Part shown: piece by piece, positions 1 through 56,608 of the stretch | Numbering within the stretch: the first letter of the stretch is position 1 | Layout of the letters: each line of letters begins with the position of its first letter | Assembly: GCA_938034615.1 (NCBI GenBank) | Contig: CALHLW010000187.1 | Location: 1-56,608 of the forward strand | DNA: 56,608 bases | Origin: an uncultured Neomegalonema sp. | GTDB taxonomy: Bacteria > Pseudomonadota > Alphaproteobacteria > Rhodobacterales > Rhodobacteraceae | Reading direction: 5' to 3' | Made by a program: the position numbers and the translations under genes | The notes under the pieces: generated by a model | Seen by the model: only the letters and a program-made list of their open reading frames with translations | Told to the model about the DNA's origin: nothing | Databases searched by the model: none

Positions 1-893
1 GTGATGCGCGGGTGTTCGGCCAAGCGCGACACCTGCATATCGAAATTGAAATCGACGGTCGCGGCACTCGCGACGCCCGAAATGGGGGCGGCATTGGAAT
101 AATGGGGCGTGGCGGCGAGGGGAATATGGCTCTCGCCTGCAAGCAGTCCCGATGTCGGATCGAGACCCACCCATCCAGCCCCCGGCAGATACACCTCCAC
201 CCATGCATGGAGGTCGGTGAAATCCTTGTCGGTTCCGGCCGGGCCGTCGATGGCGACAAGGTCCGGCTTGAGCTGGATCAGATATCCCGAAACGAAACGT
301 GCCGCAAAGCCGAGATGACGCATGACATTGATGAGCAGCCAGCTCGTATCGCGGCATGACCCCTTGGCCGATGCCAGCGTTTCCTCCGGGGTCTGCACCC
401 CCGGTTCCATGCGGATGACGTAGCCGATTTCCTTGGCCATGCGGGAGTTGATGTAGACGAGGAAATCGATGGTCCGCATCGATTCGCGCGGAACGGAATC
501 GAGGAAAGCCTGCAACAGTGGCCCGACAGGTTCGGACCGGCGATAGATGCTCAGATCGAGGGCCATGTCGCCCGCATACTCGAACGGCCATTCCTCCGCG
601 CTTTCCTCGACGAAGAAATCGAAGGGATTGTAGACCGACATATCGGCCACCAGATCGACCTCAATCTTGAACTCGCGCACCGGCTCGTGAAACACGTATC
701 GCGCCAGCCAGTTGCCATAGGGATCTTGCTGGTGATTGACGAAGTGCCCGGCGGGCGAGACCTTCAGAGAATGAGAGATCACGGGCGTACGCGAATGCGG
801 AGCGGGGCGCAGCCGGATAACCTGCGGCCCCAGCGTGACGGGCCGGTCATAGCGGTAGTGGGTCAGGTGATAGATGCTCGCCGTAATCGACAT
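1..893 (-). CDS. Transglutaminase-like family protein, C-terminus truncated by window edge
   Basis: Reverse-strand reading from ATG at 893 gives MSITASIYHLTHYRYDRPVTLGPQVIRLRPAPHSRTP..., with ...ASAKGSCRDTSWLLINVMRHLGFAARFVSGYL... and DLHAWVEVYLPGAGWVGLDPTSG, matching the transglutaminase-like Cys/His/Asp core; open through position 1. Confidence 0.88.
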   Translation of the reverse strand, partial: MSITASIYHLTHYRYDRPVTLGPQVIRLRPAPHSRTPVISHSLKVSPAGHFVNHQQDPYGNWLARYVFHEPVREFKIEVDLVADMSVYNPFDFFVEESAEEWPFEYAGDMALDLSIYRRSEPVGPLLQAFLDSVPRESMRTIDFLVYINSRMAKEIGYVIRMEPGVQTPEETLASAKGSCRDTSWLLINVMRHLGFAARFVSGYLIQLKPDLVAIDGPAGTDKDFTDLHAWVEVYLPGAGWVGLDPTSGLLAGESHIPLAATPHYSNAAPISGVASAATVDFNFDMQVSRLAEHPRI

Positions 894-1040
894 GAAAAAC
901 CCTATTGGCACGTTACGACTATGTTGCAGTGCAATATAGCGAGAAAGCGCGTGAAAGCAACTGTCGCGCGGCGCTGCGTGCCTCGACGTCATGACCTGCG
1001 TGCCGTAGCATTGTCGTTCTTACCCACCGGAGAGCGCACC

Positions 1041-2234
1041 ATGCCTAAACCACTCGACGGTGTCCGCGTTCTCGATCTGACGAATGTTCTAGCGGGGCCG
1101 TTCTGCTGTCACCAACTCGCGCATCTGGGGGCGGAGGTCATCAAGGTCGAGGCGGCGGGGCGGGGCGATCTCGCGCGCAATCTGGGGGCTGACCCGGACC
1201 TGAATGCCGCCGGGATGGGCGTCAGCTTTCTGGCGCAGAACGCGGGCAAGAAGTCCGTGACGATCAATCTCAAGCACCCGGAGGGCAGGGCGTTATTCGA
1301 GCGCCTCGTGGAGAGCGCTGACGTGCTGGTCGAGAACTTCCGCCCCGGCGTGATGGATCGGCTCGGCGTCGGTTATGGGCGCCTGAAAACGGTGAAGCCA
1401 ACCCTGATATACTGCGCGATCTCGGGTTTCGGGCAGGATGGCCCTTGGGTCCATCGTCCCGCCTATGACCAAATCATCCAGGGGGCGAGCGGCGTCATGG
1501 CGATCACTGGCGATTCGGACAGCGCCCCCTTGCGCGTCGGCTATCCGGTTGCCGATACGGTCGGCGGATTGACGGCGGCCATGGCGATATCGGCGGCGCT
1601 CAATGCCAGCCCGCGCGGTGGATTCATCGACGTGTCGATGCTGGAATCGGTGCTGGCGACGATGGGATGGGCCGTCTCGAACTACCTGATCGCCGGGGTC
1701 GAGCCGACCCCGAACGGCAACGAGAATCTGACGTCTGCCCCTTCCGGTGCATTCGAGGCCGAGGGCGGATTGATCAACATCGCCGCCAACAAGGATGAAC
1801 AATGGGTACTGCTGACCGATCATCTTGGCCTGGCACCCCTGCGCGAGCGCGCCGATTATGCGACCCGCGAGGACCGCAAGCGTAACCGCCTCGCCCTGAA
1901 GGGCGAACTGGAAATGGTACTCAAGACCCGCCCGGCGCGCGACTGGGCGAAGGAGCTGAACCGCATCGGCGTTCCCGCCGGGGCCGTCCTCACGGTGCCG
2001 GAGGTTCTGGCGATGCCGCAGGTGGCGGATCGCGGGTTCCTCGCGACATTCTCCGATGTTCCCGGTGTGGGGCGCGATATCGACGTGGCGACCACGGGGA
2101 TCAAGCTGGACGGCGCGGCCCTGACGGTCGCCGATCCACCGCCCGTCCTCGGGCAGGACAATGGGACGATCTGGGAATCGCTCGGCCTCAGTGCCGGGGA
2201 GATCGACGCCCTGACGGAGAAAGGTGCGATATGA
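1041..2234 (+). CDS. CaiB/BaiF family CoA-transferase
   Basis: MPKPLDGVRVLDLTNVLAGPFCCHQLAHLGAEVIKVE... and NLKHPEGRALFERLVESADVLVENFRPGVMDRLGVGY are typical of CoA-transferase family III; start taken at ATG 1041 rather than the longer ORF at 687. Confidence 0.92.
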   Translation: MPKPLDGVRVLDLTNVLAGPFCCHQLAHLGAEVIKVEAAGRGDLARNLGADPDLNAAGMGVSFLAQNAGKKSVTINLKHPEGRALFERLVESADVLVENFRPGVMDRLGVGYGRLKTVKPTLIYCAISGFGQDGPWVHRPAYDQIIQGASGVMAITGDSDSAPLRVGYPVADTVGGLTAAMAISAALNASPRGGFIDVSMLESVLATMGWAVSNYLIAGVEPTPNGNENLTSAPSGAFEAEGGLINIAANKDEQWVLLTDHLGLAPLRERADYATREDRKRNRLALKGELEMVLKTRPARDWAKELNRIGVPAGAVLTVPEVLAMPQVADRGFLATFSDVPGVGRDIDVATTGIKLDGAALTVADPPPVLGQDNGTIWESLGLSAGEIDALTEKGAI

Positions 2235-3016
2235 GCAGTGATGTCTCGGATTGGTGGACGACCTCCATCATCGATATGGAGCCGGGGCGGATCGCCTTTC
2301 GCGGTCATCCGGTGCAGGATCTTATCGGGAACGTCACTTTCCCGCAGATGATATGGCTGATGACGCGCGGCGGCCTGCCGTCTGATGCCGAGGCTGCGCT
2401 GCTGGAATGTGCTCTGGTCGCTGCCGTGGACCACGGACCGCAAGCTCCCTCCATCGCCACGGCGCGCATGGCCGTGACCTGTGGGCTGGGCCTGAACGGT
2501 GCGATGGCGAGCGCGGTGAACATGCTCGACGACGTGCATGGCGGGGCAGGGGAGCAGGCGGTCGAACTCTACCACTGGATCGCGGAGGCCGGCACGCCGC
2601 TCGACGAGGCGACCCCCGCCATGATCGAACGCTGGCAGAGCGAGCGCACAGAGTTCATCCCCGGCTTTGGCCACCGCTTTCACAAACCTGAAGACCCCCG
2701 CGCCCCGCGCCTGTTGGATCTGGTGGACGAAGCGGCAAAGGCGGGCACGGTTTCGGGTCGTTTCGCCGATATCGGGCGCGCGGTGCAGCACACGCTCAAC
2801 AGCCGCAAGGGCAGGCCCGTGCCGATGAACATCGATGGGGCGACGGCGGTGATCTATGCTGAACTTGGATTCGCAGGGCCGCTGGCGCGGGGCCTCTTCT
2901 GCCTCTCGCGCTCGGTTGGTGTCATTGCTCATGCGTGGGAGCAGATGCAGCAGGGGGGACGTAACAAGGGTCCGACGCCGCCCCATTACCGCTGGACCTA
3001 TGACGGGCCGTTGTGA
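2231..3016 (+). CDS. Citryl-CoA lyase / citrate synthase-like protein
   Basis: Citrate-synthase-type fold motifs (RGHPVQDLIGNVTFPQMIWLMTRGGLPS, NMLDDVHGGAGEQA, IPGFGHRFHKPEDPRAPRL); short single-domain length; ATGA overlap with the upstream CoA-transferase. Confidence 0.8.
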   Translation: MSSDVSDWWTTSIIDMEPGRIAFRGHPVQDLIGNVTFPQMIWLMTRGGLPSDAEAALLECALVAAVDHGPQAPSIATARMAVTCGLGLNGAMASAVNMLDDVHGGAGEQAVELYHWIAEAGTPLDEATPAMIERWQSERTEFIPGFGHRFHKPEDPRAPRLLDLVDEAAKAGTVSGRFADIGRAVQHTLNSRKGRPVPMNIDGATAVIYAELGFAGPLARGLFCLSRSVGVIAHAWEQMQQGGRNKGPTPPHYRWTYDGPL

Positions 3017-3091
3017 GGGGAGTGTCGGGGTTGTCCCGCCGTCGCCGGTAGAGCGGATGCGGCACACCATCTCTCAGTCTTGCCGAATACG

Positions 3092-3778
3092 TCAGACGAC
3101 GGTGACGTGCAGATCCCCGACCCCCTCGATCATAACATCCATCACATCCCCCTTTTGAACGGGGCCAACACCGGAGGGCGTGCCGGACAGGATGACATCG
3201 CCAGCGGCCAGATCGAAATACTCCGACAGGTAGGAAATCATCTCCGGCACCTTCCAGATCATCTGGTCCAGATCGCCGGTCTGCGTCACCTTGCCGTTCA
3301 CCTTGAGCTGCACGAGGCCTTTCTCGGGATGCCCGATTTCAGATGCCGGAACAAGGGGGGCGCACGGAGCGGACCGTTCGAAGGCCTTGCCGATCTCCCA
3401 GGGCCGACGCAACTCCTTCGCTTCGCCCTGAAGATCGCGCCGGGTCATGTCGAGGCATGCGGCGTAACCATAGACATGATCGAGCGCCTTCTCGACGGGA
3501 ATATTCGTGCCGCCCGACTTCAGGGCGACGAGCATCTCGGTCTCGTGGTGTACGTCCGACGACTTGACGGGATAGGGGAATTCGCCGGTGAAATCGAGGT
3601 TGTCGGGGTTTTTCTGAAAGAAGAAAGGCGGGTCACGATCAGGGTCGCCGCCCATCTCGATCGTGTGAGCCGCGTAATTCCGGCCGATGCAATAGACGCG
3701 GCGGACCGGGAAGGTCTGTTCCGACCCTGAAACCGGAATGGCCGAAGCTGGCGGTGTCGGAATGACATATTTGTTCAC
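3092..3778 (-). CDS. Fumarylacetoacetate hydrolase family protein
   Basis: VYCIGRNYAAHTIEMGGDPDRDPPFFFQKNPDNL ... VILSGTPSGVGPVQKGDVMDVMIEGVGDL is the FAH-family signature. Confidence 0.92.
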   Translation of the reverse strand: MNKYVIPTPPASAIPVSGSEQTFPVRRVYCIGRNYAAHTIEMGGDPDRDPPFFFQKNPDNLDFTGEFPYPVKSSDVHHETEMLVALKSGGTNIPVEKALDHVYGYAACLDMTRRDLQGEAKELRRPWEIGKAFERSAPCAPLVPASEIGHPEKGLVQLKVNGKVTQTGDLDQMIWKVPEMISYLSEYFDLAAGDVILSGTPSGVGPVQKGDVMDVMIEGVGDLHVTVV

Positions 3779-3886
3779 GAAAGTCTCCTCTGCCGCTCTG
3801 AGCGGAATAATCGGCAGAACTGGCTCAATTGAAAATCAATCGCAACCAGTTTTGCACGGGATGCCGGAACATAGCCCCCCACTGAA

Positions 3887-4132
3887 GTGCTCCGTTTGAT
3901 GGGACAGATTTCCCGAACAACGGAGGACCAGGAATGGCTGGAAAGCGGAGATAAGCCGGAAGAGATTGTCACGAAGCTGCTGCAGGTCGCGGTTTTAGTA
4001 GGTTACGGAATGACGGTTGCCGATGCAGTTCGTCAGATCGGCGTGACGCAGCAGACCTCCTATCGGTGGCGTAATGCTTTGCCGATGAAGAGCGGCTCAC
4101 TGCTGGCATCATCGAGTTGGCGCGTTAGTTAG
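3887..4132 (+). pseudogene. IS3-family OrfA transposase remnant
   Basis: KPEEIVTKLLQVAVLVGYGMTVADAVRQIGVTQQTSYRWRN resembles the IS3-group OrfA HTH; the ORF degenerates after ~70 aa and only a short OrfB-like fragment (LTAGIIELAR) follows in the same stretch. Confidence 0.75.
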
Positions 4133-4406
4133 GTCGCAACGTCTGCCGCCATATCGCATCTATCTCATGCTCACTACCATCGGCGAGTTCACGATGGAGT
4201 ACGTCGATTGTTATACGCCTAGCCGATCATCTCGGTTGCCTCGGAAAGAATAATAACCCAGCCCCGGAACACACTATTTTTCACGGGAAGCAGGAGGCTT
4301 TGAGAATGGCGCATCGTGAACTCGATACATCAGGAAGGCAGGTCATAGAGGACATGCTGATATTGATCGATATTGCTTTTGGCTTGCGCAGGAACGATGG
4401 TCGGGA

Positions 4407-5093
4407 ATGGAACATCCCGACTTCGATCTGGTTATCTTCGATTGCGATGGCGTCTTGATCGACAGCGAATCGATCAGCGCTAGGATTTTGATTACGCTGC
4501 TCAAGCCATTTGGCCTCGACTTCGACCTGGTCCATATGCAGAGACACTTCCTCGGCCGCAGTTTCCCGACGGTCGCAGCAAAGATCCGCCACGAGTACGA
4601 TATAGACTTACCTGCCGATTTCGAGCTTTCCTATCGTCGAACTCTCCTGGAAGCCTTCCAGCTTGAACTGAAAGCAACAGAGGGGATTGAAGGTATTCTC
4701 GCCATTCTACCCATTCGATATTGCGTTGCCAGCAGCAGCAGTCCCGAACGGGTCGCTCGCTCGCTCTGCATCACCGGGCTTTCGAAATATTTTCAGGACT
4801 CAATTTTCACGGCTTCGGAAGTAAAGCACGGAAAACCGGCACCGGATATCTTCCTCCACGTCGCCGCGTGTTGCACGGTCGCCCCGGATCGATGTCTCGT
4901 GATCGAAGACAGCCGGTCGGGAATAGAAGCAGCGCAAGCGGCAGGCATGACGGTGTGGCGCTACATCGGAGGCAGTCATCTATCTGATATTCATCCTTCC
5001 ATAGCGCATGAGATCACCACTGTTCCTAGTTTTGGTTCTTGGTCAAACTTCTCCGACATGCTTCATGCTGGCCGTGAAATTTCCGATTGGTGA
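4407..5093 (+). CDS. HAD-family hydrolase (beta-phosphoglucomutase-like)
   Basis: FDLVIFDCDGVLIDSE, VASSSSPERV, KHGKPAPDIFL, LVIEDSRSGIEAAQAAGM are HAD motifs I-IV. Confidence 0.92.
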   Translation: MEHPDFDLVIFDCDGVLIDSESISARILITLLKPFGLDFDLVHMQRHFLGRSFPTVAAKIRHEYDIDLPADFELSYRRTLLEAFQLELKATEGIEGILAILPIRYCVASSSSPERVARSLCITGLSKYFQDSIFTASEVKHGKPAPDIFLHVAACCTVAPDRCLVIEDSRSGIEAAQAAGMTVWRYIGGSHLSDIHPSIAHEITTVPSFGSWSNFSDMLHAGREISDW

Positions 5094-5099
5094 AACGAT

Positions 5100-6080
5100 A
5101 TGGCCGGCAATGGTGACAACGATCCGAACCGCCTCGACAATGCCGCCCGCGCCGGGTGGCTGTATTACGTGGCGGGAGATACACAGGATACGATCGCAAG
5201 GAAGCTCGGAATCTCGCGGCAGGCGGCGCAGCGCCTCGTATCCTTGGCAATGAGCGAGCGTTTGATCAAAATTCGAATCGACCATCCGATCGCTAGATGC
5301 ATGGATCTGTCCCAGCACTTGATTGATCGGTTCGGATTGAGCGACTGTATTGTCGTGCCGAGTGACCCCGATGCTACATCGTCACTTGCGGGTGTTGCTC
5401 TGGCGGGTGCCGCCGAACTCGAGCGCTACCTGAAATCCGACCAACCCAGAATTATCGCCATGGGCACGGGGCGGACCATGCGTGCTTGTGTCGGACAGGT
5501 GATGCCGATGAAACGCCCGCAACATCGAATAGTATCGATGCTCGGCAACATGAATTCCGATGGCTCGGCAACCCCTTATAACGTAGTCGTTCGACTGGCG
5601 GAGCACGTAAACGCCAGGCACTTCCCAATGCCTCTTGCTCTCCTTGCGAAATCGCCCGAGGAAAAGGGGTTAATGCACACACAGGAGCCCGTGCGGAACA
5701 CTCTCGACCTTGTCCGGCAGGCCGATGTTACTTTCGTCGGTATTGGCGGCATCGGCGAAGACGCTCCTCTCGCCGTCGATGGGTTCCTTCTGGGCGACGA
5801 ACTCCGTTCGGTGATCGACGGAGGCGGTATCGGGGAAATTACGGCATGGATCTATGATTGCAATGGCAGGTTGATTGAAGGGCCGTTTAACGACCGCGTA
5901 GCGGGCGCGCCCCTTGAAGTTGATCCTGCGAATCCTGTGATCGCAATCGCCGTAGGCGAGAACAAGGTTCCCGCTATTCTGGGCGCAATTCGTGGAAAGC
6001 TCATCAATGGGCTGATTACGAACGAGGCAACCGCCGAAAGCTTGCTCGACCCGAATAATCAGAGCGGTGTGCCTGGGTAA
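5100..6080 (+). CDS. SorC/DeoR-type sugar-binding transcriptional regulator
   Basis: N-terminal HTH (DTQDTIARKLGISRQAAQRLVSLAMSERLIKIRI) and SorC sugar-binding domain (MGTGRTMRA, VTFVGIGGIGEDAPL, IYDCNGRLI). Confidence 0.88.
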   Translation: MAGNGDNDPNRLDNAARAGWLYYVAGDTQDTIARKLGISRQAAQRLVSLAMSERLIKIRIDHPIARCMDLSQHLIDRFGLSDCIVVPSDPDATSSLAGVALAGAAELERYLKSDQPRIIAMGTGRTMRACVGQVMPMKRPQHRIVSMLGNMNSDGSATPYNVVVRLAEHVNARHFPMPLALLAKSPEEKGLMHTQEPVRNTLDLVRQADVTFVGIGGIGEDAPLAVDGFLLGDELRSVIDGGGIGEITAWIYDCNGRLIEGPFNDRVAGAPLEVDPANPVIAIAVGENKVPAILGAIRGKLINGLITNEATAESLLDPNNQSGVPG

Positions 6081-6178
6081 GGCTCGCGCATCGCGTACTA
6101 TTGAACGGTGCCGAACGCAGGAATGCATTCGCACTCTAACCATGCGGGAAAGTCGGGGGGTTGACTCGCCGACCTATC

Positions 6179-6219
6179 TGAGCAGATGCTCATCGGCATA
6201 ACAATTGCTCATAAAGAGC
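6179..6219 (+). promoter_or_regulatory. Candidate operator region upstream of the polyol/glycogen gene run
   Basis: Perfect palindrome TGAGCA-GA-TGCTCA (6179-6192), then GCTC-ATAAA-GAGC (6207-6219); TGCTCA repeated 19 nt apart; TTGACT at 6161. Confidence 0.5.
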
Positions 6220-6236
6220 GATAATGGGAGGATTTC

Positions 6237-7547
<1,311 letters not shown>

Positions 7548-7567
7548 CGCCCCGCCTATGCTCTAGA

Positions 7568-7593
7568 GGACCGGCATAGCGCCATGCCGGTCC
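7568..7593 (+). other. Strong intercistronic hairpin after the substrate-binding protein gene
   Basis: GGACCGGCAT-AGCGCC-ATGCCGGTCC, perfect 10-bp stem, no T-tract after it. Confidence 0.8.
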
Positions 7594-7648
7594 ACCTCAC
7601 CGGGTGCGTCTTTCTGACGTGCCGGAAAATTTTCAGTAGAGGTCGCAG

Positions 7649-8521
7649 ATGGCTACGCAGCATTCCAAGACGGCAGCGCGCTGGATGATCTCGCCCGCAG
7701 TAATCATGCTGCTGGCATGGATGATTATTCCACTCAGCCTCACGCTCTACTTCTCTTTCTTGCGATACAATCTTCTGATGCCGGGAACGAACCCGTTCGT
7801 CGGGTTTGAAAATTACGAGTATTTCTTCACCGACCCTGGCTTTCAGGCTGCTTTGATCAACACGATTCTACTCGTGGTCGGTGTTCTCATCATCACTGTT
7901 GTCGGTGGTATCGCCTTCGCGATCTTGCTGGATCAACCGATCAAGGGGCAAGGGATCGTCCGCATCCTAGTCATCGCGCCATTCTTCGTCATGCCGACCG
8001 TATCGGCATTGGTCTGGAAGAACATGTTCATGAATCCGGTGAGCGGCATCTTCGGACATATGGCCAAATCAATCGGATTGGCGCCCTTCGATTTTCTCTC
8101 GCAAGCCCCGCTCGCATCGATCATCGGGATCGTGAGTTGGCAGTGGCTGCCCTTCGCGACCCTGATCCTGCTCACAGCGATGCAGTCGCTCGATCAGGAG
8201 CAGCTCGAGGCTGCCGAGATGGACGGCGCAAGCTGGTGGAGCCGGTTCTGGTACATCATGCTCCCTCACCTCAGCCGTGCGATCACGGTGGTCATCTTGA
8301 TCCAGACCATCTTCCTCCTGTCGATCTTCGCCGAGATCCTCGTCACCACTAACGGTGGCCCCGGCACCGCATCGACCAATCTGACCTATTTGATCTACGC
8401 GCAGTCGCTGCTGCAATACGATGTGGGTCTAGGTTCCGCCGGTGGTGTCGTCGCCATCATCCTCGCCAACATCGTTGCGATCTTCCTGATGCGGATGATC
8501 GGCAAGAATCTGGATGCTTGA
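7649..8521 (+). CDS. smoF: Sugar/polyol ABC transporter permease
   Basis: MalF-type membrane protein with EAA-like loop EAAEMDGASWWSRFWYIMLPHLS. Confidence 0.86.
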   Translation: MATQHSKTAARWMISPAVIMLLAWMIIPLSLTLYFSFLRYNLLMPGTNPFVGFENYEYFFTDPGFQAALINTILLVVGVLIITVVGGIAFAILLDQPIKGQGIVRILVIAPFFVMPTVSALVWKNMFMNPVSGIFGHMAKSIGLAPFDFLSQAPLASIIGIVSWQWLPFATLILLTAMQSLDQEQLEAAEMDGASWWSRFWYIMLPHLSRAITVVILIQTIFLLSIFAEILVTTNGGPGTASTNLTYLIYAQSLLQYDVGLGSAGGVVAIILANIVAIFLMRMIGKNLDA

Positions 8522-8524
8522 TTC

Positions 8525-9355
8525 ATGGCCCGAACAATAAGCTCGCGTCAGACGACAGTCGCTACGATTGCAGCGTGGTTTCTGGCCTTCCTGATGTTCT
8601 TTCCGATCCTTTGGATCGTCATTTTATCCTTCAAGACTGAAGGGGATGCTATCGGGACACCCTTCCATGTCCTGACATCGGGGTGGACGACTGAAGCATA
8701 CAGTGCGGTTCAGGAGCGCTCGGACTATCCCAAGCACTTCATGAACTCGGTCATCATCTCGTTGGGCTCCACTTTTCTGGGCCTGCTGATCGCCGTTCCG
8801 GCAGCATGGGCGATGGCCTTCGTTCCCGGCAAGCGGACCAAGGACGTCCTGATGTGGATGCTGTCCACGAAGATGCTTCCACCCGTGGGCGTACTCGTCC
8901 CGATCTACCTGATCTTCCGGGACTGGGGCCTGTTGGACACGTTGACCGGCTTGACGATGGTTCTGATGCTGATCAACCTGCCGATCATCGTCTGGATGCT
9001 CTACACCTACTTCAAGGAAATCCCTGGCGAAATCCTCGAAGCCGCCCGCATGGACGGTGCGAGTCTCAAGTCCGAGATTCTCTATGTTCTGACACCGATG
9101 GCGGTGCCGGGGATCGCGTCGACCGCATTGCTCAACATCATCCTGGCGTGGAACGAAGCGTTCTGGACGCTCAACCTCACGGCGGCGAAGGCGGCTCCGC
9201 TGACGGCGTTCATCGCCAGCTATTCGTCGCCCGAAGGGCTGTTCTACGCCAAGCTTTCCGCCGCCTCGGTAATGGCCATTGCGCCCATTCTCGTCATGGG
9301 CTGGTTCAGCCAGAAACAACTCGTTCGCGGTCTTACCTTCGGCGCCGTGAAGTAG
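8525..9355 (+). CDS. smoG: Sugar/polyol ABC transporter permease
   Basis: MalG-type permease; [26 protein letters not shown]. Confidence 0.86.
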
Positions 9356-9365
9356 GGGATATACA

Positions 9366-10370
9366 ATGGGACAGATTATACTCGATCAAGTGACCAAGAG
9401 CTTCGGGGATGTGAACGTCATCCCCCCCCTCGATCTAGCTATCGAGGACGGGGAGTTCACGGTCTTTGTCGGCCCATCCGGCTGCGGAAAATCGACACTG
9501 CTCCGGTTGATCGCAGGGTTGGAGGATACGACGTCTGGGCATATCCGCATTGACGGGCGGGACGCCACCGAACTGCCGCCTTCCAAACGCGGCCTTGCGA
9601 TGGTGTTCCAGAGTTATGCGCTCTATCCGCACATGACGGTCCGCAAGAACATCGCCTTCCCAATGAAGATGGCCGGGGTGGATAAGGCTGAGCAGAAGAA
9701 GCGGATCGACAACGCGGCGCGCGCCCTTAACCTGACCGACTATCTCGACCGGCGACCCGGTCAGCTTTCGGGCGGTCAGCGCCAGCGCGTCGCCATCGGG
9801 CGAGCCATCGTGCGCGAACCGGCGGCCTTCTTGTTTGACGAGCCGCTCTCTAACCTCGATGCGGCGCTGCGTGTCGGGATGCGACTGGAGATCGGCGAGT
9901 TGCACAATCGCCTGAAGACGACGATGATCTACGTCACCCATGATCAGGTCGAGGCCATGACCATGGCAGACAAGATTGTCGTGCTGCGAGCTGGGGTTAT
10001 CGAACAAGTCGGTTCCCCGCTAGAACTCTACAAAAAACCACGTAACGTCTTCGTCGCGAGCTTTATCGGGTCGCCGAAGATGAATCTGATCGAAGGCGCG
10101 ACAGCCGCCGAACACGGGGCAACCACTATCGGCGTGAGGCCTGAACATATCTCTGTCTCGCCGACCGAAGGTATGTGGAAAGGCCGGATCGGCGTCGCCG
10201 AACATCTCGGCTCGGACACCTTCTTCCACGTCCACGACACCGGCCTTGCCGACATGATCACCATCCGCGCGGGGGGCGAGATTGATCTTCACCACGGTGA
10301 CACGGTCTACCTGACGCCCACACCCGACAAGATACACCGTTTCGACCAGCAAGGGCTGCGCGTCGCGTAA
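9366..10370 (+). CDS. smoK: Sugar/polyol ABC transporter ATP-binding protein
   Basis: Walker [10 protein letters not shown], signature [19 protein letters not shown], Walker [14 protein letters not shown]-terminal TOBE-like region. Confidence 0.92.
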
Positions 10371-10399
10371 CGATATCTCCTGAGAGCGGGATTGACGGA

Positions 10400-11887
10400 A
10401 TGACGATAGACCTGACGGAAGCGGCGCTTCCCCGCATTTCTGACGATGTTGGAAAACCCTCCTATGATCGCTCAAGCCTGACCCATGGTATCGTTCATAT
10501 CGGGGTCGGCAATTTCCATCGGGCGCATCAGGCCATCTATCTCGATACGCTGTTTGGTCTCGGGATCGATCACGACTGGGCGATCATCGGCGCGGGTGTC
10601 AGACCGGCGGATGTCGACATGCGCGCCGATCTGGCGACGCAGGACTGGCTGACTACGGTGGTTGAGTTGGAACCTGCCGGCCTGACCGCCCGTATCTGCG
10701 GATCGATGATCGGGTATGTCGAGCCGAGTTCGACAAACTTGATCGAGGCGCTCACCTCACCGGAAGTTCGTATCGTCTCGCTTACGGTCACGGAGGGCGG
10801 CTATTACGTCGATGCGACGACCGGCGGTTTCGCCACAGGTCATCCCGATATCGTTGCGGACATCGCCAGCCCGGATACGCCGAAAACCGTGTTCGGCATC
10901 ATCGTCGCGGCCCTCACAAAACGGCGCGAACAAGGTACGCCCGCGTTTACGATCATGTCCTGCGACAATCTTCCGGGTAATGGCCACATCGCGCAGAATG
11001 CCGTGGTGGGACTGGCCTCCGAAGTTTCAGCCGATCTGGGCAAATGGATCGACGACAATGCTTCCTTTCCTAACGGCATGGTCGATTGCATCGCTCCGGC
11101 AGCGGGTGACCGGGAGCGCGCCCTCGTAGCCGATACTTTCGGGATCAAGGACGCCCGCCCCGTCACATGCGAGCCATTTCGCCAATGGGTTCTGGAAGAC
11201 AAGTTCGTGGCCGGGCGTCCGGCGCTCGAAAAGGTCGGGGTCCAATTCGTTGCCGACGTTGCCCCCTATGAGTTGATGAAGCTGCGAATCTTGAACGCCA
11301 GCCATGCGGTGATCGCCTATCCGGCAGCGCTTCTCGGCATCCACATGGTGCATGATGCCATGGCGGACCAGCATGTTAGGGCCTTCCTGCAGACGACCGC
11401 GCAAAACGAGCTGATCCCGTCGGTACAGCCGATCCCCGGCGTGGATTTCGGGGAATATTTCGCGAATGTGGAGCGGCGGTTTTCCAATGCCGCCGTTGCC
11501 GACACGATCCCGCGCCTGTGTCAGGACGGGTCGAACCGGCAGCCGAAGTTCATCCTGCCGGTGACGGCGGAACGCCTCGCCGCCGGTCGCCCCGTTCCGG
11601 GCACCGCGCTGGAAGTTGCACTCTGGTGCCGGTACTGCGCCGGAACCGACGAAGAGGGGCGTGAAATCGCGTTGGACGATCCGATAGCGAAGGACTTGCG
11701 GGAAAGCGCCCTGCGTGCGAGGGCAAACCCGGCGGCGTTTCTGGAGATCGCCTCCGTATTCGGGCCACTCGGACAGGACGCGGAATTCCAGCGGACATTC
11801 GCGGCGGCGCTGAACAGCCTCTGGGAACATGGTGTCCGGAAAACGATCACCGCCTATGTCGAGGAGGCGAAGGCATCGTGTTCCTGA
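10400..11887 (+). CDS. mtlK: Mannitol 2-dehydrogenase-family polyol dehydrogenase
   Basis: IVHIGVGNFHRAHQAIYLDTLF, FTIMSCDNLPGNG, LKLRILNASHAVIAYPAALLG-type motif (KLRILNASHAVIAYPAALLGI) of the mannitol dehydrogenase family. Confidence 0.92.
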   Translation: MTIDLTEAALPRISDDVGKPSYDRSSLTHGIVHIGVGNFHRAHQAIYLDTLFGLGIDHDWAIIGAGVRPADVDMRADLATQDWLTTVVELEPAGLTARICGSMIGYVEPSSTNLIEALTSPEVRIVSLTVTEGGYYVDATTGGFATGHPDIVADIASPDTPKTVFGIIVAALTKRREQGTPAFTIMSCDNLPGNGHIAQNAVVGLASEVSADLGKWIDDNASFPNGMVDCIAPAAGDRERALVADTFGIKDARPVTCEPFRQWVLEDKFVAGRPALEKVGVQFVADVAPYELMKLRILNASHAVIAYPAALLGIHMVHDAMADQHVRAFLQTTAQNELIPSVQPIPGVDFGEYFANVERRFSNAAVADTIPRLCQDGSNRQPKFILPVTAERLAAGRPVPGTALEVALWCRYCAGTDEEGREIALDDPIAKDLRESALRARANPAAFLEIASVFGPLGQDAEFQRTFAAALNSLWEHGVRKTITAYVEEAKASCS

Positions 11888-12825
11888 TCTGCGGCGAAGC
11901 ACTCTACGATTTCTTTCTGGCCAAACAGGGCGAGCGGGGCGATCTCGGTTTCGATGCGCGTCCAGGCGGATCGCCGTTTAACGTCGCCATCGGCATGGAG
12001 CGTCTCGGCGGCTCCGCAGCCCTGCTGACGGGCCTTTCGGACGACATGCTCGGCGCCCGGTTATCCGCCGTCTTACAGGCCGAAGGGGTGAAGACCGGGT
12101 ATCTGGTCGGAACCGGTCGGCGCACGACGCTCAGTCTGGTCGGGGTCGATGAGGCGGGTGGCCCTTCCTATGCTTTCTATGGGGTCGGGTCGGCCGATTG
12201 CAGCCTTACCGAAGCGGACTTGCCCGAAATCGGCGCTGAAGTTCGCGGGCTGCATTTCGGTTCCTACTCCATTGCCGTGAACCCGGTTGCGGATGCTTTC
12301 GCGGCGCTTGCCACGAGCGAGGCCGGACGCTTCATGTCGCTAGACCCCAATGTGCGCCCGACGATCGAGCCTGACATGGGAGTCTGGCGGGGGCGGATCG
12401 AGGCGATGCTCCGTGTCGCCGATCTGGTCAAGGTCAGCGACGAGGATCTCGCGGCCCTCTTCCCCGATACCGATCCCCTCGACGTGATCCGCGACTGGTC
12501 GCGACGCAATCCGGCCATGGTCGTGTTGACGAAAGGCGGGTCGGAAGTCGTGGCGATGCGTGGCGACGATATCGTTCAGTGGAAACCCCGGCCCGTCGAG
12601 GTGGTCGATACCGTCGGCGCCGGCGATACCTTCATGGCTGCCTTGCTCACGATCATGGGCAAACAAGAGGAACCCGCGCGCCATCTCGCTGAAATGGACG
12701 CCGGGGAAATCGGAGACATGCTTCGCTTTGCCGCGACGGCGGCAGGGATCACCTGTAGCCGCCGTGGCGCGGACCTGCCCAGCCACGACGATGTCATGAG
12801 CCGCCTGCCGGACCACCCCGGATGA
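11878..12825 (+). CDS. PfkB-family carbohydrate kinase (probable fructokinase)
   Basis: GTG start overlapping mtlK; ARPGGSPFNVAIGMERLGG and VDTVGAGDTFMAALL signatures. Confidence 0.88.
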   Translation: MFLICGEALYDFFLAKQGERGDLGFDARPGGSPFNVAIGMERLGGSAALLTGLSDDMLGARLSAVLQAEGVKTGYLVGTGRRTTLSLVGVDEAGGPSYAFYGVGSADCSLTEADLPEIGAEVRGLHFGSYSIAVNPVADAFAALATSEAGRFMSLDPNVRPTIEPDMGVWRGRIEAMLRVADLVKVSDEDLAALFPDTDPLDVIRDWSRRNPAMVVLTKGGSEVVAMRGDDIVQWKPRPVEVVDTVGAGDTFMAALLTIMGKQEEPARHLAEMDAGEIGDMLRFAATAAGITCSRRGADLPSHDDVMSRLPDHPG

Positions 12826-12883
12826 CTGCGCGCATCATTACGGTCGAACTGTTTGATTCGGTCGTCTTCAGGGAGGATACGGG

Positions 12884-14476
12884 ATGATGGCACCATTCCG
12901 GGAACTCGATCCACATGTCGCAAGGTTGCGGGCAACGAGCCTGCGTGCGCTCTTTGCAGACGATGCAGCACGGTTCGATCGGTTCACAATGCGGTTGGAC
13001 GATCTTCTGATCGATTATTCGAAAGAGAAGGTCGATGCAGCGGCGCTCGATGCACTGGTCGCGCTGGCGCGTGAGGCGGGGGTGGAAGACGCACGGGAAG
13101 CGATGGTCTCAGGCGAGAACTGGAATCTGACTGAAGGCCGGGCGGCCCTGCATATGGCCCTGCGCGGCGGTGCGGACGCCCCAGCGAGCGACGACGTGAC
13201 CGGAACCCTCGACCGTATGCTCGCCTTTGCGGAAGACGTGCGCGAGGGTCGCTATGCTGCCAGCGCCGGGAATTTTACCGACATCGTGAATATCGGCATC
13301 GGCGGCTCCGATCTCGGCCCCGTCATGGTCGCCCGTGCGCTGGAGCCGGATTGCGACGGCCCACGCCTGCATTTCGTTTCCAATGTCGATCCGGGGCATC
13401 TGACCGACACGGTCAAATTCCTCGATCCGACCCGCACCCTCGTCATCCTCGCCTCGAAGACGTTCAAGACGATGGAAACAATGATGAATGCCCGCGCCGC
13501 CAGCGATTGGTTGCGCGCCGCCGTTGGGGAGGAGGCAGGCCGTCACATGGCCGCTGTATCGACCAATATCGAGGGCGCGGCGGCATTCGGCATTGAGGAA
13601 AACCGCGTCTTCGGGTTCTGGGACTGGGTGGGGGGCCGTTACTCGATCTGGTCTGCCATCGGCCTGCCCGTCGCGATAGGCATCGGCGCGCAGGATTTCC
13701 GCGTGTTCCTGCGCGGTGCAGCGACGATGGACCAGCATTTCCGCGATGCACCACTCGACAAGAATCTGCCCGTCATCCTCGCCCTGCTCGGCATCTGGCG
13801 GCGCAACGGAATGGGCTGGCCCACGGTCGCGTTGATCCCCTATGACCAGCGCCTCGAACGCTTTCCAGCCTACGTTCAGCAACTCGATATGGAAAGCAAC
13901 GGCAAGCAAGTCGGCCGGGGCGGCGACCCCGTGGATACGGCGACCGGCCCGGTAATCTGGGGCGAACCGGGTACGAACGCGCAGCATTCGTTCTTCCAGT
14001 TGCTGCATCAGGGCACCGATATCGTGCCCGTCGATTTCATCGCCGCCGCCGAATCCCGCGATGGCCCGGACGAACGACATATCGCCCTCCTCGCGAATTG
14101 TCTGGCGCAGGGTCAGGCGCTCGCATTCGGGCGTACGGAAGACGAGGTGCAGGCGAAGATGGCGGAGAAACACGGCGACCCGGATGAAATCGGGCGTCTC
14201 GCGCCGCACCGCACCTTTCCGGGCGACCGCCCATCCACGACGATCCTGCATCGCCGCCTTGATCCGTTCACGTTGGGCAGGCTTGTCGCCCTCTACGAGC
14301 ACAAGGTTTTCGTCCAGGGCGTGATCTGGGGGATCAACAGTTTCGACCAGTGGGGCGTCGAACTCGGCAAGGAACTGGCAAGCGGATTGCTGCCTGTCCT
14401 AAAGGGCGATACGACCCCCTCGCTCGATGTCTCTACTGCCGGACTCGTGGCAGCGCTGAAGGAGATGTCTTCATGA
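12884..14476 (+). CDS. pgi: Glucose-6-phosphate isomerase
   Basis: NIGIGGSDLGPVM, SKTFKTMETMMNA, DWVGGRYSIWSAIGLPVAI, QQLDMESNGK, GEPGTNAQHSFFQLLHQG. Confidence 0.97.
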   Translation: MMAPFRELDPHVARLRATSLRALFADDAARFDRFTMRLDDLLIDYSKEKVDAAALDALVALAREAGVEDAREAMVSGENWNLTEGRAALHMALRGGADAPASDDVTGTLDRMLAFAEDVREGRYAASAGNFTDIVNIGIGGSDLGPVMVARALEPDCDGPRLHFVSNVDPGHLTDTVKFLDPTRTLVILASKTFKTMETMMNARAASDWLRAAVGEEAGRHMAAVSTNIEGAAAFGIEENRVFGFWDWVGGRYSIWSAIGLPVAIGIGAQDFRVFLRGAATMDQHFRDAPLDKNLPVILALLGIWRRNGMGWPTVALIPYDQRLERFPAYVQQLDMESNGKQVGRGGDPVDTATGPVIWGEPGTNAQHSFFQLLHQGTDIVPVDFIAAAESRDGPDERHIALLANCLAQGQALAFGRTEDEVQAKMAEKHGDPDEIGRLAPHRTFPGDRPSTTILHRRLDPFTLGRLVALYEHKVFVQGVIWGINSFDQWGVELGKELASGLLPVLKGDTTPSLDVSTAGLVAALKEMSS

Positions 14477-14589
14477 CCGCGATACCTGTCGCTGAAGTCT
14501 GCCGTCTCGCTCCTGTTGTTTCGGCCTTCGCCCTCAGAACCTGAAGACCCGTTTCGGGTCATCGATCCAGTTTAGAAGAAGATAACCAT

Positions 14590-16989
14590 ATGCCTTTCGA
14601 CTCTTCCGTCCAGATCGACGAGGCCGCCCTCAAGGGCGAAATCGTTCGTCATCTCAACTACTCGCTCGGCAAGGACGAGGCCAATGCGTCGCTCTATGAC
14701 TGGCGGGTCGCGTTGTCCCTCGCGCTACGCGATCTGGTCGTCGCTCCGTGGTTCGAAAGCACGCGCCGGACATGCGACGCGAAGGCGAAGAGGGTCTATT
14801 ATCTGTCGATGGAGTTCCTGATCGGTCGCCTCGTCGAGGATGTCGCGATCAATCTGCGCGTCGAGAAAGTCGCCGAAGCGGCGATGACAGCGCTGGGTCA
14901 GGACTATGCCGCAGTGGTCGCGAACGAGCCGGATGCGGCGCTCGGCAATGGCGGATTGGGTCGCCTTGCCGCCTGCTTCCTCGACAGTCTTTCTACGCTC
15001 GGGATCCCTGCTTATGGCTATGGCATCCGTTATGAACACGGCCTCTTCGAACAGGATTTCGAGGATGGGCGACAGATCGAAACGGCGGAGAACTGGCTGG
15101 CTCAGCGCCATGTCTGGGAGTTCGAGCGCCCCGAAGTCACATACGAGATCGGTTTCGGTGGCTATGTCAGCGAGAGTAAAGGCAAGGCCGTGTGGCATCC
15201 GGGTGAGACGGTCATTGCGTCTGCCTATGATACGCCCATCGTGGGCTGGCAGGGGAAATGGGCGAATACCCTGCGCCTCTGGGCCGCGAAGCCGACTCGC
15301 ATCTTCGATCTGGAGAGTTTCAACCGGGGCGACTATATGGCTGCGAGCGAGCCGGAAACCCTCGCCCGGACGATCAGCCGCGTCCTCTACCCCGACGATA
15401 CCACCGATATCGGCAAGGAATTGCGGCTGAAGCAGGAATACTTCTTCACCGCTGCCTCCATTCAGGATCTGCTGCGGCGGTTCCTATCCGAAGGCCACCA
15501 CCTGCGCGATCTGCCCGACCATGTGGCGATCCAGCTCAACGATACCCATCCCGCAATCGCGGGGCCGGAACTGGTGCGCCTGCTCGCCGATGAACACGGG
15601 CTGCCGATCAGTGAAGCGATCACCATCGCACGCGGTTCGCTTGCCTACACAAACCATACCTTGCTGCCGGAGGCGCTGGAGCGGTGGCCGGAAGACTTGT
15701 TCTCCCGCATCCTGCCCCGGCATCATCGGATCATTGAACTGATCCAGGATGCCCATCTCGCGGCAACCGACGGAACGGTCACGATCATCGAAGACGACTC
15801 GGTCAAGATGGGCGAACTGGCATTCGTCATGGCGCATAACGTCAACGGCGTCTCGGCCCTGCACACTGAACTGGTCAAGGAAACGGTGTTTTCCGACCTG
15901 CACCGCGCGTATCCCGAGCGCATCCTCAACCAGACGAACGGCATCACGCCGCGCCGTTGGCTCTACTCGTGCAATCCGCCGCTGCGCGACCTGATCGACG
16001 AGACCATCGGCACCGCATGGCCAGATGATCTGGAACAGTTGGAGAAACTGGTCCCGTTCGCCGAGGATGCCGCATTCCAGGCGAAATTCCGCGATGCGAA
16101 GACGCAGAATAAGCAACGCCTTGCCGCATGGTTGAAGGAGCGGAACGGGATCATCATCGACCCCGCTGCTATGTTCGATATCCAGATCAAGCGCGTCCAT
16201 GAGTACAAGCGTCAGCTCATGAATATACTGGAGACGGTCGCGCTGTGGAACGATATCCGTGACAATCCGAAGGGCGACTTGACGCCGCGCATAAAGTTCT
16301 TCGGTGGCAAGGCGGCACCGGGATATTTCGTCGCGAAAGAGATCATCCATCTCATCAATGACGTCGCGACGATGATCAACGCCGACCCGGTGACCCGAGA
16401 CCTGCTGCAAGTCGTCTATCCCGCCAACTATAATGTCACGATGGCAGAAATCCTGATCCCCGCCGCCGATCTGTCGGAACAGATTTCCACCGCCGGGAAG
16501 GAAGCCTCCGGCACCGGCAATATGAAATTCGCCCTGAACGGTGCGCCGACCATCGGCACGCTGGATGGCGCGAATGTGGAGATCCGGGATCGTGTGGGTG
16601 CCGAGAACTTCTTCCTGTTCGGCATGACCGCCGCAGAGGTTGTGGCTCGCCGGAAAGAACCCGATTTTGCCCGCAAAGCCATCGAGGCCAGCCCGAAACT
16701 GTCCCGTGTTCTCGACCAGATCGCGACCGGCACGTTCTCGCCGGATGACCGGCGTCGGTATGCGCCGCTCGTCACCCGTCTCTACGAGCACGACTACTTC
16801 CTCGTGACCTGCGATTTCGACAGTTACTTCGACGCACAGCGCGATGTCGATGCCGCGTATCGCCAGACCGAAGACTGGACCCGCATGGCAATCTTCAATA
16901 CGGCGCGCGTCGGGTGGTTTTCTTCGGATCGCACGATTGCCGGATATGCGAACGACATCTGGGGGGCCGCCCCCATGCTGCACACCTGA
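14590..16989 (+). CDS. glgP: Glycogen/starch/alpha-glucan phosphorylase
   Basis: VYYLSMEFLIGRL, ALGNGGLGRLAACFLDS, EASGTGNMKFALNGAPTIGTLDGANVEI (PLP site). Confidence 0.97.
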   Translation: MPFDSSVQIDEAALKGEIVRHLNYSLGKDEANASLYDWRVALSLALRDLVVAPWFESTRRTCDAKAKRVYYLSMEFLIGRLVEDVAINLRVEKVAEAAMTALGQDYAAVVANEPDAALGNGGLGRLAACFLDSLSTLGIPAYGYGIRYEHGLFEQDFEDGRQIETAENWLAQRHVWEFERPEVTYEIGFGGYVSESKGKAVWHPGETVIASAYDTPIVGWQGKWANTLRLWAAKPTRIFDLESFNRGDYMAASEPETLARTISRVLYPDDTTDIGKELRLKQEYFFTAASIQDLLRRFLSEGHHLRDLPDHVAIQLNDTHPAIAGPELVRLLADEHGLPISEAITIARGSLAYTNHTLLPEALERWPEDLFSRILPRHHRIIELIQDAHLAATDGTVTIIEDDSVKMGELAFVMAHNVNGVSALHTELVKETVFSDLHRAYPERILNQTNGITPRRWLYSCNPPLRDLIDETIGTAWPDDLEQLEKLVPFAEDAAFQAKFRDAKTQNKQRLAAWLKERNGIIIDPAAMFDIQIKRVHEYKRQLMNILETVALWNDIRDNPKGDLTPRIKFFGGKAAPGYFVAKEIIHLINDVATMINADPVTRDLLQVVYPANYNVTMAEILIPAADLSEQISTAGKEASGTGNMKFALNGAPTIGTLDGANVEIRDRVGAENFFLFGMTAAEVVARRKEPDFARKAIEASPKLSRVLDQIATGTFSPDDRRRYAPLVTRLYEHDYFLVTCDFDSYFDAQRDVDAAYRQTEDWTRMAIFNTARVGWFSSDRTIAGYANDIWGAAPMLHT

Positions 16990-17025
16990 CCGATTGTACC
17001 CGTAACCTCACCCCGAGGAGATACG

Positions 17026-19227
17026 ATGACGACGATCCGACCCCACGACGCCCGAGAGATCATCTCCGGCACCCACGGCGATCCGTTTTCCGTACTGGGG
17101 ATGCACGAGAATACGCAGGGCGTGTCGGTGCAGGCTTTCATGCCTGGGGCTTCCGGTATCGACGTGCTCGATCCCGAGACCGGCAAGCCGGTGGCATCGT
17201 TGTCGCCGGTGCCGGATGCCGACGGGTTGTTCGCGGGGGATATCGCCGGTCGCACAGGCCGCTTCCCTTACCGGCTCGGCTTCCGACGGGACGGGCATGA
17301 ATGGGTTGCCGACGATGCCTATCGCTTTGGTCCCGTCCTCGGCGACCTCGACGAGCATCTGATCGGCGAAGGCGCGCATCTGCGTTTGTGGGATGTACTC
17401 GGTGCCCATGTCCTTACGCATGAGGGTGTTGCCGGGACGCATTTCGCGGTCTGGGCGCCCAATGCGCGCCGAGTTTCGGTGGTCGGTGATTTTAACGGTT
17501 GGGATGGCCGGCAGCACCCGATGCGACGGCGCGGCGCGACGGGGGTCTGGGAAATTTTCATGCCCGGTATCGGCGAGGGCGAAGCGTACAAGTTCGAGGT
17601 GCTGGACGCGCACGGCAGCCTGTTGCCGCAAAAGGCCGACCCCTTCGGGTTCGGGGCCGAGCATCCACCGAAGACGGCCTCGGTCGTGCGCGCGCTGCGC
17701 GGCCATGACTGGGCCGATGGCGGCTGGATGGCTAAACGCGAGGCGCTGCATCGGATCGACCAGCCGATTTCGGTCTACGAAGTGCATCTGGGGTCGTGGA
17801 AGCGCGTGCCGGAGGACGGGGGTCGTCCCCTTTCTTATCACGAACACGCGCAGCAGCTTGTCGGCTACGTCAAGGACATGGGCTTCACGCATATCGAGCT
17901 GATGCCCGTCTCTGAATTTCCCTTTGACGGGTCGTGGGGGTATCAGCCCGTTGGCCTCTATGCGCCGACGATCCGGCACGGCACTCTCGAAGAATTCCGG
18001 GCCTTCGTCGAAGCGTGTCACGCGGCGGAGATCGGGCTGATCCTCGACTGGGTGCCGGGGCATTTCCCTGAAGATCTACATGGGCTGGGTCTGTTTGACG
18101 GCACGCCCCTCTACGAACATGCCGACCGGCGCGAGGGGTTCCACCCCGACTGGAACACGCTAGTCTACAATTACGGACGGCGGGAGGTCGCCAACTACCT
18201 GATCGCCAACGCGGTCTATTGGTTCCGGGAACATCACGTCGACGGTCTGCGAGTGGATGCCGTGGCGTCGATGCTGTACCGCGATTATTCGCGCAAGGAT
18301 GGCGAATGGGTGCCGAACGTCCATGGCGGACGCGAAAATCTGGAGGCCATCGCCTTCCTGCAACGCACCAACGAGGCGGTCTATGCCGACACGCCGGGGA
18401 TCATGACCATCGCCGAGGAATCGACGGCCTTTCCGGGGGTTTCGACTCCCACGGATGCCGGGGGTTTGGGCTTCGGGTTCAAATGGAACATGGGCTGGAT
18501 GAACGACACCCTGTCCTATATGGCCGAAGACCCGATCAACCGGAAATACCATCACTCGAAGATGACGTTCGGCCTGCACTACGCTTTCTCGGAAAACTTC
18601 ATCCTGCCGCTCAGCCATGACGAAGTCGTCCATGGCAAAGGCTCGATCCTTGACAAGATGCCGGGGGGCGGCGACGAGAAATTCGCCAACCTGCGCGCCT
18701 ATTACGGGTTTATGTGGGGCCACCCCGGCAAGAAGTTGCAATTCATGGGCAACGAGATTGCCCAAGGGGCGGAGTGGGACCACGATTCCAGCATCGACTG
18801 GCATCTGCTGGATCATCTGGCTCATAGGGGCGTGCAGTCGCTCATCCGCGACCTCAACGCGCTCTATCGTGCGACTCCGGCGCTCTATCAGCAGGATTGC
18901 AAGCCCAGCGGGTTCGAATGGATCGAGGAGAACGCCGCTGAGGAATCGCTGTTCGCATGGGTCCGCCATGCGGTGGATGGCTCGCCCCCCGTGCTCGTCG
19001 TCTCGAACTTCACGCCGGTAGAACGACGGAATCGCCGTATCGGCGTCCCCACCAGCGGCCACTGGATCGAACGGTTGAATACCGATGCGTCGGAATATGG
19101 CGGCGGAGGCCGGGGCAATCTCGGCGGCAAGGACAGTGAGGAAATCGCTGCATCGGGGCGGGCGCACTCCATCCTGATCACACTGCCGCCGCTCTCGACA
19201 CTGTTTTTCGAACTGAGACGGGACTGA
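17026..19227 (+). CDS. glgB: 1,4-alpha-glucan branching enzyme
   Basis: THFAVWAPNARRVSVVGDFNGWDGRQHPM, DGLRVDAVASMLY, GNEIAQGAEWDHDSSIDWHLL. Confidence 0.97.
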   Translation: MTTIRPHDAREIISGTHGDPFSVLGMHENTQGVSVQAFMPGASGIDVLDPETGKPVASLSPVPDADGLFAGDIAGRTGRFPYRLGFRRDGHEWVADDAYRFGPVLGDLDEHLIGEGAHLRLWDVLGAHVLTHEGVAGTHFAVWAPNARRVSVVGDFNGWDGRQHPMRRRGATGVWEIFMPGIGEGEAYKFEVLDAHGSLLPQKADPFGFGAEHPPKTASVVRALRGHDWADGGWMAKREALHRIDQPISVYEVHLGSWKRVPEDGGRPLSYHEHAQQLVGYVKDMGFTHIELMPVSEFPFDGSWGYQPVGLYAPTIRHGTLEEFRAFVEACHAAEIGLILDWVPGHFPEDLHGLGLFDGTPLYEHADRREGFHPDWNTLVYNYGRREVANYLIANAVYWFREHHVDGLRVDAVASMLYRDYSRKDGEWVPNVHGGRENLEAIAFLQRTNEAVYADTPGIMTIAEESTAFPGVSTPTDAGGLGFGFKWNMGWMNDTLSYMAEDPINRKYHHSKMTFGLHYAFSENFILPLSHDEVVHGKGSILDKMPGGGDEKFANLRAYYGFMWGHPGKKLQFMGNEIAQGAEWDHDSSIDWHLLDHLAHRGVQSLIRDLNALYRATPALYQQDCKPSGFEWIEENAAEESLFAWVRHAVDGSPPVLVVSNFTPVERRNRRIGVPTSGHWIERLNTDASEYGGGGRGNLGGKDSEEIAASGRAHSILITLPPLSTLFFELRRD

Positions 19228-19266
19228 AATCCGCAGAATACATATGACAATGGGGAGGGATACGTC

Positions 19267-20523
19267 ATGAAAAGACAGAACCAGAGGCTCGCGCAGCAAA
19301 CGATGGCCTTCGTTCTCGCGGGCGGTCGGGGCAGCCGGTTGCAGGAACTGACCGACAAACGCGCGAAACCGGCGGTTTATTTCGGGGGCAAGTGCCGGAT
19401 CATCGACTTCGCGCTGTCCAATGCCGTTAACTCCGGCATTCGGCGCATCAGTGTAGCGACCCAATACAAGGCGCATAGCCTCATCCGTCACCTACAGCGG
19501 GGCTGGAGCTTCTTTCGGGCAGAACGAAACGAGTTCCTCGACATCATCCCGGCGTCGCAGCAGTTGAATGAAACCAACTGGTATATGGGCACGGCAGATG
19601 CCGTGAACCAGAATATCGAGATCATCGAGAGCTATGGTCCGAAATTCATTCTCGTGCTAGCCGGGGACCACGTCTACAAGCAAGATTATTCACTGATGAT
19701 CGAGCACCACGTGGAAAGCGGCGCAGATGTGACCGTTGGCTGCGTCGAGGTGCCCCGCGAAGAGGCATCGGCCTTCGGGGTGATGCATGTGGATGAAAAC
19801 GACAAGATCATCGACTTTCTCGAAAAGCCCAGCGATCCTCCCCCTATGCCCGGACATCCCGATCAGGCGCTGGCCAGCATGGGCATTTATGTCTTCGATG
19901 CGGAATTCTTGTACGATCTGCTCCGCAAGGATGCCGACAATCCTGACTCGAAGCATGATTTCGGTGGCGATCTGATCCCGCACGTCGTCGAGAATGGTAC
20001 GGCAATCGCCCACCCGTTCAGCCGCTCCTGCGTTCGCAGCGGCATCGAAGAACAAGCCTACTGGCGTGACGTGGGCACGGTCGATGCCTTCTGGCAGGCC
20101 AATATCGATCTCACCGATTTCACGCCGGAACTCGATCTCTATGACACGGAATGGCCGATCTGGACGTATTCCGAGCAGACACCGCCCGCGAAGTTCATCC
20201 ATAACGAGGAGGGTCGACGCGGTTCCGCCGTCTCTTCGATGGTGTCTGGCGGCTGCATCATTTCCGGGTCACAACTCGACCAGTGCCTTCTCTACACGGG
20301 CGTCCGCACCCATTCCTACGCCTCACTCAAAGGCGTCATCGCCATGCCCCATGTCGATATCGGTCGCAAGGCGAAGCTGACCAACGTGGTCATCGACCGG
20401 GGCGTGAAAATTCCCGAAGGGATGGTCGTCGGGGAAGACCCGGAACTTGATGCAAAGCGGTTCCGGCGGACGGAGGGGGGCGTGTGCCTTATCACCGAGG
20501 CGATGATAGAAAAGCTGGGTTGA
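19267..20523 (+). CDS. glgC: Glucose-1-phosphate adenylyltransferase
   Basis: [51 protein letters not shown]-type motif [15 protein letters not shown]. Confidence 0.97.
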
Positions 20524-20527
20524 CGCG

Positions 20528-21964
20528 ATGAAGGTTCTCTTCGTCGCGTCCGAGTGTGCGCCCTTCGTCAAGACCGGCGGCCTCGCCGACGTGATCGGCG
20601 CTGTCCCGAAAACGCTGTCCGAACTGGGCGTCTCGGTCAGGGTGATTCTGCCTGCCTACCCCGCCCTGCACGGTATTACCGAAGGGGGGAAGGTCGTCCT
20701 TGAAATCGACGACCTTCATGGCGGCCCGGCCTCGTTGGTATCGGTGAAGGCCGAAGGATTGGACCTGCTGCTTCTCGACGCGCCGCACCTGTTTGACAGG
20801 CCCGGCAATATCTATCTCGATGCTGGTGGAAGCGACTGGGGCGACAATGCCCTGCGGTTCGGCGCCCTCTCGCAGGTTGGCGCGAAGGTCGGGCTGGAAG
20901 GGATCGGGCGCTGGAAGCCCGATATCGTCCATGCCCATGACTGGCAGGCCGGTCTGATTCCTGCCCTTCTGCGACAGGCCGGACAGGACGTTCCGGCGAG
21001 CGTGCTTACGATCCACAATATCGCGTTCCAGGGCTTGTTTGACGCGGGGCTATGCGTTCCGCTGGGGATTGATCCCCCGATGTTTACCCCCGCCGGTGCG
21101 GAGTATTTCGGCAACCTGGGTTTCCTGAAGGCGGGGATCGCTTTCTGCGACCGGATCACCACCGTAAGCCCGACCTATGCGCGGGAGCTGCTGCACCCCG
21201 AATTCGGGATGGGGCTGGAAGGCATCCTGCAAGCCCGCCGCACGGTCCTTTCCGGCATCCTCAACGGGATCGACACCGACATCTGGAACCCGCAAACGGA
21301 CGAGGCCCTGACCGCGACCTATTCGGCGGACTTGCTGGACGGCAAGCGAAAGAACCGCGCGGAACTCGAAAAACGCTTCGACCTCCATGCCGATGTCGAC
21401 GGCCCGCTCTTTTGTGTCGTCAGCCGCCTGACCAGCCAGAAGGGTCTCGACCTGCTGCTCGACGCCCTGCCGGCCCTCGTGGCGCGCGGCGGGAAGCTGG
21501 CCGTGCTTGGCAGCGGCGACAGGGAGATGGAGTCGCGGTTCATCGGGGCGGCCCATATTTATGCCGGATCGGTCGGGGTCATCATCGGCTATGACGAGCC
21601 GCTCTCCCACCTGATGCAGGGCGGTTCCGATGCCATCCTGATCCCCTCGCGGTTCGAACCCTGCGGCCTGACCCAGCTTTACGGATTGCGGTACGGCACG
21701 GTGCCCGTGGTCGCCCGCACCGGCGGGCTGGCCGATACCGTGATCGATGCGAACGATGCCGCCATGCGCGCCGGGTGCGCGACCGGGGTGCAGTTCGCCC
21801 CCGTCACCGCCCCCGCGCTGGAACAGGCCATCGAAAGGACATGCGACTTGTACCGCCAACCTGACATCTGGAACGCCATGGTCCGGCGTGCGATGAGCCA
21901 TCCCGTAAGCTGGGAGCAGTCGGCCCGCGCCTATCTCGATCTCTACGAGTCGCTTTCACAATGA
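20528..21964 (+). CDS. glgA: Glycogen synthase
   Basis: MKVLFVASECAPFVKTGGLADVIGAVPKTL, HDWQAGLIPALLR, PSRFEPCGLTQLYGLRYGTVPVVARTGGLADTV. Confidence 0.97.
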   Translation: MKVLFVASECAPFVKTGGLADVIGAVPKTLSELGVSVRVILPAYPALHGITEGGKVVLEIDDLHGGPASLVSVKAEGLDLLLLDAPHLFDRPGNIYLDAGGSDWGDNALRFGALSQVGAKVGLEGIGRWKPDIVHAHDWQAGLIPALLRQAGQDVPASVLTIHNIAFQGLFDAGLCVPLGIDPPMFTPAGAEYFGNLGFLKAGIAFCDRITTVSPTYARELLHPEFGMGLEGILQARRTVLSGILNGIDTDIWNPQTDEALTATYSADLLDGKRKNRAELEKRFDLHADVDGPLFCVVSRLTSQKGLDLLLDALPALVARGGKLAVLGSGDREMESRFIGAAHIYAGSVGVIIGYDEPLSHLMQGGSDAILIPSRFEPCGLTQLYGLRYGTVPVVARTGGLADTVIDANDAAMRAGCATGVQFAPVTAPALEQAIERTCDLYRQPDIWNAMVRRAMSHPVSWEQSARAYLDLYESLSQ

Positions 21965-24056
21965 CCGAAACAATACGCTCTGGCAGCCCGAACCGGCTTG
22001 GCGCGCATTCCGACGGTGAGGGCACGAATTTCGCCGTCTACTCCTCGAATGCCCAGAGCATTGAGCTGTGCCTGTTCTCCGAAGACGGCACGACCGAGTT
22101 GGCGCGCCATGCCTTGCCAGAACGAACCGGGCCGGTATGGCATGGCTACCTCCCCGGCCTGCCAGCAGGCGCGAGCTATGGCTATCGTGCCCATGGCAGC
22201 TATGCGCCCGAACAGGGGCACCGGTTCAATCCCAACAAGCTGCTGCTCGACCCCTACACGCGCGAATTTGCCGGAAAATGGACCGATCATCCTGCGACCA
22301 AGGGATACGACGACGGATCGACGGGACTGGATCTCTCTTACGATACCCGCGACAGCGCGCCCTATGTGCCGAAATCGGTTGTCCCGGACCCTGCCTTGTT
22401 TGCGGATATGGAGTGCGGGCCGCAAAACGGCTGGAGCGAGACGCTGATCTATGAGGCCCATGTGAAGGGGCTGACGCAGCAACATACTGGCGTACCCGAC
22501 GCCGTCAGGGGCACCTATGACGGCCTCGCATCGGACGCCGTGCTGGATCACCTGCATGAACTCGGGGTCACGGCGATCGAGCTGCTGCCGGTCCATTCCT
22601 TCATCGATGACGGGTTCCTGCAGGCGAAGGGATTGCGGAATTACTGGGGCTATAACACCATCGGATTCTTTGCGCCGGAGCCACGATATTTCGGACCGGC
22701 GGGCATTGCCGGATTCCGCGACATGGTACGGCGGTTTCACGCCGCCGGGATCGAGGTCATTCTCGATGTCGTCTACAACCACACGGCAGAGGGCGATCAC
22801 CGGGGGCCGACGCTGTGCTATCGCGGCCTCGACAATGCGTCGTACTATCGCCTGATTTCGGGACAGCCGCGTTATTACGTGAACGACACTGGCTGTGGAA
22901 ACACGCTGAACGTCTCCAACCCCTTCGTTTTGCGCATGGTCATGGACAGCCTGCGTTTCTGGGTTGAGGCGATGGGGATCGACGGGTTCCGCTTCGATCT
23001 GGCCACCACGCTGGCGCGAGAGGATCACGGGTTCGACCGCCATGGCGGCTTTCTCGACAGCCTGCGGCAAGACCCCGTTCTGGCCGGGGTCAAGCTGATC
23101 GCGGAACCTTGGGATATCGGCCCCGGCGGATACCGGCTGGGTGAGTTTCCGCCCCCCTTCGCTGAGTGGAATGATGGCTATCGCGATACCGTCCGCCGCT
23201 ACTGGCGTGGTGACGGACACAGCACACAGGAGTTGAGCGCGCGGCTGCTCGGGTCGGCGGGACAGTTCGACCGCAGAGGGCGGCGGTCGTGGTCGTCGGT
23301 GAATCTCCTGACCTCCCATGACGGCTTCACCCTTGCCGATGTTACCCGCTACAACGAGAAGCACAATCAAGCCAATGGCGAGAACGGTGCCGACGGGCAC
23401 CACGCCAATTTCAGCGATAATGCCGGTATCGAGGGGCCGACCGACGATCCGATCATCCTTGCGCGCCGCGCACGGCGACAGCGTAATATGCTTGCGACCC
23501 TTTTCCTGTCGCAGGGCACGCCGATGCTGCTGGCCGGAGACGAGATTTCGAACTCTCAGGACGGCAATAACAACGCTTATTGTCAGGACAATCCGATTGG
23601 CTGGATTGACTGGGCGAAAGCCGACGAACCGTTATGCGCGTTCGTTGCCGGGCTTTCCCGGTTCCGCAAGAAACACCACCCGGTCCGGCAAACGCATTTC
23701 CTGCACGGTGCTCTGCGGCCGGTCGATGGAACGGCGGATGTCGATTGGCGGGCCTTCGACGGTGGAGCATTGCAATGGCGTGATCCTGGCCTGTCGGATT
23801 TCTGCGTCCTGCTGCGCGGTTCCGCCGAGGCGGCAACCCGTGACGGGGATGACGATGCGGTGTTCGTCGTCTTCAACCGCAGTGAAAAGGCGGCGCGCGT
23901 TGCGCTGCCCAATACACCGCCCGGAAGTCGCTGGATGCGATCCGTCGATACCGCTGCCGACCTCGCTTTCCCGGATGAGTCGTGTTCGGGAGCAAGGGCC
24001 GCTGTGGCGGCCAGTTCGGTCACGGTCTTCACGCTCGATACCGCCGGACCAGCGCC

Positions 24057-24060
<4 letters not shown>
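21961..24060 (+). CDS. glgX: Glycogen debranching enzyme
   Basis: GlgX family (GSPNRLGAHSDGEGTNFAVYSSNAQSIELCLF, VVYNHTAEGDHRGPTLCYRGLDN, DGFRFDLATTLAR); 4-bp overlap with glgA. Confidence 0.96.
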
Positions 24061-27673
<3,613 letters not shown>

Positions 27674-27782
27674 CGACATCAGGGCGTGTCCATCGATTCT
27701 TCAATCTCTCAGGGGGAGCAGCAACTTCGTTGGTCAGGTTTGGGATGTATTATGCGCCTGATGTTTCAGGCCTGCAAGATCG

Positions 27783-29522
27783 TTACTCCGCCGCCACCAT
27801 CGTCTCCGGCTCGCCGTCGGGGAGGACCGTTTCGCCTGGTTTGACGATGGTAAAGGCGACGGGGGCGCGGCCTACGTTTAGGGTTCCGTCTTTCTGGGTT
27901 GCGAGGGTGTAGTAGGAGGTGTCGAGATCGCCTTCCTCGGGGAAATCCTCGCGGTAATGCGCGCCGCGTGAATTTTCGCGAGCGAGCGCGGCCTCGGCGA
28001 TGACTCCGGAGATATCGCAGAGGGAGCGCAGATTGAGCCAGTCGTGCCATGTGAGATTGAAAGCGCGGGTGGTGTCGTCGACGCCCATCTCCATCAATTC
28101 GGCCCCGATCTCGTGCACGCTGGCGATGCCGCGCTCCAGACCGGATTGCGTGCGGATGACGCCAGCATCGTCCCACATCGCTTCCTGAAGGGCGGTGCGG
28201 AGATTGTGGCTGTTGCCGGGTTTCTTCGCGAAGGGATGACTGGCACGCTCAATTTCGTTGTCGAGGATCGTTTCGTCCGGGTCGCGGAGCGCGCCGGTAG
28301 CTTCCGCGCCCATCACGTCACCTGCGACGCCCCCATAGACGGTGGAATTGGCGACGCCGTTGCCGCCGAGACGGTTCGAGCCATGCGCGCCGCCCGCGTC
28401 CTCTCCGGCGACGTAGAGGCCGGGTAGGGCCGTGCGGGTATCCGGGTCCACCACCACCCCGCCCATGTGGTAATGCGCGGTAGGGACCACCTCGACCTTG
28501 CCGCCCGCCAGATCGAAACCGCAATCGGCGCAGCGTTTGACCATGCCCTTGAACTTCTGTGCCACATGCTCTGGCCCCAGATGGGCCATAGAGATATAGA
28601 CGCCGCCCTTGGGTGAGGCGTTGGACTTGCGCATCTCGGCATAGATCGCGCGGCTGACTATATCGCGGGTCGCGCGTTCGCCGCGCTCGTCGTAATCGTA
28701 CATGAAGCGTTGCTCGGCCCCGTTCAGCAGGTGGCCGCCTGCGCCGCGCAGACCTTCCTCCAGCACGGTGCCGGTCATCTTGGTGTGGTCGCCTGCCAGC
28801 AGGCCCGTGGGGTGGAACTGCACCATTTCCATATCGCGCAGGGGCAGGCCCGCGCGCAGGGCCATGGCAAGGCCGTCCATCGTCTTGTCGCCGGAGGGGG
28901 TGTGGTATTTGTACATGGTCGGGCCGCCGCCCGTGGCCATCAGCACGGCCTTGGCGCGCACGAAGCGGAAGCCCCCGGTGCGCATATCGATGAAGAGGAC
29001 GCCGGAGAGGCCGGAGCCGTCCTTGGCCGGGATCAGGCCGATGGCGCGGTGTTCCTGTAGCCGTTCGACGGGACGGGAGAGCACCTGCTCCATCAGGCGG
29101 TTGATGATCTCGATGCCCGTCAGGTCGCCCTTGTGGACGGTGCGGTCATAGGTCTGGCCTGCGAAGGCTTTCTGGTGGACCGAGCCGTCGGGATTGCGGT
29201 CGAAGAAGCAGCCGACCTCGTTTTCCAGCTCGCGCACCCGCACGACGGCCTGTTCGCAGAGCTTCCAAGCCATATCCTGATCGGGAAGCCATTTGCCGCC
29301 CTTGATCGTGTCCATGAAATGCCGCTCGACGCTGTCGCCATGGCCCAGCGCGACGTTGTAGCCGCCCTGCACCATGCGCGTGCAGCCGCACTTGCCGATG
29401 AGGCCCTTGACCGCAATCGTCACCTTCGCGTCGGGTGCAGCCTTCTGTGCATGGAGCGCAGCGAACAGCCCCGCCCCGCCGGAGCCAAGGATTAGGATGT
29501 CGGTGTCGTGGCGTTCGAGCAT
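27783..29522 (-). CDS. Succinate dehydrogenase/fumarate reductase flavoprotein subunit
   Basis: ILILGSGGAGLFAALHAQKAAP, MEMVQFHPTGL, AHYHMGGVVVDPDTRTALPGLYVAGEDAGGAHGSNRLGGNG; start reassigned to MLERHD at 29522. Confidence 0.92.
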   Translation of the reverse strand: MLERHDTDILILGSGGAGLFAALHAQKAAPDAKVTIAVKGLIGKCGCTRMVQGGYNVALGHGDSVERHFMDTIKGGKWLPDQDMAWKLCEQAVVRVRELENEVGCFFDRNPDGSVHQKAFAGQTYDRTVHKGDLTGIEIINRLMEQVLSRPVERLQEHRAIGLIPAKDGSGLSGVLFIDMRTGGFRFVRAKAVLMATGGGPTMYKYHTPSGDKTMDGLAMALRAGLPLRDMEMVQFHPTGLLAGDHTKMTGTVLEEGLRGAGGHLLNGAEQRFMYDYDERGERATRDIVSRAIYAEMRKSNASPKGGVYISMAHLGPEHVAQKFKGMVKRCADCGFDLAGGKVEVVPTAHYHMGGVVVDPDTRTALPGLYVAGEDAGGAHGSNRLGGNGVANSTVYGGVAGDVMGAEATGALRDPDETILDNEIERASHPFAKKPGNSHNLRTALQEAMWDDAGVIRTQSGLERGIASVHEIGAELMEMGVDDTTRAFNLTWHDWLNLRSLCDISGVIAEAALARENSRGAHYREDFPEEGDLDTSYYTLATQKDGTLNVGRAPVAFTIVKPGETVLPDGEPETMVAAE

Positions 29523-29524
29523 GA

Positions 29525-29863
29525 TTACACCGCACTGAGGAAGAAGAGGGTGGAAAGGCAGAAGGATAAGGCAACTGCGCTCGCTGCGTAAGTCTTCTGG
29601 CGGGGAGACCACGGCAACCACTCCAATGCCATCAACCGAAGCCCGCCGAACATATGAGCGGCCAGCAGGAAGACGAGGCCGAACTCGGCGATCTTGACCA
29701 TCGTGTAGTCGGTCCAGCGCAGAAAACCGTCGAGGGCGGCGGCGTCAGTCAGGGCGTAGGACAGCACCCAGAAATGAGCGGGGAGGAAGAGGGCGAGAAG
29801 GAGGCCGGAGGCCCGGTGGAGGGCGAAGGCGTACCAGAGGGGGTGGTTGCGGTGGGGTTTCAT
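29525..29863 (-). CDS. Small membrane anchor subunit of succinate dehydrogenase/fumarate reductase
   Basis: Three predicted hydrophobic helices with His residues (LHRASGLLLALFLPAHFWVL, LVFLLAAHMFGGLRLMALEW); position in the gene cluster. Confidence 0.72.
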   Translation of the reverse strand: MKPHRNHPLWYAFALHRASGLLLALFLPAHFWVLSYALTDAAALDGFLRWTDYTMVKIAEFGLVFLLAAHMFGGLRLMALEWLPWSPRQKTYAASAVALSFCLSTLFFLSAV

Positions 29864-30189
29864 GCCGTCACCGCGTAGACGGCATGAAGGCCCATGCCGC
29901 CTAGAAGGGCGAAGATGCCGAGCGTCAGGATGGCGAGGCTCTTGCCTCCGAGGCCGAATGTCTCGTGGATGATCGCGCGCAGGCCGATGGCGGCGTGGAG
30001 GGCGACTGCGACTGCAAATGTGCCGTAGAACAGCGCCCAGAGCAGGCTGCCTTGCGTTCGACCGAGGATTTCGGAGGCACTCAGACCGCCCTGAACGGCA
30101 TAGATCATCACGGCAATATGGCCGATCACGAGGGGGGCCATGATGAGCGCCGTGAGACGCTGGAGCATGTAGAGGCGCACGCCAATCAT
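29860..30189 (-). CDS. Small membrane anchor subunit of succinate dehydrogenase/fumarate reductase
   Basis: MIGVRLYMLQRLTALIMAPLVIGHIAVMIY...VALHAAIGLRAIIHETFG; SdhC-like helices with conserved His; overlaps neighbours by a few bases. Confidence 0.75.
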   Translation of the reverse strand: MIGVRLYMLQRLTALIMAPLVIGHIAVMIYAVQGGLSASEILGRTQGSLLWALFYGTFAVAVALHAAIGLRAIIHETFGLGGKSLAILTLGIFALLGGMGLHAVYAVTA

Positions 30190-30911
30190 CAGATGCGCCC
30201 CTTCAATGCCGCCCGAACCGTGGCGCGCTTCAGGCCCGCAATGGAGGCGGTGGGATTCAACTCGTTCGGGCAATGGGCCACGCAGCCCTGCTGCGAATGG
30301 CAGTTATGGCAGCCACCCGCGCCCGATACGGCGGTCAACCGGGCATCGAGCGCGCCGTCCTTCACGTCGTTCACGAGGGACCATGCGCGATTGAGGGCGG
30401 CGGGGCCGAGGTAATCGGGATTGACAGAGACCACGTCGCAGGCGGCGTAGCAGACGGCGCAGTTGATGCACTCGATGGCGGCGTCGGCTTCACGGCGTTC
30501 GGGTGTCTCTGGCAGGATCGGCTCGACGGTATCATCGCGGGATTTCGTCGGAGAGAACGCGCCTCCGGCTGCGGTCCATTTGTCGAAGAAGGGGTCCATG
30601 TCGACCGCCAAATCCTTGATGACCGGCAGGTTTCGCAAGGGGGCGATCTCGACTGTGCCGTCTTTGGCGACCTTGCTGACATGGGTGCGGCAGGTCCAGC
30701 GCGGCACGCCGTTTACCATCATTGCGCAGGAACCGCACATGCCGACGCGGCAGGCATAGCGATAGGCGAGGGTGGGATCGGCGTTTTGCTGAACCCAGGC
30801 GACGAGGTCGAGAACCGTCTGGCTCTCCTGCATCGGCACGTCGAAGGTTTCAAACGATCCAGCCTCGGCTCCGCGCCAGACGGAGACCTTCAGGGACGCA
30901 TCATCACTCAT
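30189..30911 (-). CDS. Succinate dehydrogenase/fumarate reductase iron-sulfur subunit
   Basis: CRVGMCGSCAMMVNGVPRWTC ([2Fe-2S]), CINCAVCYAACDVV and CHNCHSQQGCVAHCPNELNP cluster motifs. Confidence 0.92.
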   Translation of the reverse strand: MSDDASLKVSVWRGAEAGSFETFDVPMQESQTVLDLVAWVQQNADPTLAYRYACRVGMCGSCAMMVNGVPRWTCRTHVSKVAKDGTVEIAPLRNLPVIKDLAVDMDPFFDKWTAAGGAFSPTKSRDDTVEPILPETPERREADAAIECINCAVCYAACDVVSVNPDYLGPAALNRAWSLVNDVKDGALDARLTAVSGAGGCHNCHSQQGCVAHCPNELNPTASIAGLKRATVRAALKGRI

Positions 30912-32908
30912 ATCAGAGACCGGAAGAGATCACGGAAACCGCCGATCAATTTGCCCGAGGAGATACGGCATTTACCGCGCTCGCGAATTGCGGTGTTGTC
31001 GCCAGGGATCAGTTCCAATGCACGGTCGAAATCGGCGGTCGCGCTGTCGCATTCGTTCAGGCGTTTGAAGCTCTGACCGCGTTTCAGATAGAGTTCATAG
31101 CTATCGGGAAAGGATTCCAGCGCCGCTGTATAATCACGGGCGGCGTCGAGATTGTTGCCGAGTTTCATATGTGCATTAGCACGTTTTATGACAGCATAGG
31201 ACGCGCCGCCGGTCAGCAGTACGCCTTTCTGGTAGTATTGTAGCGCCTCGCTAAAGCGATTGGAGAGCGCATAGGCGTCGCCGGTAAAGATGGCGAGGAG
31301 TGACGGATCTGCTCCGTGATTACGCGCCTGTTCGATATTCGCGAGCGCCTGCTCCGGACGGCCTTGTGCAATGGATGCACGAGCGGAGAGGAGGTAGCCC
31401 TCTTTTTTCTTCGAGACGCTCCTGACGAGGAGCTGGGACTTGTCGAACGCCTCATCGGGGCGATCAAGGGCAAGGAGAGCGCGGGAGGCTGCGGCGGTTG
31501 CCTCCATGTTGTTCGGTTCGATCCGCAGGGCTTTTTCGGCATCGTCGAGCGCTCCGTCGGCGTTACCGGTGGAGAGATAGGCATTCGCCCGCTGGATCAG
31601 AGGCTGGATTTCGCTGGGATGCGCTTTCACGGCAGCATCGTAGAAGGCAAGGGCGGCCTCATCCTCGCCTCGGCTGAGGCGAATCCGTCCGATGGCATCG
31701 CGAATGCGGGCGTCACCGGGGTCGCGCACTGCGGCTTCGGACAGGTCGTTAAGTGCTTTTTCTATCTCATTCAGGCGGAGCCAGGTGATGCCGCGATTAT
31801 AGAGGATTTCGGGATCGCCTTGCCGAAGCGCCAGGGCGTTATCAAAATAGCGGATCGCTCCGGGATAATCGCGGGTGATGAAGCGGGCGCGTCCGCGTTG
31901 AAACTGGCGTTCGACGGCGATTTCGGACCAGTCCTCGATCGCAGAAAGTTCGACTTCGGCGTCGCGGGGGCGTCCGGCATCGATCAGAGCCGAAGCCAAA
32001 TGGTAGCGCACGACGCGCTGATAGGCTGGATCACCCCGCGCCACGCGCAACAGGCGATTGAGGATGTTGGCGGCATCCGAATAATTTTCCGCCGCGATCA
32101 GGGCCTCGGCATATTGGGCGAGAAAGTCCCGGCTGTTGTCGAGGTAGACTTCCGCTTCGCCGAAATCGGACAGCGCACCTTCGAGATTGCCGCGCAGATA
32201 CCGCACCCGCGCGCGACGGTGATAGGCGAGGCCGTCGTGTTTGCGATGCGTCAGAGCTTCGGTATAGGCGTCTTCGGCGGCGGGCAGATCCTTCATCGCG
32301 TAATAGGTGTCGCCGATACCGCGTATCGCAGGCGATCCGGCACCGAGGCTGCGCGACAGCAGGAAATCGGCACCTGCACTCTTGTACCCCTGCATCATGT
32401 AGTAGGTCTCGCCGCGCAGGTAGAGAGCACGGCGATAGAAATCGCGGTTCTTGGTCATCGCGACAGAGGGTTCATCGTTTCCGGCAATCTGCTGTGCGGC
32501 GGAGTCGATTTGCTGCAAAGCACGCTCAGGCTGCTTTACGAGCAACAGGATGGTGGCATGGTCGAGTTTGTATTTCGTCTCGACATTGCTGAGACGACTA
32601 GTGATGGCGAGGGCTTCATCGAACTTGCCGATACCAGCAAGTGCTCTCGCGCGGCCTGCGCTGGCCTCAAGGTAGCCGGGATCCTGACGCAAAGCTTCGT
32701 CGAAATACCCCAAGGCTGCATCGTAGCGCTGGGCACCGAGCGAAGCGACGCCCGATTGGGTGAGCAAATAGGGATCGGTAGATTGGCCTTGCTGCGCACT
32801 GACCGGCGACCCAGTCAGACCAACGACCATAGCGATCATACCGAGAACGCGAGCGTTCTTGTTTCTTACGTCTCCAGGAGACGTTTTTGCATCCGCTTCG
32901 CCCGTCAT
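30908..32908 (-). CDS. Exported TPR-repeat protein
   Basis: Many 34-aa TPR units (e.g. DPGYLEASAGRARALAGIGKFDEALAI; DPEILYNRGITWLRLNEIEKALNDLSEAA); N-terminal hydrophobic segment MIAMVVGLTGSPVSAQQ; start assigned to MTGEAD. Confidence 0.82.
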   Translation of the reverse strand: MTGEADAKTSPGDVRNKNARVLGMIAMVVGLTGSPVSAQQGQSTDPYLLTQSGVASLGAQRYDAALGYFDEALRQDPGYLEASAGRARALAGIGKFDEALAITSRLSNVETKYKLDHATILLLVKQPERALQQIDSAAQQIAGNDEPSVAMTKNRDFYRRALYLRGETYYMMQGYKSAGADFLLSRSLGAGSPAIRGIGDTYYAMKDLPAAEDAYTEALTHRKHDGLAYHRRARVRYLRGNLEGALSDFGEAEVYLDNSRDFLAQYAEALIAAENYSDAANILNRLLRVARGDPAYQRVVRYHLASALIDAGRPRDAEVELSAIEDWSEIAVERQFQRGRARFITRDYPGAIRYFDNALALRQGDPEILYNRGITWLRLNEIEKALNDLSEAAVRDPGDARIRDAIGRIRLSRGEDEAALAFYDAAVKAHPSEIQPLIQRANAYLSTGNADGALDDAEKALRIEPNNMEATAAASRALLALDRPDEAFDKSQLLVRSVSKKKEGYLLSARASIAQGRPEQALANIEQARNHGADPSLLAIFTGDAYALSNRFSEALQYYQKGVLLTGGASYAVIKRANAHMKLGNNLDAARDYTAALESFPDSYELYLKRGQSFKRLNECDSATADFDRALELIPGDNTAIRERGKCRISSGKLIGGFRDLFRSLI

Positions 32909-33042
32909 CAAACTGTCCGTCCCCGAAACCGTATCTCGTGCCCGAGGGAACACTATCGGTCCCTGAGGTTAGAGTAAACGGATTCTCCGGGCAGGAGAAA
33001 CGCTTTTGGTGTCGCGGCTTGCGCTTCTTTCTTTACGTCGAC

Positions 33043-33384
33043 TCAGGATGCGATTGCCTCAACCTTGAGAGGACACTCGCGCTCGCCCCAGGCTTCGAAA
33101 TACTGCAGCGGCTCTTGCAGAGAGCGCGCCCTATCAGTCGGAACATATTCGAAGCGCTTGGAATTCGGGCCGATCGGGCGCCTCTCGAGCATCCCGCTCT
33201 CGACCAGACGACGCAGTCGGTCGGCGAGGATATTCCTTGCAACCCCCAGTTCCTGAAGCATTTCCTCAAACCGGGTTACCCCGTTCAGTGCTGACCAAAG
33301 GGTCAGCAGCATCCATCCATCACCAATCTCACCCATCGCGCGGGCGAGAGCGTTTGGGTGTGTACGCATATTGCTGCGGATCAT
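33043..33384 (-). CDS. HxlR-family winged-helix transcriptional regulator
   Basis: MGEIGDGWMLLTLWSALNGVTRFEEMLQELGVARNILADRLRRLVESGMLERRP is the HxlR signature pattern. Confidence 0.93.
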   Translation of the reverse strand: MIRSNMRTHPNALARAMGEIGDGWMLLTLWSALNGVTRFEEMLQELGVARNILADRLRRLVESGMLERRPIGPNSKRFEYVPTDRARSLQEPLQYFEAWGERECPLKVEAIAS

Positions 33385-33426
33385 GATCCACCCCTTTCGT
33401 CAGTTAATCCAAAAAAGTTTCACTAA

Positions 33427-33489
33427 GCAGATTTTACTCTGCGAACAGTTGTAAACATGCCTACAAGAACACGTTAAGGGAACCCTTAA
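33427..33489. promoter_or_regulatory. Cluster of three inverted repeats in the HxlR-TerC divergent intergenic region
   Basis: GCAGA-N6-TCTGC (33427-33442), TTGTA-N8-TACAA (33449-33466), TTAAGGG-AA-CCCTTAA (33474-33489). Confidence 0.5.
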
Positions 33490-33611
33490 ATTTTTATATT
33501 TTTCAATTCGGCACAGTTTTGAGGGGACGATAGTGCAGGGTCTTGCACCAGTTCCGTCGCTGTGTTTGTGTCCGCCGCGATGGCTGCAAAGCCTTGATAT
33601 GGAGGAATAAG

Positions 33612-34598
33612 ATGGACGTTTTGTTTTCGGTCGAGGCACTGGGGGTATTGGCCAGTCTGATCTTTCTTCAGGCCGTGCTTGGGTTCGACAACTTGCTCTA
33701 CATTTCGATAGAATCACAACGCGCGCCTGCACACCGTCAGTCTTTCGTTCGCAAGGCGGGGATTGCGATTGCCGTGATCCTTCGGCTGGTGCTCCTCTTC
33801 GTGATCATGCGCCTTCTGGCCGGGTTCATCGAACCCCTGTTCGCGATTGCGGACAGCATGGGGGCAGGCGAGGCCATTGAGGCGGCCCATGGCACCGTTG
33901 GTGATGCGGCGGCGCTCGGGGCGACCGAGAATAAGGTGACTACCGACACGCCATTGATCTCGCTGCCTTATATCAGCGGTGCGTTCAATCTGAAGGCTAT
34001 TATCTTCCTGTTCGGGGGTGGCTTCATCATGTACACCGCCGTCAAGGAGATCAATCACCTGCTGGCTATCGATGATCATGCACATGGCACGCAAGCCGGT
34101 CAGAAATCGACCTTCGCCACGCTGGCGATCATCGTGTTCATGAACCTGATCTTCAGTTTCGATTCGATTCTGTCGATGTTGCCGCTGACCAACGATCCGA
34201 AATACGTGAACGATGATCTGATCTCGCCGCAATTCGTGCTTTTGGCGATTGCGGTGATTACGAGTGGTGCGTTGATGATTCTGCTTGCGGATCGGGTGTC
34301 GGATTTCATCAAGAAGAACCGCATGTTCGAGGTGCTGGGCCTCTTTATCCTACTGATCGTAGGTATCATGCTGCTGGCCGAAGGCGGGCACATCGCGCAT
34401 CTGACGCTGTTCGGCTACCCCATCGAGGCGATGTCGAAATCGACCTTCTACTTCTCGGTCGCCGTGTTGTTCATCGTGGATATCATCCAGTCGCGGTATC
34501 AGAAGAAGTTGCAGGCCAAGAAGCAGGCGGAAATCGCCGATCCCGCGACGAACGATCCGCATTTGGTTGCCAAGGTGCATGGGACGCCTCATTCCTGA
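33612..34598 (+). CDS. TerC-family integral membrane protein
   Basis: LGVLASLIFLQAVLGFDNLLYISI ... IIVFMNLIFSFDSILSML ... FEVLGLFILLIVGIMLLAEGGHIAH; TerC membrane core with conserved Asp residues. Confidence 0.88.
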   Translation: MDVLFSVEALGVLASLIFLQAVLGFDNLLYISIESQRAPAHRQSFVRKAGIAIAVILRLVLLFVIMRLLAGFIEPLFAIADSMGAGEAIEAAHGTVGDAAALGATENKVTTDTPLISLPYISGAFNLKAIIFLFGGGFIMYTAVKEINHLLAIDDHAHGTQAGQKSTFATLAIIVFMNLIFSFDSILSMLPLTNDPKYVNDDLISPQFVLLAIAVITSGALMILLADRVSDFIKKNRMFEVLGLFILLIVGIMLLAEGGHIAHLTLFGYPIEAMSKSTFYFSVAVLFIVDIIQSRYQKKLQAKKQAEIADPATNDPHLVAKVHGTPHS

Positions 34599-34697
34599 CG
34601 GAAGGCTTTGGGCGGCAAGCAGGGGATTTCTGCCGCTTGCCGCCCCTTCGCCGAACCGCTAAACCCGACCCCGACAATCCAAGCCGGGGAAGCCGCC

Positions 34698-36212
34698 ATG
34701 CTCGATCTCGCCTATTCCGAACCGACAGCTCCACGCCTGAAGGGCATGACCGGCGAGTGGGAGATGGTCATCGGGCTGGAGGTTCACGCGCAGGTGCGCT
34801 CGGAGGCCAAGCTGTTCTCCGGTGGGGCCAACGATTTTGGAGCCGAGCCGAACAGCAATGTCGCGTTGGTCGATGCGGCGATGCCGGGGATGTTGCCGGT
34901 TATCAATGAGTATTGCGTCGAACAGGCGGTACGGACGGGGCTGGGGCTGAAGGCGCAAATCCATCTGCGCTCGGTCTTCGATCGCAAGAACTACTTCTAT
35001 CCCGATCTGCCGCAAGGCTACCAGATCAGCCAGTTCAAAGACCCTATCGTCGGCGAGGGCGAGGTGCTGGTGCATCTGGAACCCGGTGTCGCGCGGCGGG
35101 TGCGGATCGAGCGTATCCATCTCGAACAGGATGCAGGGAAATCCATCCATGACATGGACCCGGAAATGTCCTTCGTGGATCTCAATCGCACCGGCGTGGC
35201 TCTGATGGAGATTGTCTCGCGGCCCGACATAAGGGGGCCTGAAGAGGCGGCGGAATATGTGCGGAAACTGCGTCAGATCATGCGGTATCTCGGAACGTGT
35301 GACGGAGAGATGCAGGAGGGGAGCCTGCGCGCGGATGTGAACGTCTCGGTCTGTCGCCCCGGTGACTACGAGAAATACTTCGAGACGCAGGATTTCTCGC
35401 ATCTCGGCACACGCTGCGAGATCAAGAACATGAACTCGATGCGCTTCATCCAGCAGGCCATCGAATACGAAGCGCGTCGCCAGATCGAGATCATCGAGGA
35501 TGGCGGCACCATCGATCAGGAAACGCGGCTGTTCGACCCCAAGAAGGGCGAGACCCGCACCATGCGCTCAAAGGAAGAGGCGCATGATTACCGGTATTTC
35601 CCGTGCCCCGACCTGCTGCCGCTGGAGATCGAACAGGGGTGGGTGGATGATATCGCGGGGGCTTTGCCCGAACTGCCCGACGAGAAGCGCGCGCGGTTCA
35701 TGGGCGACTATGGGGTGACGGAATACGATGCTGCCGTGCTGTCGGCGGCGCGGGAGGATGCGGATTTCTTTGAGGCTGTGGCCAAGGGCCGCGACGGGAA
35801 GACGTCGGCGAACTGGGTGGTGAACGAGCTGTTCGGGCGGTTGAACAAGGACGGGCTGGGGGTGGGCGACAGCCCGGTTTCGGCGGATCAGCTTGGCGGG
35901 GTCATCGACCTGATCGCTTCGGGGGACATCTCTGGCAAGATCGCGAAAGACCTGTTCGAGATCGTGTGGTCGGAGGGTGGCGACCCGGCGGAGATCGTGG
36001 AATCGCGCGGGATGCGTCAGGTGACGGATACCGGAGCCATCGATGCGGCAGTCGACGAGATCATCGCCGCCAACCCCGAGAAAGTCGCCCAGGCGCAGGA
36101 AAAACCGTCCATGGCAGGCTGGTTCGTGGGCCAGGTGATGAAGGCCACGGGCGGCAAGGCCAATCCGCAGGCCGTGCAGGCGGCGGTGAAGGCGAAGCTG
36201 GGGCTCGGTTAA
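34698..36212 (+). CDS. gatB: Aspartyl/glutamyl-tRNA(Asn/Gln) amidotransferase subunit B
   Basis: [65 protein letters not shown]-terminal Yqey-like tail. Confidence 0.97.
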
Positions 36213-36276
36213 CCTCTCCCTTGGGAGAGGTCGGAAGCCGCAACGCGGCTTTCGGGCTGTGCCCGCAGGGTGAGGG
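36213..36276. repeat. Intergenic element made of three consecutive perfect hairpins
   Basis: CCTCTCCC-TT-GGGAGAGG (36213-36230), AAGCCGC-AAC-GCGGCTT (36235-36251), CGGGC-TGT-GCCCG (36253-36265), then AGGGTGAGG that can re-pair with the first arm. Confidence 0.75.
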
Positions 36277-36281
36277 TATTC

Positions 36282-36443
36282 TTACCGCCGCAACACCAGC
36301 AGCAGATAACACCCGAACACCGCCCAATCCTTCATATCCTTCGGCAAGCCCAGACATCCCGCGAGCGTGGCGGCAGCGAGCAGGCCATAGGCGGCACGAT
36401 GGCCGGTCAGGGCCACGAGAACGATCAACAGCATCTTGGTCAT
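36282..36443 (-). CDS. Small hydrophobic protein of 53 aa (putative membrane protein)
   Basis: Reverse reading ATG 36443 to TAA 36282: MTKMLLIVLVALTGHRAAYGLLAAATLAGCLGLPKDMKDWAVFGCYLLLVLRR; GGAAAG ribosome-binding-like sequence 7 nt upstream. Confidence 0.45.
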   Translation of the reverse strand: MTKMLLIVLVALTGHRAAYGLLAAATLAGCLGLPKDMKDWAVFGCYLLLVLRR

Positions 36444-36470
36444 GGTTCAACTTTCCGTATAGGTTGAACC
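36444..36470. promoter_or_regulatory. Perfect 8-bp inverted repeat, candidate operator
   Basis: GGTTCAAC-N11-GTTGAACC between the small membrane ORF and the HTH-repeat gene. Confidence 0.5.
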
Positions 36471-36510
36471 GAAGCGCTCCGGCGTCCCGGTCGGGACCGG
36501 GGAAACATGC

Positions 36511-38241
36511 TTGGCGGGGGCGAGAAACGCAGTACGGGCAAGGTTGCCCGCGCCGGTTGGGCGGAAGTGGCGACGGAGTTGGGGAAAGTTGGCGGAAGAC
36601 AGTTTCGGCGCGGCCTTCGGGCGACTGGTAAAGCGAAAGCGGGCCGAACTCCGGCTCACGCAAGGCCAATTGGCCGAATCGGTCTGGCCGAACGACGAGA
36701 ATGCCGCCGAAAAACGAAAACCCGATATTTCCAAACTAGAAACCGGCAAGATCGCCAACCCCCACACCACAACCGTCCAGCGCATTGCCGACGTTCTTGA
36801 TGTTTCACCGCAGGAGATCGACGCCCTGCACCGACAGGCGCAGATGACCCCGGCGGAACAGCTCGACGCCGTGCCGACCCTCAGTCGCAACCAGCTCGAA
36901 CTTCTCGCCACCCGCTTCGAGATCGAGCGCGCCTTCGAGATGAGCGACCCGAAGCTGCGCCAACTCCTCAAAGGCAAGGCCGAGGAATACCGAACATATC
37001 GAGCGCAGTTCGATAACATCGAAAACTACCGAGCCAAGATGGAAAGCCTCGACGACCGCCTCCCCGCAATCCACAATCTGAAAGGGGCCGCGCAGGAGGC
37101 GGCGGGACGGCTCGATTTCGAGGAGGTCGAAACCCTCCTCTCCCGCGTGGACGAGGTCGAAACCGAGATCGCCGCCGAAACCAAGGAAACCCGCGCCCGC
37201 AACGCCCTGCTGCGCGGGCGGGTGGAACAGGCTTATACTCTCCTCACCGCCGCTGCGGATAGTTTTGCGAGTGTCGATCCGTTGGAAGTGGCAAGGCGGA
37301 AAGGCCGCTATGCGGAGCAACTTTACCATCACGGCCTGCGCTATGGTGGCACAGGCCTCGGACGAGCGGCAGATATGTGCCGAGCCGCATCGGGAATATT
37401 CACCGAGGCCGATCATCCGGTGCAATGGGCGACGGCGATGCAGAACCTCGCCCTTGCCCTTCGGGAGCAAGGCACGCGCACGGGCGGGGCCGAGGGGGCG
37501 GCGCTGCTAGCGGAGGCGGTGGAAAGCTACCGCGCGGCGCTGCGGGTCTTCACCGAGGCCGATCATCCGGTGCAACGGGCGATGACGATGCAGAACCTCG
37601 CAGTTGCTCTTCAGGAGCAAGGCACGCGCACGGGCGGGACCGAGGGGGCGGCGCTGCTGGGGGAGGCGGTGGAGAGCTATCGCGCGGCGCTGCGAGTGCT
37701 GACCGAGGCCGATCATCCGGTGGACTGGGCGATGACGATGCAGAACCTCGCCATTGCCCTTGAGATGCAAGGCACGCGAACGGGCGGGGCCGAGGGGGCG
37801 GCGCTGCTGGCGGAGGCGGTGGAAAGCTATCGCGCGGCGCTGCGGGTGCGGACCGAGGCCGATCATCCGGTGCAGTGGGGGATGACGATGCAGAACCTCG
37901 CTGGTGCCCTCCATACGCAGGGGACGCGCACGGGCGGGGCGGCGGGCGCGGCGCTGTTGGGGGAGGCGGTGGAGAGCTACCGTGCGGCGCTGCGGGTCAG
38001 TACCGAGGCCGATCACCCGGTGGACTGGGCGACGACGCGGTACAACATGGCATTGCTCGAAGAGTCCCGCGCCGATCACGACACCCGCACCGATCCGCGC
38101 CCGCATCTGGAGGCGGGGCTGGCGCATGTGATGGCGGCGCTGACCGTCTACGATCCCGAGCACATGCCCTACGATCACGGCACGGCCACCACATCACGCG
38201 CCCATCTCGCCGCGCGCCTTGCCGCTTTGCCGCCCGCGTGA
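36511..38241 (+). CDS. XRE-type HTH protein with C-terminal 50-aa TPR-like tandem repeats
   Basis: HTH region LVKRKRAELRLTQGQLAESVWPNDENAAEKRKPDISKLETGKIANPHTTTVQRIADVLDVSPQEI followed by five TEADHPVxWAxxMQNLAxAL...QGTRTGGAEGAALLAEAVESYRAALRV units; start is a TTG (36511) or an internal TTG near 36589. Confidence 0.8.
   Translation: MAGARNAVRARLPAPVGRKWRRSWGKLAEDSFGAAFGRLVKRKRAELRLTQGQLAESVWPNDENAAEKRKPDISKLETGKIANPHTTTVQRIADVLDVSPQEIDALHRQAQMTPAEQLDAVPTLSRNQLELLATRFEIERAFEMSDPKLRQLLKGKAEEYRTYRAQFDNIENYRAKMESLDDRLPAIHNLKGAAQEAAGRLDFEEVETLLSRVDEVETEIAAETKETRARNALLRGRVEQAYTLLTAAADSFASVDPLEVARRKGRYAEQLYHHGLRYGGTGLGRAADMCRAASGIFTEADHPVQWATAMQNLALALREQGTRTGGAEGAALLAEAVESYRAALRVFTEADHPVQRAMTMQNLAVALQEQGTRTGGTEGAALLGEAVESYRAALRVLTEADHPVDWAMTMQNLAIALEMQGTRTGGAEGAALLAEAVESYRAALRVRTEADHPVQWGMTMQNLAGALHTQGTRTGGAAGAALLGEAVESYRAALRVSTEADHPVDWATTRYNMALLEESRADHDTRTDPRPHLEAGLAHVMAALTVYDPEHMPYDHGTATTSRAHLAARLAALPPA
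37411..38040 (+). repeat. In-frame tandem repeat of exact 150-bp period within the HTH-repeat gene
   Basis: GATCAtCCGGTG-type word begins at 37411, 37561, 37711, 37861 and 38011 (GATCACCCGG in the last), spacing exactly 150 bp. Confidence 0.95.
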
Positions 38242-39347
38242 GTGGGTCGCTGGTCCTCGCGGGGGGCACGCCCGACCTTATCGCCATCGACGGGGGGCGG
38301 ATCGGGGCGGAGGCGGCAGGGCGCGTCATCGACGCCAGCGGCTTCCTCATCCTGCCCGGTATGGTGGACTTGCATGGGGATGCGTTCGAGCGGCATCTGG
38401 CGCCGCGTCGGGGCGCGTTGCGCAGTCGTGGCGATGGCTTGCGCGCGGCGGAGCAGGAATTGGCCACAAACGGGATCACGACAGCTTATCTGCCGCAGTT
38501 CTGGAGTTGGCAGGGCGGGATGCGCGGGCCGGATTTCGCGCGGCGGCTGTGTGCGGGCCTTGCCGGATATGACGGATTTCTCGATATGCGGGTGCAGTTG
38601 CGGCTGGACATCGCCTGTCATGCGGATGTCGATGCGGTGCGCGCGCTGATCGTCGAGCATGAGATCGATTACGTCGTTCTGAACGATCATTTGCCGCATG
38701 ATGCGCTCGCCGTCGGGAAACGTCCTCCGCGCCTCGATGGGCAGGCGTTCCGGGCGGGGCGGTCTGCGGCGGATCATCTGGCGCTGATGCAGCGGTTGCA
38801 CGAGGGGATGCCGGGAGCGCGCGAGCGGGTGGCTGATATGCTGCGCAGCTTGAACGGGGTGCGGGTCGGCAGTCATGACGATATGACACCCGAAGCGCGC
38901 GCGGGCAATCGCCGCTCGGGCGCAGGGATTGCGGAATTTCCGACGACGGAGGAGACGGTGCGGGCGGCGCGAGAGGCGGGGGATTCCATCGTGCTCGGTG
39001 CGCCGAATGTCGTGCGGGGCGGGTCGCATGACCGGGGCGTCTCGGCGCGGGAGATGGTGGCGGCAGGGCTGTGCGATGCGCTGGCGTCGGATTATCACTA
39101 TCCGTCGCTGCACCATGCGGCATTAGCGCTGGAGAGCGAGGGGCTTTCGCTGGCAGAGGCCTGGGCGCTGGTATCGGAGGCTCCTGCGGCGATGCTGGGT
39201 ATGGCGGATCGGGGGGTGATCGCGCCGGGTAAGCGGGCCGATCTCGTGGTGATGGACGAAGCGACGCGCCGCATCGTGGGGACGATGGCGAAAGGGCGGT
39301 TCGTTTATGTCACGGAACCGCTCGCGTCGCGCCTGCTCGCTGCATGA
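38238..39347 (+). CDS. phnM: PhnM-like alpha-D-ribose 1-methylphosphonate 5-triphosphate diphosphatase (amidohydrolase)
   Basis: GTG start overlapping the previous stop; ILPGMVDLHGDAFERHLAPRRG, IVEHEIDYVVLNDHLPHDA, SHDDMTPE, DALASDYHYPSLHHAAL, MADRGVIAPGKRADLVV. Confidence 0.85.
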   Translation: MSGSLVLAGGTPDLIAIDGGRIGAEAAGRVIDASGFLILPGMVDLHGDAFERHLAPRRGALRSRGDGLRAAEQELATNGITTAYLPQFWSWQGGMRGPDFARRLCAGLAGYDGFLDMRVQLRLDIACHADVDAVRALIVEHEIDYVVLNDHLPHDALAVGKRPPRLDGQAFRAGRSAADHLALMQRLHEGMPGARERVADMLRSLNGVRVGSHDDMTPEARAGNRRSGAGIAEFPTTEETVRAAREAGDSIVLGAPNVVRGGSHDRGVSAREMVAAGLCDALASDYHYPSLHHAALALESEGLSLAEAWALVSEAPAAMLGMADRGVIAPGKRADLVVMDEATRRIVGTMAKGRFVYVTEPLASRLLAA

Positions 39348-39350
39348 GGA

Positions 39351-39971
39351 TCAGATCGTTGCGGCGATCTCGATGGTTTCGTCGCCGACCATGACTTGAA
39401 TCGAAGAGTTCAGGCTCTTGGCGAGTTCGTGGGTGAAAAGAACATTCGCCTCGCGTGGTTCGACCGTGTCGAGGTCGGCCCCATCGCGCAGAATCGTGAC
39501 GGCCTGTTGCGGTAGCCGAGATTTCGGGCCTTCCGCCGAGATCATCAGATTCGTCGCTCCAGCCTTCTGCACCCCGACGCGCAACATGCCGCCACGGGGC
39601 AGGGCTTCGAAGCCGATCAGGATCATGTTGAGCAATAGCTTGACGACCGGCTTGTCGAGGCTCTGCACACCAACCTGCCAGTCGAGCTCGGTTTGACCAT
39701 TGCCCACCAGCCCAAGTGACAGCGATTTGGCCTCGTCCAGAGACACCATCTCAGACACGCTTCCCGCCATACCGAAAGATCGACGCATGAACTGGAGCTT
39801 CGCCGAGGCGCTGGCCGCAGAATTGCGAATCAGGCCCATGGCTTGTTCGCTCATCTCGGGATCGGATTCGTCCGCGAGGATTTCCAACCCATTGTTGATC
39901 GCACCGACCGGACTTATGAGGTCATGGCAGATACGGGAACTGAGCAAGGATGCAAAGGTCAGGTCGGTCAT
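39351..39971 (-). CDS. chpT: ChpT-like histidine phosphotransferase
   Basis: MTDLTFASLLSSRICHDLISPVGAINNGLEILADESDPEM carries the SRICHDL-xxPVGAINNGLE signature. Confidence 0.88.
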   Translation of the reverse strand: MTDLTFASLLSSRICHDLISPVGAINNGLEILADESDPEMSEQAMGLIRNSAASASAKLQFMRRSFGMAGSVSEMVSLDEAKSLSLGLVGNGQTELDWQVGVQSLDKPVVKLLLNMILIGFEALPRGGMLRVGVQKAGATNLMISAEGPKSRLPQQAVTILRDGADLDTVEPREANVLFTHELAKSLNSSIQVMVGDETIEIAATI

Positions 39972-40026
39972 AATCATCCGCCGCATTCACGTATTTTTAA
40001 ACAGTGTACACACAAACGAGATAAAT

Positions 40027-40197
40027 ATGAACGAATTGTTAACGGTCGGCGTGTTGGTTCGCCATCCTCAATATCCCGATTGGGGAATGGGGCAGGTTCA
40101 GTCGGTCATCGGGGACCGGATCACGGTGAATTTCGAGAATACCGGCAAGCAGGTCATCGATGGGACGCAGGTGGTGCTGGATCTTGAGGCGTTTTGA
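40027..40197 (+). CDS. DUF3553 domain protein
   Basis: MNELLTVGVLVRHPQYPDWGMGQVQSVIGDRITVNFENTGKQVID; short protein with DUF3553-like pattern. Confidence 0.75.
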   Translation: MNELLTVGVLVRHPQYPDWGMGQVQSVIGDRITVNFENTGKQVIDGTQVVLDLEAF

Positions 40198-40876
40198 AAG
40201 CGCGCAGCATCTCTCGCTTTCTGCCATAGCCGGGGAGGCGTTCGAGGGTGAAGCCGGCAGCTTCCAATCCTCGGCGGACGGCCCCCGCGACGCTATAGGT
40301 CGCGGCGATGGCATCGGGGGTGGAGGCGCGTCCGATAGCAGCCAGAAGCGCCGGTTCCCACATCTGCGGGTTTCGTGAGGGGGCGAAGCCGTCAAGATAC
40401 CACGCATCGGCCTTGCTGTTCCATGCCGGGACGGTCTCGCGGGCATCGCCAGTGACGAGTGTTAACCGGGCAGGGCCAATCTCGATGGCGCCGCCTTCGG
40501 GTCGCCATGCCGCGACGAGCGCCGCGCGCTGGGCGTCGAGTTCGGGCCAGACGGCGAGGGCACGGTCGATCTCATCCGCTTGCATCGGATAGAGTTCGAA
40601 GGCTGTGTAATCGAGGCGCAGGTCTGGCGACGCATGGTGTTGCCAGAATGCCAGTGTCGCGCAGAAATTGAGGCCAGTGCCGAAGCCAAGTTCGGCGACG
40701 GTGGATCGGCTTGTCTCGATCATGGCGGCGACGCGGCATCCCTCGATGAAGACGTGCCGGGTTTCTTCCAGCCCGTTCTCGCGGGAATAGAAGGGGTCGT
40801 CGAACTGGCCCGAGACCGGAACGCCGTTTTCCCATCTGAGACCGTGTTGCGGGCCTTGTGCATCGGGCGCGGTCAT
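40154..40876 (-). CDS. mnmD: tRNA 5-(aminomethyl)-2-thiouridine methyltransferase, MnmD-type
   Basis: LRWENGVPVSGQFDDPFYSRENGLEETRHVFIEG, ELGFGTGLNFCATL, DAWYLDGFAPSRNPQMWEP; start placed at MTAPD. Confidence 0.9.
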   Translation of the reverse strand: MTAPDAQGPQHGLRWENGVPVSGQFDDPFYSRENGLEETRHVFIEGCRVAAMIETSRSTVAELGFGTGLNFCATLAFWQHHASPDLRLDYTAFELYPMQADEIDRALAVWPELDAQRAALVAAWRPEGGAIEIGPARLTLVTGDARETVPAWNSKADAWYLDGFAPSRNPQMWEPALLAAIGRASTPDAIAATYSVAGAVRRGLEAAGFTLERLPGYGRKREMLRAFKTPQDPAPPASHR

Positions 40877-40891
40877 GATCGAAACCGGGGG

Positions 40892-41920
40892 ATGGAAGAT
40901 GTTCTCGTCATCGGGGCCGGTATATTCGGTCTGACGCTTGCGCGAAAGCTGCAACGTGCCGGGCGGCGGGTCGTCGTGGCCGAAGCGCGCAGCGTGGGGG
41001 CCGGGGCGAGCGCGACACCGCTCGGAGTGCTGGCACCCCATGCGCCGGATAACTGGAACCCGAAGAAGGAAGCGCAGTTTCAGGCTTTGGCCTCGTTGCC
41101 GGATTATCTGGCCGAGCTGGAAGACGAGACCGGGATGGCGACGGGGTATGCGCGCTGTGGGCGGTTGATTCCGTTGGCGACGGAGAATCAGCGGGCAGTC
41201 TGGGAGCGGCGGATCGTGGATGCGGTCGAAAACTGGCGTGGGAAGGCGGTGTTGGAACGGGTGGAGCGGCCTGATCCGACGTGGTTGGCGGCGGAGGCGG
41301 CTCCGTTTGGGGCAATGTTTTGCGGGTTATCGGCAAAGATCGATGCGCGGGGGTATCTGGCGGCGCTTGCCGCGTCGGTGGGTGATGTGGTGCGCGTCGG
41401 GATGGTGTTGGAGAGATTAGAGGATCGACGGGCGATCTTTGCCGGGGGCGAGCGGATCGAGGCAGAGCGCATCATTCTGGCAACGGGGGCGGATGCGTTC
41501 CGGCATTTGCCGCTCGCGGAGTCAGGGGAACCGGCGGGGCGGGGGGAGAAGGGGCAGGCGGCGGTATTGGAGATCGAGGGCGATACGGGTGGGCGACCGA
41601 TCATCTTTCACGATGGCACTTATGTCGTGCCGCGAGGGGCGCAGAGTGTGGCGGTCGGGGCGACATCGGAGCGATATTTCGAGCGCGCCGATGCGACGGA
41701 TGCGCAACTCGATGAGAAGATTTCGTGGGCGACGGCGCTGTGTCCTGCGCTGTTTGGCGCGCGGGTGGTCGAGCGATGGGCGGCGGCGCGGCCTCGGGCG
41801 GCAGATCGGGGATTGATGGTCGGACCGCACCTGGTTTTGAACGGTGTCTCTCTGGCGACGGGCGGGTTCAAGACGGGGTTGGCGATGGCACATACGCTCG
41901 GTGTGGAGGATTTGGAATGA
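40892..41920 (+). CDS. FAD-dependent oxidoreductase, MnmC C-terminal-domain-like/DAO family
   Basis: MEDVLVIGAGIFGLTLARKLQRAGRRVVVAEA; ...LVLNGVSLATGGFKTGLAMAHTLG. Confidence 0.85.
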   Translation: MEDVLVIGAGIFGLTLARKLQRAGRRVVVAEARSVGAGASATPLGVLAPHAPDNWNPKKEAQFQALASLPDYLAELEDETGMATGYARCGRLIPLATENQRAVWERRIVDAVENWRGKAVLERVERPDPTWLAAEAAPFGAMFCGLSAKIDARGYLAALAASVGDVVRVGMVLERLEDRRAIFAGGERIEAERIILATGADAFRHLPLAESGEPAGRGEKGQAAVLEIEGDTGGRPIIFHDGTYVVPRGAQSVAVGATSERYFERADATDAQLDEKISWATALCPALFGARVVERWAAARPRAADRGLMVGPHLVLNGVSLATGGFKTGLAMAHTLGVEDLE

Positions 41921-43245
41921 GTGCCGGGGTTTTCGATCATCCACTTTATGGCGGGGTCTTCGGCGACGCGGAGATTGGGGCAGTCTTTTCGGTTGATGCC
42001 GAACTGGCGGCGATGATCTGTGTGGAGATTGCGCTTGCGCGGGTCCAAGGGCGGCTGGGGATCATTCCGGTGACGGCGGTGGAGGCCATCGAGTCGCTGA
42101 CTGATTTCACACCCGACCCTGCCGCACTTGTGGATGGAACGCACGCGAGCGGGGTGGTCGTACCACCGCTGGTTAAGGCCATGCGGGAGGCGGTGGGTGC
42201 GCCCCATGGTGGTTACGTGCATTGGGGAGCGACGACGCAAGATATCTTGGATACAGGGCTGATTCTGCGTTTGCGAGAGGCGCTCGGGATCATTGAGGCG
42301 CGGTTGTCGACCCTGATTGACGCGCTCGCCGATGCGGCGGAGCGGTATGCAAGCCTGCCGATGGCAGCGCGGACGCGGTCGCAGGTGGCGACGCCGACGA
42401 CGCTCGGGCTTCGCATTGCGGGGTGGCTCGCGCCGCTATTGCGATGCCGGGATCGGTTGGCGGATTTGCGGCCCCGGTTGCTGGCCGTGCAGCTTGGAGG
42501 AGCTTCGGGGACGCTTGGGGTTTTCGGAGAGCAAGGGATTGCGGTGATGGAAGGGATGGCGACGGAACTGGACCTCACCGTGCCGCTGAAGCCGTGGCAT
42601 TCAGAGCGGGATGGTCTGACCGATCTGGCGCATTGGTTGACGCTCGTGACCGGGACGCTGGGCAAGATGGCGGGCGATCTGATTCTGACGGGGCGGTCCG
42701 AGAGCGGCGAGTTGCGGGCGGGCGAAGGGGGCGGGTCGTCTACGATGCCGCAGAAGGCCAATCCGGTGGCGGCGGAAGCGATGGTGTCGCTTGCGCGGTA
42801 TAATGCGGGTCAGATCGGTCTGGCCCATCAGGCGATGCTCCATGCGGAGGAGCGCGATAGTGCGGCTTGGGCCTTGGAATGGATGGCGTTGCCGTCGATG
42901 GTCGTAGCGACGGGGGCGGCGCTGTCCAATGCGGAAAGGCTGGCGCGCTCGCTTCAACCCGATGAGGCGCGGATGCGGGCCATGATGGGGGACGCGATCT
43001 TTGCGGAGGCGGCTGCGTTTGCGCTGGCGGAGTACATGCCGCTCGGCGATGCACAGGCGTTGGTAAAGAGGGCAGTGCAGCAGGGCGGGGCGCCGCTCGA
43101 CCAACTCGAATCGCTCACGGATGCGCCGATGGATTTCGATGCGCTTCGTAATCCGGTCAATGCGCTGGGCAGTGCGGAGGCATTGGTCGCGCGTGTCGTA
43201 GCGGAGGCGCGCCGACAACCACAATCATTGTCATCTATGCCTTGA
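41917..43245 (+). CDS. pcaB: Fumarase/aspartase-superfamily lyase, 3-carboxy-cis,cis-muconate cycloisomerase-like
   Basis: [53 protein letters not shown] overlaps the previous stop. Confidence 0.82.
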   Translation: MSAGVFDHPLYGGVFGDAEIGAVFSVDAELAAMICVEIALARVQGRLGIIPVTAVEAIESLTDFTPDPAALVDGTHASGVVVPPLVKAMREAVGAPHGGYVHWGATTQDILDTGLILRLREALGIIEARLSTLIDALADAAERYASLPMAARTRSQVATPTTLGLRIAGWLAPLLRCRDRLADLRPRLLAVQLGGASGTLGVFGEQGIAVMEGMATELDLTVPLKPWHSERDGLTDLAHWLTLVTGTLGKMAGDLILTGRSESGELRAGEGGGSSTMPQKANPVAAEAMVSLARYNAGQIGLAHQAMLHAEERDSAAWALEWMALPSMVVATGAALSNAERLARSLQPDEARMRAMMGDAIFAEAAAFALAEYMPLGDAQALVKRAVQQGGAPLDQLESLTDAPMDFDALRNPVNALGSAEALVARVVAEARRQPQSLSSMP

Positions 43246-43731
43246 TTGATTTATAATGGCACAGTTTCTCAAGGCTACGGAGGCATCGTGCCGATTGAAC
43301 TGCATACGGATGTCGTGATGGCGGGTTATCTGGCCCTGTGCATCCTGCTGGCCGTCATCGTCCACTCCTTCCGGATTTTCGACCGGCGGGCGCTTGCGGC
43401 GGAACTCGATGATGATTTGCAACCGCTCTCGTTCTTCGAACGACCCGACAGAGGCTTGCTGATCCTGCTGTTCGGCGTAGTTGCTTTGGCGACATCTGCA
43501 TATCTAGGCTGGCGGCTTCCGGCGGAGATACAGCGATTCATGGCGGATAGCGAGGTGCTGGCTCTCGGTTCGGATATCGCCAGCGGGCCGCTGGCGCGGG
43601 CGGCGCAGGTGGTGGGGGCGTGCAGCTTTCTGCTGATCGCGCTGCGCCTGATGCGGCTGTCGCTGATCTTCACCTTCGCGATCACGATGATGGCATTAGC
43701 CGTTGCGGCCTACACGTACGTCTTCGGGTAG
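43246..43731 (+). CDS. Hypothetical membrane protein
   Basis: Three to four hydrophobic segments (YLALCILLAVIVHSF, LLILLFGVVALATSAYLGW, LSLIFTFAITMMALAVAAYTYVFG); true start uncertain. Confidence 0.6.
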   Translation: MIYNGTVSQGYGGIVPIELHTDVVMAGYLALCILLAVIVHSFRIFDRRALAAELDDDLQPLSFFERPDRGLLILLFGVVALATSAYLGWRLPAEIQRFMADSEVLALGSDIASGPLARAAQVVGACSFLLIALRLMRLSLIFTFAITMMALAVAAYTYVFG

Positions 43732-44712
43732 GGGGGCGGGCAGGTCGAAGGTGAGTTCCTCGCGCAGGGCTTCGTCGCCCTTCGTGAAAAAGCTGATCCG
43801 GGCGCGGTATTCGCCCGGTGGCCAGTATGTGAGGCCCATATCCGAGGGTTCGACGCCGATATTGGCGAGGTAGACGGTCTCGTCTTCGGTGATCTCGAAT
43901 AATTCGCTGGCAAAGGGGCGGCCGTCGGGGCCGAAAGCCATGAGCCGCGCCGAGTCGCCCGCGCGCACGCCGAGCAGATGCAGCCAGATATAGACGGGGG
44001 CAGTCGCGCCTTCGGGCGCAGTCAAAATCGCGTGGTCCTGCTTCACGATTTCGAGCGATGGAAAGACCTTGGTGACGCCGAATCCGAAGAGGGCAGTGGG
44101 CGTATAGGTCAGGCCGGTCGATGCGCTCCAGAGCGGCTGCGCCGAGGCGGCGTCGCATCCAGTCGGGCTGACGCCCGTGAAAGGGTTCACGACGGCTGCG
44201 AAGCGGCGAATCGCGTAGTGCAGATGCGGGAAATCGGTGCCGCCGGAGGAGCCAACCTCGCCGAGCGGATCACCCGTGGCGACGCTCTGGCCGCGTGAGA
44301 CCCGGACGCTGCCTTGGGCGAGGTGGCAGTATTGGGAGACCCAACCTGCGCCGTGATCGATCATCACAGCATTGCCGCATCCGAACGGATCGTCTTGCGC
44401 GCCCGAGAATCGATGGTCGGGCTGGTCGTTGATGGTGCTTACGACGACACCGGGCGCCGTGGCCAGAGCGTTGTAACCCTTGTCGATCTCGGCCCGGTTT
44501 CGCAGGCGAAAATCTGTGCCCTGGTGATTATCGTAGGCGAGCGGACCACATTCGAAATCCTTCGCGCCAATGCCCGGCTCCGCATCAACATAGTTCTGGA
44601 TCATGCAGGTCTTGCCGATCTCGCAATCGAGTGGCATCCCGAGTTCAATAGCACTGGCGGGAAGGGCGAAAGCGGCCACGCTCAACGCAGCCGCTGTCAG
44701 GATCGTTCGCAT
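43696..44712 (-). CDS. M23-family (LytM-like) peptidase, secreted
   Basis: Signal peptide; HQGTDFRL, GCGNAVMIDHGAGWVSQYCHLAQGSVRVSRGQSVATGDPLGEVGSSGGTDFPHLHYAI. Confidence 0.92.
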   Translation of the reverse strand: MRTILTAAALSVAAFALPASAIELGMPLDCEIGKTCMIQNYVDAEPGIGAKDFECGPLAYDNHQGTDFRLRNRAEIDKGYNALATAPGVVVSTINDQPDHRFSGAQDDPFGCGNAVMIDHGAGWVSQYCHLAQGSVRVSRGQSVATGDPLGEVGSSGGTDFPHLHYAIRRFAAVVNPFTGVSPTGCDAASAQPLWSASTGLTYTPTALFGFGVTKVFPSLEIVKQDHAILTAPEGATAPVYIWLHLLGVRAGDSARLMAFGPDGRPFASELFEITEDETVYLANIGVEPSDMGLTYWPPGEYRARISFFTKGDEALREELTFDLPAPLPEDVRVGRNG

Positions 44713-44761
44713 CGCAGGTTCTCCGTTCGAGATCGGTGAGACCCGTTGTCGAAAACTACGG

Positions 44762-47098
44762 TTAGCTTGCCGTTAACAAGGGCGTTTTCTTTCCGCCAAT
44801 GCGCGGAGGATCGGGGGGCAGGATTTGAAGATCGAGCTTGCCCTTCTTGATCCCGACGCGCACGACGCCGCCTTTGGACAGTTTGCCGAACAGCAACTCT
44901 TCGGCCAGCGGCTTCTTGATGTGCTGCTGGATCACGCGGGAAAGCGGGCGAGCACCCATCTTCTCGTCGTAGCCTTTCTTGGCGAGCCATGACGCTGCCG
45001 CCGGGGTCAGTTCGAAGCTGACATTGCGGTCGGAAAGCTGACCCTCGAGTTGAAGGACGAACTTCTCGACCACCTTCACCACGATCTCGGGCGAGAGTGG
45101 GGCGAAGGCGATGGTCGCGTCGAGCCGGTTGCGGAATTCGGGCGTGAACAGCTTTTCTACCGCTTCCTCGTCTTCCCCCTCGCGCCGGTCGCGACCGAAA
45201 CCGATGGGCGCGCGCGAGGCATCGGCGGCCCCGGCATTCGAGGTCATTATGAGGATGACGTTGCGGAAATCGGTCTTCTTGCCGCTGTGATCGGTCAGCT
45301 TGCCGTGGTCCATCACCTGAAGGAGAATGTTGAACACGTCCGGGTGGGCCTTTTCGATCTCATCGAGCAGCAGCACGCAATGCGGATGCTGGTCGACGCC
45401 ATCGGTCAGGAGACCGCCCTGATCGAAACCGACATAGCCGGGAGGCGCACCGATCAGGCGGCTGACCGAGTGTTTCTCCATGTATTCCGACATATCGAAG
45501 CGCAGCATTTCGACGCCGAGGGTATCGGCAAGCTGGTTTGCCACCTCGGTCTTGCCGACGCCGGTGGGGCCGGTGAAGACGTAGCAACCGATGGGCTTCT
45601 CCGGCTCGCGCAGGCCCGCACGGGCCAGTTTGATCGCACCGGAGAGTGCCTCGATGGCGGCATCCTGCCCGAAGACGACGCGCTTGAGGGCGGTTTCGAG
45701 ATCGCGCAGGACTTCCTGATCGTCGCGTGACACGGATTTGGCCGGTATGCGGGCGATCTTGGCGACGACGGCTTCGATTTCCTTGGCGGTCATGGTCTTG
45801 CGGCGTTTCGACTCAGGCACGAGCATCTGGGCCGCACCAACCTCGTCGATCACGTCGATGGCTTTGTCGGGGAGCTTGCGGTCATGGATGTAGCGTGCCG
45901 ACAACTCGACCGCCGATTTGATCGCGTCAGACGTGTATTTCACGCCATGATGTTCCTCGAAATAGGGCTTGATGCCCTTGAGGATCTTGATCGCGTCTTC
46001 GACCGAGGGTTCCGTCACATCGATTTTCTGGAAGCGCCGCGAGAGGGCGCGGTCCTTCTCGAAATGCTGGCGATATTCCTTGTAGGTCGTCGAACCCATG
46101 CAGCGCAGCTTGCCCGACTGAAGGGCGGGTTTCAGGAGGTTTGAGGCATCCATGGCCCCGCCCGACGTGGCACCCGCACCGATGACGGTATGAATCTCGT
46201 CGATGAAGAGAATCGCGTCCTCATGTTCTTCGAGTTCGTTGATGACGGCCTTCAGCCGTTCCTCGAAATCGCCGCGATAGCGGGTTCCAGCCAACAGCGC
46301 GCCCATATCGAGCGAGAAGATGGTCGATCCGAGCAGGACTTCGGGAGTCTCGCCCTCGGTGATCTTGCGAGCCAGACCTTCGGCAATGGCCGTCTTGCCG
46401 ACGCCGGGATCGCCGACCAGAAGCGGGTTATTCTTGCGACGGCGACAGAGAACCTGAATGCAACGATCAACCTCATGCGAGCGCCCGATCAGGGGATCGA
46501 CATCGCCCTCTTCGGCCTTTTCGTTGAGATTGACACAGAACTTGTCGAGGGCGCTTTCGGATTTTCCGGCACCTTCGCTGGCTACAGTGTTCTCATCATC
46601 CGCGATGCTCTCGTCGGCATCGGAGCCGAGAACGGGACGCGACTCGTTCATGGCCGGATCTTTCGCGACACCATGGGCGATGAAATTCTTGGCGTCGTAG
46701 CGGCTCATGTCCTGTTCTTGCAGAAAGTAGACGGCATAGCTCTCCCGCTCGTGGAAGATCGCAACAAGGATATTCGCCCCCGTCACCTCCGAGCGACCGG
46801 AAGATTGCACATGGGCTGCCGCGCGCTGGATGACGCGATGGAAGCCGGTCGTTGGCGTGGCTTCGGTACCCTCGGCATCAGAGACGAGATTCGTAAGCTG
46901 CTCGTCCACATAGGCGGTCAGCGCGCCGCGCAGCTCCTCCAGATCGACGCCACAGGCGCGCATCACCTGCGCGGCGTCGGGTTCATCGACAAGCGCGAGG
47001 AGGAGATGCTCGAGCGTTGCGAGTTCGTGTTTTCGTTCGTTGGCCCCCGCAAGTGCGCGGTGGAGGGCCTCTTCGAGTGATTTCGTGAATGATGGCAC
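44762..47098 (-). CDS. clpA: ATP-dependent Clp protease ATP-binding subunit ClpA
   Basis: Clp N domain ([30 protein letters not shown]), two AAA modules [10 protein letters not shown] and [10 protein letters not shown]; start reassigned to GTG 47098. Confidence 0.97.
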
Positions 47099-47351
47099 GG
47101 CCACTCTCCTCTTGTCGTGACAGAAACCGGACGGTTCCTGTGGCGCGATGGACCCATGGTCCACTGTCAGCCTTTCCCAAGTATCAACACGACATCCACG
47201 CTTCGTCACGCGGTTTTCGCCATGCCCCCGAATTTAAAGCCTTCGGTCTTTGGCTGAAACTTAAACACATTGAGGTCGAATTGAATCGGAGTTCTCATCA
47301 AGACGTATGTGAATTCCGATGCTTGTCGTTTCAATCTGACCTCAATGTGCG

Positions 47352-47669
47352 TCAATCCTTCTCCATGCGACACTGGAGCGGATGCTCGTTGCGTCGGGCG
47401 ATCTCCATGACGGCGGAGACTTTGGTTTCCGCGATCTCAAAGGTGAAGACTCCCACGACCGCCGCACCCTTCATGTGGACGGTCAGCATGATCTCGAAGG
47501 CTTTTTCGTGGTTGAGATGGAAGACCCGCTCTAGGACATGAACGACGAATTCCATCGGGGTGAAGTCATCGTTTAGGATGATGACCTTGTACATTGAGGG
47601 CCGCTTGGCCTTCGTGCGCGTCTGCGGTCTGGTGATGACGGATGTGTCCCGATCATCGTCCTGCGCCAT
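47352..47669 (-). CDS. clpS: ATP-dependent Clp protease adaptor ClpS
   Basis: [59 protein letters not shown]; start could be upstream at 47747. Confidence 0.95.
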
Positions 47670-47946
47670 CGACCTAAGAGGGACGGCCCGAGGGCCGAAG
47701 GGGTCTCGGGGGGAGGACAGGGTCGGGACTCGATCCATGGGCGTCAATTCCGTAGTTACCTTTGTCCCTGCAATATAGACCCCTGACCGTCAGTGTGAAG
47801 GACCGAGACGATGGAACACGGTCCAATGCGGATTAAAAAAGCTCTCGACAGCGTCAATCGGCATCTACCATGCATGGTGTTGGTTGTGTTATGCACAGGA
47901 TAATTAAAAACGCGACCAGATACGGAACGGATGGGCAAGGGTGACG

Positions 47947-49254
47947 ATGAGAATGGTGTCTCGAATGACGCGCCTGTTTTGGGTGCTGTGTCTGGTCTTG
48001 CCGGCGCTCGCATTTCACGCGACCGATGCCGCTGCAAATTCGAAATATGCGTCCATCGTGATCGATGCCAATACGGGGCAGGTTCTGCGTCAACGAAATG
48101 CGGATAAGCGCCTCTATCCAGCGTCACTGACCAAGATGATGACTCTCTACATGGCCTTCGACGCCATCGAAAGGGGGCGTTTCACACTCGACTCTCCGCT
48201 CACGGTATCGCGAGTTGCCTCAAACGAGCCAGCTTCCAAGCTGGGCTTGCGTCGGGGTAGCACGATCTTGATGCGCGATGCGCTTCAGGCCTGTGCGACG
48301 AAATCGGCGAATGATGCGGCAACCGTGCTGGCCGAAGCCCTCGGTGGGTCGAAGGCACAGTTCGCCAAGATGATGACGCGCAAGGCCCGGCAACTCGGAA
48401 TGCGACACACGACGTTCAGGAACCCGCATGGCCTGACGGCACGGGGTCAAAAATCGACGGCGCGCGACATGGCGATTCTCGGGCGTCGGCTGTTTTCGGA
48501 TTTCCCCGAACATTACGGCATGTTCGAGCGCAAACGCTTTAAATATGGTGGACGCAATTACCGCGCGACGAACAAATTGCTCGGCAAGTACAGGGGTGCG
48601 GACGGGATAAAGACCGGGTATACGCGCGCGTCCGGCTATAATTTGGTGGCATCCGCCGAGCGCGATGGGCGCCGGGTGATTGGGGTAATCTATGGCGGCA
48701 AGAGCAGCGCGAGCCGCAATCGGCACATGCGTCAGATCCTCGATGAAGGTTTCACGAAACTGCCGAAGCGACCGGCGATTCCGACTTGGGAAGGTTTCAG
48801 CGAGACACCGATCCCCCGTGCGAAGCCGCTGCGGGACAATGGATTCGTATCGGAACCTGTGGTCGTTGCTGCCGCTGCACCGGTCGAAGCACCGGCAGCA
48901 ATTTCCGCGATGCGGACTGACAGCGATCCATGGGTTGTGGCAAATGGTCTGTTGGCGCTTCAGCGGATGATCGTGCCGCAAGCCGAAGCCGCGCCTGCGC
49001 CGATGGGCGACTGGGCCGTGCAGATCGGGGCCTATCGCAATTTGCGTCAGGCCGAAGACATCCTGGAAAAGGCGAAGGCCTTGCAGTCCCCGCAGCTTTC
49101 CCGAGCCGCACCTGTGGTCAATCGCCGCAATGCAGGTGGGCGACCGATCTACCGCGCGCGGTTCCTGGGACTTGCGAAGGGGCAGGCGGAGAATGCGTGT
49201 CGCTCGCTGTCGCGCCGGGGGATTGCCTGCTTTGCAGTTAAAGGCAGCAGCTAG
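47947..49254 (+). CDS. D-alanyl-D-alanine carboxypeptidase with C-terminal SPOR domain
   Basis: YPASLTKMMTLY (SxxK), SANDAATVLAE (SxN), DGIKTGYT (KTG); C-terminal GDWAVQIGAYRNLRQAEDIL...RARFLGLAKGQAENACRSLSRRGIACF = SPOR. Confidence 0.95.
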   Translation: MRMVSRMTRLFWVLCLVLPALAFHATDAAANSKYASIVIDANTGQVLRQRNADKRLYPASLTKMMTLYMAFDAIERGRFTLDSPLTVSRVASNEPASKLGLRRGSTILMRDALQACATKSANDAATVLAEALGGSKAQFAKMMTRKARQLGMRHTTFRNPHGLTARGQKSTARDMAILGRRLFSDFPEHYGMFERKRFKYGGRNYRATNKLLGKYRGADGIKTGYTRASGYNLVASAERDGRRVIGVIYGGKSSASRNRHMRQILDEGFTKLPKRPAIPTWEGFSETPIPRAKPLRDNGFVSEPVVVAAAAPVEAPAAISAMRTDSDPWVVANGLLALQRMIVPQAEAAPAPMGDWAVQIGAYRNLRQAEDILEKAKALQSPQLSRAAPVVNRRNAGGRPIYRARFLGLAKGQAENACRSLSRRGIACFAVKGSS

Positions 49255-49366
49255 ATTTATGGCTGGCTAACTACAGGCGCGTTGACCGGAGGCGTCACGA
49301 CGCCGAATCTGCTTTTAAACATCCTTCAGGACGGGACTGCGTTTTCTCAGGGAGAGGACGAGTCTG

Positions 49367-50182
49367 TCACGAACTTGTGAGTTCGGGGATCTGCAATGTC
49401 GCGATCATCTCGCGCATTTCCTGACGCGCGGCGACGTGGGACATATCCATCTTCGCGCCGGATTCGCGCAAGTCGAGCAGGGTCAGGCCCGAAAGGAACA
49501 GTTCACGAAAGATCGGGCGTTCGCTCAATCCCTGTGACACGCGAAAGCCGATGCGGCGGGAGAGTTGCTGAAGCATCTCACCAACCCGGCGCTTGTTGCG
49601 CGTGTCTTCGAGGGGCGTGCGGTTGCGCACGACGACCCAGTCGAGATTTCCCATACCGACCTGTGCGCGCAGCTTGCGGGCCTCCCAGACCATCTCGGAA
49701 TAGATCGACGGACCGCTGATCGTCAGAGTCGAGGGATCGACCCGTGCGAGCAGGTCGAAATCCACAAAGCTGTCATTGATGGGGGTCACGAGTGTGTCGG
49801 CGGAGCTGTGGCCGAGGCGCGAGAGGTTGGAATAAGCACCGGGGCAATCGATCAGGATCGCGTCGCAATCGCGGCTGAGATCGGCAATGGCGGCATCGAA
49901 ACGCTCGCCCTCGATCCGCCATGCGGTTTCGCGGTCGGGATCGTTGCTCAATTCGATCTTGACGGTGCGGGGCAGCACGAGCTTCACGCCCTTGCGTTCA
50001 CACCAGCCTTGGCGGTTGTCGATGTAGCGAAAGAGACTCTGCTGGCGCAGATCGAGGTCGATGGCCCCCACCCGCATTCCGCGCCGCGCGAGAGCGACGA
50101 AGACATGCATGGCCGTCGTGGATTTTCCCGAGCCGCCCTTTTCGTTGCCGAAGACGATGATATGGGGCTTGCCGGGGCGCAT
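49367..50182 (-). CDS. mipZ: MipZ-like division-plane ParA-family ATPase
   Basis: PHIIVFGNEKGGSGKSTTAMHVFVALARRGMRVGAIDLDLRQQSLFRYIDNR. Confidence 0.93.
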   Translation of the reverse strand: MRPGKPHIIVFGNEKGGSGKSTTAMHVFVALARRGMRVGAIDLDLRQQSLFRYIDNRQGWCERKGVKLVLPRTVKIELSNDPDRETAWRIEGERFDAAIADLSRDCDAILIDCPGAYSNLSRLGHSSADTLVTPINDSFVDFDLLARVDPSTLTISGPSIYSEMVWEARKLRAQVGMGNLDWVVVRNRTPLEDTRNKRRVGEMLQQLSRRIGFRVSQGLSERPIFRELFLSGLTLLDLRESGAKMDMSHVAARQEMREMIATLQIPELTSS

Positions 50183-50198
50183 GATGGGGCTGGGTAAC

Positions 50199-50217
50199 TC
50201 GGCTTCTTAGAAGCCGA
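50199..50217 (-). promoter_or_regulatory. Perfect 8-bp hairpin whose 3-nt loop is the rpmE stop codon
   Basis: TCGGCTTC-TTA-GAAGCCGA, TTA 50207-50209 being the reverse-strand TAA. Confidence 0.6.
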
Positions 50218-50428
50218 AGCCCTTGAACTTTTCCTTGAACCGGGAAACGCGACCGCCGGTGTCGAGCAGGCGCTGCGTGCCGCCCGTCCATGCCGGGTGC
50301 GTCGTCGGATCGACGTCAAGTGCCAGCTCGTCGCCCTCGGCACCCCAGGTCGACCGCATCTGCACGATGTCGCCATTGGTCATGCGAACATTGATCGCGT
50401 GGTATTCAGGATGCAGGTCTTTTTTCAT
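50207..50428 (-). CDS. rpmE: 50S ribosomal protein L31
   Basis: [29 protein letters not shown]...[32 protein letters not shown]. Confidence 0.96.
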
Positions 50429-50620
50429 GGCTCGGGTCCGGATGACGGGTATTGCGTGGGAAGCGTTCTGCTGAGCGCGTTCTATAGCCATGGAAGCCGC
50501 ATCTTGCAAGCATCCTTGCGGTCCTTGAACCGGCCGTGGTCACACTACACGAAGCTCCGATGTTTTGCTGATCTGCGAGTGATCTTCTTCCAAGGCCTGA
50601 ATGCGTCTCGGCTGCCTGCT

Positions 50621-51271
50621 TCAAGAAGGTTTTCGAGGAGATCGAAGCCGGTTCGGAACCATGATCTTGCACACTATCCATGGTGCTTTCGCGGTGGTTT
50701 TTTGATGCCGAGTGCGATGACTGCGGTCTTGGAACTCCGAGCCATAGCGATGGCGGCCATGACTACCAGCATGCGACCCCGGCGAGCTTTTTCTAAAAGC
50801 ATCCTGCTCTTCAGGCGTCGCGGCTCCGGCATGGCGCGGTCGGGGTCTTTGAACCGTGTAGCCCACTGCTCTCAATGCTTCCCACCCTCGCTGGGGCGAG
50901 ACCTTCTCCACCCCCAGTTCCGAGGTGATGAAGGCCGCAGCCTTCTTCGACGACTACACCCCACCGTCATCCGGATCGCTCTTCAATCGCTCCGCGAGCC
51001 GTTCGAGAACCTCCGGCGTCAGCATCTTCGGCTTCGCTCCGTTGCCTCGGCGCAGATCGCCGAGCGACGAAGGGTCGACAGCATTGTAACGGGACAACAC
51101 TTTCTCGATCTACCGAAGCACGAACCCCGTCATCGCCGCCGTCTCCGCGATAGTCTTGCCTTGCGCAAGGTGCCAGATTGTCTGGTAATGCCGCGCCTCA
51201 GCACCGTCCGCGCTACCGCGCCAGCCAGACTGCAATTCTTCAGCGCTCAGATGATCTTTCACATGCGCCAT
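50621..51271 (-). pseudogene. IS630-like transposase N-terminal remnant with two in-frame amber stops
   Basis: MAHVKDHLSAEELQSGW...ARHYQTIWHLAQGKTIAETAAMTGFVLR*IEKVLSRYNAVDPSSLGDLRRGNGAKPKMLTPEVLERLAERLKSDPDDGGV*SSKKAAAFITSELGVEKVSPQRGWEALRAVGYTVQRPRPRHAGAATPEEQDAF; no DDE domain follows. Confidence 0.8.
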
Positions 51272-51440
51272 GCTCGCCTCCACGATTCATGGCGACCCAT
51301 CTAAAGTATCAAATTTCCAGCGGGAATTCTAACAACACTCAAGCCGAGTCGATCAGCCGGATTCCGTATGACACCCAAGGACTGTGGTCGATCACACGCC
51401 CGAAGGCGAACGTTCCAAGTCACTGAAACATAAAGAAATT

Positions 51441-51517
51441 TGGTAGCGGAGGAGGGACTCGAACCCCCGACACGCGGATTATGATTCCGCTGCTCTAACC
51501 AGCTGAGCTACTCCGCC
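51441..51517 (-). tRNA. tRNA-Met (anticodon CAT), elongator-like, CCA encoded
   Basis: GGCGGAGTAGCTCAGCTGGTTAGAGCAGCGGAATCATAATCCGCGTGTCGGGGGTTCGAGTCCCTCCTCCGCTACCA folds to a 77-nt cloverleaf; loop ATCATAA. Confidence 0.93.
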
Positions 51518-51661
51518 AAAAGCGTTTCGAACTCTATTCAACCTGAGTGAATTGGGATTCGCACACTCTTGGTTTGAATGCCGATGCATCCTGAGTTCGG
51601 TAACGCTTAACGGCGGTCGAAATAGCGGCGGGGGCGAGGGGCGTCAAGGGGGTTTCGGCAC

Positions 51662-52609
51662 TTACACCGCGTAGGTATCCGTGGCATTCACCAGTGCGCT
51701 CGCGATGCCCGGTTCGCTGACGGCGTGGCCCGCATTGGGGGCCAGCACCAGCTTCGATCCAGGCCACGCCCGGTGCAGCCGCCATGCCATCACGGGCGGC
51801 GTCACCACGTCGAAACGCCCCTGCACGATGGTACAGGGCAAATGCGTGATCCTCGGCAGGTCGCGCAGCAATTGCCCGTCCTCTTCCATGAACCCCGCAT
51901 TGATGAAATAATGCGCCTCGATCCGCGAGAAGGCGAGGGCGTAGTTATCATGCCCGAACGCCTGTATCCGCGCAGGGCTGGGGGCCATCGTCACCGTCGC
52001 CCCCTCCCAGCGCGACCATGCCCGCGCACAGGCTCGCTGCGCTGCCTCGTCATCGCCGAACAGCCGCTTGTGATAGGCCGCAACCATGTCGCCGCGCTCG
52101 TCCTCGGGGATCGGCGAGATGAACTGTTCCCACAATTCAGGATGGATGCGCGCGCAGCCGCCATTATGGAACCAGTCTATTTCTTCCTTCTGGATCAGGA
52201 AGATGCCGCGGAGCACCATCTCGGTCACGCGGTCGGGATGCGTCTGCGCATAGGCCAGCGCAAGTGTTGATCCCCATGATCCGCCGAACACCTGCCATTG
52301 CTCGACCCCGAAGGCGATGCGGATCGCCTCGATATCGGCCACCAGATCCCAGGTCGTATTCTCCTCGCAGCAGGCATTGGGGGTCGAGCGCCCGCATCCC
52401 CGCTGATCGAACAGGATGATCCGGTATTTCTTCGGGTTGAAGAACCGCCGCATCGCCGGGTTGCATCCCGCCCCCGGCCCGCCATGCAGCACGATGACGG
52501 GTTTGCCCTCAGGGTTACCGCATTCCTCGACATAGATTTCGTGCAGGTCGGAAACCTTGAGCCTGCGCCGGATATGCGGCTCAATGGTCGGATAGAGAGA
52601 GCGGTTCAT
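51662..52609 (-). CDS. pip: Proline iminopeptidase
   Basis: VIVLHGGPGAGCNPAMRRFFNPKKYRIILFDQRGCGRSTP, FGGSWGSTLALAYAQTHPDRV; start at 52609. Confidence 0.95.
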   Translation of the reverse strand: MNRSLYPTIEPHIRRRLKVSDLHEIYVEECGNPEGKPVIVLHGGPGAGCNPAMRRFFNPKKYRIILFDQRGCGRSTPNACCEENTTWDLVADIEAIRIAFGVEQWQVFGGSWGSTLALAYAQTHPDRVTEMVLRGIFLIQKEEIDWFHNGGCARIHPELWEQFISPIPEDERGDMVAAYHKRLFGDDEAAQRACARAWSRWEGATVTMAPSPARIQAFGHDNYALAFSRIEAHYFINAGFMEEDGQLLRDLPRITHLPCTIVQGRFDVVTPPVMAWRLHRAWPGSKLVLAPNAGHAVSEPGIASALVNATDTYAV

Positions 52610-52682
52610 GAGGATCGTCCTGGCGCGCGCGTCGCGATACATGGCGTTTGGCGCGGGCGCGCCCTATCTGGGGGTCAGAGGT

Positions 52683-53444
52683 ATGGCAGGAGTGACACGA
52701 ATGCAACCGACAGGCGGCACGGTCGATACCGGCGAGGTGGACAAATTCGCCGCCCTTGCCGAGACTTGGTGGGATGCGGATGGCCCCTTCCGCCCCCTGC
52801 ACCGAATGAATCCCGTCCGTCTCGACTGGCTGCGCGATCACCTCTGCGGTCAGTTCGGGCGAGACCCCAAGGCGCGCGATGCCTTTGCGGGGCTGCGCGT
52901 CCTCGATGTCGGGTGCGGCGGTGGCCTGCTGAGCGAGCCACTGGCCCGCATGGGCGCGACTGTCACCGGGATCGACGCGGCGGAGGAGGGCGTCCTCGCC
53001 GCCCGTGCCCATGCCGATACGATGGGGCTTGAGATCGACTACCGCGCCATGACGGCGGAAGACCTCGCCGCAAAAGGCGAACGGTTCAACGCCGTGCTGG
53101 CGCTGGAGATCGTCGAGCATGTCGCTGACCTCCCCGCCTTTGCCAAAGCCCTCGGCGCTCTGATCGAGCCGGACGGCCTCGTCGCCCTTTCCACCCTCAA
53201 CCGCACCGCCCGCAGCTACGCCCTCGCCATCGTCGGCGCGGAGTACGTCTTCGGTTGGCTCCCACGCGGCACCCATGACTGGAACCGCTTCCTCACCCCA
53301 CAGGAATTACTCGCGGTACTGGAGGAGGGCGGCCTTGACGTCGTGGACGAAGCGGGATTTTCGTACAATCCGTTGACGGATAGCTGGCGTCGCAGTGATG
53401 ATCTGTCGGTGAATTACGGTCTCGTCGCCATTCCGGCACCCTGA
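52683..53444 (+). CDS. ubiG: Bifunctional 2-polyprenyl-6-hydroxyphenol methylase/3-demethylubiquinol 3-O-methyltransferase
   Basis: VDKFAALAETWWDADGPFRPLHRMNPVRLDWL, LDVGCGGGLLSEPLARMGATVTGID. Confidence 0.95.
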   Translation: MAGVTRMQPTGGTVDTGEVDKFAALAETWWDADGPFRPLHRMNPVRLDWLRDHLCGQFGRDPKARDAFAGLRVLDVGCGGGLLSEPLARMGATVTGIDAAEEGVLAARAHADTMGLEIDYRAMTAEDLAAKGERFNAVLALEIVEHVADLPAFAKALGALIEPDGLVALSTLNRTARSYALAIVGAEYVFGWLPRGTHDWNRFLTPQELLAVLEEGGLDVVDEAGFSYNPLTDSWRRSDDLSVNYGLVAIPAP

Positions 53445-53596
53445 GACGCATCTGCAGAACACGAAAACCGCGCATTCCATTTTCTCCCCGAAGGTTATAT
53501 CGACGCATCGACCGTGCCCGTCACCCTTGCTAGAAGGGCGGGCGAGTCGGGGCGGGCATTGCTTGCCGCCCCCGAAAGACCGACGAGGAAGTGTTC

Positions 53597-55657
53597 ATGG
53601 CCGACCCCCGCAAAGTCGTCATCGACGGCGAGGAATTCGAGTTCGATCCCGACCTGACCGTGCTTCAGGCCTGTGAGGAAGCGGGCCGCGAAATCCCGCG
53701 TTTCTGCTATCATGAGCGCTTGTCCATCGCGGGCAACTGCCGGATGTGCCTCGTCGAAGCGGTTGGCGCTCCGAAGCCCATGGCATCCTGCGCGATGCAG
53801 GTGAAAGACCTGCGCGGGGGGCGCGATGGCGAGCCGCCCGAAATCCGCACCAACTCCCCCATCGTCAAACAGGCGCGCGAAGGGGTAATGGAATTCCTGC
53901 TCATCAACCATCCCCTCGATTGCCCGATCTGCGATCAGGCCGGAGAATGCGATCTTCAGGATCAGGCTATGGCCTACGGAAAATCTGGAAGCCGCTATAC
54001 CGAACACAAGCGCGCCATGGCCGATATCAATCTCGGCCCGCTCATCAAGACCCACATGACCCGTTGTATCCAGTGTACCCGCTGCGTGCGCTTTGCGACC
54101 GAGGTCGCAGGCGTGCCCGAGATGGGGTGTACGGGGCGGGGCGAGGATGCGGAGATCGTCTCTTATCTCGACGCCGCCCTCGTCAGCGAATTGCAGGGCA
54201 ACGTCATCGATCTGTGCCCCGTCGGCGCGCTCACCTCGCGCCCCTATGCCTTCCGGGCGCGCCCGTGGGAAGTCCGCAAGACCCAGAGCATCGACGTGTC
54301 GGATGCGTTGGGCTCGAATATCCGTATCGACTCGGAGGGCGTGGCCGTGCGCCGTGTGATGCCGGTCAACAATGATGCCGTGAACGAGGAATGGATTTCC
54401 GACAAGGCTCGCTTCATGATCGACGGCCTCGCGCGCCAGCGCCTCGACCGCCCGTATGTGCGCAAGAACGGCAAACTGACCGCCACGTCATGGGAAGAGG
54501 CCTTCGCTGCCATCCGCGAGAAGATGGACGGCACCGACGCCGCGAAAGTCGGGGCAATCGCGGGTGATCTCGTCTCCGTCGAAGCGATGTGGGCGCTCAA
54601 GGCCTTCATGGGCCAGATCGGCTCGCCGAACATGGATTGCCGTCAGGACGGCGCATATCTGCCCGCCGATAACCGGGCCGCGTGGCTGTTCAATCCGACC
54701 GTGCAGGGCATCGAGGATGCCGACGCGATCCTGCTGATCGGTGCGAATCCCCGCCTCGAAAGCGCTGTCCTCAACGCGCGCATCCGCAAGGCGTGGCTGA
54801 CCGGCACCGAAATCGGCCTGATCGGGCCGGGTGCGGACCTGACCTATGATTACGCACATCTTGGCGAAGATGCCTCCGCGCTTGGATTGGTGATGAACAG
54901 CGATTTCGCGGATACTCTCAAGAACGCCGAACGTCCCATGGTCATCCTTGGCGGTGCAGCCCTAACGCACCCGGATGCCGCCGCTATCATGGGCGAAGCG
55001 ATGGCACTGGCCGGGTCTATCGGCGCAATCTCCGACGGCTGGACCGGCTTCGGCGCGCTGCACTCGGCGGCGAGTCGCGTTGGAGGTATGGAAATCGGGT
55101 TCACCCCCGGTGAAGGCGGTAAAGACACCGCCGCAATGCTCGGCGGCATGGATGTCCTCTATCTGCTCGGGGCCGATGAGATCGAAATCCCCGCAGGCCC
55201 CTTCGTCATCTATCAGGGCCACCACGGCGACCGGGGCGCACATCGGGCCGACGTCATCTTGCCCGCTGCGGCCTGGGCCGAGCAATCGGGCCTCTACGTC
55301 AATCTGGAGGGCCGCCCCCAGCTCGCCAACCGCGCCGCCTCGCCCCCCGGCGAAGCAAAGGAAGACTGGGCCATCCTGCGTGCCCTCTCCGAACGCATGG
55401 GCGAGCCGCTGCCTTTCGACAGCATCGAACACGTCCGCAAAGCGATTTTCGAGGCCGTGCCGCATCTGGCCAAACTCGGGGCAGTCGAACCCGCCGACTG
55501 GCGCACCGAGTCGGGCGGTTCCATCGGCAGTGCCGTCTTCGAGCCTGTGATCAAGGATTTCTACTTCACCAACCCCATCGCACGGGCGAGCGAAACCATG
55601 GCCGCCTGCTCCAAGCTGCAAGAGGAGCGGGCCGGCGTCGCGCTGGCGGCGGAGTGA
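53597..55657 (+). CDS. nuoG: NADH-quinone oxidoreductase subunit G
   Basis: [35 protein letters not shown]-type N-terminus ([38 protein letters not shown]), [33 protein letters not shown]. Confidence 0.97.
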
Positions 55658-55759
55658 GAGTTAATTTCGTCCCATTTTACGGTAGCACTGTCCGTCCAAC
55701 GGGCTTACAGAGAGCGCCGTACATCCATTTACCGCACTGCAACCTGACGGGTTCTCCCC

Positions 55760-56608
55760 ATGGAAACTAGTGGCTTCTGGCTCTTCCTGACGATCCTCGG
55801 CCAGTGTCTGCTCGTCATGGTCGGCGTTCTTATCTCGCTCGCCTTCCTGCTCTACATGGACCGCAAGGTCTGGGCGGCGGTACAGCTTCGGCGCGGGCCG
55901 AACGTCGTCGGGCCGTTCGGCCTGCTGCAATCCTTCGCTGATTTCCTGAAATTCGTGATGAAGGAAATCGTGATTCCCGCCGGGGCGGATCGCGCGGTCT
56001 TCCTGCTGGCTCCGATGCTCACCTTCGTGCTGGCCTCTATCGCCTGGGTCGCGGTTCCCTTTGCCGAGGGCTGGGTGATCTCCGACATGAATGTCGGCAT
56101 CCTCTATCTCTTCGCGATCAGCAGCTTGGGCGTCTACGGCGTCATCATGGGTGGCTGGGCCGGAAACTCGAAATACCCCTTCCTCGGTGGTCTGCGCTCG
56201 GCGGCACAGATGGTGTCCTACGAGGTCTCCATCGGCTTCGTCATCGTCTGCGTCCTCTTGATGGTCGGCTCGCTGAACCTGACCGATATCGTGCTGGCGC
56301 AGGATGGTGGGAGTATCTTGGAGGGCGGGGGCATCTTCTCGTGGTTCTTCCTTAAGCAGCCGGTGATGTTCATCGTCTTCTTCATCTCGGCACTGGCCGA
56401 AACGAACCGTCCACCCTTCGATCTGCCGGAAGCCGAATCCGAACTCGTGGCCGGGTATCAGGTTGAATATTCCTCGACGCCGTATCTGCTGTTCATGATC
56501 GGCGAATACATGAACATCGTGATGATGTGCGCGCTGACGACGATCCTGTTCCTCGGCGGCTGGCTGTCGCCCATCGGGGTCGGGCACGGGATGTTCTGGT
56601 TCATCCTG
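55760..56608 (+). CDS. nuoH: NADH-quinone oxidoreductase subunit H, truncated by window end
   Basis: Own translation from ATG 55760: [65 protein letters not shown] ... [29 protein letters not shown]; open to window end. Confidence 0.96.

Follow-up and report, generated by a model that had tools for sequence, protein, structure and literature searches.

A divergent gene pair with an inverted repeat between its members, in which a small hydrophobic ORF faces a gene for a helix-turn-helix (HTH) protein with 50-aa repeats, lies in a 56,608-nt stretch of DNA from an uncultured Neomegalonema sp. (the window; contig CALHLW010000187.1). Does it form a genuine regulatory module, and if so, through which sites and to what end? 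The layout set out in a preliminary description of this DNA was confirmed: the 53-aa ORF and the HTH/repeat gene are divergent, and the ORF starts at the base next to an exact 27-bp inverted repeat at 36444-36470. The features of the locus are as follows.

36282 to 36443, minus strand: gene for the 53-aa small membrane protein, with two hydrophobic helices, a short charged turn between them and a basic C-terminus
36444 to 36470, minus strand: inverted repeat GGTTCAAC-N11-GTTGAACC, a probable mRNA stem-loop at the small-ORF start, abutting the AUG
36451 to 36456, minus strand: GGAAAG, ribosome-binding-like site of the small ORF, recognised from its sequence
36469 to 36482, no strand assigned: near-loopless palindrome CCGAAGCGCTCCGG with one mismatched pair (core AGCGCT, 36473-36478), a candidate operator
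36484 to 36497, no strand assigned: a further small inverted repeat, GTCCCGGTCGGGAC, which the closest orthologue retains as GTCC-N6-GGAC; folded; not significant alone
36556 to 36597, plus strand: four direct repeats in helical phase, GTTGGGCGGAA / GTGGCGACGGA / GTTGGGGAAA / GTTGGCGGAA, a candidate operator array
36589 to 38241, plus strand: HTH-TPR regulator, 550 aa from the probable start TTG 36589 (Pfam, AlphaFold2, Foldseek and the orthologue's upstream stops)

The gene pair and its distribution

A profile of the small protein matched an ORF at 33 of 42 distinct HTH-TPR genes, always divergent and 114-198 bp upstream of the HTH. Twelve hold-out HTH-TPR loci, fetched by the HTH query and unused in the profile, were then considered separately: ten of them have the ORF (L103, L104, L105, L107, L111, L112, L113, L114, L115 and L123), and the profile had no match at the other two, L116 and L120. 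Upstream of the HTH-TPR gene at 4959 in L116, from Sulfitobacter undariae, lies a small hydrophobic ORF on the same strand, not a divergent one (MSLIVIVSWLNVIGG...). When the search was reversed and run on 397 genomes of the family, 24 of the 25 small-protein matches at E<=1e-5 adjoined an HTH regulator, the remaining one lying on a short contig. The dN/dS ratio of the small ORF was ~0.1 and ~0.3 in the two closest pairs, and more distant pairs showed the same synonymous excess; judged by such comparison, the 53-aa ORF is a real protein-coding gene.

Many Rhodobacteraceae genera carry the module, whose named relatives are Rhodobacteraceae or unclassified alphaproteobacteria. At E<=1e-4 the small-protein profile gave no match in other alphaproteobacterial families, though small ORFs of the same architecture occur there: at least three of these families keep a divergent small hydrophobic ORF (L157-L159), together with a 14-bp palindrome in two and clear phased TGCGG repeats in two. 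On this comparative evidence the two-gene module is conserved and recurrent across alphaproteobacteria. The suggestion of a new regulatory module in the preliminary description was thus borne out, the HTH-repeat protein, the small membrane ORF and the cis elements co-occurring across many genera.

The most common recurrent neighbour was gatB (10 of 24 loci), followed by other flanking chromosomal genes; with neighbours of this kind, a third conserved gene of the module was rejected. As read from gene order, the window module is an insertion beside gatB. Three genomes of the same genus, G009, G004 and G010, have phnM immediately after gatB, the site being empty when compared with the window; G012 stands in the same relation to G005, the genome that holds the closest orthologue. 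A phage or plasmid origin was rejected, since searches of phages and viral contigs gave no match to the module and a single plasmid carried an HTH-TPR gene, near curli genes and with no recognised small ORF upstream. At the far side of the insertion, a phnM-like gene (38238-39347) overlaps the HTH-TPR stop codon (GTGA), and the inserted module may therefore be translationally coupled to it. Directly after gatB lies a hairpin-rich element (36210-36277; CCTCTCCCTTGGGAGAGG...), present once in the genome, on which an Rfam scan placed its sole match, a sub-threshold one to whalefall-1 RNA (24.5 bits vs a gathering threshold of 37).

In the regulator, HTH_31 and HTH_3 scored above the Pfam cut-off and TPR_12/TPR_10 below it; Pfam found no NTPase domain in this protein. 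Its start was moved from 36511 to TTG 36589, which is probably the correct one, because the closest orthologue (from G005, an uncultured Neomegalonema of the same genus) has stop codons in frame upstream of the HTH. An AlphaFold2 model built with 15 orthologues as input (mean pLDDT 92) is all-helical, with the HTH at residues ~10-80, a helical linker at ~88-225 and about six TPR-like 50-aa helical hairpins reaching residue 546. The top Foldseek matches in the PDB were two TPR domains, those of LGN and of kinesin light chain, both of which take extended peptides as ligands. NprR (5dbk) was a weak structural match (E=2.3e-3; TM-score 0.39 by target), ranked below many unrelated TPR proteins.

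Other arrangements of these domains were seen. Relatives with linker and TPR and lacking the HTH occur in the same family; one is a paralogue in the window's own genome (L040 4748-6895, contig C177), a TPR protein with a hydrophobic N-terminal region, and another, elsewhere in the family, lies near gatB (L050). In L107 (4983-8153) the HTH homologue is lengthened to 1057 aa, of which Pfam recognised the HTH alone. In L120 and L124 (Limimaricola plasmid NZ_CP139692.1) the HTH-TPR gene adjoins a response regulator, and L124 also holds curli csg genes. The upstream regions of these two genes contain no recognisable small ORF, so that this type of regulator may serve other targets as well.

The small-protein family (18 sequences) has a basic N-terminus, a helix rich in small residues, a short turn that is often DK, and a second helix. 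Both helices are conserved, and no variable C-terminal mature peptide following a signal was found among the 18 sequences. The predicted structure is helical, at moderate confidence (pLDDT 67). There was no significant match in Pfam, PHROGs or NCBIfam, a holin-like Pfam match falling below significance.

These properties bear on a kinship hinted at in the preliminary description, namely with the RRNPP(A) regulators of Firmicutes (Rap, Rgg, NprR, PlcR, PrgX and AimR), which likewise combine an N-terminal XRE HTH (Rap excepted) with a C-terminal TPR domain and have a small ORF adjacent. Were the module to work in that way, the small ORF would encode a pro-pheromone, and the TPR domain would bind the product of its processing; the TPR grooves of the closest folds are indeed of a kind that binds peptides. 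Here, however, the small ORF encodes a two-helix membrane protein conserved over its full length, and not a cleavable propeptide ending in a variable mature peptide; the host is an alphaproteobacterium, the genes are divergent, a phased direct-repeat array is present, and NprR is but a weak structural match. Membership in RRNPP(A) was rejected, as the layouts are alike and two defining features are missing (a propeptide with a variable mature peptide, and residence in Firmicutes and their mobile elements), and RRNPP-like peptide sensing seems to us very improbable.

Control elements between the two genes

The repeat GGTTCAAC-N11-GTTGAACC is the sole perfect copy in the 3.75-Mb genome. The window as a whole contains 34 inverted repeats with arms >=8 bp and loops of 4-20 nt, vs 27 expected under a dinucleotide model; by length alone the 27-bp repeat is unremarkable, and its support comes from related loci. 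These have a covarying stem at the position of the repeat, with loops of 9-24 nt that span the ribosome-binding region. In relatives with the stem, the upstream arm lies just past the palindrome and its partner arm before the first codons or, often, within them. Pairing averaged 5.8 bp between the arms of a locus and 4.9 bp when arms were swapped among loci. The stem is clear in about a third of 29 loci and not clear in any of the rest. When single sequences were folded as RNA, no structure reached significance. In relatives with an identified start, a purine-rich site occupies the position of GGAAAG, such a site having been part of the selection of starts. As to the window's own GGAAAG, the preliminary placement in the repeat holds for GGAAA, which is inside the 11-nt loop; the final G is in an arm.

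The preliminary description had proposed the 27-bp repeat as an operator. Perfect 8-bp arms within a control region would suit a site bound by a dimer. In the relatives, however, the covarying arms are set 9-24 nt apart with the ribosome-binding region between them, and the downstream arm is often in coding sequence; the count of 34 such repeats in the window against 27 expected also speaks against this reading. Given the variable loop length and the enclosed start region, an mRNA stem is favoured over a dimer operator. It is therefore probable that the repeat forms a hairpin in the mRNA at the ribosome-binding site of the small ORF, and we hold it very doubtful that it serves as a dimer operator.

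The preliminary description had overlooked the palindrome at 36469-36482 and, further along, the direct repeats at 36556-36597, both of them conserved. The centre of the palindrome CCGAAGCGCTCCGG is 32 nt from the small-ORF start in the window and 27-34 nt from it in most relatives, its sequence varying between lineages; the closest orthologue has a perfect 14-bp palindrome, CCGGAGCGCTCCGG. Averaged over loci, the best palindrome measured 10.2 bp, vs 7.1 bp in shuffled sequence. At nine loci (0.26 expected) the palindrome lies inside a promoter-like TTGANC-N15-19-TAnnnT directed at the HTH-TPR gene, and in about a quarter of the relatives it is found between a good -35 and a good -10 of the HTH-TPR promoter. 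The -10-like element of the nine promoter-positive relatives is absent from the window, and no promoter of the small ORF was located.

The direct repeats belong to a wider pattern. Over the 73 bp before the HTH, the upstream regions of 42 HTH-TPR genes show a periodicity of 10-11 bp, the match at lag 10 being 0.355 vs 0.272 after shuffling and 0.267 in 164 control regions upstream of neighbouring genes. The repeat unit changes by lineage (GTTGTGGAA, GTTAGAG, TGCGG, AGGACA, TGACCG) and the 10-11 bp spacing is kept. In the window, the repeats are borderline by themselves (P ~0.05), and the array overlaps the HTH-TPR start codon. All the statistics on palindrome, periodicity and stem use related loci, and their independence and significance are overstated for that reason. 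With respect to XRE-family autoregulators, the protein has a Cro/C1-type HTH, and the operator-like palindrome and repeats conserved in the sequence comparison are putative sites for it. As operator candidates, the palindrome next to the 27-bp repeat and the phased direct repeats look better than that repeat itself.

Sensor exchange and a model for the module

In one relative (L162 4000-6537, genome G175) the small protein is divergent from a gene whose 750-aa product combines a weak HTH with an nSTAND_NTPase5 domain (E=1.6e-10). TTGC repeats phased at 10-11 bp precede the HTH-STAND gene, and its product is without TPR repeats. A search for further HTH-STAND partners left L162 as the sole case. 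Since the small protein is paired with an HTH-STAND protein in this relative, it is probably the part of the module that stays constant, as its output, while the sensor varies.

The same locus bears on whether the small membrane protein might instead be a partner of the sensor, an anti-regulator that holds the HTH-TPR protein at the membrane or inhibits it there. The near one-to-one co-occurrence, the divergent layout and a TPR groove of the peptide-binding type would all fit such a role. Against it, the small protein also pairs with the HTH-STAND protein, which has no TPR repeats, and no small-protein match was found in genomes with only HTH-less TPR relatives; the small protein therefore follows the HTH and not the groove. 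We regard the anti-regulator role as unlikely.

Comparison of loci brings out the pairing of the genes, the coding status of the small ORF, the palindrome, the phased repeats, the covarying stem and one replacement of TPR by a STAND NTPase. The model that we favour, and judge on balance to be probable, adds to these a DNA-binding activity, a direction of control, a ligand and an action at the membrane, all of which we infer: transcription of a membrane-active small protein would be controlled by an autoregulating regulator that senses a ligand, and an RNA hairpin would act as a further brake. The HTH-TPR protein, probably as a head-to-tail oligomer, would bind the phased 10-11 bp repeats at the start codon of its own gene, perhaps along with the palindrome, and its occupancy would set the expression of both divergent genes. 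Repression of the small ORF by the HTH protein, and ligand sensing by it, as supposed in the preliminary description, are likewise inferred. The mRNA hairpin at the ribosome-binding region would further hold down translation of the small protein. A cue, peptide or protein and derived from the cell or from a phage, would lodge in the TPR groove and change occupancy of the array, whereupon the small protein would be made. This hairpin-shaped protein would be the output, acting in the inner membrane and most likely perturbing it.

A sharper form of the same model makes the small protein a membrane-depolarising toxin, in an abortive-infection or toxin-antitoxin-like module whose HTH sensor releases it on phage or stress signals. 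It seems conceivable, from a small hydrophobic hairpin with basic ends, a patchy distribution with empty sites, the exchange of the sensor for a STAND NTPase, of a class often met in immunity, and the want of a third conserved gene. The small-ORF start region is, moreover, within a putative hairpin, as is the case for many small membrane toxins. Type I toxins such as Hok and TisB, and the 2-TM pore effectors of conflict systems, resemble the module in being small hydrophobic hairpin proteins, with a probably structured mRNA start; unlike them, the small protein would be under an HTH sensor protein, and no homology was found. Also against the toxin are the absence of the module from phages and viral contigs (the one plasmid match lacking the small ORF), the non-significance of the holin-like Pfam match and the absence of a PADLOC match. 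PADLOC 2.0 matched nothing beyond general models (HTH, control-protein or coiled-coil), and these weakly and in part; a known anti-phage defence system was rejected. We consider the toxin a possibility of less than even standing. Broader, and put forward tentatively, is the idea that the module belongs to a family acting in immunity or stress at the level of transcription: HTH proteins with interchangeable sensors (TPR arrays or STAND NTPases) would oligomerise on helically phased repeats and thereby turn on an unvarying two-helix membrane effector that is gated by RNA.

Related systems and significance

The coupling of a TPR or STAND sensor to an output is shared with STAND/NLR-type sensors that have a C-terminal TPR, such as MalT, Avs and LypB of Caulobacter. 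MalT also binds repeated sites. The window protein differs from these sensors in having no NTPase and in carrying the HTH within the sensor itself, with a separate small protein as output, STAND being present in one relative (L162). LypB belongs to an alphaproteobacterial (Caulobacter) system controlled by an XRE regulator (PMC13236601), in which CdxB/XRE represses lypABC, a TPR-STAND cell-lysis/immunity operon (PMC13236601). As an XRE-family regulator in an alphaproteobacterium, CdxB with lypABC is the nearest analogy within the same bacterial class. CdxB, at 132 aa, consists of an HTH and a putative dimerisation domain only; it has no TPR, and no divergent small ORF is described for it (PMC13236601).

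No description of the module was found in the literature covered, most subscription papers and preprints being outside that coverage. The recurrent two-gene module and its small membrane protein family are unnamed in the family libraries searched. If the small protein is a membrane effector, the module would constitute a compact sensor-to-effector circuit, controlled at both transcription and translation, with a natural exchange of a TPR sensor for a STAND NTPase.
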